Positions 1 to 64,000 of a stretch of DNA of 64,000 bases are shown here, piece after piece. This DNA comes from Tubiluchus corallicola (taxonomy: Eukaryota; Priapulida; Priapulimorpha; Priapulimorphida; Tubiluchidae): NCBI GenBank assembly GCA_030141605.1, contig JAQGDQ010000313.1, positions 1 through 64,000 of the forward strand, read 5' to 3'. The notes beneath the pieces were generated by a model. That model did not search any database, was not told the origin of the DNA, and worked only from the letters and a program-made list of their open reading frames with translations. Numbering within the stretch: the first letter of the stretch is position 1; each line of letters opens with the position of its first letter. A program made the translations under genes and the position numbers.

Positions 1-2049
1 TATGGACAAAATAACTTTATCAGCTCGGTGCTGAAACTGCATTTTTTCTCTTGGTTTCTTGTTCTGCAAAAAAGCTTTTTTGACACAACAAGCAAAGAAA
101 GTAATTAAAACAATTACAGCAACCAAAGTCAATATAATATATCGAAAAAGGTAGGGTAAAATTGCGAGCTCTGCCTGCTTTAACGATTTGCAAAAGCTAT
201 GAATTTATAATTCTACAGCTTTATATTATTGCAATATACCAGCGCAAATAAGCATTTCTTTTGCAGCTGTAAACAGATTCAAGGACACATACCCGTCAAT
301 GCCACACTGCACGTACAAGCAAGCACATCTATTCACTAACACGAGAAACCTGTTAAAAATTCCTGTTTGCATTCAAGTCATTAGTAAATTTCACAGCAGG
401 GAGGTAATAAACATTTTGCAGGGAAAGAAGGAGAAAATAGAAAAATTATTAGATGAAAGAACTAGTTCAGAATTGCTATGCAATGGCAGTACTGGCTGCT
501 AATTAGGCAATTGATCAATTAATTAATCCCAGACTACGAGAGCTTAGGCTTGGTCGATCCCAGATCGAACTTGAACCACGAATTACGCGCTGTGAAGTAG
601 ATCTTCATCTCTCTAGCTTTCTAGATAGGCTCCACAATAAACCTTTTCAGTGTGAGGATGTTTCGTGCCCGGTTCGTAAAACAGATAGAGCATTTACAGA
701 ATTGCTATAGTCTTTAAGAGAACTCTCGATTATAGTTAACGCTAACACGTTCATTAACAGTTGTAAATATAACTTATTATTCTAACAGAATTCAGAATTT
801 CAAAACATCAGTAAAAAGTCAAAATACAGCTCGGTTCGAAATATAATATAACAATGGATTAATGAAGATACGCCGTACAACTGGCTAGATTACAAATCAA
901 TTTCTTAAGAACTACTACTTTAAGCTGCATTTAACGAAGTACACAACTACAAATAATCAGTACAATCTTCCGTGCATTACCAAGGAAATACTATAAGTAA
1001 AAATTACTTAACTCTGGAACTGGCCAATCTATAAGGTCCAGTAATTGGCCAAGTCAGGTTCCTAATATGAGCTGTTATCTGTGCCTCAGTGGTTGGCTTG
1101 ATCCAACTACGCAGGCGTCATCTACGCTGATAGCAATAGAAAGTTTAGCTCTTACCTTTAGAACGTACGACAGTGAGTCCACGCCTCGTCATCTGCTTGA
1201 CATCGACCAAAAAGGCCTGTCTGTCTGTCGCCCACCCCCCTTATGAAAACTCTAGGTCCTGTGACATGATACAGCTGATGGCTGGCTATCTTAGCATCTC
1301 GACTTCTGAGCGCTTCGTTTGCTTAGCGATCTGAGCACCTCAACTTCTTCGAGTGCTTCGCTACCTTCAACTGTCACTAGGACAGCGTCCTGGGGTGTCA
1401 CTGTCCTAAAACCAGTGGCTCGACTATTGGCCCTCATAAACCGTTCCTAGGTCAGCTGGCTACTCATAAGAAAAACAGCTCAGTTCAACGCTTGCTGGTC
1501 ACTCAACTGACCAGGTACCAAACTATCAACTGCTCGCGGACGTCGCTAGAAAGTTTTGAATTAGCTTCAGAATCACACCTGTCTCGGAAGTACAAGTCAA
1601 TATTCTTCTAAGCCAAACTTCTCCTAAGCAGATACAGAGTTCATATTATAGCTCATATTTTCATTGATTATTAATTCACATATTTACAATATAGATATAA
1701 TACATATTTGTAAAAACTGGAGTTGTCAGAGACGTCCTCACAAGCCTATTAAATGTGTAGGAGAAGCTGAGTGAGTTCTCTTCCAAATAAAATGAATCAT
1801 CTCTTTTTTATTTCGATTATTAATCGTTTTAATTATTATTATTCTTTTAGAGAATAATTATTGATTCCAAAATAAAATCATAACAGAATTAACTGGCTAG
1901 AGCATTGGAGAAAGTAATGTATTTAGACTAACTGCTTAGAAAACTAGATTAGAGCGAAAGCAAGCACGCCTGTCACAAAGAATCAATGAGGCTACTAAAA
2001 CCACACAGTTTCGAATACAAGTTAATCGAGAATGTTTTAAATTATATGA
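1..2049. other. No recognised gene; unassigned sequence
   Basis: I see no convincing coding exon here. The stretch from about 1060 to 1560 is visibly richer in G and C than its surroundings and has no long open frame on either strand. The remainder is AT-rich. The last 150 bases may be the decayed 5' part of the LINE that follows. Confidence 0.5.
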
Positions 2050-4252
2050 ATTTATTGACAAGAATGCATTTAACAAATTGGTTGCGTTTGCAACTGTAAA
2101 CGTCAGCAGATTGTCAGTTATGGCTCCTCAGCAGCTGGATATCAACGTTTTCAGTTATGAACTAAGAGATTTGAAAAATCAGGTGTTGACGATCAGCAAA
2201 TTATTGGAGAAAAGTGGCTTGGATTTCCGTACACATAATAGTATGCGTACTCTGTCTACGATGATATAGACGTAGTACAATGAAAAGTAGTGAGGGGAGG
2301 CTTCAACCTGCTAGTGTGAATGGTGTTTTTCTACAGTTAGTGTGAACGGTGCTTTATCTGCAAGTAATTTTCTAAGTTTAGGTAAAGATGGTAAGTCAGC
2401 ACCTACTGTTACTAAAGCGATGCAAGGTCAAGGTCAAAGTTATGCCAATGTAACTAACGGTGAAAAATGGACATTAGTAGAAAATGTGAAAAAATGGAAA
2501 ATTTCAAAGATCACTGGATCAAAGAAAACTATTGGTGGACTAAAAGTTGTAGAAAAGCAGCTGAAAAAAAGATCTGTTAATTTCTTCGTAAGTAGGCTTC
2601 AGCCTGACACAAGTAAAGAAGATCTGGAAAGCTGTTTAGCTGAAACTGGTATTCACTTGGATGAATGTTATATTATGAAATCTAGAATTGGCAGTGTTTC
2701 TGCGCGTATAAGTTGTGATCCGCAGCATGCACCGGTGATCTTAGATTTATCTAAATTAGACACGCCGAGTAGTGAAACTGACCACATGGTACACAAAATG
2801 TCTGCTATGGATGAAAGTATTCAAAATGGGAAATTAGTAGGTGCAGCCGTATGGTGGGGTATAGCTAGGTATATAAGTCATGTCAACACTGGCTATAAAT
2901 GTTGTCTTCATGTAAAAGTAAATGTTCGTGATGATAGGAAAATTGTGATTATTACTGTTTATATGCCTTGTGATGATGACAATAATGTTCACATTCAGCA
3001 ATTTGAAAAAGTACTGTCGGTAATTCAAGGGTTAATTGATGCAAACTAAATCTCTGACATTTTATTGGCGCCATAGAAGTTCTTGAAATCAGAAATTACT
3101 CAGAATTTGTCACTTCCAATGAACAAAAATGGGATCAAAATATTATTCCTGCTGCATATACATTTTCTAACGAAACACTGAATCATTACACCTACATTTA
3201 TCATGTGATATGTTCTAAATGTTTAACCGATAAAATGCGAAATATGAATATATTAAGTGAAGGTGATAACACATCAGATTATCTGCCGATAACACTCGCA
3301 TTTGATTGCGATATACATAAAGACTTAATTAATGAGTGTGAAGCTAGAAAATATATGTGCTAGATGAAATAGATTTACCCAGTTATATCAATTAGAAATT
3401 GAAAGTGCTTTACGGAATATGTTGATTGCATATGACCTTTTTCGCAACTGCCCAGATGAGTGCAACAACACAAGTCACATGTGTGAGATTAACAGATTTT
3501 TTTGGAGGAATTGTAAATGTACTTTAAAAAGTTGGAAACAGGTGTACCTATGTACAAGCGGGTATTCGTAAACACTGATGGTCTCAGCATTTGTCCGAAC
3601 TAAAACAAAAATCTGTTAATACTCATTCATTATGGAAAAGATTTTCAACGCAGTGATCCAGACTCAGTGATACTGATGTCTGACTTCCTGGAGAAATGAG
3701 ACAGATATTATACTACTGAAAGATTTTGGCAAAGGGTTGATCTTACCTTCAGTCAAGGATAATAATGGTATTATGCAGATTTTAATAATTATAGGGCTAT
3801 TATGTTGCCACCTGTTATAACGAACTTTTTACGTTCTATTACGTGAATCTATTCTGTTGCTCAAATTTGGGCTTTATCTTGAAAGAGACCAACGGTTTCA
3901 ATAATGAGTCTGGATGTAACAACGCCATATATGCCATATATGTAATTAAAGAAACGCTTACCTTTTTTTAGAAAAAGACATAGTCCTGTTCTTGTAGCGT
4001 TTCTAGATGCATCCAAAGCGTTTGATAAAGTTTTATGTGGTTGGTTATCCTTAAAATTGATTCAAAAACGAGTGCAAAGAGCTTTTGTTAAAATTTTACT
4101 AAACTGGTATAATAAACTTTCTGCCTCGGTTAAGTCTTCGGTAACATCCTGTGACAATAAAACACGTTTGCAAATTATTTTTGCTTTTATAGATAAGTGT
4201 CAGGATTATTATTTCATTTTTACAGAGCGAACATTGTACAGGACATTATAAA
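2050..4252 (+). mobile_element. Decayed non-LTR retrotransposon (LINE): ORF1 remnant, endonuclease and start of reverse transcriptase
   Basis: An open stretch at 2342-3049 begins like a LINE ORF1 protein. A small RNA-binding-like segment around FFVSRLQPDTSKEDL is followed by IMKSRIGSVSARI. The frame then runs into an apurinic-type endonuclease segment, recognisable by IIVTVYMP-like IVIITVYMPCDDDNN and by LIDAN just before a stop. Downstream, with many stops and frameshifts, the reverse-transcriptase palm motif FLDASKAFDKV is visible near 4000-4030, followed by KLIQKRVQRAFVKILLNWY. A shorter open segment at 2078-2269 fits an upstream piece of ORF1. The copy is dead: no frame is intact. I infer a Jockey/CR1/L2-like clade but cannot name it. 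The later palm and thumb regions probably continue at 5240-5700. Confidence 0.75.
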
Positions 4253-4294
4253 AAAACAGTCTCTCAGCAAACAACATTAACAAAATAGTAGTTT

Positions 4295-4741
4295 ATCAAG
4301 GCGAGGTCTTCTCCAGTACTTGGGTAGACCGGTCCTTCCTCATGCACGTTGTAGTAATGCAGCAGAATTCGGTCTCCAGTGGAAGTTGGCTAAGTTAGCG
4401 TCTCTCTCAATCTACTTCGTGGGCAGCAGGTAGCCTTTTCCAGGAAGTCTCCACAGCTTCCCATCAAACTGGTAGGACACAGAATGGGATCTCTTGACAT
4501 CGGATAATGAGAAGATCATTTCCTCCGGGTTCCCACGCAGAACGAGAGCGATTTAGACCATCAAACGTGAAGTCAAAGGTGACAGTATCTTCATCCAACG
4601 TAAAGGTAATTAGGCTGTGCAATGAATGCCTAATTTAGCAAATGTCTCTCAGCAATTGCGCAACTGACAAGGTTTCACCAACAAAAGAAGGACATCGTTC
4701 ACCACAAATAAGAAGAACATAATAATGAACAAACCATCCAT
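4295..4741 (-). pseudogene. Degenerate reading frame of an unrecognised secreted or membrane-like protein
   Basis: On the minus strand a methionine at 4741 starts a very hydrophobic stretch (MDGLFIIMFFLFVVND...LLLLVKP). After a stop and a frame change comes a protein-like run with TLDEDTVTFDFTFDG, RSAWEPGGNDLL, then in another frame SVSYQFDGKLWRLPGKGYLL and finally HYYNVHEEGPVYPSTGEDL. The regular mix of residues over about 110 codons across three frames, each broken by a single indel or stop, looks like an old coding sequence and not chance. I do not recognise the family. It lies between two parts of a LINE with opposite polarity, so it may be an inserted gene copy or a piece of another element. 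Confidence 0.45.
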
Positions 4742-5239
4742 TTTTCGTTCAATCATCGTATGAAAGAAACCATGATATAGTTATATCTGACCATTTTTCC
4801 AACACGCTTATTCTACACTCTGCCACGTAGGCCAATCCGTCTAATATTCAGGCCTCGAAAGCTAGCCGACCAATCAGAAACGAGTTCTGGGTGAAGTGTC
4901 CTCAATAGTACAGCGATGAAGCTTTCACATTTGTTCAAACTTGGACGTAATATTGTCATGGAGAAATTTTTTGCTAAACACATTTTTTTTTGAAAAATAT
5001 ATTTGTGATGTTGAAACGAAACGAATTTCGTCTTCTTTTGCCTAATTTCATATTTAAGTTAGCTTAACAGAAACTGGCTTCAATTAATGGATAACTTCGT
5101 CAAAAATAATGCTACTCTTGACAAAAGATGGCAGCACAAGATTGGAATATTAAATCAATACATCAATATTATCAATCGTTAGGTAAACAATTCGTGATAC
5201 CGTTTAGGTTAATGCTTAAAGTGAAAAATAATTAGTAGC

Positions 5240-5700
5240 AGTAATCTGCTAGATGGGGGACCATCACATCGTCTAATAATGCAGTGATGAATTTCCTATT
5301 CTGGAGTCTAGAGTTAGGTAGGGAGGAATTTTATCTCTGTCTACTGTATGCCATATATACCGATGACCTTATTCGTCCGTTACGGATGCTAGTTTGGCAC
5401 ATTACTGAAACTTTTGTTGGTACCGTTGATAACTTTTAATCCTAGGAAAACATGCATCCTCTACTGTGGTTACACTGCAGAAGGAGTCTGTCGAGAACTA
5501 CCTCATATCCAGTATGGCATTCTCGAGCTAAAGTGTTTTTTACCCTGTTTGCCCGGATCTGCCTTTGTAAACTGGTTCTTGAATGTAAACGTAGTGTTAA
5601 ATTTGCATCGTATTCGATTACCCATGTTATTGTCTTTCAAATCTATAGTACAGCTGGCATCGTGCCCAATTGGCCATGTAATTAGCTGAATTATACTTTT
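5240..5700 (+). mobile_element. LINE reverse-transcriptase remnant (YxDD region onward)
   Basis: The plus strand reads LYAIYTDDLIRPLR, which matches the reverse-transcriptase segment just before the catalytic YADD box. Further on comes FNPRKTCIL, which resembles the conserved 'NP.KT' segment after it. The open frames at 5414-5689 and 5452-5685 are two frames of this decayed region. It probably belongs to the same LINE as 2050-4252, split by the sequence between them. No intact frame remains. Confidence 0.5.
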
Positions 5701-5701
5701 T

Positions 5702-5782
5702 TCATAAATCTATCTATCTATCGATCTATATATATCTATCTCTATATATCTATATATCTATATATGTATATATCTATATCTA

Positions 5783-5842
<60 letters not shown>
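5702..5842. repeat. Compound TATC / TC / TA microsatellite
   Basis: The stretch consists of CTAT, ATATCT, TC and then pure TA units, the last part being an uninterrupted run of TA of about 40 bases. It directly follows the LINE remnant, so it may have grown from the LINE's 3' tail. Confidence 0.9.
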
Positions 5843-5843
<1 letters not shown>

Positions 5844-6799
5844 GTTATGACAATCTCTATTGCTTATTATCGAGGATGACCCTGGGCACAGTATAATAGG
5901 TATGTCTAAAGTTTTTTTGTATTATACTTAATATATACATTTAGTGTAATCACGTGGTAATTTAGTCATATTGTTATTTCTTTTCTCTTTACTAAACGCA
6001 GGTCTCTTATAATAGAAAAGTAAATCTTTATTACTAAACATGTACTAATTACTCTTGTTTCATTGTTATTGTAAATATCATCATTGTAAAAGTGTGATAT
6101 AGATCAGTAATTATTCGAATATTTTAATTACTTGTTCTTGTTTTCGATATGAAAGTAAAAGTACATACATTTAGAAAATTGCTACATATTGAACTCAATC
6201 CCGTATTCAGTCGCCCAAGTTTTGCACTCCCGCCTATTTTTACAAAATCCAAACTTTTTACATAAAGTTAAAAGGTTAAAAAATATTCAAACAAATCGTT
6301 AAAATTACACAAAATATTTTTGAAGAATACAAATCAACCATTCATCGTAATAAAATTAAGCGTTTTCGACAGAGTCACTGATATTTATTTCTGTAAAAGG
6401 TTATTGAAGTAGAAAAAAAATGATTACTTGTTTCGGCTGTGATATTGAAGCTAGTAAGAGTTTTGTATTGACATCAATAGATTTAAGCGAAAATTCTTTG
6501 GCGCTGTTAACAACATTCTATTGACTATAGGTGGGCATTGTAATGAAATACTAGCAAAAACCTTACTGTGCTCCTATTGTTAACCTATCTTGCTTGTGAA
6601 ATTGGTGCTATTAGCAGTTCAGACCTAAATATCATGAGTCAACTAGAAAACTGTTTTTAGAAAAAAATTAAGTACATATAAAATAAAAACGTCAAGCTAT
6701 GCATGCATTACTGTGGGACTGTGCCGTCAAATTTCATAATCGACAATCGAAGGCTTAAAAAAATACAAAATACACGAAACTTCTCGACAGATGAACCGA
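5843..6799. other. AT-rich sequence, no gene recognised
   Basis: There is no open frame with protein-like character. The minus-strand frame at 6708-6950 overlaps the dispersed repeat that begins near 6800 and is not a credible gene. Confidence 0.5.
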
Positions 6800-7050
6800 G
6801 ATGAGACAACCGACCTATACCTTTTAAACTTGACTTTTTTGCATTAAAGGTGACAAACAATTCTCGGTGATACTTGTGTGTAGAAAACCAAGTGAAAAAT
6901 AAAAAATCATCGATACTTATATTGTTACAAAAAAGTACTGAGAACTTCATAAGCAGACAAGGAATAACATAACAAAGAATAAGGATTTTTATAAATGGCG
7001 TTGGTTAACTAGGGCAAATTATAAATTGTATTTTTACCACGATGTAATAC
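6800..7050 (+). repeat. Dispersed repeat, copy A
   Basis: This stretch matches 13305-13530 in the same orientation. Shared landmarks in order are: a TTAAACTTGACTTT block, AAAGGTGACAA/GATCAAG, GGTGATACTTG, AAAAATCATCGA, ATATTGTTA, AAAAAGTACTGAGAA / AAAAAGAACTGAGAA, GAGCAGACAA or AAGCAGACAA, then GGGCAAATTA and TCACGATGT / CCACGATGT. The matches are spaced alike with small indels. The family is unknown to me. Confidence 0.75.
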
Positions 7051-7076
7051 TACTACTGCTACCACTAATCTGTCAT

Positions 7077-7774
7077 AAGTCGTCCAGAACAACATATTAA
7101 AAATCCCTATAAATCCACCCTGCGGAACAAATTATGGGGCTTTAAATTCAAAATGGCCGAAAAAGCAGCTTTAAAATCAACATAGCTCAGCTAGGTGGCT
7201 TTTAAGACTAAATGTATGGCGCATAAATGTGTTACCAGCTGATATAAACATGCATATGGCCTATTAGAAAAATGGTGTCTCGAGGCTCTTCAAGGTCAAG
7301 TTGATCCAAAATAGCTGTCAGTGCATCATTAAAGTCAAAATAGCTCTTCTACGTGCCATTCAGGATGGCATTAATGTATTAGCAGCTGATAAAAAACTGC
7401 ATATGGCTATCGGAAAAATAGTCTCTCAAGATCATTCACGGTCAAGTTCATCCAAAATGATCTTGAGGCTATGAGCGTGTTTTTATTAGCTGTTAATACA
7501 TTTATGCCATCTTAAATGCTACCTAGTTGAGTTATTTTGTCTTTAATGATGCACTGGCGGCCATTTTGAATGACCTTGGCGTTGAATGACCTTGAAACAT
7601 CATTTTGCTAATAAGCCATATGCATGTTTATATCAGCTGGTTATACATTTTGCTGTCTTAAGAATCCCTTAGATGAGTTATTTTGATTTTGCATTGGTAG
7701 CCATTTAGAATTTAAAGCCCCATAACTTTTTCCCCCAAAGTGGGAGATTTTTAATATTTTGTTCTGGACGACTT
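7077..7774. mobile_element. Fold-back element: two ~345-bp inverted arms, each with two copies of a ~150-bp unit
   Basis: The left end reads AAGTCGTCCAGAAC (7077-7090) and the right end is its exact reverse complement (7761-7774). Reading inward, the arms stay complementary along nearly their whole length: ATGGGGCTTTAAATTC, CAGCTGATATAAACATGCATATGG, CAGTGCATCATTAAAG and others recur inverted about a centre near 7425. Within each arm the unit 'CAGCTGATA...GCATATGGC...TCTC.AG..C.TTCA.GGTCAAG' occurs twice in direct order. This makes four copies of the unit, two in each direction. There is no transposase, so it would be mobilised by an enzyme encoded elsewhere. I could not define a target-site duplication. 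Confidence 0.85.
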
Positions 7775-9371
7775 TCTGAGTGTCTGCCACGCCAGCCACA
7801 TTATTCATATCAGCCAAAAATTCAGCCATACCATATTTTTCCCTATGCATTAAACTGGACTATTCGTCTGCTTATTGTTGGGGCGAAATTGATACGTTTA
7901 GATACAATGCGAACAATTCAGACGCTAGTGTCAATGTCAGTCTTACGGATCAAAGGCCATTAATCAAATCAGTCTATTTTCGGCACTGCTCAACAGCTAA
8001 GTTTATAGACTGTAAGAAGCTTCCAACAGGTTCCAACGCAGGCATTAAAAGAAAACGAACAAATACGACGCAAACAGCAATGTAAGAATTAAAAAAACTT
8101 GATGATGTAATTCTAGAATTAGTTATTCTCTAAGTTAGAATAAACGATATTGCAACAGATGACGTAAGCAAGTGTATTTTCGAGATGAATAGATTACTAA
8201 GTACCTCTACAGTGAAATCCGACAACGTCGTCGTGTCACTGGTACCACCAACGTGGCCTCACAAGGTATGCGACGAAAATAAACCTCTTTCATGTCTCCG
8301 TTCAAGAAGGTTTGCCGACGAACGTGATGGTTTAATTTTCTGTGACAATTGCAACTTAGGAAAGAAAGGAATTCCGATTACAAAGATGTAGGAAGCCGAC
8401 AAAAGTTCATCTCATTGCATTGTATTTGTAGTGTATTATAATGATCTGTAAAATTGCAGTATGCGTTCACAGGCTATTAAATTATTATGTTAATGACATA
8501 TAGAATGACAGTTTAACTATTTTTGCTTATAGTATATTTGTGTAGCATTTCACTCTGTTTGCTTCTTAGAGTTCGTAAAAGAAGGTAAGATAAGATATTA
8601 TTAGATAAGATAACACTTATTTTATATCGGCTAAACACGTATAACTACAAACTGCAGGAGCATATGTCACCAACGACGGCAACATCGACTTGATAAAGGC
8701 AAAGTTGAGGTGTTGGAATTAAAGCATTAAAAATATACTCTAACTTACCCTCTTATTTACTACAATAAATGTTGTGAAGGCATTCAGTCAATTAAATAAT
8801 TGTCGGCAGGATTTTAGTGTTTGTATCTACCAGGTCTCACTTTTTTTATTTGAATAATTATTAATTCATTTTAAGTACAAAAAGTAGCTTAAGTAAAAAG
8901 AACAAAATTAATGTAATTTTTTTCTTATTAAGTAGTGTGTTGTAGTAGGTTGGCAGAAGCTACAGGTCTAGGTAAATTAAAATATAGGCATCAATTAGTC
9001 TCCACACACGTGTTGATTGTATTTAAAATTTCGCTTTGCATTAACATTTTGGTACACTCAGTAGAATTTATAATATTCGTCAAAGTGTCAGACATAAGGG
9101 AATGACAAATAAACATTCGGTTTGAAGCAACATACAACAATCACTGTAATAATGAAGAACGATCAAAATGGAACTCTGAAACAGGAACATATTAACATGT
9201 ATAAATCTCTTGTTTTTATATACAGTACCAGTCTTGTTTTCACTTAAGACATAGAAGTAATTGATTTGCTCATTCTAACAGTCAAAGTGTAGACACAATT
9301 GATTTAACGTTTAAAACAACTTTACACGTGGATTCTACAGCCACCAGTCTGAATTGCAAAATTACATAATG
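7775..9371. other. No recognised gene; 3' flank of the GPCR
   Basis: Open frames at 7780-8085 and 8185-8391 (plus) are short and match nothing I know. The stretch from about 8840 to 9371 is downstream of the minus-strand GPCR and may hold its 3' UTR. It contains a second AATAAA on the minus strand near 8845-8851. Confidence 0.45.
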
Positions 9372-9377
9372 TTTATT
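9372..9377 (-). terminator. AATAAA overlapping the GPCR stop codon
   Basis: The minus strand reads CAATAAAC, so the TAA stop (9373-9375) lies inside an AATAAA hexamer. If it is used, the mRNA would have almost no 3' UTR beyond the cleavage spacing. A more distal signal near 8845-8851 may be the real one. Confidence 0.3.
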
Positions 9378-10549
9378 GTCGTCCAAAGCGAAACAATTTC
9401 TTGAAAGCCTGGCGAAACTCATTATTTGACAAATTGTACAGAAACGGGTTAAGTGCGGAATTCAAGTAAGACGACCAGAAAAAGAAAGTATACAGACGAG
9501 GTGGCACGAGATCTGGCTTCCAGGCGCTGATGTCAAACACTATATAGAAGGGCGCCCAACAAATCAAAAATGAGGTGGCAATGTAAGCCAACGTGGACAA
9601 AGACCTCCTTACTTTCTTGATGTTGTGTTTATTCGAGCTGCCCAGAACGAAACGGACCTGTGTGGAGTGAGATATCGTAGTGCTCTCGCTCCTAGAATGA
9701 CCTGGTGGAAATAGGCTTTCATTCGTCAAAAAGTTGACCTCTCTTGCTCTATTATTGTTCTTTCGAAGATTCTTGCTTGAAGAGACTTTGGCAACAGTTA
9801 CGTCAGTTTCTGTCTTCTTTTGCACTTGGCCACCACTCCTGTCCGACTTTGATTTTGTACCATCGCAGGGTTTTTCTGCTTGTTCTGATTGTATTTTTTC
9901 TGAGGAAACTTCTTCTCTGGTAGTTTTTTCGTCGCTTTTATGAGCTTTCGACTCCTTTAACCCCTTATTTTCTTTCTTTTCGATGTCTTCTTTTCTTCCT
10001 TTAGCGGCTTCGTTGTCATGCTCTTCCATTTCTATTGTTTTGTCGTTCAAAGATATGACCCTGTTAAGGTCTTTTTTATCTTCGATAGTTGACGAGTTTG
10101 AACTAGGAGGTGACTCACTTCTGATAGTTTCTAGTTTTTCCGAACTTTCAACTTGTTTTCTTGACATAGAGGTTGATGCTGTTGTTTGAAGTTTGATTCT
10201 ATTTCCAAATCGATCATAGTTTGCTATGGAGCTCTTACCGGGCATATGGACATGACCTGACTGCTGGATCTTTGCTCGTGATCTCATAAACATGAGTATC
10301 CTCACATAAGCGCCAACTATAATGATAAGTGGGATATAATGACCGACAATTCCCACAAACAAAATAAATTCTTGGTTTTTACTCGGTTCCCAAATGCAAA
10401 CATTTGGTTGCGACCACTTCCTTCTGTCGGCAATAAATGGCGGAACCCAGATTACCAAAGACAGAACCCAGATAAGGATTATGGATATGATACATTTTGT
10501 AACACTGTGATACTTGCGATAGTGCATCGTCCAGAGAACACACCACAAT
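9373..10549 (-). CDS. GPCR exon 2: helices 4-7 and long third intracellular loop
   Basis: The acceptor TTATTTCAG precedes base 10549. The first base completes the Arg codon and TTG follows, giving DRL then WCVLWTMHYRK in loop 2. Helix 4 (IISIILIWVLSLVIW), helix 5 (FILFVGIVGHYIPLIIIV), about 220 residues of charged loop 3, helix 6 (LAYIATSFLICWAPFYIVF) and helix 7 (YTFFFWSSYLNSALNPFLY) follow. The stop is at 9373-9375. Loop 3 holds many Ser, Lys and Glu residues and is likely a site for kinases and arrestin, by analogy. Confidence 0.85.
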
Positions 10550-12357
10550 CTGAAATAAGAACATGAATAGGCATATTTTTTGTGTTGTGCAATTGAATAA
10601 CTAACACAGCAATTACTGACAGCAAAATGTATTGTTTTAGCGTCTGAAATAGATGAGTTAATTAGGAAATCAAAAGTGTAGGTTTACAATAATTGTGTTG
10701 ATTAAATGCTAAAATGCTATAATTGTGGTTAGTAACAGCAGTTATTGGACTACTACCCTGTAAGACAACAGAGTTTCTTTTTTGTTATACTGCTTGATTG
10801 TTTGGCATGTATTGTCCTGTATATCACTGCACTGTGAAACAATGGGCACGTGCTTTTGTTTATGCACGAAAATAAAACGGAAATGAAACGGTAGCTGGCT
10901 GCATTGTTGCATTATCACATTTCGTAGTTGTTTCTATGAATAGGTGAGCAACCCGCAGGTGTGTTTATTACAACAAGTTCACATAATATACAACAGTGTA
11001 ATAGTACGATGCGATATTATGTTTCTTACATCAACTAGCAAAACATCCAACGTAGATTTGTTGTTGTTTTCTATTGCCGAAGTAATGAACAAATTGCAAA
11101 AACATGTAGCTAAACTGTTAAAGCCAATGTGTTTGTCCTTTTTAGAGAGTAAGCTGTCCATTTTTTAAACAAGTGGGATTTTTAAATATTTGTGATATTA
11201 ATAACATTCAGACAGGCATATTTGTATATAAGTTCTACGACAATTTATTTGTTTACGTATTTCCGTTATTATTCTCAAATTATTTTGTGTAAAATCTTCA
11301 TATGCATATAAACGCGTGTAAAATATAAATATCTAAATCTATAATACTATCCTAATATTCTAAATTATCTCGAAATATCAAAATTGGAATTAAATAATAC
11401 TGCTTACATATGATACAATTTCATTTTATATTTAAACATTGTGTCAGTGTGCCGAACACAAAATCATATGGACCGTTCATAGTTAGAGTAGTCGATTAAA
11501 ATATTATTCTGTTTAATATTATTATTATTATTATTTAATAATTCGCTCATTATAATAATGTTGTTATATAGTAATTCGACCTTTCTTGAACCAAAATTAC
11601 ATCATTTACTTTTAACATTTAGCTTGTGAATTATTTCATCTTTACCTTTTACGTTTTACCTTTAAATCATTATAGATTGTACAGATGACCAAGTCAACTA
11701 GAACTAGTCATTGAGTCTGTGATGCATTTGTTATTGGCAATAGCTCGCTTCATAGTAATTCATTCTTTAAAATATAACAAAAGTCTGTCTGTCTTAAAAT
11801 TGACTACAGCCAATAATAATTCATTTTCGAGGTTGAAATGCTGTCTTGTAACATATTTGTACAATTACTTCCTAACAGTAATTAGTCGTGATTATTTTGC
11901 AGGTGGTTGAATATTATATAAAAAAATATATATACCTATCCACGGAGATAGCCACCATTGTGAACACCGAAGCAAACGTCATGACGAAATCAAAGAAAAT
12001 CCAGGTACTACACAAAGCTTCGCTGAAAGGCCATCTAAGAAGTATCGTGTCTATTGTGTACAACGTCATGGCGGTCAGCGCCACCATCAAGTCAGTTACC
12101 GCCAAGTTAGCGATGTAGAAATTGAAGGTGGTCCTGAGTTTCCTGTTGATACAGATCACCAAGAGTACTGCCAAGTTTCCGAAAATTGTTATTAAAACCA
12201 GGGCGCTCAAAATGATGCTCAAAGATATTGTCCGCAGCGTCCATTCAAAAGGCGGGAGTTCCTCTGTGTCAGTGAGATTTTCTGTGTGTCTAACTGAGAT
12301 GCACTCGTTGTATGCTATTACAACTGCAGTTGCATTTGAGCAGTTTTTATAAAACAT
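9373..12357 (-). CDS. Aminergic GPCR, muscarinic / histamine-H3-like, 532 residues, two exons
   Basis: Exons 12357-11936 and 10549-9373 join in phase 2 to give a 532-residue seven-helix receptor. Visible landmarks are the N-terminal sequon-like N-x-S/T sites, N61 (helix 1 GN), D89 (helix 2), and C116 at the start of helix 3. D123 is the amine-binding Asp position 3.32 and has the same spacing to the DR motif as in muscarinic receptors. Also present are W168 (helix 4), C192 in loop 2, P214 (helix 5), FLICWAPF in helix 6 (W472, P474) and NPFLY in helix 7 (508-512), followed by an amphipathic helix 8. Loop 3 (about 230-450) is long and rich in Lys, Glu and Ser, as in muscarinic and H3 receptors. 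LYTIDTILLRWPF resembles the muscarinic helix 2-loop 1 segment. The muscarinic Asn next to the helix 6 Pro (WTPYN) is replaced by Tyr, so the ligand may not be acetylcholine. The DRY motif reads DRL across the splice junction. An amine ligand and G-protein coupling are inferred from family, not shown. Confidence 0.85.
10550..11935 (-). other. GPCR intron 1 (phase 2)
   Basis: The intron runs from GTATATATA at 11935 to TTATTTCAG at 10550, about 1.39 kb. It is AT-rich and holds a short ATT repeat near 11516-11537. I see no other coding exon in it. Confidence 0.75.
11936..12357 (-). CDS. GPCR exon 1: N-terminus and helices 1-3
   Basis: The ATG at 12357 opens 422 coding bases. The exon covers the extracellular N-terminus, helix 1 (ILSALVLITIFGNLAVLLV), helix 2 (FYIANLAVTDLMVALTAMTL) and helix 3 up to SVDR. 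It ends G-GATAG|GTATAT with the donor at 11935-11934. Reading on past the donor hits a stop after about a dozen codons, which supports the splice. The intron splits the codon after Asp-Arg in phase 2. Confidence 0.85.
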
Positions 12358-13304
12358 TCTGTAAATTGTTCATTAAAAAATTTCTTTATCTTCTAAATTT
12401 ACTGAAAAACGGTGTTATTGTTGATTACAGTGGTCGTTGAATTGTATCAGCATCATCTTTCGGTTTGATGGCAAGTATCGTTATGCGATGACAGATATAA
12501 GGCTTTCTGTAATTTTACAATAACCAATACGCATGCGCAAATATAAGCGAACTAATACTGCTAAAGTGTACGTATAAATTTAAGTGTACGCTAATCATCT
12601 GCTGAATAGTGTTGAAGAGAAGTATTCTGAATATTAACAAAAGAATAGAAGAAAGAACAGGTAGAAATAGAAGGTACAAACAAAAGAAGGGAAGGAAAAA
12701 AGAAAAGGAAATAAAGATATAAACAGAGAAGTGCACACGTGCGCGCTGCTCTAGCAATAAGGAATAGCAAAAAGGAGTGGCAGAAAAACAAAGGCAATAA
12801 TAGTTGCAATGAAAATGGCAATAACAGTAGCAATACTGGCACCTGCAATGACAATTTTGGCAATGATAATGAAGTAACTCCAGTGGCAATGGTAGTAGGA
12901 AGGCAAGCAACTGCAAAGACTATGGTTGGAATTGCCTGACTAGCAACTACAATGCTAATGGCAATAGTTGTTTTTACCTACGCTGCACATTAAACACCTG
13001 TTGTAAATATTGTCATCATTGTCATCACCGCTGTAATCATTAAATTAATCATCACCATAATTAAATAATTAAAGTGCATATTTTTCTAATTAAATTGATC
13101 ATCACAGAGCGTGAAATACAAAAGACTAATACCTAATGCCCAAAGTGTCATTTTTGTAATGACCACAGAATCATCAAAATTTTTCCTTACAGATGCTCGA
13201 CAACATTCTAATGATTGGACAAATACCAAAAATTACATTTTTCTACTCACGGGAAATGGGTGTTGTCACTAACGTTAAGGAATGGTAGTAGATGACCGGT
13301 GACC
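12358..13304. other. 5' flank of GPCR with degenerate AAY/GGC triplet-like tract
   Basis: No coding exon was recognised. From about 12780 to 12970 the plus strand repeats short pieces such as GGCAAT, AGCAAT and TGCAAT with many changes. The two overlapping minus-strand frames here (12515-12916 and 12591-12863) are Leu/Cys/Ser-rich products of this low-complexity sequence and not genes. The GPCR promoter and any noncoding first exon could lie here but I cannot place them. Confidence 0.5.
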
Positions 13305-13530
13305 ATCTGAGTTATGCCTTTAAAACTTGACTTTATTACAATAAAGGTGACGATCAAGTCTTGGTGATACTTGGACATAGAAATATCATTGAAAAGACAA
13401 TAAAAATCATCGAGACTAATATTGTTAGAAAAAAGAACTGAGAATTTTATGAGCAGACAAAGATAAGGAATTTTTCGATTGTGTCGGTTAAGTCGGGCAA
13501 ATTACTAAGTAATATTTTTATCACGATGTT
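13305..13530 (+). repeat. Dispersed repeat, copy B
   Basis: Second copy of the repeat at 6800-7050, same orientation, diverged by substitutions and small indels. The few dozen bases that follow copy A (CTACTGCTACCACTAATCTGTCA, given here in part) have a counterpart near 14007-14042. That suggests copy B was broken by about 450 bases of other sequence. Confidence 0.7.
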
Positions 13531-14064
13531 TTCACCATTACTCTCAAAACACCAGTAACGTGAATCCACAAATTCTATCTTCAGAGGCCTGTTGGGAAAC
13601 TAAACATAAACAACACATTAAGACCGACACCATAATCAGTAGAAAATTAATCAATGCGTTTTTTTTCTATAATGATGTACAAAGATTTCCATCGTAAAAT
13701 ATGTTGATAGTTGTGTATGGTTTAAAATTCAGATCCGACTAAATCAATCGCATGATCTGTTTTGACCAAAGAGCTTACGGTGCGATTACACTGATGCGGA
13801 TGCTCTGATGCTTAGATTTGCCAATATGAAGATTTCGTTGCGTTACATTATGTTTCAAGGTGTGAAGATTTCAGTTATCCAAACTAGTAGAATTTTGAAG
13901 AAATCTGGCGAGAAGGCGGCATAGTTCATGTACTCGCACAAATCTTTAGCGGTATTTTTCTAGTGGCACTACCAATTGTAAACATAAATAAATACAAATA
14001 CAGTGTACTACTGCTGCTACACCTAATCTGTTAATCTGTCACACTATTATAAAGATTACGAAGA
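13531..14064. other. Unassigned sequence between repeat copy B and a GT-rich microsatellite
   Basis: There is no open frame of note. The piece around 14007-14042 resembles the sequence just before the fold-back element at 7045-7076 and may be the displaced 3' part of repeat copy B. Confidence 0.4.
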
Positions 14065-14135
14065 ATGTGTGTATGTTTGTGTGTGTGCGTGTGCGTGCGT
14101 GCCTGCCTGCGTGCGTGCGTGCGTGTGTGTGGGTG
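14065..14135. repeat. GTGC/GTGT microsatellite
   Basis: An irregular run of GTGT, GCGT and GCCT units. It gives a spurious Cys/Val-rich frame on the plus strand. Confidence 0.85.
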
Positions 14136-14287
14136 GCTTGCATTTAAACCATTCCTGTGCAACGTACAACAAGATGGACGTCACTTAAAGCAATTTTTGA
14201 TTATGTCTACATCCGCCCCATTATTGGAAGGTTCCAAAATTATATTAGCAAGCAAAGCGATCAGAGAGCGTCTAGTACGTCTAAAGC

Positions 14288-14467
14288 ATGTATGTTTGCT
14301 TGTTTGTTTATTTGTTTGTGTGTATGTGCGTCTGTCCGCGTTTGCGTGCGTACGTGCCTGTGAGTATTTGTTTTTTTGTATGTTTGTATAATTGCTCGCT
14401 TGTTCAACAAATGAGGATTTAAAGTGCAAAGCACGGCACAAGCAAGCAAGCAAACAAACAAACAAGC
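14288..14467. repeat. Low-complexity inverted repeat: TTTG/TGCT run facing GCAA/ACAA run
   Basis: A TTTGCTTGTTTGTTTA-type run at 14293-14320 faces a GCAAGCAAGCAAACAAACAA run at 14441-14465. The two could pair as a hairpin with a spacer of about 120 bases. It may have arisen from simple-repeat growth on both sides. Confidence 0.6.
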
Positions 14468-14479
14468 ATTTTTGAGAAT

Positions 14480-15725
14480 ACAAATTTTATTAACTCAGCA
14501 CGTCGTAAAACGGTATCATGGCATAAGTTATCGCGTTCTTTATTATCTTATTGCTGATTAAAAATGCTCACCTTGCTTCAAATTAGTGCCATGAAGATGG
14601 ACGACGAAGATGGATGAAGAAGATAGACGACGATGTCTGTCTTTTCCAACAATCATTATAAAACTTGTTATCATTCCGCCAGAAGGGCTTTGGTAATCAT
14701 CTTCTACTTACTTTTGTAGTCAGGAATCGAACCTAACCCCGGGCCTGATATTAATGATAATTATCAATATGATATATATATACATATGTAAAGAAAGGGC
14801 GGAAATTGTTAGATATTTGTTACTTTAAAGGAGGACAGCGTTGACGGTCCGAGGTTCTTAAATTACCCTTTCTTTAATGACCAAAGCCGAAAAAGTGTGA
14901 ATAAATGAGAAACATATTTATAGGCTGAATACTGTAGTTACTTGTGTTTTAGATTGCTAAAAAAGGAGAAACAGTTAATTGAAATGTTAACACATATATA
15001 TTTTGCAATGTTTACAAACACAAACAACATTAATAACAGTGTAACAAACAAACAATATTGATTAACACGACTATAAGCATTGATCAAAACTAATATATTA
15101 GAAAACCGTATAACGGGGGCAATGCACTGTGTGCTCTAAGACACAGTGTCTACACATTGCCAACGATTTAGTTTGGCAGAAGGCTTTTATAACATACAAT
15201 ATTCATAATATCTAAAAATATGCTCATGTACAAGTTTGAGATAACGTATCCCATACAAGGTCAAAACTACTTATGAATGCTGCTTCGATGTATTTAAAAT
15301 CGCGACTGTTTTCCACTTGCAACAGTCGGCGACACTCGGGGGAAATACAGGCAAACAAACAAGCTACAATCAAATAGTGCCTAAATACATCGAAGTGCTA
15401 AATTAGTGGATTATGCATCAAGTATCAATATCACTTTAAGCGTGAGAAAATGTGCGATGTGCGAAACTATAACATCAAAACAATGATAAAAGTTGAACAT
15501 GTGTCAAAAAATGTACAATACATTGGTGACAATATTTTACACCAAAGTTTCAATTGTTTAATCAAAGTTCAAATTATTTTATCAAACATTCATTACACTA
15601 TCAATCATTAATTAAACAAAATTGTAGTTAAACAAAATGACTAAGTCTAACAATCAAATCAGTCATATTAATCAAAGCAAGACATTAGCAAAAATACATT
15701 TCAGCAAAAAAGCAAATTTATGTAT
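14480..15725. other. Unassigned; possible LTR region of the BEL/Pao element
   Basis: This lies just beyond the Pol stop (15726) of the minus-strand BEL/Pao remnant, where its 3' untranslated part and 3' LTR would be expected. I found no matching copy on the other side (beyond 19740), so an LTR cannot be delimited. A small imperfect palindrome around the words ACACTGTG and GACACAGTGTC occurs near 15124-15150. Confidence 0.35.
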
Positions 15726-16510
15726 TTAAATACACTCACTATCAAAATCAATAGGGGGTACAGCATATACCCTGTGGCAGGGCTGGCATGACTCAGGTCT
15801 TGATGAAAGAGATCCATGACCTTTGTACACAGCAGCGACAAGGATCCAGATTAGAAGAGGTTTACGTTCGATGCTCTTCCTATACTCGTAAACTTCCTTT
15901 TATGGATCATCTTCTTCATCTTTGGCTTCAATGTATCTTGAGCAGCAATTCGCTTGATAAGCTGAATAGCTTTGACGGCAGCTTTTCTTCTTGGACGCGA
16001 CTGTGCTGAAAAAGATGATGCGTGATCAGTGAAGCTGTTTCTATCGTTATATGATGAAGTTTGAGATGAAGATATAACATCACAATAATTAGCTTCGACA
16101 ACGTTGCAAAGAGGGAGGAGATCTCAAGCGGGTAGAGAAATTTAAGAGAACGGTGAATTGTTTGGCCGTTACCGAGTTCTACATTTGCTGACCTAATTAA
16201 ACCATCAGATGACTGTTTTAGTTGCATTATGCGGCCTAAACACCATTGGGATCGAGGCAAGGTATTTTCTACAATGACGACTTCGTTAAGCCGAGGAGTA
16301 CGAGGAACTGTCACTTTTTTTCTGGTACAGATCTCTAGTGTGGCGCTCCCGTAAATCAGCCAAGTACTCTTTCCTGTATATTTCCTGAAATCGTGAGAGG
16401 ATAGTTTGTCTTTTCTTCCAGAATTGAAGGAGTTTTTCTGCTGATGCCTTCTTTCCTCTGGTGTACTCGTCAGCGCTGTAGTCAAGTTTTGGTAATGATG
16501 GCAGCACCTG
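15726..16510 (-). pseudogene. BEL/Pao Pol C-terminal domain (DUF5641-like), frameshifted
   Basis: Two overlapping frames (16507-16286 and 16485-15928) together carry the family hallmarks. One has LPSL...RF and a WxxW-type stretch. The other has ENTLPRSQWCLGRI, then LIRSANVELGNG and KFLYPLEI. A final short frame ends with the typical AVPPIDFDSE close and a stop at 15726-15728. At least two frameshifts separate these parts. Confidence 0.75.
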
Positions 16511-16515
16511 TAGAT

Positions 16516-17118
16516 TTATAAAATGCGTAGCGTTAATGGAAATAATGAATTTACATCCGAATCAACGTGAGTTAGCGGACGATAGTTGAGCATTGCTACA
16601 ACTTCGATGATGATAGTATTTAATTGCACGGGGAAAAGGGTGTGTCTAGCAATTGATTTACGTAGTGCACGTTTCACGTGGCTTACTCCACGTTCAAATG
16701 CACCACCCTCCCACGGCGAGAACTGGGTGATAGATTTCCAGGTTACACCTTTTTGCCCAATGTATTTAAAAACGTTTGAAATCGCTTCTTGTACAAGTTT
16801 GAATGATGGAAAGTTGTCCAATATTATTGTATGAGGTATGCCGCGCCGCACAAAAAAGCGACGTAAACACATTAGAAAATGTTTCGCATCGAGTCTCCAT
16901 TCTAACTCCGGGTGAACAGCTCGTGTTATTAAACACGTAAATAAACAAATCCTATGTTTAACTAGAGAAGAAGTATCGCACTTTTTGACCATTATGGGTC
17001 CTAAATAGTCTAAGCCAATATATAGAAAAAGCTTCGTTGGTTTTAATACAAACTCTGGAAGCTGCATTAAATGAGGGACATTAAAATGACTGCCCTCATA
17101 CTCTTCCATACAAGACAT
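16516..17118 (-). pseudogene. BEL/Pao integrase core domain
   Basis: The frame has the rve-type core. A first acidic site in GLDYLGPIMV is followed by CLFTCLITRAVHPEL, then RRFFVRRGIPHTIILDNFPSF, where the second catalytic Asp is expected. Next come the third-site region around SPWEGGAFERGVSHVKRALRK and the end LNYRPLTHVDSD. The order and spacing are those of BEL/Pao integrases. In this copy the frame is open for about 200 codons but its partners are broken. Confidence 0.8.
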
Positions 17119-17440
17119 TTATTTATTACTTGGCGGGTCAAACAGCGTCCCGCTGGAATCCAATATTCCTCTCTTAAAGTAGTTAATGCCTGTGCAGTAC
17201 CTGTATGAAAATTTCTTGCATGAACGTCATTAGTCAACATGGAGGTAAACCTGTGTTCCTTAGGAAGTAAAATAGTTGCCTACCGCTGTAGGTGTTCAAA
17301 TTACTTAGCCTTCCATGTGCTTGAATAATTCCATCATTACCACTAGTGGCTGCTAAGTTGCGTCGCTTCGCCAACTCGGCGGGTGTATAACATTCTCGTT
17401 GAACTTGTTTTATCCCGAGCGTAGTAGCATGTTTCAAGTC
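17119..17440 (-). pseudogene. BEL/Pao H2C2 zinc-binding segment and linker, frameshifted
   Basis: One frame (17437-17234) holds NDGIIQAHGRLSN, typical of the linker before the integrase zinc finger. A second frame holds H-x3-H then TTLREEYWIPAGR and a C-x2-W where the second Cys pair is expected. The change of frame lies near 17240. Confidence 0.65.
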
Positions 17441-17446
17441 GCTGGC

Positions 17447-17471
17447 TGTGATATATATATATATATATATA

Positions 17472-17528
<57 letters not shown>

Positions 17529-17529
17529 A
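17447..17529. repeat. (TA)n followed by (TAG)n
   Basis: A TA run (about 17449-17472) joins a TAG run (17472-17529). On the minus strand this is AATAAAATGTC followed by CTA units, which is the usual look of a LINE 3' tail with microsatellite. Confidence 0.9.
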
Positions 17530-18910
17530 CATTTTATTTAGACAATATTCAACATAAAAAATATTACGCATACAAAGTGACAATTTGTCAAAGAGACTGC
17601 AACAAAAAACCTATAAGGTTGCAGACGTGGCAGCCACCGAAAACACAGAATATTCTACAACAGTTACAAGAGTGATATAAGAGTTATCATTACGAGAGTT
17701 ATCATGCTAAGTTACATTAATGTAGTTGGCATACATAACAATCGGGTAGATTACATGAGTCACTATAAGAAGAGAGATAATGCTCTTTTAATTCTTTAAC
17801 AATGCAACTTAAGCCATAATTCTTACTGTTAAACAACTTAAATTTAATATCACTGGGGAATTTATTAATCATATTAGTGTATGTGAGAGACTGCTCAGCA
17901 TATTTGGGTGTTTTACAATAATGCACTTGTAACTGTTGTCTTGTAAGATAAGAGTGGACATTGAAGTTATAAACCAGTGGCAAATTTTTATGATACATTG
18001 GTAAAAACTCATTTACGTATTTATAATAATATTTCGCAATAGCTGTCAGAGTAAACATCTTTAATCTTTAGAATTTTTAATATTTTAAATATGGGATCTG
18101 TATTTGTAGCATTGTATTTAGCACAAATCATTATTCTTACAACTTTTTTGAGCGATTTTTCTATTCTATTACACTTGGATCCCCACAAGAGTATTCCACA
18201 ATTAATACGACAGCTAACAAGACAAGCATATATTTTCATTTTGATTGAAAGAGGTAAGAAATGATTTAGTCTATTAATTATTCCAAGAGCATTACAAATC
18301 TTTTTATTTAAGACATCTGTATGAGCAGACCAAGACAAATGTTCATCGATGACTATCCCCAGAAATTTATACGGTGTAACACGTTCAATGTAAATATCAC
18401 AAACTTTAAGATCTAAGGCTGGTATCCTTTTGCTTACTTAAGAAAAATCATATATTTTGTTTTAGTTATGTTTAAAGAAAGTTTCTTTTCCAATAACCAT
18501 TTGTTAACTTTTTGCAATTCTTTGTTTATCAAGACATTTAACTGTTCATCGTCACAGTTAACATTTGGATTATGTACGACTGAAGTTGTAAGAAGTGATG
18601 TATCATCTGCATATAATACATATTTAAAGTATTCTGAAGCACGTGTTATGTCATTTAAATAAATAATAAACAAAAGCGGACCTAAAATGTTTCCTTGCGG
18701 GACACCTATATTTATTGGGAGAACATTTTATGAACATTTATCATACACAACACATTGCTTACGATTTCTTAAGTAACTTTCTAAAAATAATATTGCATGC
18801 TCGTTTAAACCACAAATTTTCAATTTATAAAGAAGAACATCATGATCTCATGTGTCAAAGGCTTTAGTTAAATCGAGAAGTATCCCAACCGGGGCATTGC
18901 CAAGATTATA
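17530..18910 (-). mobile_element. 5'-truncated LINE with reverse transcriptase, inserted in BEL/Pao
   Basis: On the minus strand the reverse transcriptase is readable in order: LLDLTKAFDT (around 18880-18850), a GVPQG-like [20 protein letters not shown], and [11 protein letters not shown] with the catalytic Asp pair (18673-18434). Then come a GLxxG-like stretch, the WSAHTDVLNKKI segment and the SCRINCGILLWG segment (18338-18021), and the final thumb-like part (18058-17717). Stops separate these pieces. The 3' end has AATAAA and the CTA tail. The 5' end is cut at about 18910. I place it in the Jockey/CR1 side of LINEs from the LYADDTSLL motif. Confidence 0.8.
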
Positions 18911-19186
18911 TATTTACCCAGGTCCATTTTAAATTGTATGTATATATTGTATATAGTCTATATTATAATTAAGTGTAACATTGTAATATATATTTTGTTT
19001 TAAATTTTTGGCACAGTAGTTTTTAGTTTGCACTGGACGCATTTGCCTTTAACAGTTGTGTGAATTTTTATTTTCATGCTGTGATGTCCTTTTATGCTTT
19101 TATGCTTATGAATATCGATTTTTATGGCAAATAAAGATTATTATATATATATATGTATGTATGTATGAAAAAGTGAATTGGTTAAA
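18911..19186 (+). mobile_element. 3' tail of a second LINE, opposite orientation
   Basis: The plus strand ends TTTTATGGCAAATAAAGATT followed by an ATT/TA and GTAT microsatellite, the classic end of a LINE 3' UTR. It meets the minus-strand LINE head to head at about 18910. Only untranslated sequence is present. Confidence 0.6.
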
Positions 19187-19189
19187 TGT

Positions 19190-19740
19190 TCTTATCTCTG
19201 AAATGCGGTTTTGCACAAACGTAGATAACAGTTTGCACGATTGTAGCCAGTGAAGTACGCACTGGCTATCAGTAAACAAGGCACGATGAATTTTACTTAA
19301 CTTAAGTTCGGTGCGCACAAAATTGGTTGCCCTTGCTCCAATCAGCACACCAACAATTCTAAGCGTGATATTGTCGTTTTCTTAGGTGCAAGCCTGGTCT
19401 TGGCAAAGAGAAAGTCCACCTTGGTAGGACCATCTTGGAGTTCCTGTCGTAAATAGATAATGCAAGCATATGCAAGTGACGAAGCGTCAGTAAAGCATAT
19501 TAATTCGAGCTTCATAATTAGTGCAGGATCCTTGATTATGCAACGTCGGAAAACAATGTCAAAGCAGGTAAACAGTTTATCAGCGATGGAAAGCCATCGC
19601 TAAATTATTGTGTCATTAAGTTTTTCATCCCATGTGACGTGTTGTTCCATAATTCACACAAAAATAATTTTGCTTCTAACAGTAGTGGTGCAGTAACTCC
19701 TACTGGGTCAAATACCGCACTTTAATTTCTAAGCACCTAT
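19190..19740 (-). pseudogene. BEL/Pao reverse transcriptase end and RNase H remnant
   Basis: The minus strand reads FDPVGVTAPLLLEAKLFL (near 19720-19660), a typical BEL/Pao segment after the reverse transcriptase. Later comes LIGARATNFVRTELKL, then LFTDSQCVLHWLQSC with the RNase H Asp, and VQNRISEIRTF. Stops and frameshifts occur between these. The coding stops where the plus-strand LINE tail begins. Confidence 0.75.
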
Positions 19741-21700
19741 CGTTTAGTTGTAGCTGGATCCTAAAATTGAAAATAAAAATGCAACACGGTGAAAACGTAT
19801 ACTGCCTAAGGTAAAGCAGATTTAATTTCATATGATCCTGAGCAGTAAACATGCTTAAAGTGTTAATGAGATAGCTTTTAATCAATTACTCTCTTCTTAC
19901 AGCTAAAACGTCAGTCTCACGTATCCATGGATACCTGCTAATTTCACTTAGCGTCTGTCATATGTTATCTGAGCAGCACTTCGCCGAAAGGGCTGTCATC
20001 AAGAACCAACTTCTTCCGTTTGGGTAATTAGATACTAAATATAATAACTAAGGATAAGTAAGGAGCACACATGATAGCAAAGTAAAAACTGATTTTATAA
20101 CAAGGCTTTTCGCTTGAAGTATTAGTCAAGCGAGTGCCTTTGTAGGTGAGATTTATTAGTTGCTTGGCAAGTTTAATGACACTGTATTCGAGTTGATATT
20201 TTCCAACAAAGAAGGGAAGCTGTGGAGGAAGCTTTATTAACTCTTCTTCGTTTTTGTTGACCAGTATAATTATTAAGAACATACTTTATCTTTCAGTAAT
20301 ACTTTTGGGTACCATAAGAGTACACTAAGAGTATAAAAATACACTACTGTGGCAGTAGCAGCTGAGAATCGCATACTGGTTAACGAATTTTGCAGGAAGC
20401 AGTAATGCATGAAGCTGAATGTCACACAATAAACAAACAAGTAAATAAAAACAAACAAAAGCAGAAAAACGAACAAACAGATATAGCGGAAATGTACATG
20501 ATACATGAATCGACGCATGTATGAATGAACTAATTAACCTGTTGGCCTACGAATGAAATGACGAAATACCTGAGAGTACAAGTAATGTACATCCAATGAG
20601 CTTCGCACAGGAAACCAAAATAAACACATTAAGACAGTATAAACGACTATGTTATTTTCGAAATGGTCTAGAAGAATGATAGACCAGAAACGATGTCGTT
20701 AAATGCATAATGTGCATTAATCAATTATTAATTTTATCATTTACATGGTAGAGCGATTATAGAGTATCACTTTGTAAATGCCACCTCATTATGACATCAA
20801 TGTCTTAGCGTTTTTAATTCGTTTACTTAAAGAGTAAAAAAGGGAATTTTAAAATGTGTCTCAAAAAACTCTCCATATAAAGTTATATTACTTAGCATTA
20901 CGCCTAGCTGTTTGAAAGACTTATGTAACTGGAAAACAAAATTTTTAATAATTTAAAATATTCGCGCCACCTGGTAAAACAGCGCTGCATCGCCATCTCA
21001 GTGTACACCACTTGTTCACCAAGAAACGTATTTTTAATCTTATTGACAATATAAAGCGTAATTTGAACTTTTGCTTAAGTGAAGTAGTTAGTGAAATATG
21101 TGCTGTCGCTGGAGTCAGAATTTACTAGTTGTGACCAGCGTTACTGTTAACGCAAGTTCTGTATCAATAAGGCAGCATGTAGGTCATGTAAAGTTTCAAG
21201 ACGAATTATTTATGGTTGAATTAATATTATTTATTTAAGCCTTATTTATGAAGAATTTTTTGTTGTGCTTTAAGACATTTGATTTATTTCCACGATGAGA
21301 AAACTGGAACATGAAACAAACTATATATCACGAGACATGATTATAGAACAACATTATTTTAAAGCTTAACATTTACCAGTAAAGTTGACCGGGCAAGCTA
21401 TTTTGTATAATCATTCAAAATTTTAGTTAATATAAGTAACTCAAACCAATTAGTGTCTAACATAAAGTATACACAAGAAATTACTGAGATTTCTCTTGTC
21501 TTGTATAGCAGTCTCAGGTATCAGTAATTAGCGCAATAACCTAAAAATGAATGAAACGTTGTTGCTTTAAGTTGTTGTAAAAGGAAACCCGGACAATTGT
21601 TTAGACTCAATCTCATTTTAGTTTAGTGTCCAAAATATACATTTTCTTGCCTATAAAAGTTAGCAATTCTTTCTTGTATTTGAACAGTTAGCTTAGAAAT
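19741..21700. other. No recognised gene
   Basis: AT-rich. A short protein-like piece near 20025-19985 (minus) may still be part of the BEL/Pao element. The minus-strand frames at 20028-20282 and 20273-20518 are not convincing. Confidence 0.45.
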
Positions 21701-21730
21701 TTAATTAACGGCAATCGAACACAGCTATTC

Positions 21731-22005
21731 CTCACGTCAGAAACTAACCACAGTTAGGCATCTTCCCTTGCGCGTCAAGCACGTTTGCATAAGTGTTACT
21801 GCTTGAACGCGTGATGTCACGAAAATGGCTCTACGTCATATGACGTCAGAAACTAACACTGCAGTCCGTGATCATGTTATCACGTACCACCTTCTATTTG
21901 TCGGCCACGCGCATGTGACAAAAAGACGCCGTTGCCAGTCTTAGTAGATTCACTGAGCCGCGCGAAACTTTGAAAGTTTAACGAAATTTGAGTATCCGAG
22001 GTAAC
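21731..22005 (+). promoter_or_regulatory. Candidate promoter / CpG-containing regulatory patch with CRE-like sites
   Basis: The patch has more CG dinucleotides than its surroundings. It holds a perfect 14-bp palindrome ACGTCATATGACGT (21833-21846) that includes the CRE half-site, and a full TGACGTCA at 21841-21848. ACGTCAGAAACTAAC occurs twice (21734-21748 and 21843-21857). It also holds TGCTTGAACGCGTG (21800-21813), with an inverted near-copy at about 21771-21782 and a direct copy at 22261-22274. A possible splice donor (CCGAG|GTAACT) lies near 22000 on the plus strand. No coding exon follows nearby, so any gene driven from here is unknown. Confidence 0.35.
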
Positions 22006-24745
22006 TATTATTTAATCTAAGCTTGGATTTAAAAAAGCTATTGTAGTTTTCAATATTTTAGAGCATGCTTTATTCTGAACTAATGTTTACACAATCATCC
22101 GGTTTTCCTTTAAGTGTACCTAAAGGTAAAACTTATTTAAAAATAAACAAGAAAGAGCTTATTGCAAAGATCTGTTAATACTTTATTAGCTATTGAACTG
22201 TAATTAGGTACTTGGCTACATATATATACCTACATGCGCGCACGTGTATGAATACATCAGTGCTTGAACGCGTGGGGGACTTGAGTAATAGGCATGCGTG
22301 TGTGCTAGCAGCATTCCTCATGGGTAAAAAGCTCATATTAGCCAAAGAGAGACTTTTTCCCTTAAGCACTTGGCACCTTCACGCCACGAGTAAACAGTCT
22401 TTAAACTGTTATGTCTTGGAAACCCAGAAAATCAGTTATTATTAGCTTATCTATCTATTATTAAGAAGCCAGGTTTGTCAATGAAACCGCTTCCTACGGA
22501 AATGCAGACATCCTGTCATCCTTGCCCTTGCAGATTGTTTGCCTATTTAGCCTACTGTGCACTAGTTTCAATGGCTTAGTACTTACTTGCCTGGGAACAT
22601 GCAAGAAAGGACTCTAGCAAAATATTTCTATTTAATTTCCTGTTCCGTCATTCTTTTGTTGGTTTTGGACACGTCAGCTTAACATAAGCGCACGATACCG
22701 AATTCCACTTGCAATATCTATATGTCTATATACATATAATTGTGATTTACAGAATGTGGTTATTTTTATTTCGCTAATTTTTCGGCCATTGGGTTTGGAA
22801 GTATGAAGTGTCACCAAACAAATGCCACTTTCGGCTTTTTTTGCACTAAGTATAGTGAGTATAATTTGAAGCTCAGTGGAGAGTGTCGTAGATATACTCT
22901 AGCTAATTTTGTTTTACGAAAGACCAGGATCTTGCACAGAGTCTGCTTTTCGACCACCACAATTTCACGAAATTTACGTAATAACTGATTTTGAAAAGAA
23001 ATTTGTCTTGGAAATATTGGACAAAAAATGTACTGAACAGCCCCACACTTACTGAGGGAAACGGTAACAGTAACGGTATGATGGTGGGCATTCCAGTTTG
23101 ATAATCTGCCTTCCATAAAGCGCTAGCCTCTAAAGTTTGTTGTTGCAATCCGTTATTTTTTTGCATAAACGAAATTTACTGCGCTTTATTAATTGATCTA
23201 TTGGGGTCTGTCATGTTGAAGTGAAAGTTTCTACAATTCCGACAACACAAAATCAGTAAAGAGACAACCGAGGTGGCGCAGCTATTGTCATTGCCGATAG
23301 TGGTTATAAGTGCCTTTTCGCCAACACAATGCTACTGCTTTCCTGAATCCGTAACTTTTTCGCCAACACAATGCTACTGCTTTCCTGAATCCGTAACTCG
23401 CCCACGTATTAGGGAGCATAGGTTAGTCTATTTGTCAACCTCTATGAAGATATTAATGTAATCCGCGTATATGCACTCTTATTATAAGATTTGTTGATCA
23501 AAGGTGATTTAATCTAAGATAAACGAATAAGATAGCTAATCTTGTTACAATGCTACGTGACTCTAACCACATGTTAGCCGAATGCTATTTTCGCCTACAA
23601 GGGTAAGGCTGAAATCAAAACAAGATATAAAGCGTGGGCTATGGCGAAGTAAATGAAAACTGCAAAAATTTAATATTACGCTTGAAGATGCGCCTCAAAT
23701 GAAATGATTTGCCTAAAACAATAAATTTCGCTTGATGAGATTATTTAAGCCGGAATATAACAGGACTTGTATGAATTACTGCATATAATTGAATGGTTGT
23801 TGTGAGGCTGAAATCAACTGAGATGAAAGAGAACCGGGAGCTGTGTTTTAGCCATGCCCACGTTAAAGGAAACCAGGCCCAATCTTAAACCGTATAGATC
23901 AAAACAATTTAATCTGTAAAATATCGAAAAGGAGCATATTGTTTTTTTAAGAATGACTTACATGAAAGAATTTTTACGGCAGAAACCTAATATCGCGTTC
24001 GCACTATTTTTAAAAAGTTAAATTTTTAAATTTAAAATTTGCAGTGTTTTTTGTACCACATTGAATATTGTGCAGTAGCATTTGTGCTGTTAAAAAATTA
24101 TGCTCAGTTATGACGTCAGCACTAACTGGGCTCACAAGCCCTTAATAAAGTTTTTAATGATTTATTATCAGAAACACTTTGGCATTACTATAGGTGTTAA
24201 AATGTACCCTTTTACTTTACTTCAAACTATGGTAGGAGATGAAAAATGATCATTTCCTTTTAAAATATATGAACATCCCCGAGCGAGAAAAATAATGAGG
24301 TTGCAATATTTCAAACATCTAAAGCATCTTCCTGCTGCTCACGGATCGATCCACTCTCAAGGTTAGGCGTTGTTAAAGACATTAAAGCTTAGCTGGTATA
24401 CAGCATTATAATAATAATAGTAACACGTTTTCTTTGTTCAAGCATAACAACCTAAATCGTAAATTCAAAATTATGTATTACAAAAATGAATGTTTAAAAG
24501 TTACAAAATCAAACGAAAATAGTAATGCAATAATAAACAGACACAAAAATAATCACAAAGCTAATATTAAACGGCTAACCGTCTGAAAAACTTCTAATTT
24601 ATAGTCATTTCTAATTTAAATGTGTGCATTAAATGGGTCCGGTTATCTCCAGGAGTTAATTTCGTGGTATATCTCACAAATCAGTTTGCGCTCAGCAAAT
24701 TCATTGAGCTTGGTCCAATCTGGAACAAAACTAGTCACTTGTGGA
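22006..24745. other. No recognised gene
   Basis: Several short open frames occur on both strands (for example 22212-22445, 22811-23116 and 24001-24200 region) but none has a recognisable motif. A third ACGTCAG-C-ACTAAC motif occurs at 24113-24126. A perfect 42-bp tandem duplication lies at 23315-23398. Confidence 0.45.
23315..23398. repeat. Perfect tandem duplication, two 42-bp copies
   Basis: Bases 23315-23356 are repeated exactly at 23357-23398, with CGCCAACACAATGCTACTGC as the core. The unit is divisible by three, so the plus-strand frame 23273-23461 shows a 14-residue Cys-containing repeat. No identity between copies has decayed, so it is recent. Confidence 0.9.
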
Positions 24746-25791
24746 GAAGGCTGGCACTACGGTACGGTACGGAAAAAACTCTTAAAAGTACGATACGAAA
24801 TTACTGTACGGTATTTTTTCAACATCACGGTACGGTACGAAATTACGTACTTTTCCGTACCATTTTACTCACTTCTTGCAACGTTTGTGACGACTTGTTT
24901 TGTTTCTTGAGTGACGACTTATTGTTCTCTCCTAATTAACACAGAACACACACAAACAAAACGGCTTGATTGGTTTGCTTTGAGTGCAAAAGCGGTGAGT
25001 TGTTTAGAAGCGCCGGTTGTCAGTTCCCGTAAATTACCTTACCTTTATTGTTGTGCTTACCACGTTTGACACCTTTTCATGTAAATTATTAACTGCTATT
25101 TCTGAGATTTGTATAGGAATGTACTGCCGTGCACGGCAAAAATGGCACAAGTAAAAATGGCACGGTAAAATGGCGCCTTCTTTTTCTGTGCCATTTTTAC
25201 CTGTGCCGTTGTTACGTACAGTTGTTCTTGTTTCAAAAAATCTGCAGAGCTTGAGTACATCTGAGTTAAACTTGTGCAGCCTGCGTGATATTGTTACAAA
25301 TGATTTAAGCAAGACACTAGTGAGCACGTAATTTAAGACAACGATTAAAAAACTAGTTAATGAACGTAATTTGTCGTGTCTCCCGCAAAATTATTTAAGA
25401 AAAAAAATTTCATCTCGTGCATAATTTCGTGTAACTTTTGCAACCTAAAATACATGTACATAGTATGGAAGATCAAACAGCAGTTCTTTTTTACAGTATG
25501 AATAATTTCATAACAATAATTGATAAACTTATCCTCCAAAATTGCATCTTACAATTAGCATTAAAAATCTACATATTGTTTTTACTATGTAGTTTACTAT
25601 GTAGTACTATCTACATTACGTTTTTACTATGAACGTTTGTGCCACTCTTTTATAATAGATTCTACATGCGATTGGTACGAAATTTGGTACAGAATTACGG
25701 TGCGACATTTTATCGTACTAGTACGGTACGGTATTTTTTAAAGTTTCGAAGTACGGTATTTTTTTCGTACCATACCGTACTGCCAGCCTTC
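24746..25791. mobile_element. Non-autonomous DNA transposon with GGTACGGTACG-rich inverted ends
   Basis: The left end GAAGGCTGGCACTACGGTAC (from 24746) is the near-complement of the right end, which closes at 25791 with GTACTGCCAGCCTTC. Many TACGGTA/TACCGTA words sit within about 120 bases of each end in both directions, as expected for subterminal transposase-binding sites. A smaller inverted repeat with AAAATGGCAC and GTGCCATTTT lies inside (about 25127-25209). Possible target-site copies are CTAGTCAC (24731-24738) and TTAGTCAA (25795-25802), matching at six of eight bases, but the fit to the ends is not exact. There is no transposase frame. The 8-bp duplication would suggest a hAT-type enzyme, which is an inference. 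Confidence 0.7.
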
Positions 25792-26199
25792 GAGTTAGTC
25801 AAGATACAGTCTCGCCACCGAAGTGCATAAAAAAGAAGCTCATAATCAAAGCAAAATTTCCACGCACGTAATTGACAAAATTACATCGTTGACAGAAGAT
25901 TTTTCAATATATTTAAAATATTTTTTCCTGATTTTGAAGAGCTTTACTAATGAGACGAAACCGTCAGTATAAATTGCATTAATTTTGCGTTAATTAATTT
26001 TGCATAAATAAAAGCGTTAATTTTGGCGATGCCTTGCAAAAACCTCACGCCTCGCTGACAACGAAAATTTTCCGTTGAAAATCTGTCACTCCAAAAGGTC
26101 ACGCGTTCTTATTCGACACAAAATTGCAAGAAATTTACAACGTAAAAATTATAAAAGGAAAAATAAAAAATAAAAAAAGAAAGTCTTTGCCGATTTAGG
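25792..26199. other. AT-rich flank, no gene
   Basis: I see no coding or repeat signal here beyond A/T runs near 26160-26180. Confidence 0.5.
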
Positions 26200-26445
26200 A
26201 TTTTCAAGAATTGCTCCATAGTGTTGGAATAAGCTGCCAATTTGTTTCAAAGTTTACAGTAATTTAATTTCTTTTAAAAGGAAGCTGAAAACTCTTCTTT
26301 TTAAGCCGTATTTTAATGTTCAAGTGGTGAATATTTTGTAGACTTGTAACTGTATTACAGATTTTTAGTATTTTTATCTAAATATTTTTATTGTATAGCT
26401 CCTTTGGAAAAAATTATTGAAAGAACGCTTTATAAATATGCACAT
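26200..26445 (+). mobile_element. LINE C-terminal and 3' end remnant
   Basis: The plus strand reads RIAP, a stop, then CWNKLPICFK, then NLISFKRKLKTLLFK. This is the 'WN.LP....S...FK..LK..LF' signature at the C-terminus of many CR1/L2/Jockey-type reverse-transcriptase proteins. The rest, ending GCTTTATAAATATGCACATTATTGTTA (about 26429-26455), would be the 3' UTR. Confidence 0.6.
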
Positions 26446-28724
26446 TATTGTTACTGGCACAGCAGTGTCTAGATTTGTTTTTTTGCTGGATTACTGCTGT
26501 GTTTACCCTGTCTGAATGGCAGGTTTCTTTTATTTCAGAATTCTGCCTGCCCAATGTCTACAACAGACGTGATGGACATATGATAGTGATCGTCATCACA
26601 AATAAAGCATTTCGCAGTTTATCGATCTTAGAAAAAATGTGGTCAGTAATCTTGAACGTAATGACTATTTACGAGCTTTTAGGTAGTTAAAATGAGTCTT
26701 TCTTCTGTTTGTGACATGATTACCGTTTTCTGACTTAGATTACCGAAGACCATTTGTAATCCATGGGCAGTTACTGATTGCAAAATGCTCAAAATAATTC
26801 CGAATAAAATATACGTTGTAAAAATAGAAGGCAGGTGTTCGTCTTTGCTAAACCGAGAAGTGAATATGGTAAAGTAAGGCTTGCAGAACAGTGGAAACGT
26901 CACTATAGAAATTACAATAGTGTCGAATGAAATTTCAGATTTAAAGGGAACGTAAGGGCAATTAAAACAGCCTGGCTTAATGAACTTTTACTTATAAAAT
27001 TTATTTATTTAGAGATTAAAACAAAAAAGGAAGGATTATATTGGATTAATAAATTAAAAATATTATTATTAATAAATAATAAATCTGATCGCCCTTTTAG
27101 CTTATATAAGGAAACTATACTTTAAAGAAGAAAAACGGCATAATTATACGTTCGATTTATGTTAAATTTGCTGCTGCTGTTTCAATGACATCTTACCTGT
27201 CCTGTCATTGTGTGACGGCGTAAAGTTTTTATTTGTAACTTTTAGAACAGTGAGTTGATTCGCTGTTACGCCGAAGACGATTAAGACGAAGACGTTTTAG
27301 TCTAAAGCTCAGCAATAAACCATCAATAATTTTGTGCGATATTCTTTAACTTTAATTTATTTTATAAAATAAATTACGCCGTTTAGTTTAGGCATTGTAA
27401 ACATGCCGATTTTGGCTGCCTAAGTAGCATGTTTTCGTCTAATCCAATTTCCGTTTATGATAAACCCTTTTTACTAATTGGTTGTACAAACTCGCTAAAT
27501 TTTAGCGTAAAATGTATAGATATGTACTGTAATTATTATTTAATAGTTTTGTTTAACAGTTTAATAACTACACAGTAATTATCTGTGTCACAGCTTAAAA
27601 TTGCATTAATAAAGTAAGCACATTTTGTGCTGTGTTTTTCTTATAATGCGTTGATTTACTTCTTATTAATTTTTCACTGATACTTACATTTTAGTATGTG
27701 CTGATCACACTTGGACCACACTTGGCAAATACATTATGTTTTTAGGATATATTCAAGTAAGAAATAAATTTCTGTTCTGTTCTGTACTGTTTAATAACGT
27801 CAAAATCAGATCTTCAAAATTTTCAATTTTCAAAAGAAAGTTTGCTGTGCTAATTGGGGCCACTTTTTTCTATGCAACAGCCCTGATTTGATGGTGTTTA
27901 TGTAGACAACATACGAAGAAGTCATTAAGAGAAAAAGTTATCATTACAAAAATGGCTGCTACTAATCCTATTGTGACTAAACAATCTCAGAACTTTGTGT
28001 CTCGGCCATAAGCACTTGCTTCTCCGATTATAACCGGCACTGCTAATGCATGTCATACTTTTCATAACTAAGTCTGCACCAAATAAATCGAATGTCTCAA
28101 ACGCAATTTGAATATTGAAAATCCAACCAGTGACATTAATAATTTTAATGATCGCCCAGTGACAACAATAATTCAGATCTGAATTATTTGTGTAATATAC
28201 AAAGCCTTGGAACTTTATTGAAACTTATTATAAGTTATATAACTGAATTTTGTGGATAGTGACCTTCTTGCGTCATAGTATGTTCAATTTCGCAGTTTAC
28301 AATTTTTTTTAGAAAGTCATCCTAACAGAAGAGCTGGTGGCTTCAGATTATTGTTGCTGTTCTAAAGTTACACTTCACTGTTATTTCTTTGAACTTATTA
28401 GAAAAATGCAATTAAGCATAAATTATCAACTTTCAATTATATTAGTTGTGATTTAATTAATTCCTCAATTGAGAATATTGTTCATATAATTAGTTTGGGA
28501 AAAACACAATTTTCTGGTTATTTCGATTTTTGAAAGACTGCATAGTTAATTTAACTGGCGTTCGTAGGTTTATCATTAACGAAGATTGTCATTGTGCTGA
28601 AAACTAATTCAGTTGAAGATTGATTTTTTGACAGCAAGCTCTCTCTATTAAATTAAAATTTGAATATTAGCAAGACATGAATCCAAAACACCATTAGCAT
28701 AACAAAAGTACCAGTAAACAGAAA
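26446..28724. other. No recognised gene; contains a possible LINE/SINE tail near 27700-27790
   Basis: AT-rich with no open frame of interest. The segment ending AAGAAATAAATTTCTG then repeated TTCTG (27762-27787) looks like the 3' tail of a short retroelement on the plus strand. Confidence 0.4.
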
Positions 28725-28980
28725 CAAACCCACAAGGCCTTTGATCAGGTTCCCGTCAATAGGCTACTTGCTAAACATAACGTTTATGGAACTGGAGATT
28801 TAATGGATGAAAAACTGGCTAACTGATAGAAACAGTTCGTTCAAGTTAAAGAGTTTAAATACCTCAATCAACACTTGAAACGTCTTCCCGGAACACTTCA
28901 ATTCAATGTTTTGTATTTCTTGTATTCACTGATATCAAATTTGCTGTTGATACAAACTACCTCAACCATTTACTCAAAAC
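28725..28980 (+). mobile_element. LINE reverse-transcriptase remnant
   Basis: The plus strand reads HKAFDQVPVNRLLAKHNVYG, which matches the palm region 'KAFD.V....L...L...G' of LINE reverse transcriptases. A degraded copy of the YxDD region (IKFAVDTNYLNHLL) follows after several stops. It is a fragment only. Confidence 0.55.
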
Positions 28981-30193
28981 TTTGATACGCCTTACTTGCA
29001 TATCTATATGACCTATCACATGGAAAATGCAATTTAATAAAGTTGGTGAGACTTCTAAAGATACACACGTGAATAAACTTAATCCTATGATTGATTACTA
29101 TTTTGCTGATGACTGATAATACTGTATTACTGTCTGCTAATGAAAAGATTGATCTGAGATTGGAGAATACGCTAAGATCATAATGGTATTCCAGGGTCGC
29201 TGTAATACGGAGAACCTGACCTGGAAGAACTAGTGAAAATCTTCGTTGCAGAAACAGAAGAGGACGATTGACTGAAACACCCAAGATTTTTAGACATCTC
29301 ACATTTTACATTTCATTTAGTTCGCATTTTAAACTAAATTGCATTGTCAGGTTTACAATCCGAATACAATCCCAAAAGTGTGACCGTTCAGCTGAATCTA
29401 CAGCCAGTATTATGTATGGGCATGCGCAGTCCACTTCTTTTAAAATTCACTTTGCGGTGAGCTTGACATCACGTTCAGCAAAATAAAAAAATGTTAAATA
29501 CGATTTGCGAATGCGATTTAAAACTAATTAAACCAATGAAAACAACACTCTAGTCCGAATTATCCTTCTCATCATTGTTGCCGTTATGACTTAAGATGTT
29601 ACAGTCTACAATTACATGTTAGGCAGAATATGTTTAAACCCCATTTGCCTTTAAACGTTTAATAGTCATTGAAATTTAGTTATTTTATTGGGGTTTGATT
29701 TCAAGTTGATGTTATAATTTGATGGAGACTCCCTGCCTTAACATTTGTAGATAAATGCAAAAGGTGAACGGCTTGCCAGAACGGGTTGGTACTCCCTTAC
29801 TACTTCTTGGATCTGTCTTTCTATTGAAGAAACTAGACGAGTGAACATGAGTAAATACAACAAAATTGAAACATTAAATTTGGATCTCAAGCTGATGTGT
29901 ATATATGCATATATATATATATATATACATCCTTGTATTTTGCCTGTTGTATGCCTTCCCAAGAAGCTATTGTAACAGGAATTTGTCTTTAAAACTAGCA
30001 CCAACTAGTGCTCTGTGTGGCTGTCGTGAAATTGTATACAGTAATCTGCTTGAAGGCTACTGTCCATACTATTACTAACTATTATAACACTAAATTTCCA
30101 ACTTTTTCTGTTCATTGAGACAACAGTTGTAAAATTCTTTCATAAATCGCAAATTTCAGTAAAGTTTTAATTAAAAATTAAAAAGCACACTTA
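28981..30193. other. No recognised gene; 3' flank of the THSD1-like gene
   Basis: A TA microsatellite lies at about 29898-29930. The minus-strand frame 28970-29302 shows no known motif. Confidence 0.45.
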
Positions 30194-30199
30194 TTTATT
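30194..30199 (-). terminator. Candidate poly(A) signal for the THSD1-like gene
   Basis: The minus strand has AATAAA at 30199-30194, about 270 bases after the stop codon at 30470. It is one of several possible hexamers in this AT-rich flank. Confidence 0.35.
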
Positions 30200-30469
30200 A
30201 CACCAATTACAAATTTAGCGAAATAACAAATTGTCTAACTAAATTAACACCTACTGATCACGCTTATAACATTATATGTATACAACATAGATAGACAAGT
30301 TTTCATAAATAAATATCATTATCATGACGTACCAAAAGGTTATTCAAACTAATCTCAATGGTCAGTACAGACGTTTTCTCTAAACTCCATAAAATTTCTG
30401 AAAAATATTGGTAACACAGTTATACATTTTTGCACTTGTAAACTGATATAGCAGAACCTTGGTCATTCT

Positions 30470-31983
30470 TCATTTTTTCTGCAGTCTTAAGTTTACTGCA
30501 CTAAGTTTAGGGGAACCACCAATAGATGGCCTACTCAAATCATTTTGCTCATCTAACGTTTTTGACTTATTGGGTCGGTTATCGGTTACAATGTTGCTAT
30601 CAGGACTAATACTGGTTGTCTGTTTTTTCTTTGGACTAGGGTTCGCATTTTTTGCATCTTCATCTTTCGCTGCAGTTCTATCATTGTTTCCACCATAATT
30701 ATAATTAGTATCAACTATTAACAAATCATGGTCTTCCAGTTTAGAAAGAGGTTCTTTAATATTGTCATTCCATTTGTGACTTGGTGTGGTTGGAGTAGTC
30801 TTCTTTGGAGTGATAACCTTTTGTGCCTCAGACTCTGGTAATTCCCAGTTAAAGGAAGTTTCCATCTGTGAAAATACACCAAAGTCCTCATTAGAATCAG
30901 CATTGAAGATGGAACCAGCAACATATGGCATGCAGTAATCATATTCAAAGTCCCACTCCATGCCTCCGATTTCACTCGGAGTTGTGGCTGTTGCACTGTG
31001 GGTTGGTGTCGGTTGTACACATTCCTCAGCTGTTGGTGTCATTCCACTGTCAAAGTTTCGTTTTTCTGGACTAGAATCTGGTGGCTTTTCAGCCTTAGTA
31101 GGAGTTGAAAATTTTGAACTTTTTGATTGTCTCGTATCGTTGCTGGCTAGACTTGGAGTTCGTCCAACTTTCGTTTTCTCGCTTACTGTTTGAACAGACC
31201 CTCTGTGAGCTTCTTTGCTGCTCACATTACTTGATAGCCGGCCACTTTTTTTAGAGTCACCAATAAAGCTTGTTGGTCTAGAAGGTTTATCTACGCTTTT
31301 GGGAATCGCCCCTTTTCCTTTATCAGATTGCGCAGGATTATCTAAATTGTGTTCTATGTAACTGTCGACGTCGTACCTTTTCAGCCGGTTGTCATGATTT
31401 CGCTTTCTACGATGATTTTTCCTATTTGAATGATGATGTTTATGCTTACCATGTTTTCTATCTTCATCACTATGGTAACCACGCTTAGGTGATAGATTAC
31501 ATGTCCCCTGGAGAGGGCTTAAACTGCGTGACCGCCGTTTCATTTTATCATATCGATGCTTGCCTCCCCTAGGTCTCAGCAGTTTGATGTTGTGGAGGTA
31601 ATCATATGGAGTAGCATTTGCATGATACGGACTTGGAATAGACTCGCTCCAACTGGGTGAACTTCCTATGCCAGGAGAGGAGCCATCTTGTGAAAAACTG
31701 TTAAAAATATATGTATGCTCTTTTCGCTTTTCCTCATCATCATCCGAGCTGCCTTGACTGAGTGGTGTAAAACCATCATATTTGGAATGGGGTGACGTAT
31801 TGGTAGTGCCATCCCTAAACAAGTTTAGATGTTTTCGGCGAAGTCGCCGGCTTTTGTGGATATGAACAATCACTAATAGGATCACAATGAAGATAGTGGC
31901 TCCACATAGTCCGATCCCCAACAAACTAATAATGTTATCATACCAAGCTTTTGGTTTCTCTGTTAGATGAAAAGCGGAATCGT
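30470..31983 (-). CDS. THSD1: THSD1-like exon 6: transmembrane helix and cytoplasmic tail
   Basis: The acceptor TTTTTTTTCAG ends at 31984 and the phase 1 join gives DDSAFHLTEKPKAWYDN. The helix LLGIGLCGATIFIVILLVIV (539-558) is followed by HIHKSRRLRRKH, a positive stop-transfer. The tail has an acidic block (SSDDDEEKRKE), Ser-Pro sites (SLSPLQG, NLSPKRG) and a strongly basic His/Lys/Arg cluster at about 655-718 (KHGKHKHHHSNRKNHRRKRNH). An aromatic/acidic stretch with MEWDFEYDYCMPYVAGS and further Thr-Pro sites follow. The stop is at 30472-30470. The tail is longer than that of human THSD1 (about 420 residues, from memory). Confidence 0.85.
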
Positions 31984-34900
31984 CTGAAAAAAAATCATTA
32001 AAATTAACTGAAAATCAGCAATGTAAGTATAATTTGCAATATGATGTTACATATTTCACTTAATCTAACTCGTTATCAGAAAAGAAAGGTTCAGAAGAAA
32101 AATATCAGAAGAAATATGCATAATCCAGTATTAATTAATGGATTTAATAAATGTCCTGTGTGTTTGGGGCGAGTTATTAAAACGAGGTAATTACATGAAA
32201 TTGTCGATGTTGCTAGGTGTCGCGACGGCATCGCAGCTTGTTTACATGCAAATGAGCACAAAACCGTGCTTTGGACTCATGTAGATATATTTATGCTCAT
32301 GTATTATTCGGCACCGCGAAGATTTCCACGAAAATTGTACGCTGAGTAATTTATTAACTGTTAACCCTAAATCTAGTAAAAAGGCATCAGAACTGAAATA
32401 GGATGATTCCCTCTGTATGCAAAAATATTAAAGTAATTTTTAGATATTGGCTAAATATAAGTAACAACCTTACAACAGCTATATTACCCAACAATATCTT
32501 AAAATGAGAGCATTAGACAATCAGAATATGATGTCACAGGTTAGCCAGCGACTTATAAAGTCTTAAAATTTTATCGTCAAAATATTTTGTAGGCACCCAA
32601 TTTGAGATACAGTTCTATGTCGCTCCTGCTTATGAAGTATATGGATGCTTCTTTAAATAAGATTATTAAAAGTATGTACTACTCAGCTTTTTGAAATGCA
32701 TAATTAGAATGTAAAACATGCAAAGAAGTGATTATACTGCAATATGTAGGCTATATTCAAACCAGGGGCCGGATTCATTTACTGTAGTTACGACACTCGT
32801 ATTCTTAAGTGGAGTTTAGGCGCGCGGAAATATTTGCATCGAATTTCATCGAATCCATTCGAAGACATCGAATTCGTCTTATGTCCTTAGTTTGCATCCT
32901 AGTCGCTACTAGCTTCCGCGGGAACTAGACCCGTAATACGGATCAACTGATTCACCTTTTCGCATTTGGTCCTATTTGAGATCCGCATCCGCTAAAAATC
33001 CTAATTTGGTATTAACAGCTATCCGTGCTAATCTAGTAAATTAATTCAAATCCGCGATATGTCGTGATTCACAATCCAGCTTACATGGCTATTTTTAATT
33101 CAAATTCGCACAGTAATGTGCATTTTTAGCTAACATTGGTTTAAATAAATAAAAATATTTTAAATCAGTGGAAATTGCACCTTGTTGCAGTGTGTGGTTT
33201 GACTGGTCCACTGGATGGTTTGATTTTCATTGATTAATTGCAACTGTGAGAGCTAATATAAGCATATTCTCTATCTGATGTTGTTGTATTATTTTAACAT
33301 TAGTATGTTTAATAGCAAGTAAAAGATTTTACTACTGCTGCTGCTTCTATTACTACTAGTACTGTGGTATGTTCGTTTAAAGATTAACGAAGCTAATTAT
33401 TATTTTCATTTCGTTGTTATTCAACCTGGTAGCTTGTGATGAGTATAAATCTGTCATTTTCTTCCCGCAATGCTCCCATTGTTATCTAGTGCAGATTAAT
33501 ATCAAAATTAACATTGAAAATTAAAATCCGCATCCACTGGTTTGATCCGCAACTTTATTTTCGGTAAAAGATCTGCGATCGGATCCGATCCAGCCCACAG
33601 AATCATGGTTCGCTCATCATTGACTCAGACTCAAGCCTCAAGTACGTGCAGGATGTCCACAAAGTCCTTTTACATTTAAATAATATTTAGAATTTCGAAA
33701 AGCTACGTTATTCCCAGGTTCCAGGAAATCTGTCCACCTGCATTTTAATTTTTTTTCAGAATCAAAAATTAACTGAAATTTTTAGGAATCATTTTGACAT
33801 AATCATAAAACAAGTGATGTATTTATGTGCTTTTCAGCGCTCAGCAATTTTATACAAAAGTGTAACTGTTTAGTCTGTAAACGCACATTTAACAGCTTTA
33901 CATTTGTTCATAGAAATATAAAAAATCTATAATAGCATATTTTCCTAATTTTACTGGCTATAGCTGGAAGCAACGGCTTCACCAAAATTGTGGTGTCCAG
34001 TAATAGAGTCCAGTGCCGCTTAGAAATATTTTTTATATTAAGAATTTGTACGAGTATGTCAATGTAATTACATGTTCTTGAGCTGCAGAAAACCCAAAGA
34101 TCTTCACTGGAAGAAATTTTTACTTTTATACAACATGGTCAAAATCCCATGTACTCAGAAACTAAGAAATTATAAATGTGCTGGTAAAATATAAACAAGA
34201 TACCAGTAATATGTTGCTACTATCACGGCGCTTCTGAAATATAAAATTAATCATGTATTTTTATTATAGCAAAATCTTTTTGAAACTTATATAGTTATTT
34301 ACATTCGGCAATACACTGCAGAATCTATTTGTTTTACAATTCGCTTATTATTAACATTTTGCCGAATGTTACACGAAACTCACAGGGTGGATAGCCCCGG
34401 GATGAGGGAATGACGACAGTGTGGTGGCTTCTGACCTTGGATCATTGGTCGCGATCAATGAACGTCGATTTCAAGTGAACAGCATCGCCTCCTAAAGCCT
34501 GGAGTTTAACTGAAAGTGTGCCTCACAGGTATTTAGGTATTGTGAAGTAGATGTGTTCCTGGTGTTTTAAAAAACCTAGGATGGCTTAAGGGCTTTGAGA
34601 TAGGAACCAAACCGTGAAAATTCAGGTAATGTGTTAAAAGGTATGTCTGTAAAGTGTTAAAACGGGGTCATGTCAAGAAAGTAAATGCATTCACATATGT
34701 CCTAGTAATATTTTACAAGCTATGGCCATCCTGTTTACAATGATTACACACACAGTGAGTGTGCCTTGGCGATGTGCATCTAGCCATTAATTGCACCCAG
34801 CGCAGACAGCCCCACCGAGTTAAAGTCCTCCATGGCGTACTCCACCGAGGAACATTCCACCAGAGTACATTCCGCCGTTGTAATACTCCACGGCGAGGTG

Positions 34901-37900
34901 AGGCGCGGCGTCGCGATACATGGCAATCGCCGAACAGTCGAATGTGCACGAAGGCCCCACGTAGTGTTATTTATGTTAATTTAAATATTCGATTTGTTGA
35001 GTTTTAACGATGAGCCGCGCATACGTTCCAAATGTAACGTGAAAAGAAGTACATTCCTTAAGTTCATTACAATAAGATTAAGCTTGATGATGAAATATAC
35101 TATGATATTAACCAGCGAGTTACTTCTCATTCTTTTCTTAAAACTTTATCAAAATTTTATTAAACCTGATAATCACTGTTCTCCTTCTTTTCTTTGTGGA
35201 AACATTAGCTTGTTTTAGTAAATTGCTTCTCAAATTTCTTCTCAGTAAAGACAGTAACCTTAAAACAGCTTATTAAAATAAATCACTAAAAGTAAATAAT
35301 GACTCGAGCTTGCTATAGGTGGCGCGATGTGCCTAGTCAGTTGAACTGGCTTCACTTACCTATAGCTTTATACTTGCATACGAAGCCACTGCCAGTTTTC
35401 AACAACCCAAGCAGGTCTCTCGGCGGAGTTCTGAACTCCAATGTGAGATGATTGGTCGAAGAAAGAAGGGAAGGAGGTACTTGCGTTCCAGAATGCATCG
35501 CTAGGAGGTTGGATGATTTCAAAATGCCGTCTCTGATTCGAAGCCTTTCGCTGTGTTGATTTAAATCAAACATTTCAAAAGAAATGTTAATCCGATGCCC
35601 CATGGGAGCCTAAAGAACGGTCAAGATTAATTGGGCCTGAATAAAACAATGTTTCTTTTGACACAAAAAGAAATTTTTATTTCAGTAAATCTGCCTTAAA
35701 ATGCCAACAAGGGGAACATCAAGTTGTATACAATTCAGGTTGTGGTTGAAGTGTGTCCTGTGTAACATAAAAAACCCTGATTGGCATTTGTACTATAATT
35801 AGCTAATATTCACTTAGATCCAATACATAAATTAAAGTAAAATTGTATAAAACGAAAGGACTAATAAACATTAAATTCATTTAAGATAATACTGAAGTAA
35901 AATAATTATGTAAAGTGTTTAAACGATGACAATAGCAATAACATTAACAATAACAAAACCGTTACTATCGCTTTTGATAATGATGATCGTGCAGATGACA
36001 ACGATCAGGAAGACGATGACTATAATGACAATGATGATACCGATGCTGATTGTGATGATGATGCTGATACTGACGACGTTGACGACAAGAATAAAACTAA
36101 CATGAATAATAAGAAATGTACCTTAATAACCCAGACTATGTTGCCGTTGCAAAGACGATGAGAACCTGTGACTATTCCGCTACTTCTATTTAGAACGCAA
36201 CCGCAGTGACAACTATCCTCCATAATGAAGCCAAGGAGCGGATCTGATGTGGTTGCAACTGAAACAACAAGAAGATGCTGTGGAAAACACGAAAATTCAA
36301 CAGCAATTCGTTAAAATATTGTTCTTTGCAACGATTAAATTGCTACAGTAAACGAGAAAAGTTTATTTATATGAAGAATGTCAATAAAACGGCGATGAAT
36401 AGCTGAATAGTTCCTAATCTAATATAATGATAATCAAATATCTTAAGGAAAAGCCTTTAGCCCTTAAAAGAAAGAAGTTAGAGCGGCAAATGTCATCACT
36501 AGAAAGCTGTGACATTTACGAATCTTTTCTACTAAAAATTTGTTTAGTTGACAGGAAAATTAGGGAGAATTAACTCTATAGCTACAGACGAATATTGCAT
36601 GCAACATCAGTTAAAGCATACTTAAAAGGCGGTATATTTTTTTTTATAAAAGCCATATATATATATATATTTATAAAAGCCAACATTTATAAATATCCAT
36701 GTTGCATTATGGAAATTCCAAATTAAAAATTTCATTTTAAAGTATTATGTGAGTATTTTAAAGTAATTACCATAACATTCGGCATCCTGGCACACGCGCG
36801 ATTCTACCGGTGGTCCACGACAAAACTCCCCACCATTCTGGGGCTTTGGATTATCACAGATGCGGTAACGATTGCTTATGCCTTCTCCGCAAGTAGTAGT
36901 GCAAGATCCCCATTCACTCCAAGAGCTCCATCCTCCATTTATAACTGGATCTAAAAAGAAACGCATATTGTTCAATAATTAGATTGCAAAGGCCATAATC
37001 AAGAACAGTTTAAAAATATCCCATTTTACATTTTATTTTTTTGCAGCATATGTAAACACTGCACTCTTTTGTTTGTTTGTAGTAAGTTCTCTGTTACGTA
37101 GGAAGCCACGTTGTAATTATATTGCACAATGGCTTCCTGAGACCTGCAACAAATGATGACGAACGGCGACAGCTTCACGGACAGTTGCGCGTAGTAAGTG
37201 TTATAAACGACCTTTTTACAACGCAAATCGCACATACCGGTAAATAGGGAGCAAAGGGATCTTAACATAATTTAACCGCATGCTAACTTGTGGCACCACA
37301 TCAATAGCGCTGTTCTTTTAATTCGGATTCTGCTCTTACCTTATTGCATTTATAATTCGCAATCTATTTCAATAGGCAAATATTCTGGAGTATTATAACA
37401 AGGAATGAAAAGTGCAGAAAATATTCGGAAGATGTATAAGAATATTCAAATAATCCGCCCATGAAACATTGAATTGGTGAATTACATTGTATGTACTGAA
37501 TCGGTTCAAGCAGCTCTAAGTGTGTGAGAACTGAACACGTGTGCAGCTTATCTCATGTAATTCCAGGGATTATCGAAACTGGGATAATAAGAGGTTTTTC
37601 TTGTAATGACACATTCTTACTTTCAAGCACGCATGTAGCTCTCTGCAGTCTACTTCTAGAAACTATACTATTACTTTCTTTGTACATGTAATAATGATAC
37701 ATATAATTATTTTAATATACATACGATGCGCGGAATTCAGACGAGAATTAATCAATGACCAATTTAGCGATAAGGATTACGTGAACTTAATGTACAATTA
37801 TCCAATTTCAATCACGTTGAACGACAGTAATGCAGGAATAGAATAAACACTGTTTTACAATCAAAAGAAATAGTAACATTAACAATAATCTTTAAGTTAT

Positions 37901-40900
37901 TACTGTTGCAAGCTTGAAATGTTGAATTTTTTTACCGTGAATTTGGTTTAGAGACTTATTTAATAAAATTATTTTTATACAGTTAGCGCAAACTGCAAAC
38001 TGGGATCGACATTGAATGATAGGACTACTTAAATAGATGTAATGCAGAAAATACGATTAACTTGGCAAACTTAACACCTAATCCTAAACTATTTGTTGCA
38101 GAGAAAAGGCAAAGTATCTAACAAAAAATGTATATGTGATTTGAAAAAATAATCGTAGTAATAGTAGTAGTAGATGTGGTGGTGGTGGTGGTGGTTTATT
38201 GACCATAAAATTAATATTTACAATCTTTGACAGGGATATCAGAATTAAAACATTTCATAGTCCAAAATTCATAATAACAAATTTTCATTCAGTGCCAGTG
38301 AAAAAAAGATATGATAATGACTGAGCTGAAACTAGAAGATGATTCAGCAATGTAGACACACAATTTAAATGAACTTGCAGAATTGTAACACTTCGTTATG
38401 CTACTTGCAAAAATGATTGTGCATTTTTATTCATAAGCTTTTAAAATATTAAAACAAATCTCAAATACCAAATTAGAATTCATAATTGATGTTAAAAATA
38501 TAAAGTCTACATTACTGAATGAGTCTGCTATTAAACGTCAGTCGACAAACGACATGCGGCACATCTCAGGTGTTGAATCCGTAATTAAGGCGATAAAAAA
38601 TTAACTTTATTCTACCCGTGAGTTTAAAAAATAATATGCTAAAGGTATTGCAAAAGATATTGCTTTATATACCGCCTAATATAGAAAAGATGGGTGAATT
38701 GTTGAATTACGATAACATTAAATTGTTGCTGATTTACCCAAGTTTGATAGACTTAGGAAACAGATTAACATTAATGGCTTGCTTGATGTGCAAAAAGTGT
38801 ATTTTGCACTGAAATTCATATTTTGCATCATTCTTAACAAAGAGGCGATATAATCCTGTCATACTACTTAATATTTTGTTTTTTAAATGTTTATTTTATC
38901 CAGTGTAATGCCTTTGGTGAACAGTCACTGATAAGGACTGATAAGATAAGCTTAGATTTTAATATATAAGTGCTAACCAAAGACATAAACGCCATTAGAA
39001 GAACCGATTTAATTTAATTTTAAAAGAGAAAAAATGAACACAGACAGTAGTAAAGGATAGCAACTGTATAACGACAATTACTTAAACCGTTTCATTGCAC
39101 CAATGTAATTATTGTTGTCTTAGATTGAATACGTTCAGGGGTCAATAAAGTGATGCCAGAAAGCAAAGTTGAGATTCAAACTCATTATTAAAAGGGAATT
39201 AGAGAAGCTTCGTTCGAGCTTCTCCTTGCTGTTAGACAATGGGGAAATCGAGGAAATAGTAAAAACCGCAAAGCAATCACATACATTTGAAGCACAAGAA
39301 ACCCCTTCGCTTACATAAAGCTAAAAAAACTCAAAGAAATTTTACACCACTTACATACTGCCTTTTTGCATGCAGGGCTTGTGTTAGCAGTAACGCTGTA
39401 TAAAATTTGTCAATTTAAACTCCTGCGATGACACTTAGGCACAGCCATTTTGATAGTAGGGCGTTTGAGGTAGGTAACATTGAGCGAAGTTTGAAAAAAT
39501 AATCAGAGTATTAGTAGCACACGTGTTACTAACTAAGTAAAATTTTAAATTACTGTGCCTTGTCAACAAGATTAAAAATATTTTTTGGTTAGTGAGTGGC
39601 GCACCCTTGAGTGTGAGTCAACGACATTTTACCAATTGGCACGAACATTTTAAGTTATTATTTCTAGTCTTTCCAGCAATGCTAAGAAAGCGAAGTGCTA
39701 AGTAATATAGATTTACATGGAAAGTTTTTTGGAACATAATTTAATATTGCGTTTTCTTCCCCTGATTTCCGTTTGAGTAGGTGACGTCATGTTATGGTGC
39801 CGTCGGAACGGTATTGCGGAAGATTTAAAATGAAAACAAACAAAAATTCCTTTTACCTCGAGTACGATATGTGCATAAAATTACTGTAATGTAATATAAT
39901 TTCTGAAACCTACTTTGTGTATTCCTTTTCTTACCCTTTAAACACCTTCTTTCCTATTATGTCCTTGCATTCCGTCATTTTTTAAATGTTCATTTAACTG
40001 AGAAAATCCTTCTTTTAAACGCATTGCATTGCGAAGCACCTTGCAAAGTATAATACTGTGGCATCATTTTGCTTTTTCATAGGAATTAAGTCAACTTACG
40101 TTTAGAATGCACGTCTTTAACATTTTCAATCTGAAAACTCTTCAACTCCACGTAGATCCTATATCGTCTTTGTAATTAGGATACCTAGCGCTATCCCACT
40201 TAATGTAAAGCTAAGTCTAAAACATTGGCTTTTATTTACAGTGTTTTATCTCATTGTACTCTTTCACTCAATAAATATCGTTACTCGGCGAGGGCTTACA
40301 TGAGCGAATATGTAAGGAGAACATTATGAAAACACTGAAGTCACCACATTTCCTGTAACTGATGTAACTAATAACTCACTGCAAAGATCAACGAGCCGGC
40401 AGTCTCTATTTCAATCATGCTTTCCGTCGTAGAACATAATCAGTGGGTTATGTAAGTGTCGTAAAGTCAAATTAATGTTGGTCTGAGGCAATTTTATGCT
40501 TTACGGGTGTCGAAGTAATTTAGCCTTCTACTGATTTTACAACTGAATTAATTTCGCCAACGCCATTTTCTGAGTTACATTCACATATACTACAACAACG
40601 TCTTACGCGTGACTATAAACTTATTGCTGTATTTATTTTTATAAACAATAAACTCTGTCAAAGCAAGGGTTATGCGGGAATCTAAGAGTGTCACGACATC
40701 CTAAACAATTCTACATTATTTTCATAATTGCGGCATTTAGGAAGATGTATAGAGATGAGTTCTAAATAAGGCATTGATGAGGAATGTGCGTACTTTGCAA
40801 TACATATATTATGTGTAAGATCACTCAAAAAAGAAAACTGAACTGCGGTGATAATTGAAGACGTTTTGGCGTGTTGGGGGTGTGCGAGTCTTTGGTAAGA

Positions 40901-42725
40901 ATATAAAAAAATCTGAGAGCCTACGACGAGCTAGGTCAAACTGTATGAATTTACTCTGTCAGAATGTACTGGCGGTCAGATAGCAAATAAAGAACTGCAG
41001 GAATAAACTCCGCCATTTTGACGCTCGTCACATGGTACTTTTCACTTCTTTATATGTGCTGAAGCCAGTGCAAACAGTTTTATATGGTATATGAAGATGG
41101 TATGCCCCTACAAAGATCAAAGGACCAGAAGCACTATGCTTTCTGATAGAGCACGTAATCAGCTCTTCACTTCATCTTAAAGATGAAGTAATGTTGTTGT
41201 GGTGACCACAGAAACAATTTAGATTTTTTACTGTACAATAGAATTAATCTCGTCGCTGTTTTGTTTTTAAACCATTTGAAGTTTTCTAAATGTGTTGAAA
41301 AAAGTTTTAAGTTCGGTCGGGCGAATGGTAAAGTAAGCAGTAAAATGAATAAGAACTACATGGTAGGAGATATCAGTAGTTACTGGCAATCACCTTCAGC
41401 CCCCTTCTTGCTGAATTTAATCGTAGCTTTGGCTTCGGCTCACGTTTTCTAGTTTGCAAAATTTCGATAATAAAAGTTTTACATTTTATTGTTTTATGGT
41501 TTATAATATTAGTCTGACCACCTTAGCCAACATTCGACCGCATCTTGTCCTACTCTCACGAGCTGAATCACTTACACATTACAGTGAGAAAAGCTTAAGT
41601 AAATATTGAAGCCTGCTGCAGAAAGATAAGAGACAATCCTTTTGAGTCAGTGGATGTTATCATCTTTTGAGTCTTCTTTCATACTATAGTGTGAAAGCTT
41701 GCGCGACTAAACAATATAATTGCGTGTTATGGCGTCACGGATAGTCAAATACACAACCTATATAGGCCTAGTTCTAATTCAATATAACAGACACTCTGAT
41801 GTAGTCGACCAAACAACATGTAAGAAGAAAGCCCACTAGAATGAAAGCGCAAAAGAAAATTAACATTCCTAAAACTGTATATGGAACACCAAAGTGGAAT
41901 GTAATGCTTGTTTTTAAATATTAATAAATGATTTATGAATATTCAAAATTGATTTATTAATATTCAAAAATGATTTATTAATATTAAAAATAAGCATTAG
42001 ATTCCACTTTGGCGTTCTACAGCTGTAATTACTTGCTAATAAAATGAAGAGAAATTGTTAATATCGTTCCATCATATTTTTGTCAATTCTCGCGCTTTGC
42101 GGACAGCACTTTAACAAATTACGTCGTTGTCCTTTGTAAACCTTCATGTTGTTTTAGCTGTGCTGAAGAAATATCAATATTGAGCGTTGTAATATTACTG
42201 ATGATCAAATTCCACCAAAATGCTGCACATAGATAGAAAAAGCACGTGCAAACTTAAACAAATGACTTATACAATACCCATAAGAAAGGAAAACACCTAT
42301 CATTGACTGATGCCGTGCATAATTTTGTAAACCAATTTTCACCTATGTTTTTGGGTATATGGACGCCACAGAATTTTCAGCACACTATCTCACGCATGTA
42401 GAAAGCCGTCTCAACAATCTCTTAGTGCACATGCGAGGTACTATGACTTTATGCCTAATAAAAAAATCTTGCACATAGTAACCGGAACATAACAAATGTC
42501 TAATATATCGAATGTCTAATATTATATAATATACTAGCAAAGTCAAGCAAAATCCAAATCAAATGGGGCCTATTTTAAATTATAATCATCACACATCATC
42601 ACACAATCACCGTCTTCGACATCATTATTATCATCATACTAATCATCATCGTCGTTATCAACATTATAACTACAATAGCGACAATATTTCAGCTTCAGTA
42701 CATCATCATCATCGTCATCATCACT

Positions 42726-42811
<86 letters not shown>

Positions 42812-45800
42812 TGCCATTAGTGCCATTAAAATCTGAGAACATGCTGATATCGTTTAAGCCCTAGTCGCGGAAATCGAATATAAATACTCCTATATACAGG
42901 CAGAATTAATGTAATGCTAAGAATCTTCATTACTTGACTACGTAAATCATCAAAAATTTTGACGAAATAATAACGCCGCGTGTGAGAAATAAGGTTGGTT
43001 TTAGTGATCCTGCAGAAACAACCATAGTAGATGTGTATAATCTCAGAAACAAATACCCCTCCATCTCCCTTAAATTGTAAAACATTTCTCTGAGTCCTGC
43101 TGGTATATAGTCTCTTACATACTTTCTTACAAGTTGAACTAGGACTGTAATTTTGTATTATACAGATGATTCACGTTAATGATTCCATTCACCTGGTCTG
43201 CCCTGTCAATAAAACTGCCATTATCAAACGTAGCTCTTAGTCAATTTCTTACCTGGCTGCCTATTGAAATACCGCACAGGTAAATCGTGCACCTTCAATA
43301 TGTCGTATAAATCATGCATGAGAGCTAATTAGATGCATTTGCTGAATCAGTTTTATTGATTGATTATTATGGCGCGATGTATAAAATTCAGGTGGGTTGA
43401 CTCATTACTTTAGTCACTAGTAAATGCTATAGACGTGGTATAACTCATGGAGAGTTATGAGTTACATTTATTTGGTATTTTGTGCTCATAAACCTGATAC
43501 GGTATTATATTCACTTAAATATACGAGATTCAAGTTATACTCAAACGAGCAGCTTTACCAGCTGCTTTAGTTCTCGGCTCGAGTAAGACTACGCTCAGAA
43601 TCTGGAACTCAAAATCAAAAATTTTATGCTCGCACGTGTATGTTTATTGTTAAAATATGAAGATTAATTTTTAAATTGAGGCTTCGTGCTTGATATTATA
43701 CATGTATAGTGATATTCAAAGATTTGGTTAGTTTCTCGTAACCAGAATATAACGCTAAAATCAACACGCCTTACACAACGCGAGAAGATACTCTGACCTC
43801 AAATGAAGTTGATGTTTGAAATAAACAAGTTGGAGAAACTTGATCCCGTAACTGTTTAACTTGGTGCTTGAATAAAATAACTCAACACACAAATTGGAAA
43901 CTAGATGCTCAAATTTAATGACACTAAGCTAGCGTATTATGGCTTGATGCGCATATTTAGTAACGCGATTAATGTCAAGCTTAACAACATGGTGCTCAAA
44001 TTGAGTAGCTGTTTACTAAAAAAAGTAACGTAACCTAATTCTCGAATTGAGTAATTTGCAGCTCGAACTGAGAAAATTAGTGTCGTAGTTGGAACTTCAA
44101 ACTCATATTACGTTTGATACTCAAACTGAGTAATTTGAAGCTCGAGCTTAGAAAATTAATGTTATTGAACTTCAAGTTCATGCATTTTTAGTAACTCGAA
44201 GCTCAAACTAACTAAGCTGATTCTTGATCTGATAAAACTGGTGCCATAATTAGAATTCAATGTTCATATTTTGTAAGTTGATACTCAAATTTGTTAATTT
44301 GATGTCTAAGTTGATTAACTAAAATAGGAAATTCGAAATTATACATTTGGGAACTCCTGTACACAGGTACTAACTTCACAAACGACTCATATAATTTTTT
44401 GCTTTACATGTTATTTAACTACAGCAGTTGCATTTTATTTAAGTATTTGAGTTGCTTAAAAGCTTTAACTGGAATTGAGTGTCTAGCTCAGTTATTTTTG
44501 GAACGAACAGGTTAAGAAAGTTGATGAGAGATTAATATAGAGTATCAGAAGAACTTAAACAACACTTACCGTAAACTGGTTCAGTATAAATGCAATCTCT
44601 GGTTTGCTCGTTGACAGCACCACGGCTGCTGACGCTTACATAAGAAAAACAATAGGAAAAATGTCTTTTAGAGAAAAGCCAGCACTTGAACAGCACGTGC
44701 GACTGTCCTAGTTTCACCCTCCTCTCTGTTACGTACTCCTCACGAATGGGCTTCGCTAGGGAGCTTACATTCTCGGAGGATCTAGAGTAGAGCCGTATCA
44801 TGTCCTGAGATCCGATACATGCTGGATAGTTGTACTGAACACTTATCACGTTATCACAGGGAAATATACTATTAGCGTCGACTTTTATTAAATATTCTTT
44901 ACTCCAAGTCACATGCATCGGGTTACTTTTAGATATAATGCTGCTATTATCGTTACGACTATTAGTTTTATAAAACACTACATACAACCCTGCCACTTCA
45001 AAAACATGGCACGGTAGTATCCATTGGTCACTGGTCAACGTCCAGAATTGACTAATGACTTCTCTGTAAACTACTCGCGATTTTGTATAGTTTGTCTCAG
45101 GCTTGTAATACACTAATTCCAACCAGTTTGTTTGAGTTGTGTCGTGTGGACTACAGGGAGCACTATAAGCGGTCAGGGTGAGAATGACGCTTTCAGTCTG
45201 TGCATTATGAGTAGATGGTAGTGTGAGGTCAATTCTAGGCCATTGCACTGTCATCACATTGCTTTCGGTCAGCATTGTATTTGAGTCGTCATACATTTCA
45301 AATAAATAGTCTCCTGCTCGATAGATGGCACCGCAGCTGAAGGAAAGCTGCGCCTTGGAGATGCCAAGAGGCAGTTCTACTCGTGCGAGGGAACGATTGC
45401 CACCAACCTAAAAAGCATTAGAACAACTAAGGTCTTAAAGATCCAACCTGATTGCGTAAAGTTTTTTGTTACACATCAGCCAACTAAACATAATATACAC
45501 CACACACAGCTTTGTTTATAATGAACGTAACTTCAACTGCGACAAATATTTTATCATTTTTAAAAAGTAGCAAATTAATTTCAGTGGAAATATAATTTTC
45601 TCTTATGTTCGATTTTTTCATTTCTTGTGGAACGAGTTGCCTGATAACCAATTACTGATACCAATGCTTATAAAGTAGTTATATCTACCTATATAAATGA
45701 CTTAGGTGATTGTAATGTATGTAACACCTGTCGAACTTTGCAGGTTTGAGTAAATTAACAAGAACTGTATCGAAAAACATGTAACAATAGCTACATTAAA

Positions 45801-45841
45801 GATGTCTTCCAAGAAATAGTTAATTCACATATGTGTTATAT

Positions 45842-45909
<68 letters not shown>

Positions 45910-46973
45910 TGATTTGAGTAATAGTTTTGATTTAAAAGTTTTCATATTTGTCTTTGTGTTTTTGAAGGTCAGTATAGTGTCCATCATTGTCCGAAGACTG
46001 ATTTACAGTTTTCAGTACTTCACACGAGAGCATTTGAAATTGAAATAATGATAAATTAAGTAAAAAAAGAAATGACCTATTGATTGGTCACCCTAGTCAC
46101 AGTGCAGCTAACGTTTGTTTGTCGAAAATAAATTTGTAATGCGGTTTCACAAAACTGAAATAATAGAAATATGCACACTTGACAGTAACAAAATAGATTA
46201 AGTTTTTTAATTCTACGAGCAGCGTACAATAGAAAACAGCAACGCTATCTGCACATCTTATTTGGTATTTGGTTGTTGAATAGACCGATAACATGCCATT
46301 TAAAAGGAAAGAACGTTTATCTTTGAGATTAGTCTGCGGATGAAGTATAAAGATTTTGCTCGGTTGCACAACCATACTATATAGTCAAATATTGTTAAAT
46401 AAATCATCTAAGAAATGGGGACTACAATTTAGATAGAAGTGCAGGACGATTCGTTAATTGTTAAACTTACCGCGTTATTTATGCAACATAATTGTGCAGG
46501 AGTTAAAAATGTATTTAAAAACGTAAATGCCAAAATCATCACCACAGGACTAAACACATTACTAAAAATAAGTCTTTGTTCACTTAGAAACACAGAAGCA
46601 TGTTATTTCGTAAATACAAAACGCGTGTTCTATACTTACTGTCATGTTCCCTAATAATTCACGAATAGTATTTTTATGTATTAGTCACTTTAAATAAGAC
46701 TGTTCGACTGTTACATTGTTTAAAAAGGGAACACATTTCATTCGGAAATAATATTTTGACTAAATGCCATTTAGGCCTACCGTTAATTACTTAAACTTGG
46801 AATCAGTGTATAATAAGTCAAACCTGGATAAGTCGGACGAAACCTCCTGGATAAAAGGATGAGTCGAGTGGCAAACTGTACCGCACATCAATATCTCCAG
46901 AAAGAAGCTCATAATTTGAAGGTGCTGTGATGTTGTACGCCAACGCTATGACTAAGAAAAGGAGAAACTGCAT
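30470..46973 (-). CDS. THSD1: THSD1-like type I membrane receptor with extra CUB domain, 1022 residues, six exons
   Basis: Coding exons: 46973-46824, 45407-44570, 36950-36771, 36258-36122, 35609-35360, 31983-30470. Their phases (0, 1, 1, 0, 1) all agree and the sum is 3069 bases (1022 codons plus stop). The protein has a signal peptide (1-17) and an ectodomain (18-329). Two stretches resemble vertebrate THSD1: SCGAIYRAGDYLFEM, and FKCWLFSKRHFSYCF followed by SSRG. A TSP1 repeat follows (331-390, WSSWSEW then six Cys), then a CUB domain (about 404-518), one transmembrane helix (about 536-558) and a 461-residue Ser/Lys/His-rich tail. Vertebrate THSD1 is an endothelial adhesion-linked protein, shown to bind talin, with one TSP1 repeat and, as I know it, no CUB. 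The orthology is inferred from domain order and the ectodomain motifs. The function in this animal is unknown. Confidence 0.85.
31984..35359 (-). other. THSD1-like intron 5, with GC-rich degenerate repeat and rearranged DNA
   Basis: There is no further coding exon. Around 32975-33090 and 33520-33600 short words such as ATCCGCATCC and GATCGGATCCGATCC recur, in a way that recalls a decayed non-autonomous DNA element. About 34795-34925 is a degenerate GC-rich repeat (separate entry). Confidence 0.5.
34795..34925. repeat. Degenerate GC-rich minisatellite (TCCACCGNRG..AYAT-like units)
   Basis: On the plus strand, words such as CTCCACCGAGGAACAT, TCCACCAGAGTACAT, TCCGCCGTTGTAATAC and TCCACGGCGAGG follow one another at about 14-16 bases. 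The composition differs sharply from the AT-rich intron around it. On the minus strand one frame gives Gly-Gly repeats, but it is too short to call a gene. Confidence 0.55.
35360..35609 (-). CDS. THSD1: THSD1-like exon 5: C-terminal half of CUB domain
   Basis: Acceptor TTCTTTAG at 35610; donor GTAAGT at 35359; in phase 0, out phase 1, 250 bases. The exon reads APMGHRINISFEMFDL, then LRIRDG, TQVPPSLLSS, HLTLEF and GSGFVCKYKAI. This is the CUB consensus 'P.G..I.L.F..F.L......L.I.DG......S....L...F.....GF...Y'. The second Cys pair common in CUB domains is mostly absent, leaving one near the end (FVCKY). Confidence 0.85.
36122..36258 (-). CDS. THSD1: THSD1-like exon 4: N-terminal half of CUB domain
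   Basis: The acceptor TTGTTTCAG ends at 36259 and the donor is at 36121 (ATTAAG|GTACAT). In phase 1, out phase 0, 137 bases. After a short linker (VATTSDPLLGF) the exon reads CGCVLNRSSGIVTG and CNGNIVWVIK. This is the CUB start: first Cys, Gly-Ile, second Cys, then the W-x-I strand. Confidence 0.8.
36771..36950 (-). CDS. THSD1: THSD1-like exon 3: thrombospondin type 1 repeat
   Basis: This 180-base exon is phase 1 at both ends, flanked by TTTCTTTTTAG and G|GTAATT. It encodes one TSP1 repeat: GGWSSWSEWGSCTTTCGEG, then RYRICDN, EFCRGP, ESRVCQ and AECY. The three Trp form WxxW C-mannosylation sites, and all six Cys of the fold are present. A symmetric phase-1 exon is typical of shuffled extracellular modules. 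Confidence 0.9.
38154..38250 (-). mobile_element. Probable LINE/SINE 3' tail with (GGT)n microsatellite
   Basis: The minus strand reads TTTATGGTCAATAAACC followed by CCA units and then CTA/TTA units. That is a poly(A) signal plus a simple-repeat tail, as in LINE 3' ends. The body upstream (higher coordinates) is not recognised. Confidence 0.35.
41884..42017. mobile_element. Small hairpin MITE-like element
   Basis: The left end GAACACCAAAGTGGAATGTA (41884 on) mirrors the right end, which closes with TTCCACTTTGGCGTTC (to 42017). The inverted arms run about 45 bases. The centre holds three near-copies of AAATGATTTATTAATATTC. It could fold into a near-complete hairpin. I could not define a target duplication. 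Confidence 0.75.
42590..42811. repeat. ATC trinucleotide microsatellite, partly degenerate
   Basis: Degenerate CAT/ATC units from about 42590 become a pure ATC run of about 85 bases ending at 42811. It yields poly-His on one strand and poly-Asp on the other, neither a real protein. Confidence 0.95.
43800..44330. repeat. Diverged tandem repeat, period about 79 bp
   Basis: GAGTAATTTGCAGCTCGAAC at 44049 and GAGTAATTTGAAGCTCGAGC at 44128 are 79 bases apart and are both followed by AGAAAATTA and, later, ACTTCAA and CTCAT. Weaker copies continue on both sides (words such as GATACTCAAA, TGGTGCTCAAATTGAG). The copies are old. Confidence 0.7.
44570..45407 (-). CDS. THSD1: THSD1-like exon 2: main ectodomain
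   Basis: An acceptor (CTTTTTAG) ends at 45408 and the exon starts GTT GGT GGC. It is open to GTTTACG|GTAAGT (donor at 44569), 838 bases, phase 1 out. Residues 51-329 hold two Cys-paired sandwich-like repeats: SCGAIYRAGDYLFEM in the first half, and LFKCWLFSKRHFSYCF with SSRG and DCIYTE in the second. Both resemble the two ectodomain halves of vertebrate THSD1. Confidence 0.85.
45408..46823 (-). other. THSD1-like intron 1 (phase 0)
   Basis: The intron runs from GTTTGAC to CTTTTTAG, about 1.4 kb. It holds a TAC microsatellite at 45841-45908 and no coding exon that I recognise. Confidence 0.7.
45841..45908. repeat. (TAC)n microsatellite
   Basis: About 22 uninterrupted TAC/ACT units. It produces a poly-Tyr frame on the plus strand, which is not a gene. 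Confidence 0.95.
46824..46973 (-). CDS. THSD1: THSD1-like exon 1: signal peptide and start of ectodomain
   Basis: The ATG at 46973 is followed by MQFLLFLVIALAYNITA, a clear signal peptide, and then NYELLSGDIDVRYSL. The segment is 50 codons long and ends at CAG|GTTTGA (donor at 46823), phase 0. Reading on gives a stop two codons later. It joins exon 2 without a frame change. The frame was too short to stand out as an ORF. Confidence 0.8.
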
Positions 46974-49525
46974 GATTATCAACAGAACAAAGTGCTAATA
47001 AATGTAGGTCTATTATAGACTGCGATCATCTCCTTAAGGCGATTATAAGAATAACAGTAGAATCATAAAGATTGACAAGAATAGTATGGGTGGTTATGTG
47101 ATTCGAGAAGCCATTAAAAACAAGTAAAACATTGCATATATCTTACACCGAAAGCACTAAAAACATACATAAAACGATGCATTTCACTACAATTGACGGG
47201 AAAATGTCGAGAATGGTGTTCTTCATCGACACAAAGAAGACGATAAAGAAGAGCAAAGATATTCAAAATTTCCAGGTTGTGTGCCCAGAAACTCAATAAA
47301 TTGTTATAATGCGCCAAAAACACACTTTATGCACGTTTAAAATCGTTTTAAAATGTAGCAACAATATCAAAGCAGTATTCTTAAATGGTTGAAATACATA
47401 AGCTCATTCATAAAATACATCATAATATAAGTTTCACCTTGTGAGCCAGTAATAGTGTAAAGGTTAGAGCAAAAATATATAATTTTTCGTGATGCACAAG
47501 AATAATTTAAATTAATTACCTAATTATTTACTATTTATTCTTGAAAGGGCAGAAATATGTGCGTGTTTGAAAATAATGTTGCATTGCCGAATTTATAAGG
47601 TGATTTCATTTATTGTGCCACTTATTTTAGTTATGCTCGCAAGCAACAGTTAATTACAATTTAGGGAAAAATATGATTTACTGGATAACTAAATGATGTG
47701 CTCTTGTGCTTAATACACTTTCCTATACTAGAAGCACCTCGTAGTATTGAAATATGCATGAGATAATGCCATTCTACACAAGTTGTCATTGAGGATAAAC
47801 GGCTTAAGGAAAATCTACTCATTATTGGCATGAATGGCACCATATAATTCAAATCATATTTACCACTAATTAATGACAGAATAGTGAGATGACAGCAGCT
47901 GCTGAAGTCGCGGAGCAACAAAGGCATAAAGGCTTCGACAATTTAACGAAAAAACAGCTTGCTATATTGATTTCTGTTCACGGCCATTTTTGTCACGAAA
48001 GAACTATACACGAAGTATGTAGGTCCTATTATAAGAAATTAATGTTTAACTTTACTAGAAAAACACGCGTACTACTAATATTTTCCCAAGACTATTTGAT
48101 ATTTGATAATTCATTATTCCACTCACAAAGTACCTATTACAGATTAGTAACCTAGAAATAGGCAAAAAATTGAAATATAAATCTCGGAATTATTGTACTA
48201 TTAATACAGTAGTTAATATTAATATAAAATTTCAGAAAATTGGCAATGATTTTCCATTATAAGGATTTTATATCAATTGTTATGCACGATATATAGTTGG
48301 GCAAAAGTGTAAAGCATAGAAATAAAATAAAAATTGGTTTTAATCCTTTTAAACCAAAATTTAATCTGAAAATCCAGAATTTTTTTTAATTAGTTTAAGA
48401 AATAATGCGCCAAGAAAATTTAATACTGTGACAATACGTACAAAAATCTCCTAATCATATTGTTGTAGATGGGCAATTTGTATTTGGTACGTTCATGATG
48501 ACATGCATTCCATCAATAAAGTAACAGTATTAAAATGGCTTTCTTAATGAATTTTCCTCTCAAAGTATATACACATAGCAGACCTAATCAATGACTCAAT
48601 GTCATGTTCAGACTTCAGAGGCTGAATTCTTTTCTTCGAATTAATAGCTTTAGCAAGAAAAACACGTCAGGCTATTTGAAGAGAGAAGCCTGTATTTACG
48701 CAATACCTAGTCACGCCATTTTTATTCGATTGAATATTTTATATTAGAAATGGAGCTATTTATCCGTTGATATAACATTGCAAAAGTTGTGGCTTCACAG
48801 TGTAGAGAACATAATGTGTTGAATGACGTGTTACATGTTATTAAAAAACGTTAAGCGGAAGTCCATTTATCTACATTTTTTCAAATGTTATAGAAGCAAC
48901 CTTGAGGAAAAATAATAAGTTTTTGTAATTACATGAGCATTCAGGATAAAAATAAGCACGCTCTCCTCCTTGAACACGAATAAAACGTTTACAAATTTCT
49001 ACATAGTTTGTGAAACTTTCGTTTAAAGAAGCGTCCACTGAACAAAATGGGAAGATGTATGCCTAAAATTTTAAAATAGTTTTTTAATGTTTTGGAGACT
49101 TTTTGCTTTCACTGGTATTAACAATTAATGACTTTATATTGTAGGTATAAATTGATGTTCTTTAGTCTAAATTGATGTTCTGCCATTGTAGATGCTGTCG
49201 TTATCACTGTTACTATCCCATCTCGTTGTTGTTGCTATCCATCTCGTCGTCGTCATCGTCATGGTTGTATGTTCGTTCATTTGTTTATTTTGCTACTTCT
49301 GTACCTGATGTTTTTGCTATCGTTGCCATTGTTGTTGACGTGATAACGATGACGATGGTGATGATGATGATGATGATGATATTAATGTCGTACTTGTTAT
49401 AATATTAACCGTTTTTCGGTATTTCATGCAGTTCATATAGTCTGCTGCAAAGTGTAGGCAGTACGCGCACACATGTTGTTGTGATGCACTGGCCGAAGAC
49501 ACACACGCACGCGCGCACGCATTCA

Positions 49526-49527
49526 CT

Positions 49528-49578
<51 letters not shown>

Positions 49579-49579
49579 T
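49526..49579. repeat. (CA)n microsatellite
   Basis: CACACA run with one AAAC interruption, preceded by CACGCGCGC-type units from about 49500. It gives a Cys/Val frame on the minus strand. Confidence 0.9.
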
Positions 49580-51934
49580 GTCATTTGATACATTTGTTGG
49601 CCTAATGTAAATAATTCTAGAGCATTGCCTATTAAGTTGTTTTGGTTTGACGGATAAAAATTACGAACTAAAGAGGTTAGTCTTGAAGGTATTTGTCTTT
49701 TATCTTATGATAGTTGTCATCATGGCTAAACTTTCTTTTCCGTGCGCTTCTTTACTGGGAATACAACGCCACTACGTCATTACCTGAAATTTGAAGGATC
49801 AGCAAGGTGTGTGGAGACCATCCCCACCTCCACATTGTCAAACGATTTCCATTAAATTCCTTCTGGGCATGACGTCACTTGCGCAGTCGTCTGGAAGAAA
49901 AAATCTTCACATTTACTGTGTTTTTAGTTCTGCAAATGCTAGAAAAGCTGGTTTCATTGCAAAAACATACAATATCAACATAGTAAGAACATCACCAAAA
50001 TACTGAAATACAATGTAGTTTACTGAAACTGCATATTGAGCACGTGCGATCACTTAAATGTTAAAAAGGATTTCTCATTTGGTCGCAGTATGTACAACAG
50101 AGCTGGTTAACCAAAATTAAAATTCACGCACAATTCCAATTTTTTTACAACTCACACTTAACTATAACTGTCGGATCAAGCTGTAATTTTAACCTGCCTC
50201 ACAGTTTTATGTTATATATATAATTATGATGTTTCGTACAGTATGTTTGATTTTGATTGTGTGTGTACAAGATGATTAACAATAATTTGTATAAGTTCAC
50301 CTACGAGTCTGAGTTGCTGCTCATATTTGGACATTTAAAACATTATAACCTATGTAACCGAATCGTATTTACTGTTGACACGTTTTCAACTGTAAATGGT
50401 TCGACTTTCAACTCGCACGATCAAATAATTCTAATAATATTTTGCGATTCAAGGTAGGCCCGATTTGAGGTTTTAGTGGCAGCTGGAGCTATTATTAACA
50501 AATAGCCAGGAAATCAGGTTGGCCAGTCTAAAATATATAAACTGGTCCGATCTGAGCAGTTAGACTATAATGAGTTAACAGCTTTAACGCTGATATGACA
50601 TATGCATTTCGTGTCAAGCAAAAACTGTGTTGCAGATGAAATACCGATCTTGGACGAGTCAACTTTGGTTGATAATTAAAACTGCTTTATCAAAAAAAAA
50701 CAAAAAAAACAATGAAACTGCTGCGCGCATATTATTAATTTTTTCAACCTAGAGCAAAATCACTAGAATGTAATTCAATGAGTTGCTAATAACTGGCCAG
50801 AATGTCTGATATCAGACCATGAACTGCGCGTTACTTGTCATATTCAATCAGACACTTACTCTATCACAACTCTATAATTAGTAATAAGGTTACATGGCTT
50901 CACTGGCCAGCCCTGGCTTTTTTCCTGTGCTTACAGGAATAGTTGTACACAGGCAGTTCCAAATCCAAATAAAGAAATTCGCGATAGTCAAGCAAAATCA
51001 GTCTTTGATAATTATATTAGTGATGAGGGCTAATCACTGAGGACAAATGAATAGAAACTTGCTCAGTGAACGTTTTCCAAATGGCGATGTCAGACAGTTG
51101 AAACGCCAGAGTTTAAACTAAAAGCACCAGTTTGTAGCATCATTATAGACATTTGACTTTCACATTCTATTTTCTAGTTTGGAAATTTTGATTCTCGAAA
51201 ATTCGGTTCTAGAGCTAAAATTACTCCTTTATATTGATTATTTGCTCTGCTCACTGCAACATTCAAATTAAGTAGACGAGAAAATGATTCTATAAAAGAA
51301 AAAGTAGCAAATTAATAACTAACAGCAATGCGGACACTAAAAAGTTGCATTTACAGTTTATAACTACGTGCAAAGAAATCGGACATAAATTTTCGTTTGA
51401 ATTATTCTATTGTTTCAATTTTACGTTATGAATTTTTAAAATCTTCTAAAGTGAGGCTTATGACAATACTCTAGTTGCTCAATAATAGGGCTTTATAATC
51501 ATCATCCCCAATTCTGTGCAGCCAATTCGCTCGTCGTCACAACCAATAATAAGACTATTAGCACTCGCTAAGTCAAACCGAATAAACTCAAATTAGGTAT
51601 TACCTGACATTAGTACAGTGAGAATTCCTTTGATGTGCCGCCAGGTTGTAATTAACTCCACAAATTTAGCTGGGTTTTAATGCACGCCAGGGGGTGTTTT
51701 CGTCGAGACCGATGCGGTTCGTGAATCTAGTTAATACGATGATTTTTTTACCCAAAAATTCTGCCGTTTTCACTGAATGTAACAACTACTCATTGGCCGA
51801 TAGAGAAACAATAATATCATACCTAAAAGAATTACTGAACAAAGAAAATCGATTTATTTGTTGAACTTATTAATAGCCAGCAAAGTCAAAGAACAGCTCA
51901 GCTACAAAAATCCCGCCGCCACGGAAAATCCCGC

Positions 51935-52200
51935 TACTTAGTCAATCAGTCAGGTAATTAGTCAGATCATTAGTCAGCCAGTCATCAGTTAGCCATCCAA
52001 GCAACTTGATCAACTTTAAGCCAAATAGCCAGTCAAATGGCAACGTTTACATTTATTCGTTTGCACGTTTCATTCATTCATTCAGTCAGTCAGACAGTTA
52101 ATGATACAGTTAGTCAGATGATCACCCAATTGAGACCCAAAATCCGATTAAACCTCCACCAACCAACCGACCGACCGACCAAATGACCATACGACAAACA
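51935..52200. repeat. Degenerate tetranucleotide-rich zone (AGTC, CATT, ACCG units)
   Basis: Short runs of TTAGTCAG, CATTCATTCATTCAGTCAGTCAG and ACCAACCAACCGACCGACCG follow one another with unique spacers. It looks like an old microsatellite cluster broken by substitutions. Confidence 0.7.
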
Positions 52201-52855
52201 GTTCAATAACTTATTTGTCAAAAAGCAATCAAGTAAACAATTAGTTGCCTAGCAATCTGTTGCGCCAGGCCGATCACCTGGAGCGAATGAAATGTAAAAA
52301 AGCATCAACTAACTTTAATATCGACCAATTACACTGAAGTCTAGTCATATTGTCGATAGTGCAACAATATGATAAAAGCATTTCTGTCTACCTCCCATAA
52401 ACACACAGTCACACCTCGGTAACACATTAGCAGCTCGCCAAATGTGTTTATGATCTTTCTACGAATCGTTAATGTAAAGCACAATTTCAGTTCTGACGGA
52501 AAACCGCTTTCCTGCGCCCACAGATTTAAAGCCAGATCAATGAGAAAGAAGAGCGAAAAAAGAACCTGTAACGAAACATGACAAAACCACGGAAAATATC
52601 ACGTTTATCATTCTCCTAACATAAAATCAGTAATATAAATTAGAAATGTCGGAATTTTTTCATAGAATCAATATCAGCTAACTGCCCAAAGGAACGGCTA
52701 TTTTTATTTATAAAAATTATATTATTATTGGCCTATTTACTATATAAATAAAATACATAAATATGAATTAATTGTCTTTTCATTCATTGCTTTATTCATC
52801 TATTTATTTATTCGGATATTCCAGTGGATGGATTGAGTCATGCATAGACGGATGG

Positions 52856-52912
52856 ACGAATGAATGAATGAATGAATGAATGAATGAATGAATAAATGAA
52901 TGAATGAATGAA
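52856..52912. repeat. (GAAT)n microsatellite
   Basis: About 14 GAAT units with a single AAAT interruption. It produces a repeated His-Ser-Phe-Ile frame on the minus strand. Confidence 0.95.
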
Positions 52913-53402
52913 TCGCAAGAGCGAAAGAGGGAATAACGAACAAAAACCGTTATATGAAGACCAAATACAAATGAGTGCAGCTGGTTCATTTATGATATTA
53001 GGTCTGTGCTTGCGCATGTCTAATGACTTCAAAGATTCATTGTAAGATTTCAAAAATTTTTAAGATGCGCGTGTTTTTCATGCGCAAACAGATTACATAA
53101 AACGTGCTTGGGAAATACACCATAGTAATAGTGGCATCAGTGAATCAGGGCAATAATTACGTATCCTGTTGTCGGTGACTCAGCCTAGTTTGACAAACTA
53201 CTCAGCAATTACAACGTGTCCTGATTCATGCAAATAACAAATGAAAATCCCAAATCCAAATCCAAAACAACAGTCTCACAAATCGAAAATTGTTCAATCT
53301 GGCGGAAGTAGGTTGAGGATAAGCCTATACAGTAGGCAGACATTGCAATGATAAGTAGTAGCAGCTGGGCTGGAGTCTGTTTACTGTAATCTGTGTATAA
53401 TG

Positions 53403-53531
53403 CTATTTTTGGCTTCCTCCCCAGCGTGCTGTGTGGAAAACTTGAATTCGTCAGCAGAGTTTTAGTGGGTTCAGTTCAGTTCAGTTCAGTTCAATAATAA
53501 GACTTGTAGAGTGTGTACATTTTTTTGCAAA
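53403..53531 (+). promoter_or_regulatory. Presumed 5' region of the light-chain gene with CArG/MEF2-like box and (GTTCA)5
   Basis: CTATTTTTGG at 53403-53412 is one base from both an SRF CArG box (CC-A/T6-GG) and a MEF2 site. Both factors commonly drive muscle and cytoskeletal genes. It lies about 120 bases before the ATG. Five perfect GTTCA units occupy 53469-53493. Neither the start of transcription nor factor binding is shown. Confidence 0.35.
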
Positions 53532-54203
53532 ATGGAAGAAAAGGGAGATAAGTCGAAGGCGTCAGTCAAAAAGAAAAAAACAATTATGCAAAAGAAAAGG
53601 GCACAAAGAGTGACTTCAAATGTCTTTGCTATGTTTGATCAACCTCAAATACTGGAATTTAAAGAAGCATTTAATATGATAGATCAGAACAGAGATGGTT
53701 ACGTAGACAAAGAGGATCTTCACGATATGCTAAATTCTCTTGGTAAAGAAGTGACGGATGAATATTTAGAAGAAATGGTTGGACAATCACCAGGTCCTTT
53801 GAATTTCACAATGTTTTTGACTTTGTTTGGTGAAAAGTTAAACGGAACTGATCCGGAGGATGTTATAAAGAACGCTTTTGCTTGTTTTGATCATGACCAG
53901 AAAGGTGTGGTGAGTGAGGATTATCTGAGAGAATTGCTAACCACACTTGGCGATCGGTTTAGTGACGAATACGTCGATGAAATCTTCAAAGAGGCGCCAA
54001 TAAAAGGTGGAAACTTTGACTATGTAGAATTTATTCGCATTCTTAAGCACGGAACGAAGGAAAAAGACGAAGAGCAGGTTATCAAGCCAGGCCAGCAGGA
54101 CGCGGAAATGGTAAAGCCAAAAACATCAAAATCAAAGACGGATAAAACAGGACATGTTGATGCATCAAAGCCTCCAAAATCAGGAAAAACTATTAAAAAT
54201 TGA
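53532..54203 (+). CDS. Myosin regulatory light chain, non-muscle/smooth-muscle type, 223 residues, intronless
   Basis: The protein is an EF-hand regulatory light chain that binds the neck of a class II myosin heavy chain. The ATG at 53532 (AAAATGG context) is chosen because upstream in-frame codons have no ATG. Its phosphorylation site reads [15 protein letters not shown], with T28 and S29 matching Thr18/Ser19 of vertebrate light chains, so kinase regulation is likely. EF-hand 1 ([12 protein letters not shown], 51-62) keeps a good metal loop. The later EF-hands are degenerate as usual ([12 protein letters not shown] keeps part of one). [33 protein letters not shown] and [12 protein letters not shown] are near-identical to vertebrate sequence. 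After the usual end ([12 protein letters not shown]) there is an extra Lys/Ser/Thr-rich tail of about 42 residues, and the N-terminus is about 10 residues longer than usual. No intron interrupts the frame. Confidence 0.95.
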
Positions 54204-54288
54204 GAATCAGTTTAGGTTATTGTTAAAAAGATGGTTTTTGTCATATACAATTATATCACTGAATTCCGTTTCAAAAATAACTGTTGTG

Positions 54289-54294
54289 AATAAA
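54289..54294 (+). terminator. Candidate poly(A) signal of the light-chain gene
   Basis: AATAAA occurs 86 bases after the stop codon, in the sense strand. No downstream GT-rich element was assessed. Confidence 0.5.
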
Positions 54295-57200
54295 AGCATG
54301 ATGATGACATTAATAAGATTCTCTTACAGCATTTACAGAAAGTAATATCAGTTTTTATTAATAATTCCATCATTATTAATATTTGTTGCGAAAAGTCGTT
54401 ACAGTAATTGACGATTAGATACTTAGTTTGGGTTTTCATTGCTAATTGTTTAAAAAATGTCTGGCCTTTGGCTTCATACAGTTGAAATCAACCGTTGCAA
54501 TAAAGCGTCATTTAAGTAGTAGTGAAAATCCTAGCTACACAAATCTTTGTTTGTCTATCGTATCTAGAATAATCCTTATTCGTGTAGGTAAGCTGTTAAC
54601 ACACAAAAATGTTCGTTGTATTGATGCAGTTAACCCCATAAAATGCTCTAAAACGAATGTCATTATGCTAATAGTGCCGTATCATTTGCAGAATGACTAG
54701 TAGTGAAACGTATAGCTTGTCTCAATTGTGATACTAGTATAACTTCAATACCTGATCCATTTACTTTGTTAGATAAATGTGATAGTTACTAAAGCGAATG
54801 ATATTCATTGTGATATATACAAAAATTTGTCAAAGCACTTTGTCTGCATCACATTTTAAACCATGGTAAATGTTGTTACTATACTACCTAAAACGAACTT
54901 GCATTCCCAGGCTAGCTGGTGTTGTATTTTATGTTCATTTATAACGTTTAAATTTAAAAAGAAACAGTTTTTGGTTACGATTTTTTAAAATTATCAACAG
55001 CAGTTAATTGTTGTCTATTATCCAATTTAAAAATCACATTTTTTAACAACAAGAAAATCGAAAATCTACATCATTAGATTACAAATATTTTTAAGCATTT
55101 TGTTAAATTGTCATCTTATTAAAAGACATCACTTTATTATTATTATTGTGTTAAAATTGAATCCAAGAGTATAGGTAATGCAAGAAACTGCATAACATTA
55201 CATTAATGTTGGAGTTCCTGAGACGAGATAAACTGTACGTACGGAAATGTTAAAAGATTGTAAATGGTAATCTGAACTTAAACTGATCCTAAGACTGATT
55301 CAACTGCTAAGCAGAATCTAAAGCAAGTCACAACTGTGGATTTTTAATGTTTCTCTATTACAATGTTATTAATGGCGCAACACCCTTTCTAGGTTTTCTC
55401 TTTCACCACACAGCAGTCTATATGTCAGCACTTTCATGAAACCGATATAAAGGGCGGTTTACGAGTATCGCATGATGGCTACAGTTTTCATTTTGTGGAA
55501 ATGAAAACCTTATTGCTGCTTTTTATGACACTATATGATTTAGCGATCTTTATTGTTGCGTTGCAGGTGCTTGAGTTACTAAACAGAGATTACAAACGAG
55601 TTCACTCAGTTGTGGGTACAACTGTACAAAACTCTATTATAAGTTAGCTTTATAGATTAACTGTAACATAAATGTCTTCTAATTATGAAAAATATATTAT
55701 TATAACTAAATACAAGAAGTATTCGTTCTCCGCTTTAATGTTTTTGCATTTAACACGATGTTGTCATGTTGATAAACATAATCTTACCAGATGCCTTCCC
55801 AAATGTGTCATTTACATTCTTTGTATTTTGGAAAAAATTGTTTCAAAAAATAATTGGAAAGCCATAAGGCTTGTGATGTACCTGCTCAATGACTCTGCAA
55901 AATGATATAAGAGCCAACTGCATACATTTAGACCTATCCCTTATCCATACAAGTTCTCAAATCTCAGTCACCAAATTGTTAGGCCTTAAATGTAGTAGGT
56001 AGTTGCGACAGAATTGTAAAAAACACCTACAACAATCACATTAGTTGTTCAAGAAAATTCAGTAAAGTGTAGACAATGTATATTACGTTAGTAATAGTTA
56101 TTAAAATTATATTACGTTTAGTTTTCAGAATTAGCATTTTTTAAAGAATTGCAAGTTTCAAAATTGAACTTTTGAACATGCAAATTAATTGCTAGGGTCA
56201 GGTTTCGCGCTTTTAATTAAAATCTAACTTTTCTGTTCATAAATCAAATAAATAAATATATATATATAAAGAACAAAATTCTTAAAGAATCACCAACCAG
56301 AGTTGTGCATTATTTCAACTTTTACTAAGAGTGTTTGCATATATTACAAGATAAATTCTCAGTGCTCCAACACAACGTCGTCAGTATTGACTTGCATCCC
56401 ACAACAGCAACAAATCCACCGAGCACAGGTGATAATACCCTGTCTTTCTGACTCAGGATTGAGGAAACCATTAATCAACACAAGTCCATATAAACGTGTT
56501 GATTGCAGCCTTTATGGCACCCAGAGGTCTGATTATAAGCCTCTCCGTCGTGAGCTGCGTACAGCGTTGTCTATAAAAGACAACAGGAAGGGCGTTGCAG
56601 AGTAATGGGGAATTTTTGTTATTGACTCTGCCGAGAAAAGCCCAAAGATTCATCACTGAAACGGCGATCATAACAACAAAAAACATTCTCACAGCTTGAC
56701 ACGCGCGTGGAGAAAATCGACTAGACAGACAAAAGTCTCGCTCACACTCATTTGGCAATGGCAGCATAGACAACAACTTGCCAAAAATTTATTCTGGCGT
56801 ATAGGATTTAACAGTCCTGCGTTCGGTAAAAGTTCGTTGTGGTTTTCTTTCTAGATAAGAAGTTTCTAGATTATTCTAGATTATTTCGATTACATTTTTC
56901 AATATGTACACCGCATAAAACTGAAATTTCGTGGTGGTTTTATTATAAGTGGTACAATGGGTGCCAAAAAGATATTTTTCACTCAAGTACTTGCACAAAT
57001 ATGAGGTCTTTTCTTCTGAAAATTAAATAGAGAACAATAATTTATAAATGGGATGCTGGAAATCATATTTCACGTTCTCGAATCTTTTGTTCTACTACTG
57101 CTGTGCTGTGAAAGAGTCGATGTAATACATCGTAGACCAAAATATACAATACTTAAACAAATACTGCGCGTATTGTGCTGAAACTTTTTAAAAGAACAAT

Positions 57201-60200
57201 TTTAATTCTTAATTCTCTAAGGTTCACTAGCTTAAAAGAATTTTATCAATTGACTGCTGATGTCGCACGTGTTGAAATGGATAAAAATTTGAGAAAAAAC
57301 GTTTCGCTTTTAACAAAAACAAAGTTAAAAACCGTGACCACTTGTTAGTTAAACTCTTTCTATTTGTTCTGTGAATAACTTTCTGTAGTTGCTGAGATTT
57401 CGTTTGGTTAAAGGATGGAATTTCCAAGACAATTATGTAGTCACGAACAGGCTACACTCAAAACTCGTGAAGTATTCAAGCACTGCTTTTGAAAAATTCG
57501 CATCAAGGCTCACAAAATTCTGAAGTTAACTTTTCTTTTGACGACATGGTCTGGTAAGGCTAGTCTTCTCGCGAATGAGATTTCTAGAATTGTCGATTCA
57601 GATACCACCTGTTTTCATTAACATTTCAAACGTCGGAAATTTTAGACAATTTTTAAATGTGACATCATGTTTTTTATCCGACATATTCTGAAACAGCGGT
57701 CTTTGCTACTGCTTAAGATAAGAAAACAAGCAAATTCTGTAACCTAGTGAAACAATATGAGATTTCAGAGGCCGTTTCTACGATATAGAAACATTACTAC
57801 ACGTGTAATCTTCCTTACTATAAAAAAATCCGTGTGTTTCTAGATTTTGATTTATTAATCATGTTTTAATTTAGTTGTAGTTTTATATTTGGCTTGATGC
57901 AATTGTACTTATTGGCATGATAGCCTACTGACAAATCATCCTGTCACTAGGGAGACATTTGAAAACAATTCTGTCCACATCGCACAAAGCGGTTACTGTA
58001 TCAACTTACGATATAACTAGTAAGAAAACACCGCTAATTTGTTTTTCACAGCAACAATTATTTTTTAGTATGTCTTATAGTATAGATCTGCAAACATAGT
58101 TAAGAGTTATTCTTTGTGCAAACATGTTGGTATTTTTAAGTGAGAGATAATATCATTAGGATCATACGAACTTTTTTTTTGGGGGGGGGGGATATTCGTG
58201 TGTTTGCATTAATGGAGTTACCAATGCCTATACCATGCAGTGGATGTAGATAAATACTATGTAGATAAAAAATTCCTTAATGAGCGTGATATTTTGCTTT
58301 TACACTACACAAATTTCACTGCTCAATCCGCGAAATTGTGGCAGGACTGGTTATGATACAGAATACTAGGTTGACAAATAATCCTCTGTAGCCCTTGCAT
58401 AGAGTAAAAACGATGTATTGTCAATGGTTAAATGATAGCTCTTTTACCAGTTATTTGCACATTTTATTACTGTTTGCACCATAGATAGTAATCCTAGTTC
58501 AAATCATGGTCAAGCTCTAATCTTTTAATACTTCCTTTTTTGATAAATGACGTAACACTGTTAATGAGTTAATAGGCTCACTTTGACAATACTCAGGCTA
58601 CTTTTGTTGCGATGGCTTTATGCTTATGATGGTAAGCTGACCATGTAACAAATGCCACGGTATACCATGAGATGATCTATTGCATACATTTTGTTTTGGA
58701 GTTTCTTGCCTTGACAGCAAAACAGAATGTTGTTCCCTGCAATAATCCGTAGTTGCTGGCACACTGAATAGGAGAATGGGCATAAACATTTTTGAGGTTA
58801 AAAACAAAAATAATAATTCTTAAACTTACATACATTTGTAAAGGGCGACCAGGAACAACTTAACGAGAAAACGTAGCAGCTTTTCTCAGGTGCTACTTTA
58901 TTATAGACATACAAAAGAACAATAATATAAATTTAACAAATAATTTCCTGCTCATACCACCGTTTCATATGTCACCAACCCCTGACAGTGTACTTCTTTA
59001 TAGGAACTACAACTTTGCGATTTAAAAAGACCATGAACTGGGGTATCCTGCTGCCCGCAGATGTGCGATGAATAGTTTATGGTTACAGTATCACCGTAGT
59101 TCTATTCTATTCATGTTCTGTGTTACATGCAACATAATTGTAATGCAACTATATGCGTGCCTTAGGGCGTTAACTTAGGCCTTCTTAAATATGCCTGGTG
59201 TTGATAGATCGGTCTTAGCAAGTCCCAAACTTTTATTATAAATGAAAGACATGCGCAAAAAAGGAATTTCTTTGTCCAGCGAGTGTTTGTGTTCTAAATT
59301 CTCGGCAATCTTTTTTCTCAATGCTGACATTACTCTAAAATATTTACATCATATTGTTCAATGCCTGTCACTCACCACGAATAAGAACTTCTTAATTTAA
59401 ATACGTTGATTTACGTAATATAACCTACATAAGCCAAGTCACTTTTGGATACAAATATATAAAAGAGAAAACTTTAAATGACTCTAAAAACTTATAAAAA
59501 GTACTAAAAAATCATGTTAGGTAGATAGAATAAATGAACAAAACCTTTTGAAGTTGTGGTGTAAAGTAACGAAATTATAAAAAAGTCAAGATGCGGGGAG
59601 CCAACAAACTCAATACCTCATAAAGGGAGTATACCATACAACTTAGTAGGTTTATATACTAATATAATATGGAGCCCTCATGGTAGCCTTATAATTACTA
59701 TTAAAAGTTATGAGAAAAATGATAGCAAGCAATACCTGAATCACAATCATGGTAAAAATTAATCATCTGTCTCCCCAAGCACGTTAAAAATGTATCCGCA
59801 AGGCGTCCAAGCGCTAGCACGTATCTTCAATGACGCTCCAAGTTCATTCACTAAAATTGCTTAAACTATTAGCAATGTTTGATACTCCAACGAAAAAAAG
59901 GGAATAAGCATAGAAGAGTTTATGAATTTTAATCTATAAAAAAATCCAGTTTAAATACTCTACAATGCTATATTTATATCTGCCTGGCAAGAAATTTATA
60001 TTGCGTAATCTTTTGCCAGATAACGCATGATTGGTAACGCAATCCCCGTACAGAAATATCAACATTTTCTGATCGCTTTATGCCAGTATTGTATCAGTTA
60101 TACTATCAGTAGTGCATCATAAGCATGTTGCAGTAGGTAGCGCTGCCATTTTGTACAAACTAAGTGGTTCTCAAGTTACAGTGAAAGTTAGAAACCAAAA

Positions 60201-61003
60201 ACTCTTTGTAACAGCCAATCTATGGCTCTAGCACGACAAAAAGGCCAACAACGCAACACTAACAAAATGTTTCCAAATGAACTTTTGTTTGGTAACCTAA
60301 CTACTTGCTTCAAATGTATAATGCATAATGTGTGGTAGTAAACAACGTATTTACAATGTAACAAGTATTTTTAGTTTCGACCCAGTAGTCTTTAATAATT
60401 TCTCATTTTGCCAGAAAATTTTTCACATTTGCTCTTTGTTGTTTATTATACTAAAATATTAATAACTGTCACACAAAAGATACTGTTATTAATTTAACCC
60501 TTTCGTCGTTGCTGTCGTCATCACTATCGCCACTGTTGCAAGCACTGTCAACGTCAATATCTTCTCCTGTTGTACAAGAAATTTTCATTTTTTTTAGTAA
60601 AATGACACCTGCTGGAGCTACGTAAGTACAGCAAAGCGAACAAAAATTGTACTACGTCCGAACAGTAAGCTCAGCCTAATCTCGTTAGAAATTCGCTTTT
60701 TGTTCATCCCACTACAAACTCTGTGAGATAATAGCTATACTTGAAGACAAATAGTGCCCACCACACTGGAACTAATCATGAAACTGATGCTACTCTAGCC
60801 AAGTATCACTGTTTCCACTTTAGCCATCTGTGTGGTTTAGACAATTCAGCTGTATGTATTGTATACCTCAGTTAAATGGTGTATGCTCGTCAGGTGGGTT
60901 TTTGGTTTCGAAGAATAAACATTACTAAACAATTTTGATTGCCTATAATTGGCGATTAAATGTCCTGAAGATTAACAACGACATCTTATAGACTTCAAAA
61001 AAT
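54295..61003. other. Long stretch without a recognised gene
   Basis: Short open frames occur (for example 54446-54700, 56303-56605 plus, 56471-56776 minus, 58598-58807 minus) but none carries a motif I recognise. At 58172-58191 a T9 run is joined to a G11 run. A short acidic minus-strand frame of 40 codons (starting ATG near 60597-60590, with DIDVDSACNSGDSDDDS) is noted but unsupported. Confidence 0.45.
58172..58191. repeat. Poly(T)-poly(G) homopolymer junction
   Basis: Nine T followed by eleven G. Such junctions are unusual in this AT-rich DNA and may also be prone to sequencing error. Confidence 0.9.
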
Positions 61004-61261
61004 ATGAAATATTATGGAGCAATTGAATGGGATTCCTCGGCAAAACTACAGCGGTCCAAACTAACAGAGCTAGGGACAGTAGACAAAAGCAATGTTTTAA
61101 ATAGCTTTATGGAGTCACCACGGTTTACGAGAGAGACAGTTTTTGACTTGTTGAAGACCAGATTACTGGAATTTAATAGTCATAAGGGTTTTGCCAGGGG
61201 CTATATATACAGCAATGCATACCGCCGGGTGGTAAAAGCAAAAGGTACTCTACAATACTAA
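61004..61261 (+). pseudogene. Short frame with weak resemblance to adenylate kinase
   Basis: The 85-codon frame includes LNSFMESPRFTRETVFDLLK and then SHKGFARGYIYS. It recalls adenylate kinases in their mid-region ('L...M......ETV.D.L.......KGF..GYPR'). The diagnostic Arg after the GYP motif and the P-loop exon are not seen, and the resemblance is weak. It may be an isolated exon or scrap, or may be chance. A possible donor (AAAAG|GTACTC) lies at about 61246. Confidence 0.2.
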
Positions 61262-62308
61262 TTATACCTTACCTGTAAGTCATTTGGAAGAGAATTATGT
61301 AACGCACCTTTCCGGAGAATTTTCCCACTATATTATAAGATAAGTAAATGATTTTTGCTGCATTTTCGTAATACTAAATATTGATGTTAACTAACATGTA
61401 GCCAATTCCAATTCATTTCTTCCTTCAACGGCTTACGTTTTGCGTTATAGCTATGTTAAATTGCAAGTATAGTGTACTGCATTGAATATTTTCCGGCTTA
61501 TTTTTTCCAGCTTTGTTTCTTTATTAACTCTTCCCTTATACACTGATTTCGATTTTGCTTTGCCTCTAGTTTAATGTCTGTCTTCCACAATTCTATCATT
61601 TTGTTTTTCTTATTTTGACTATTTATTTGCTTTATTTCCTTTTGCCTTATTATGAATTCTGATGCTTAAAGTTTTGAGCGTAAAACGTTAACATTTTGTT
61701 TAACTTTTAATGTTTTTGCATCTTTAATGTTTTATTATTCAAACACTGCGACTGTTGACTTTATGACGAATTCTTTTCTTAGAAATAAAATGAGAATTAA
61801 CCGCAAAAATGCAAGCCATATTTCTCCTTATTTACACACTTCTGTGTGCACTGACTGCAACGTTTTTATTGTCACAGACAGTTAGCCTTTCGATGAATGT
61901 ATTTCTGATGTTAATTAATGCGTGACCTATATTGCACTAAATACAATTAATTGCTGATTAAGTTTCTACGCTTACATTCATACTTGACACTCCATTGTAT
62001 ACGTATAAGAGAATGTAACTGACTTTCCACTGTAGGCTACATCAGTATTATATCTTTGGCTTCAAAAGAAACATTTAAGATTACACCTACGAGTATAAAG
62101 TTGCTACTGAAAGTACATCAAATATAGACTAGCATAATTATAGTGTAAATGTTAATAATTCATAATATTAATCTCAAGATCATTATTCATTTTAGAAGGA
62201 ACCCAATTAAATGTTGAAAGCAAACATGTCGGCAAGAAACGAAATGCTAAGAAGTCGTTGATTGGTGAGCTTTAATAATTAGGCTTAAATTAGGAGCTAT
62301 CATGATGA
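61262..62308. other. No recognised gene
   Basis: AT-rich with T-rich tracts near 61500-61750. No coding or repeat signal was found. Confidence 0.5.
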
Positions 62309-62531
62309 CTAAAGTGGCGTTTATGTAGCGTCCGGAATGCGTATGTGTTATGTGGGTGCGGGATAGATAAAATCGGTTTATATTGTTTTCAATGCCATCG
62401 TTTATCTGACCTGCGTTATGCGTTATTTTTTCTGCAGTTATTTCCTATTGATTTTTATTCCGCAGCTACTCCGCAGGTGGATAACGCACAACACGTAACG
62501 CATTCTGGATGCTACATAAACGCCATTTTAG
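62309..62531. mobile_element. MITE with ~50-bp terminal inverted repeats
   Basis: The left end CTAAAGTGGCGTTTATGTAG (from 62309) is mirrored at the right end, which closes with CTACATAAACGCCATTTTAG (to 62531). Complementarity goes on inward through CCGGAATGCGT / ACGCATTCTGG and ACACGTAACGC. The total length is 223 bases, with no coding capacity. No target duplication was defined beyond the ends. Confidence 0.8.
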
Positions 62532-62542
62532 GCAAACTTATC

Positions 62543-62607
62543 TAGTGGTCGTGGCTTTCGCCTTTTAAGTGGAAAGTTCCTGGTTTCAAATACAGTCACT
62601 TGTCGAC
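62543..62607 (+). other. tRNA-like relic (possible SINE head)
   Basis: TAGTGGTCGTGGC resembles a pol III A box. A five-pair stem (TTCGC with GTGGA, allowing G-T) closes a CTTTTAA anticodon-type loop (anticodon TTT). CTGGTTTCAAATAC resembles a B box. The acceptor stem is not closed and the T stem is imperfect, so this is not a functional tRNA gene. It may be a tRNA-derived SINE. Confidence 0.3.
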
Positions 62608-63190
62608 CTTTACTAATTTCCTTTCTTGCGGACGAGTTTGGTTTAAAAATTTAATATTTATGTATTCATTCCATCACCTGGAAATATCTGAACGCTGACA
62701 GATTTTTAAAGATAGAAATCCTTATTACTGTAGTAATTGCTTTACATTAAACCTACACGCAGAAGCCTTTGATGATGTTATTCAAATAGAAAAGTATAAT
62801 ATCGTAGAAGCTAGGATTTAATATTATACATACATAGACAACTTTTAACTGTTTTGGCTGTGTAGATGAATAACATCTATATGCGCTGTAATACCAGTTC
62901 AGTTTCCTACCCTCAAGGAAAGCACATCAATCATGAGTTGTCAAATATAAGTGAGAAAAAAATAAGTCCCAATAAGGTAAAAGAACTGCAAAGGGCGAAT
63001 GTTTGATGAGCCGACGTCAGTCAGGACCTGTATTTAAAATAATTGAGATCAAATGTGAGTTTCTGAGTAATTTCTAGAAGTATCGAAATGAAATTGCGCA
63101 CGGTAGCTTCTCATTTTGAAATCGAGTGTAATTTCTAATTTTGGCTAAAATTTACAATACCCCACACACAATTAATTAGTTCGTGAAGCT

Positions 63191-63240
63191 GTTTAGGGTC
63201 AGGGTTGGGGTTGCGGTTAGGGTTGGATTAGGGTTAGGGT
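63191..63240 (+). repeat. Interstitial telomere-like TTAGGG stretch, degenerate
   Basis: The stretch has GTTTAGGGTCAGGGTTGGGG, then GTTAGGGTTGGATTAGGGTT and AGGGTG: about six to eight TTAGGG-like units with substitutions. TTAGGG is the ancestral animal telomere unit, so this is consistent with an internal telomeric repeat or chance decay from one. Confidence 0.75.
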
Positions 63241-64000
63241 GTTTAAATTGTCTGGAGAATTCTAAACTCCTTCCCTAATTTTAAACTTGCGGAAGGCCAG
63301 GCAGTATTTATTCTAGTAGCCCCAGCCTTTGAGTAGAAATAGGAGATTAAATAATTTCCCTCACAATTTTACAGTAGTTTCAAGACGGAAACAGCTGAAT
63401 AATTTACTTAAAAACTCCTGGTTTATATCACCTCGTTTTAAACTGCTGGAAATTTTTTGTGCTAATTTAAACCAAATAAGACGGTTCAACGACGAAAGTA
63501 TGTTAGCCAGGTAAACTGTTTAATAGCCTTATAAAGCAATATGTTAATACTTTTCAATGATCACACACTAAGCATTTAATAGTGTGATGCATTTTTATAA
63601 CAAGCACAAGAACAACAACATCGGAGCTAATTGTTAGACACCAAATCTTGTGAATTATGCCAAAGGTAAATCAGAATACGTGTCAAAAATAAATTCCACC
63701 AATTTTATATTTGGCGGCTGTTCATATTTTACGTTATGTTCGGTTAATGACTAAGAGCAGTAACTGGATGTTGCTGCGCGTTAATCTAAATCCTACCTGT
63801 TAATCAAGGGTATCGAAGCATACAAACTCAAGCAAGCAACAGTGTTGCATGCAAGTATAATTATAGTTATACATGAACACGTAGATTTACTGCAGCAGTT
63901 TAGGGCAATTGGAATAGGATCTAGAGACCGCAGCGGGCATGTTCATGAATATAATTAAACTATTACAGATCCTTTCCAAGGGTATACAGGTACGCTTGTA
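63241..64000. other. No recognised gene
   Basis: A short plus-strand frame at 63329-63514 is not recognised. The remainder to the window edge is AT-rich. Confidence 0.45.

Follow-up and report, generated by a model that had tools for sequence, protein, structure and literature searches.

We analysed a window of 64,000 bases (bases 1-64000 of a contig of 278,565 bases), which belongs to an assembly of 343.5 Mb in 2344 contigs that served as the genome for the searches described here. Profiles of Haemocyan_bet_s (PF14830) and Eryth_link_C (PF16915), regarded as markers of molluscs and annelids, had no match in this assembly; they gave no signal in any control genome either, so that neither group is excluded by this result. 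A search for COX1 was negative as well, with a signal in 8 of 14 controls, and the assembly probably lacks the mitochondrial genome. On the minus strand of the window lies a predicted gene for a THSD1-like protein, composed of six predicted exons that run from 46973 to 30470 and join in phase to give one open frame of 1022 residues (3069 coding bases, stop included). The exons are:

46824..46973, minus strand: exon 1, residues 1-50, with the start codon, a likely signal peptide (open frame, hydrophobic N-terminus) and the start of the Ig-like N-terminal region
44570..45407, minus strand: exon 2, Ig-like region of THSD1 type, covering residues 51-329 and one base of the codon shared with exon 3 (Pfam THSD1_D3 and THSD1_N)
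36771..36950, minus strand: exon 3, one TSP1 repeat, phase 1-1 (Pfam TSP_1 and reading of the sequence)
36122..36258, minus strand: exon 4, a linker followed by the beginning of the CUB domain, phase 1-0 (aligns with the N-termini of cubilin CUBs)
35360..35609, minus strand: exon 5, which contributes most of the CUB domain and lacks the calcium triad and the cysteines C3 and C4, phase 0-1 (Pfam CUB)
30470..31983, minus strand: exon 6, covering the juxtamembrane stretch, the transmembrane helix at about residues 536-561, the cytoplasmic tail and the stop codon

All five acceptors carry AG and all five donors carry GT; exon 1 has a donor that looks weak (CAG/GTTTGACT). From exon 3 to exon 6 the phases are 1-1, 1-0, 0-1 and 1 and the frame stays open, and the two exons of the CUB (1-0 and 0-1) form together a symmetrical phase 1-1 module. 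When exons 4 and 5 are skipped together the frame is kept, giving 893 residues and restoring a TSP1-membrane layout; skipping of exon 4 or exon 5 singly leads to an early stop.

Elsewhere in the window we observed the following features:

9373-10683, minus strand: biogenic-amine-type GPCR in a frame of 436 residues, whose best solved relatives are the dopamine D2, alpha-2A adrenergic and 5-HT1B receptors
11914-12369, minus strand: frame that reads like the first exon of the GPCR at 9373-10683
18434-18727, minus strand: retroelement reverse-transcriptase fragment (Pfam RVT_1, 44.9 bits)
53466-54200, plus strand: single unbroken frame for a myosin regulatory light chain of smooth/non-muscle type, extended at either end by Lys/Ser-rich stretches (myosin regulatory light polypeptide 9 matched at E 6.8e-83)

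The last of these may represent a retrocopy or a gene whose coding part has no introns.

The original prediction described a THSD1-like protein with one added CUB domain, and the Pfam search of the whole predicted protein agrees with this description, TSP_1 (48.2 bits), CUB (PF00431, 33.2 bits, cut-off 21.4) and THSD1_D3 (35.6 bits, cut-off 27) being all over their cut-offs. THSD1_D3 reached 38.9 bits for exon 2 alone and 40.3 bits in the genome search, where four places were found at E <= 10 and only the locus described here exceeded the cut-off (21.0, 18.3 and 16.3 bits for the others). The THSD1_N profile is marginal, with 27.2 bits for the whole protein against a cut-off of 27, 29.4 bits in two stretches for exon 2 alone and 24.1 bits, under the cut-off, for residues 1-109 alone. 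Three places matched THSD1_N in the genome at E <= 10, none of them over the cut-off: the THSD1-like locus obtained 19.5 bits and a place on another contig, which contains a stop, 20.2 bits. Since THSD1_N stays under its cut-off genome-wide, the assignment to THSD1 is based on D3, TSP1 and the layout of the protein. From the weak match to the THSD1 models the animal can be taken as probably an invertebrate. For the second THSD1 domain (D2) no Pfam match was found in its region at E <= 10, a threshold at which HMMER already discards, through its filters, the majority of matches beyond about 0.1.

The TSP1 exon contains six cysteines and the motifs WSSWSEW and CTTTCG, which we take to be the usual sites of C-mannose and O-fucose. 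Among solved structures this repeat matches thrombospondin-1 and, ranking after it, UNC5 chains. UNC5 netrin receptors have Ig-like domains, two TSP1 repeats, a single transmembrane helix, ZU5 and death domains in the tail, and no CUB. A receptor of UNC5 type was ruled out for this gene, as Pfam found neither a ZU5 nor a death domain in the tail (exon 6). One hydrophobic helix lies near residue 540, and beyond residue 20 the windows of 19 residues with a mean hydropathy >1.6 occur only in exon 6; both the TSP1 repeat and the transmembrane helix are present, with the CUB placed between them. Counted from residue 567, the tail comprises 456 residues, 73 of them Lys/Arg vs 59 Asp/Glu. Exon 6, including this tail, gave no Pfam match, and no domain linking the tail to talin or FAK was found in it. 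The tail also contains an acidic-aromatic stretch, EWDFEYDYCMPYVAGSIF (30905-30958, minus strand), that could be an adaptor-binding motif.

It had also been proposed that exons 4 and 5 join in phase to give one CUB between the TSP1 exon and the transmembrane exon, and we found that phases, splice sites and Pfam agree in this respect, the coordinates proposed at that time (35360-36950) being exact for TSP1 plus CUB. With the 15 residues that follow them, exons 4 and 5 score 37.2 bits against the CUB profile (cut-off 21.4), exon 5 on its own scores 29.1 bits and exon 4 on its own has no match. The join is supported because exon 4 lifts the score of exon 5 from 29.1 to 37.2, a gain of about 8 bits (or of 4 with the score of the whole protein). 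The Pfam scan of the introns downstream of exon 2 covered three intervals on the minus strand (36951-44569, 35610-36770 and 31984-35359) and yielded no further domain at E <= 0.01. Solved CUB structures matched by the protein are those of cubilin, neuropilin-2, enteropeptidase and PCPE-1; the cubilin match of E 1.6e-21 is a sum over several CUBs of one chain, whose best single stretch has an E of 0.00026.

The genome is rich in CUB domains, with at least 148 places at E <= 0.001 in a profile search in which 150 of the 210 candidates were scored. The CUB of the THSD1-like gene is absent from these 148 places, presumably as it was not among the scored candidates. Many CUB exons are clustered on few contigs (C503, C1957, C982, C41 and C693), so that tandem expansion or genes with many CUBs may be suspected in this animal. 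When the protein of exon 5 was compared with its own genome at E <= 1, five matches were obtained, namely exon 5 itself and four others with E values of 0.148, 0.186, 0.193 and 0.291.

Twenty CUB stretches from 16 contigs were picked by hand from the 148 places and aligned with the CUB of the THSD1-like protein; these picks are mostly high-scoring, cover the second half of the profile and lean to canonical CUBs, so that the contrast described here may be overstated. According to PMC10214685, the ligands of a calcium-binding CUB (cbCUB) are one Glu and two Asp. In the columns that we assigned to these ligands, by our own reading of the alignment and not by that paper, the first holds E in 17 of the 20 sampled CUBs, the second D in all 20 and the third D in 17, vs N452, E456 and P497 in the THSD1-like CUB, which therefore lacks the ligand set of a cbCUB. 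The residues that would form the C3-C4 disulfide are also missing: the C3 column is a cysteine in 18/19 of the sampled CUBs and Q453 here, and the C4 column a cysteine in 19/20 and S475 here. Ahead of the ligand and cysteine columns the hairpin is shortened, and near the end of the domain a cysteine, C513, and an insertion of six residues have no counterpart in any of the 20 sampled CUBs. R461, T491 and C513 depart from the commonest residue. The columns of the fold core are kept (F446, F449, D462, G463, P480, S485, L492, F494, G510 and F511). The C3-C4 disulfide is not required for the CUB fold, since CUB2 of ADAMTS13 is also without it (PMC8051872). With regard to the change in ligand choice that had been proposed, the loss of the calcium triad makes the usual calcium-dependent mode of CUB ligand binding unlikely for this domain, which may serve as a spacer or as a docking surface that does not depend on calcium.

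Among known proteins, vertebrate THSD1 (Tmtsp) is alike in the THSD1-type Ig-like region, the one TSP1 repeat, the single transmembrane helix and the intracellular tail, and to our knowledge it has no CUB. The word CUB does not occur in the main text of a review on THSD1 (PMC12189160). According to PMC12189160 and PMC10889294, vertebrate THSD1 has a role in focal adhesions.

With regard to the CUB itself, those of cubilin and neuropilin-2 are the closest among domains of solved structure, although the typical calcium site and cysteines are not kept in the THSD1-like CUB; cubilin and neuropilin-2 also have other architectures than the protein described here. In ADAMTS13, TSP1 repeats are followed by CUBs, but this is a plasma protease with two CUBs, without a membrane anchor and without the Ig-like region of THSD1. 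Its C-terminal region resembles the THSD1-like CUB in that its CUBs are without calcium and CUB2 is without the second disulfide, and these CUBs act by docking onto ADAMTS13's own Spacer domain (PMC8051872).

In this sense, we consider it likely that the gene encodes a single-pass adhesion receptor of THSD1 type, with an Ig-like region, one TSP1, one calcium-independent CUB, a transmembrane helix and a long basic tail; its assignment as an adhesion receptor, made by homology, is probable. The Ig-like and TSP1 part would contact the matrix or neighbouring cells, and the tail would engage the machinery of adhesion, like that of vertebrate THSD1 via talin and FAK. PMC10889294 describes THSD1 as interacting with talin and preserving FAK activity, and the preservation of focal-adhesion stability is attributed to it there and in PMC12189160. 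The CUB could act as a membrane-proximal spacer or docking module independent of calcium, in the manner of the ADAMTS13 CUBs; as ADAMTS13 is the nearest precedent, we would favour such a role over that of a new ligand-binding head. A CUB-less isoform resembling the vertebrate protein could arise if exons 4 and 5 were skipped together.

Regarding the origin of the CUB, we see the chances as evenly balanced that the domain is ancestral, in which case invertebrate relatives of THSD1 would generally have a TSP1-CUB-membrane layout, the vertebrates would have lost the CUB and the protein described here would be ordinary for its group. Exon 5 has no close relative in the genome, the domain diverges strongly from the 20 sampled CUBs, as is expected of an old domain, and a phase-1 module permits a clean loss, although the divergence could also stem from fast change after a gain. 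Such a gain, in which a phase 1-1 module would have been inserted between TSP1 and the membrane within the lineage of this animal, is quite possible but falls a little short of an even chance. Exons 4 and 5 do form a symmetrical 1-1 module, and the CUB matches in the genome, at least 148, are possible sources; however, exon 5 used as a query finds no recognisable source CUB in the genome. A recent copy from another gene of the same genome is unsupported, the next match of exon 5 being at E 0.148, and is disfavoured because exon 5 lacks a close relative and the domain diverges at near-invariant CUB positions.

The two exons might also be an optional or unused cassette, the usual protein being TSP1-membrane as in vertebrates. 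The frame survives their joint skipping, but open frames, AG/GT sites and kept fold-core residues indicate an exon pair under protein-level constraint, and we regard this reading as improbable. That the CUB exons come from another gene or from an assembly error is very improbable indeed, as they lie on the same strand with matching phases at both ends, about 8 bits are gained at the exon 4-5 join and the flanking introns gave no other Pfam match at E <= 0.01 on the minus strand; nothing was found that speaks for this reading. Returning to an ancestral CUB, a fuller scenario may be put forward tentatively, which we hold with rather low confidence: an ancestral bilaterian THSD1 would have had a calcium-free, membrane-proximal CUB, which this animal would retain as an obligatory module of two exons and which the vertebrates would have dropped upon recruitment of the receptor to endothelial focal adhesions.

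A direct search of the open-access literature for THSD1 together with a CUB domain led only to PMC5733214, which does not connect them; in its accessible text the term "CUB domain" occurs only in the title of a reference on ADAMTS13. Our analysis confirms a variant architecture of a known receptor family, a variation that is real but modest. THSD1 is under study as a gene of vascular integrity and intracranial aneurysm, as stated in PMC12189160. The occurrence of a CUB-bearing relative in an animal that is probably an invertebrate suggests that the receptor is not confined to the endothelium of vertebrates. It also constitutes a natural domain swap for probing the role of the membrane-proximal ectodomain, and the exon phases make the isoform test simple.
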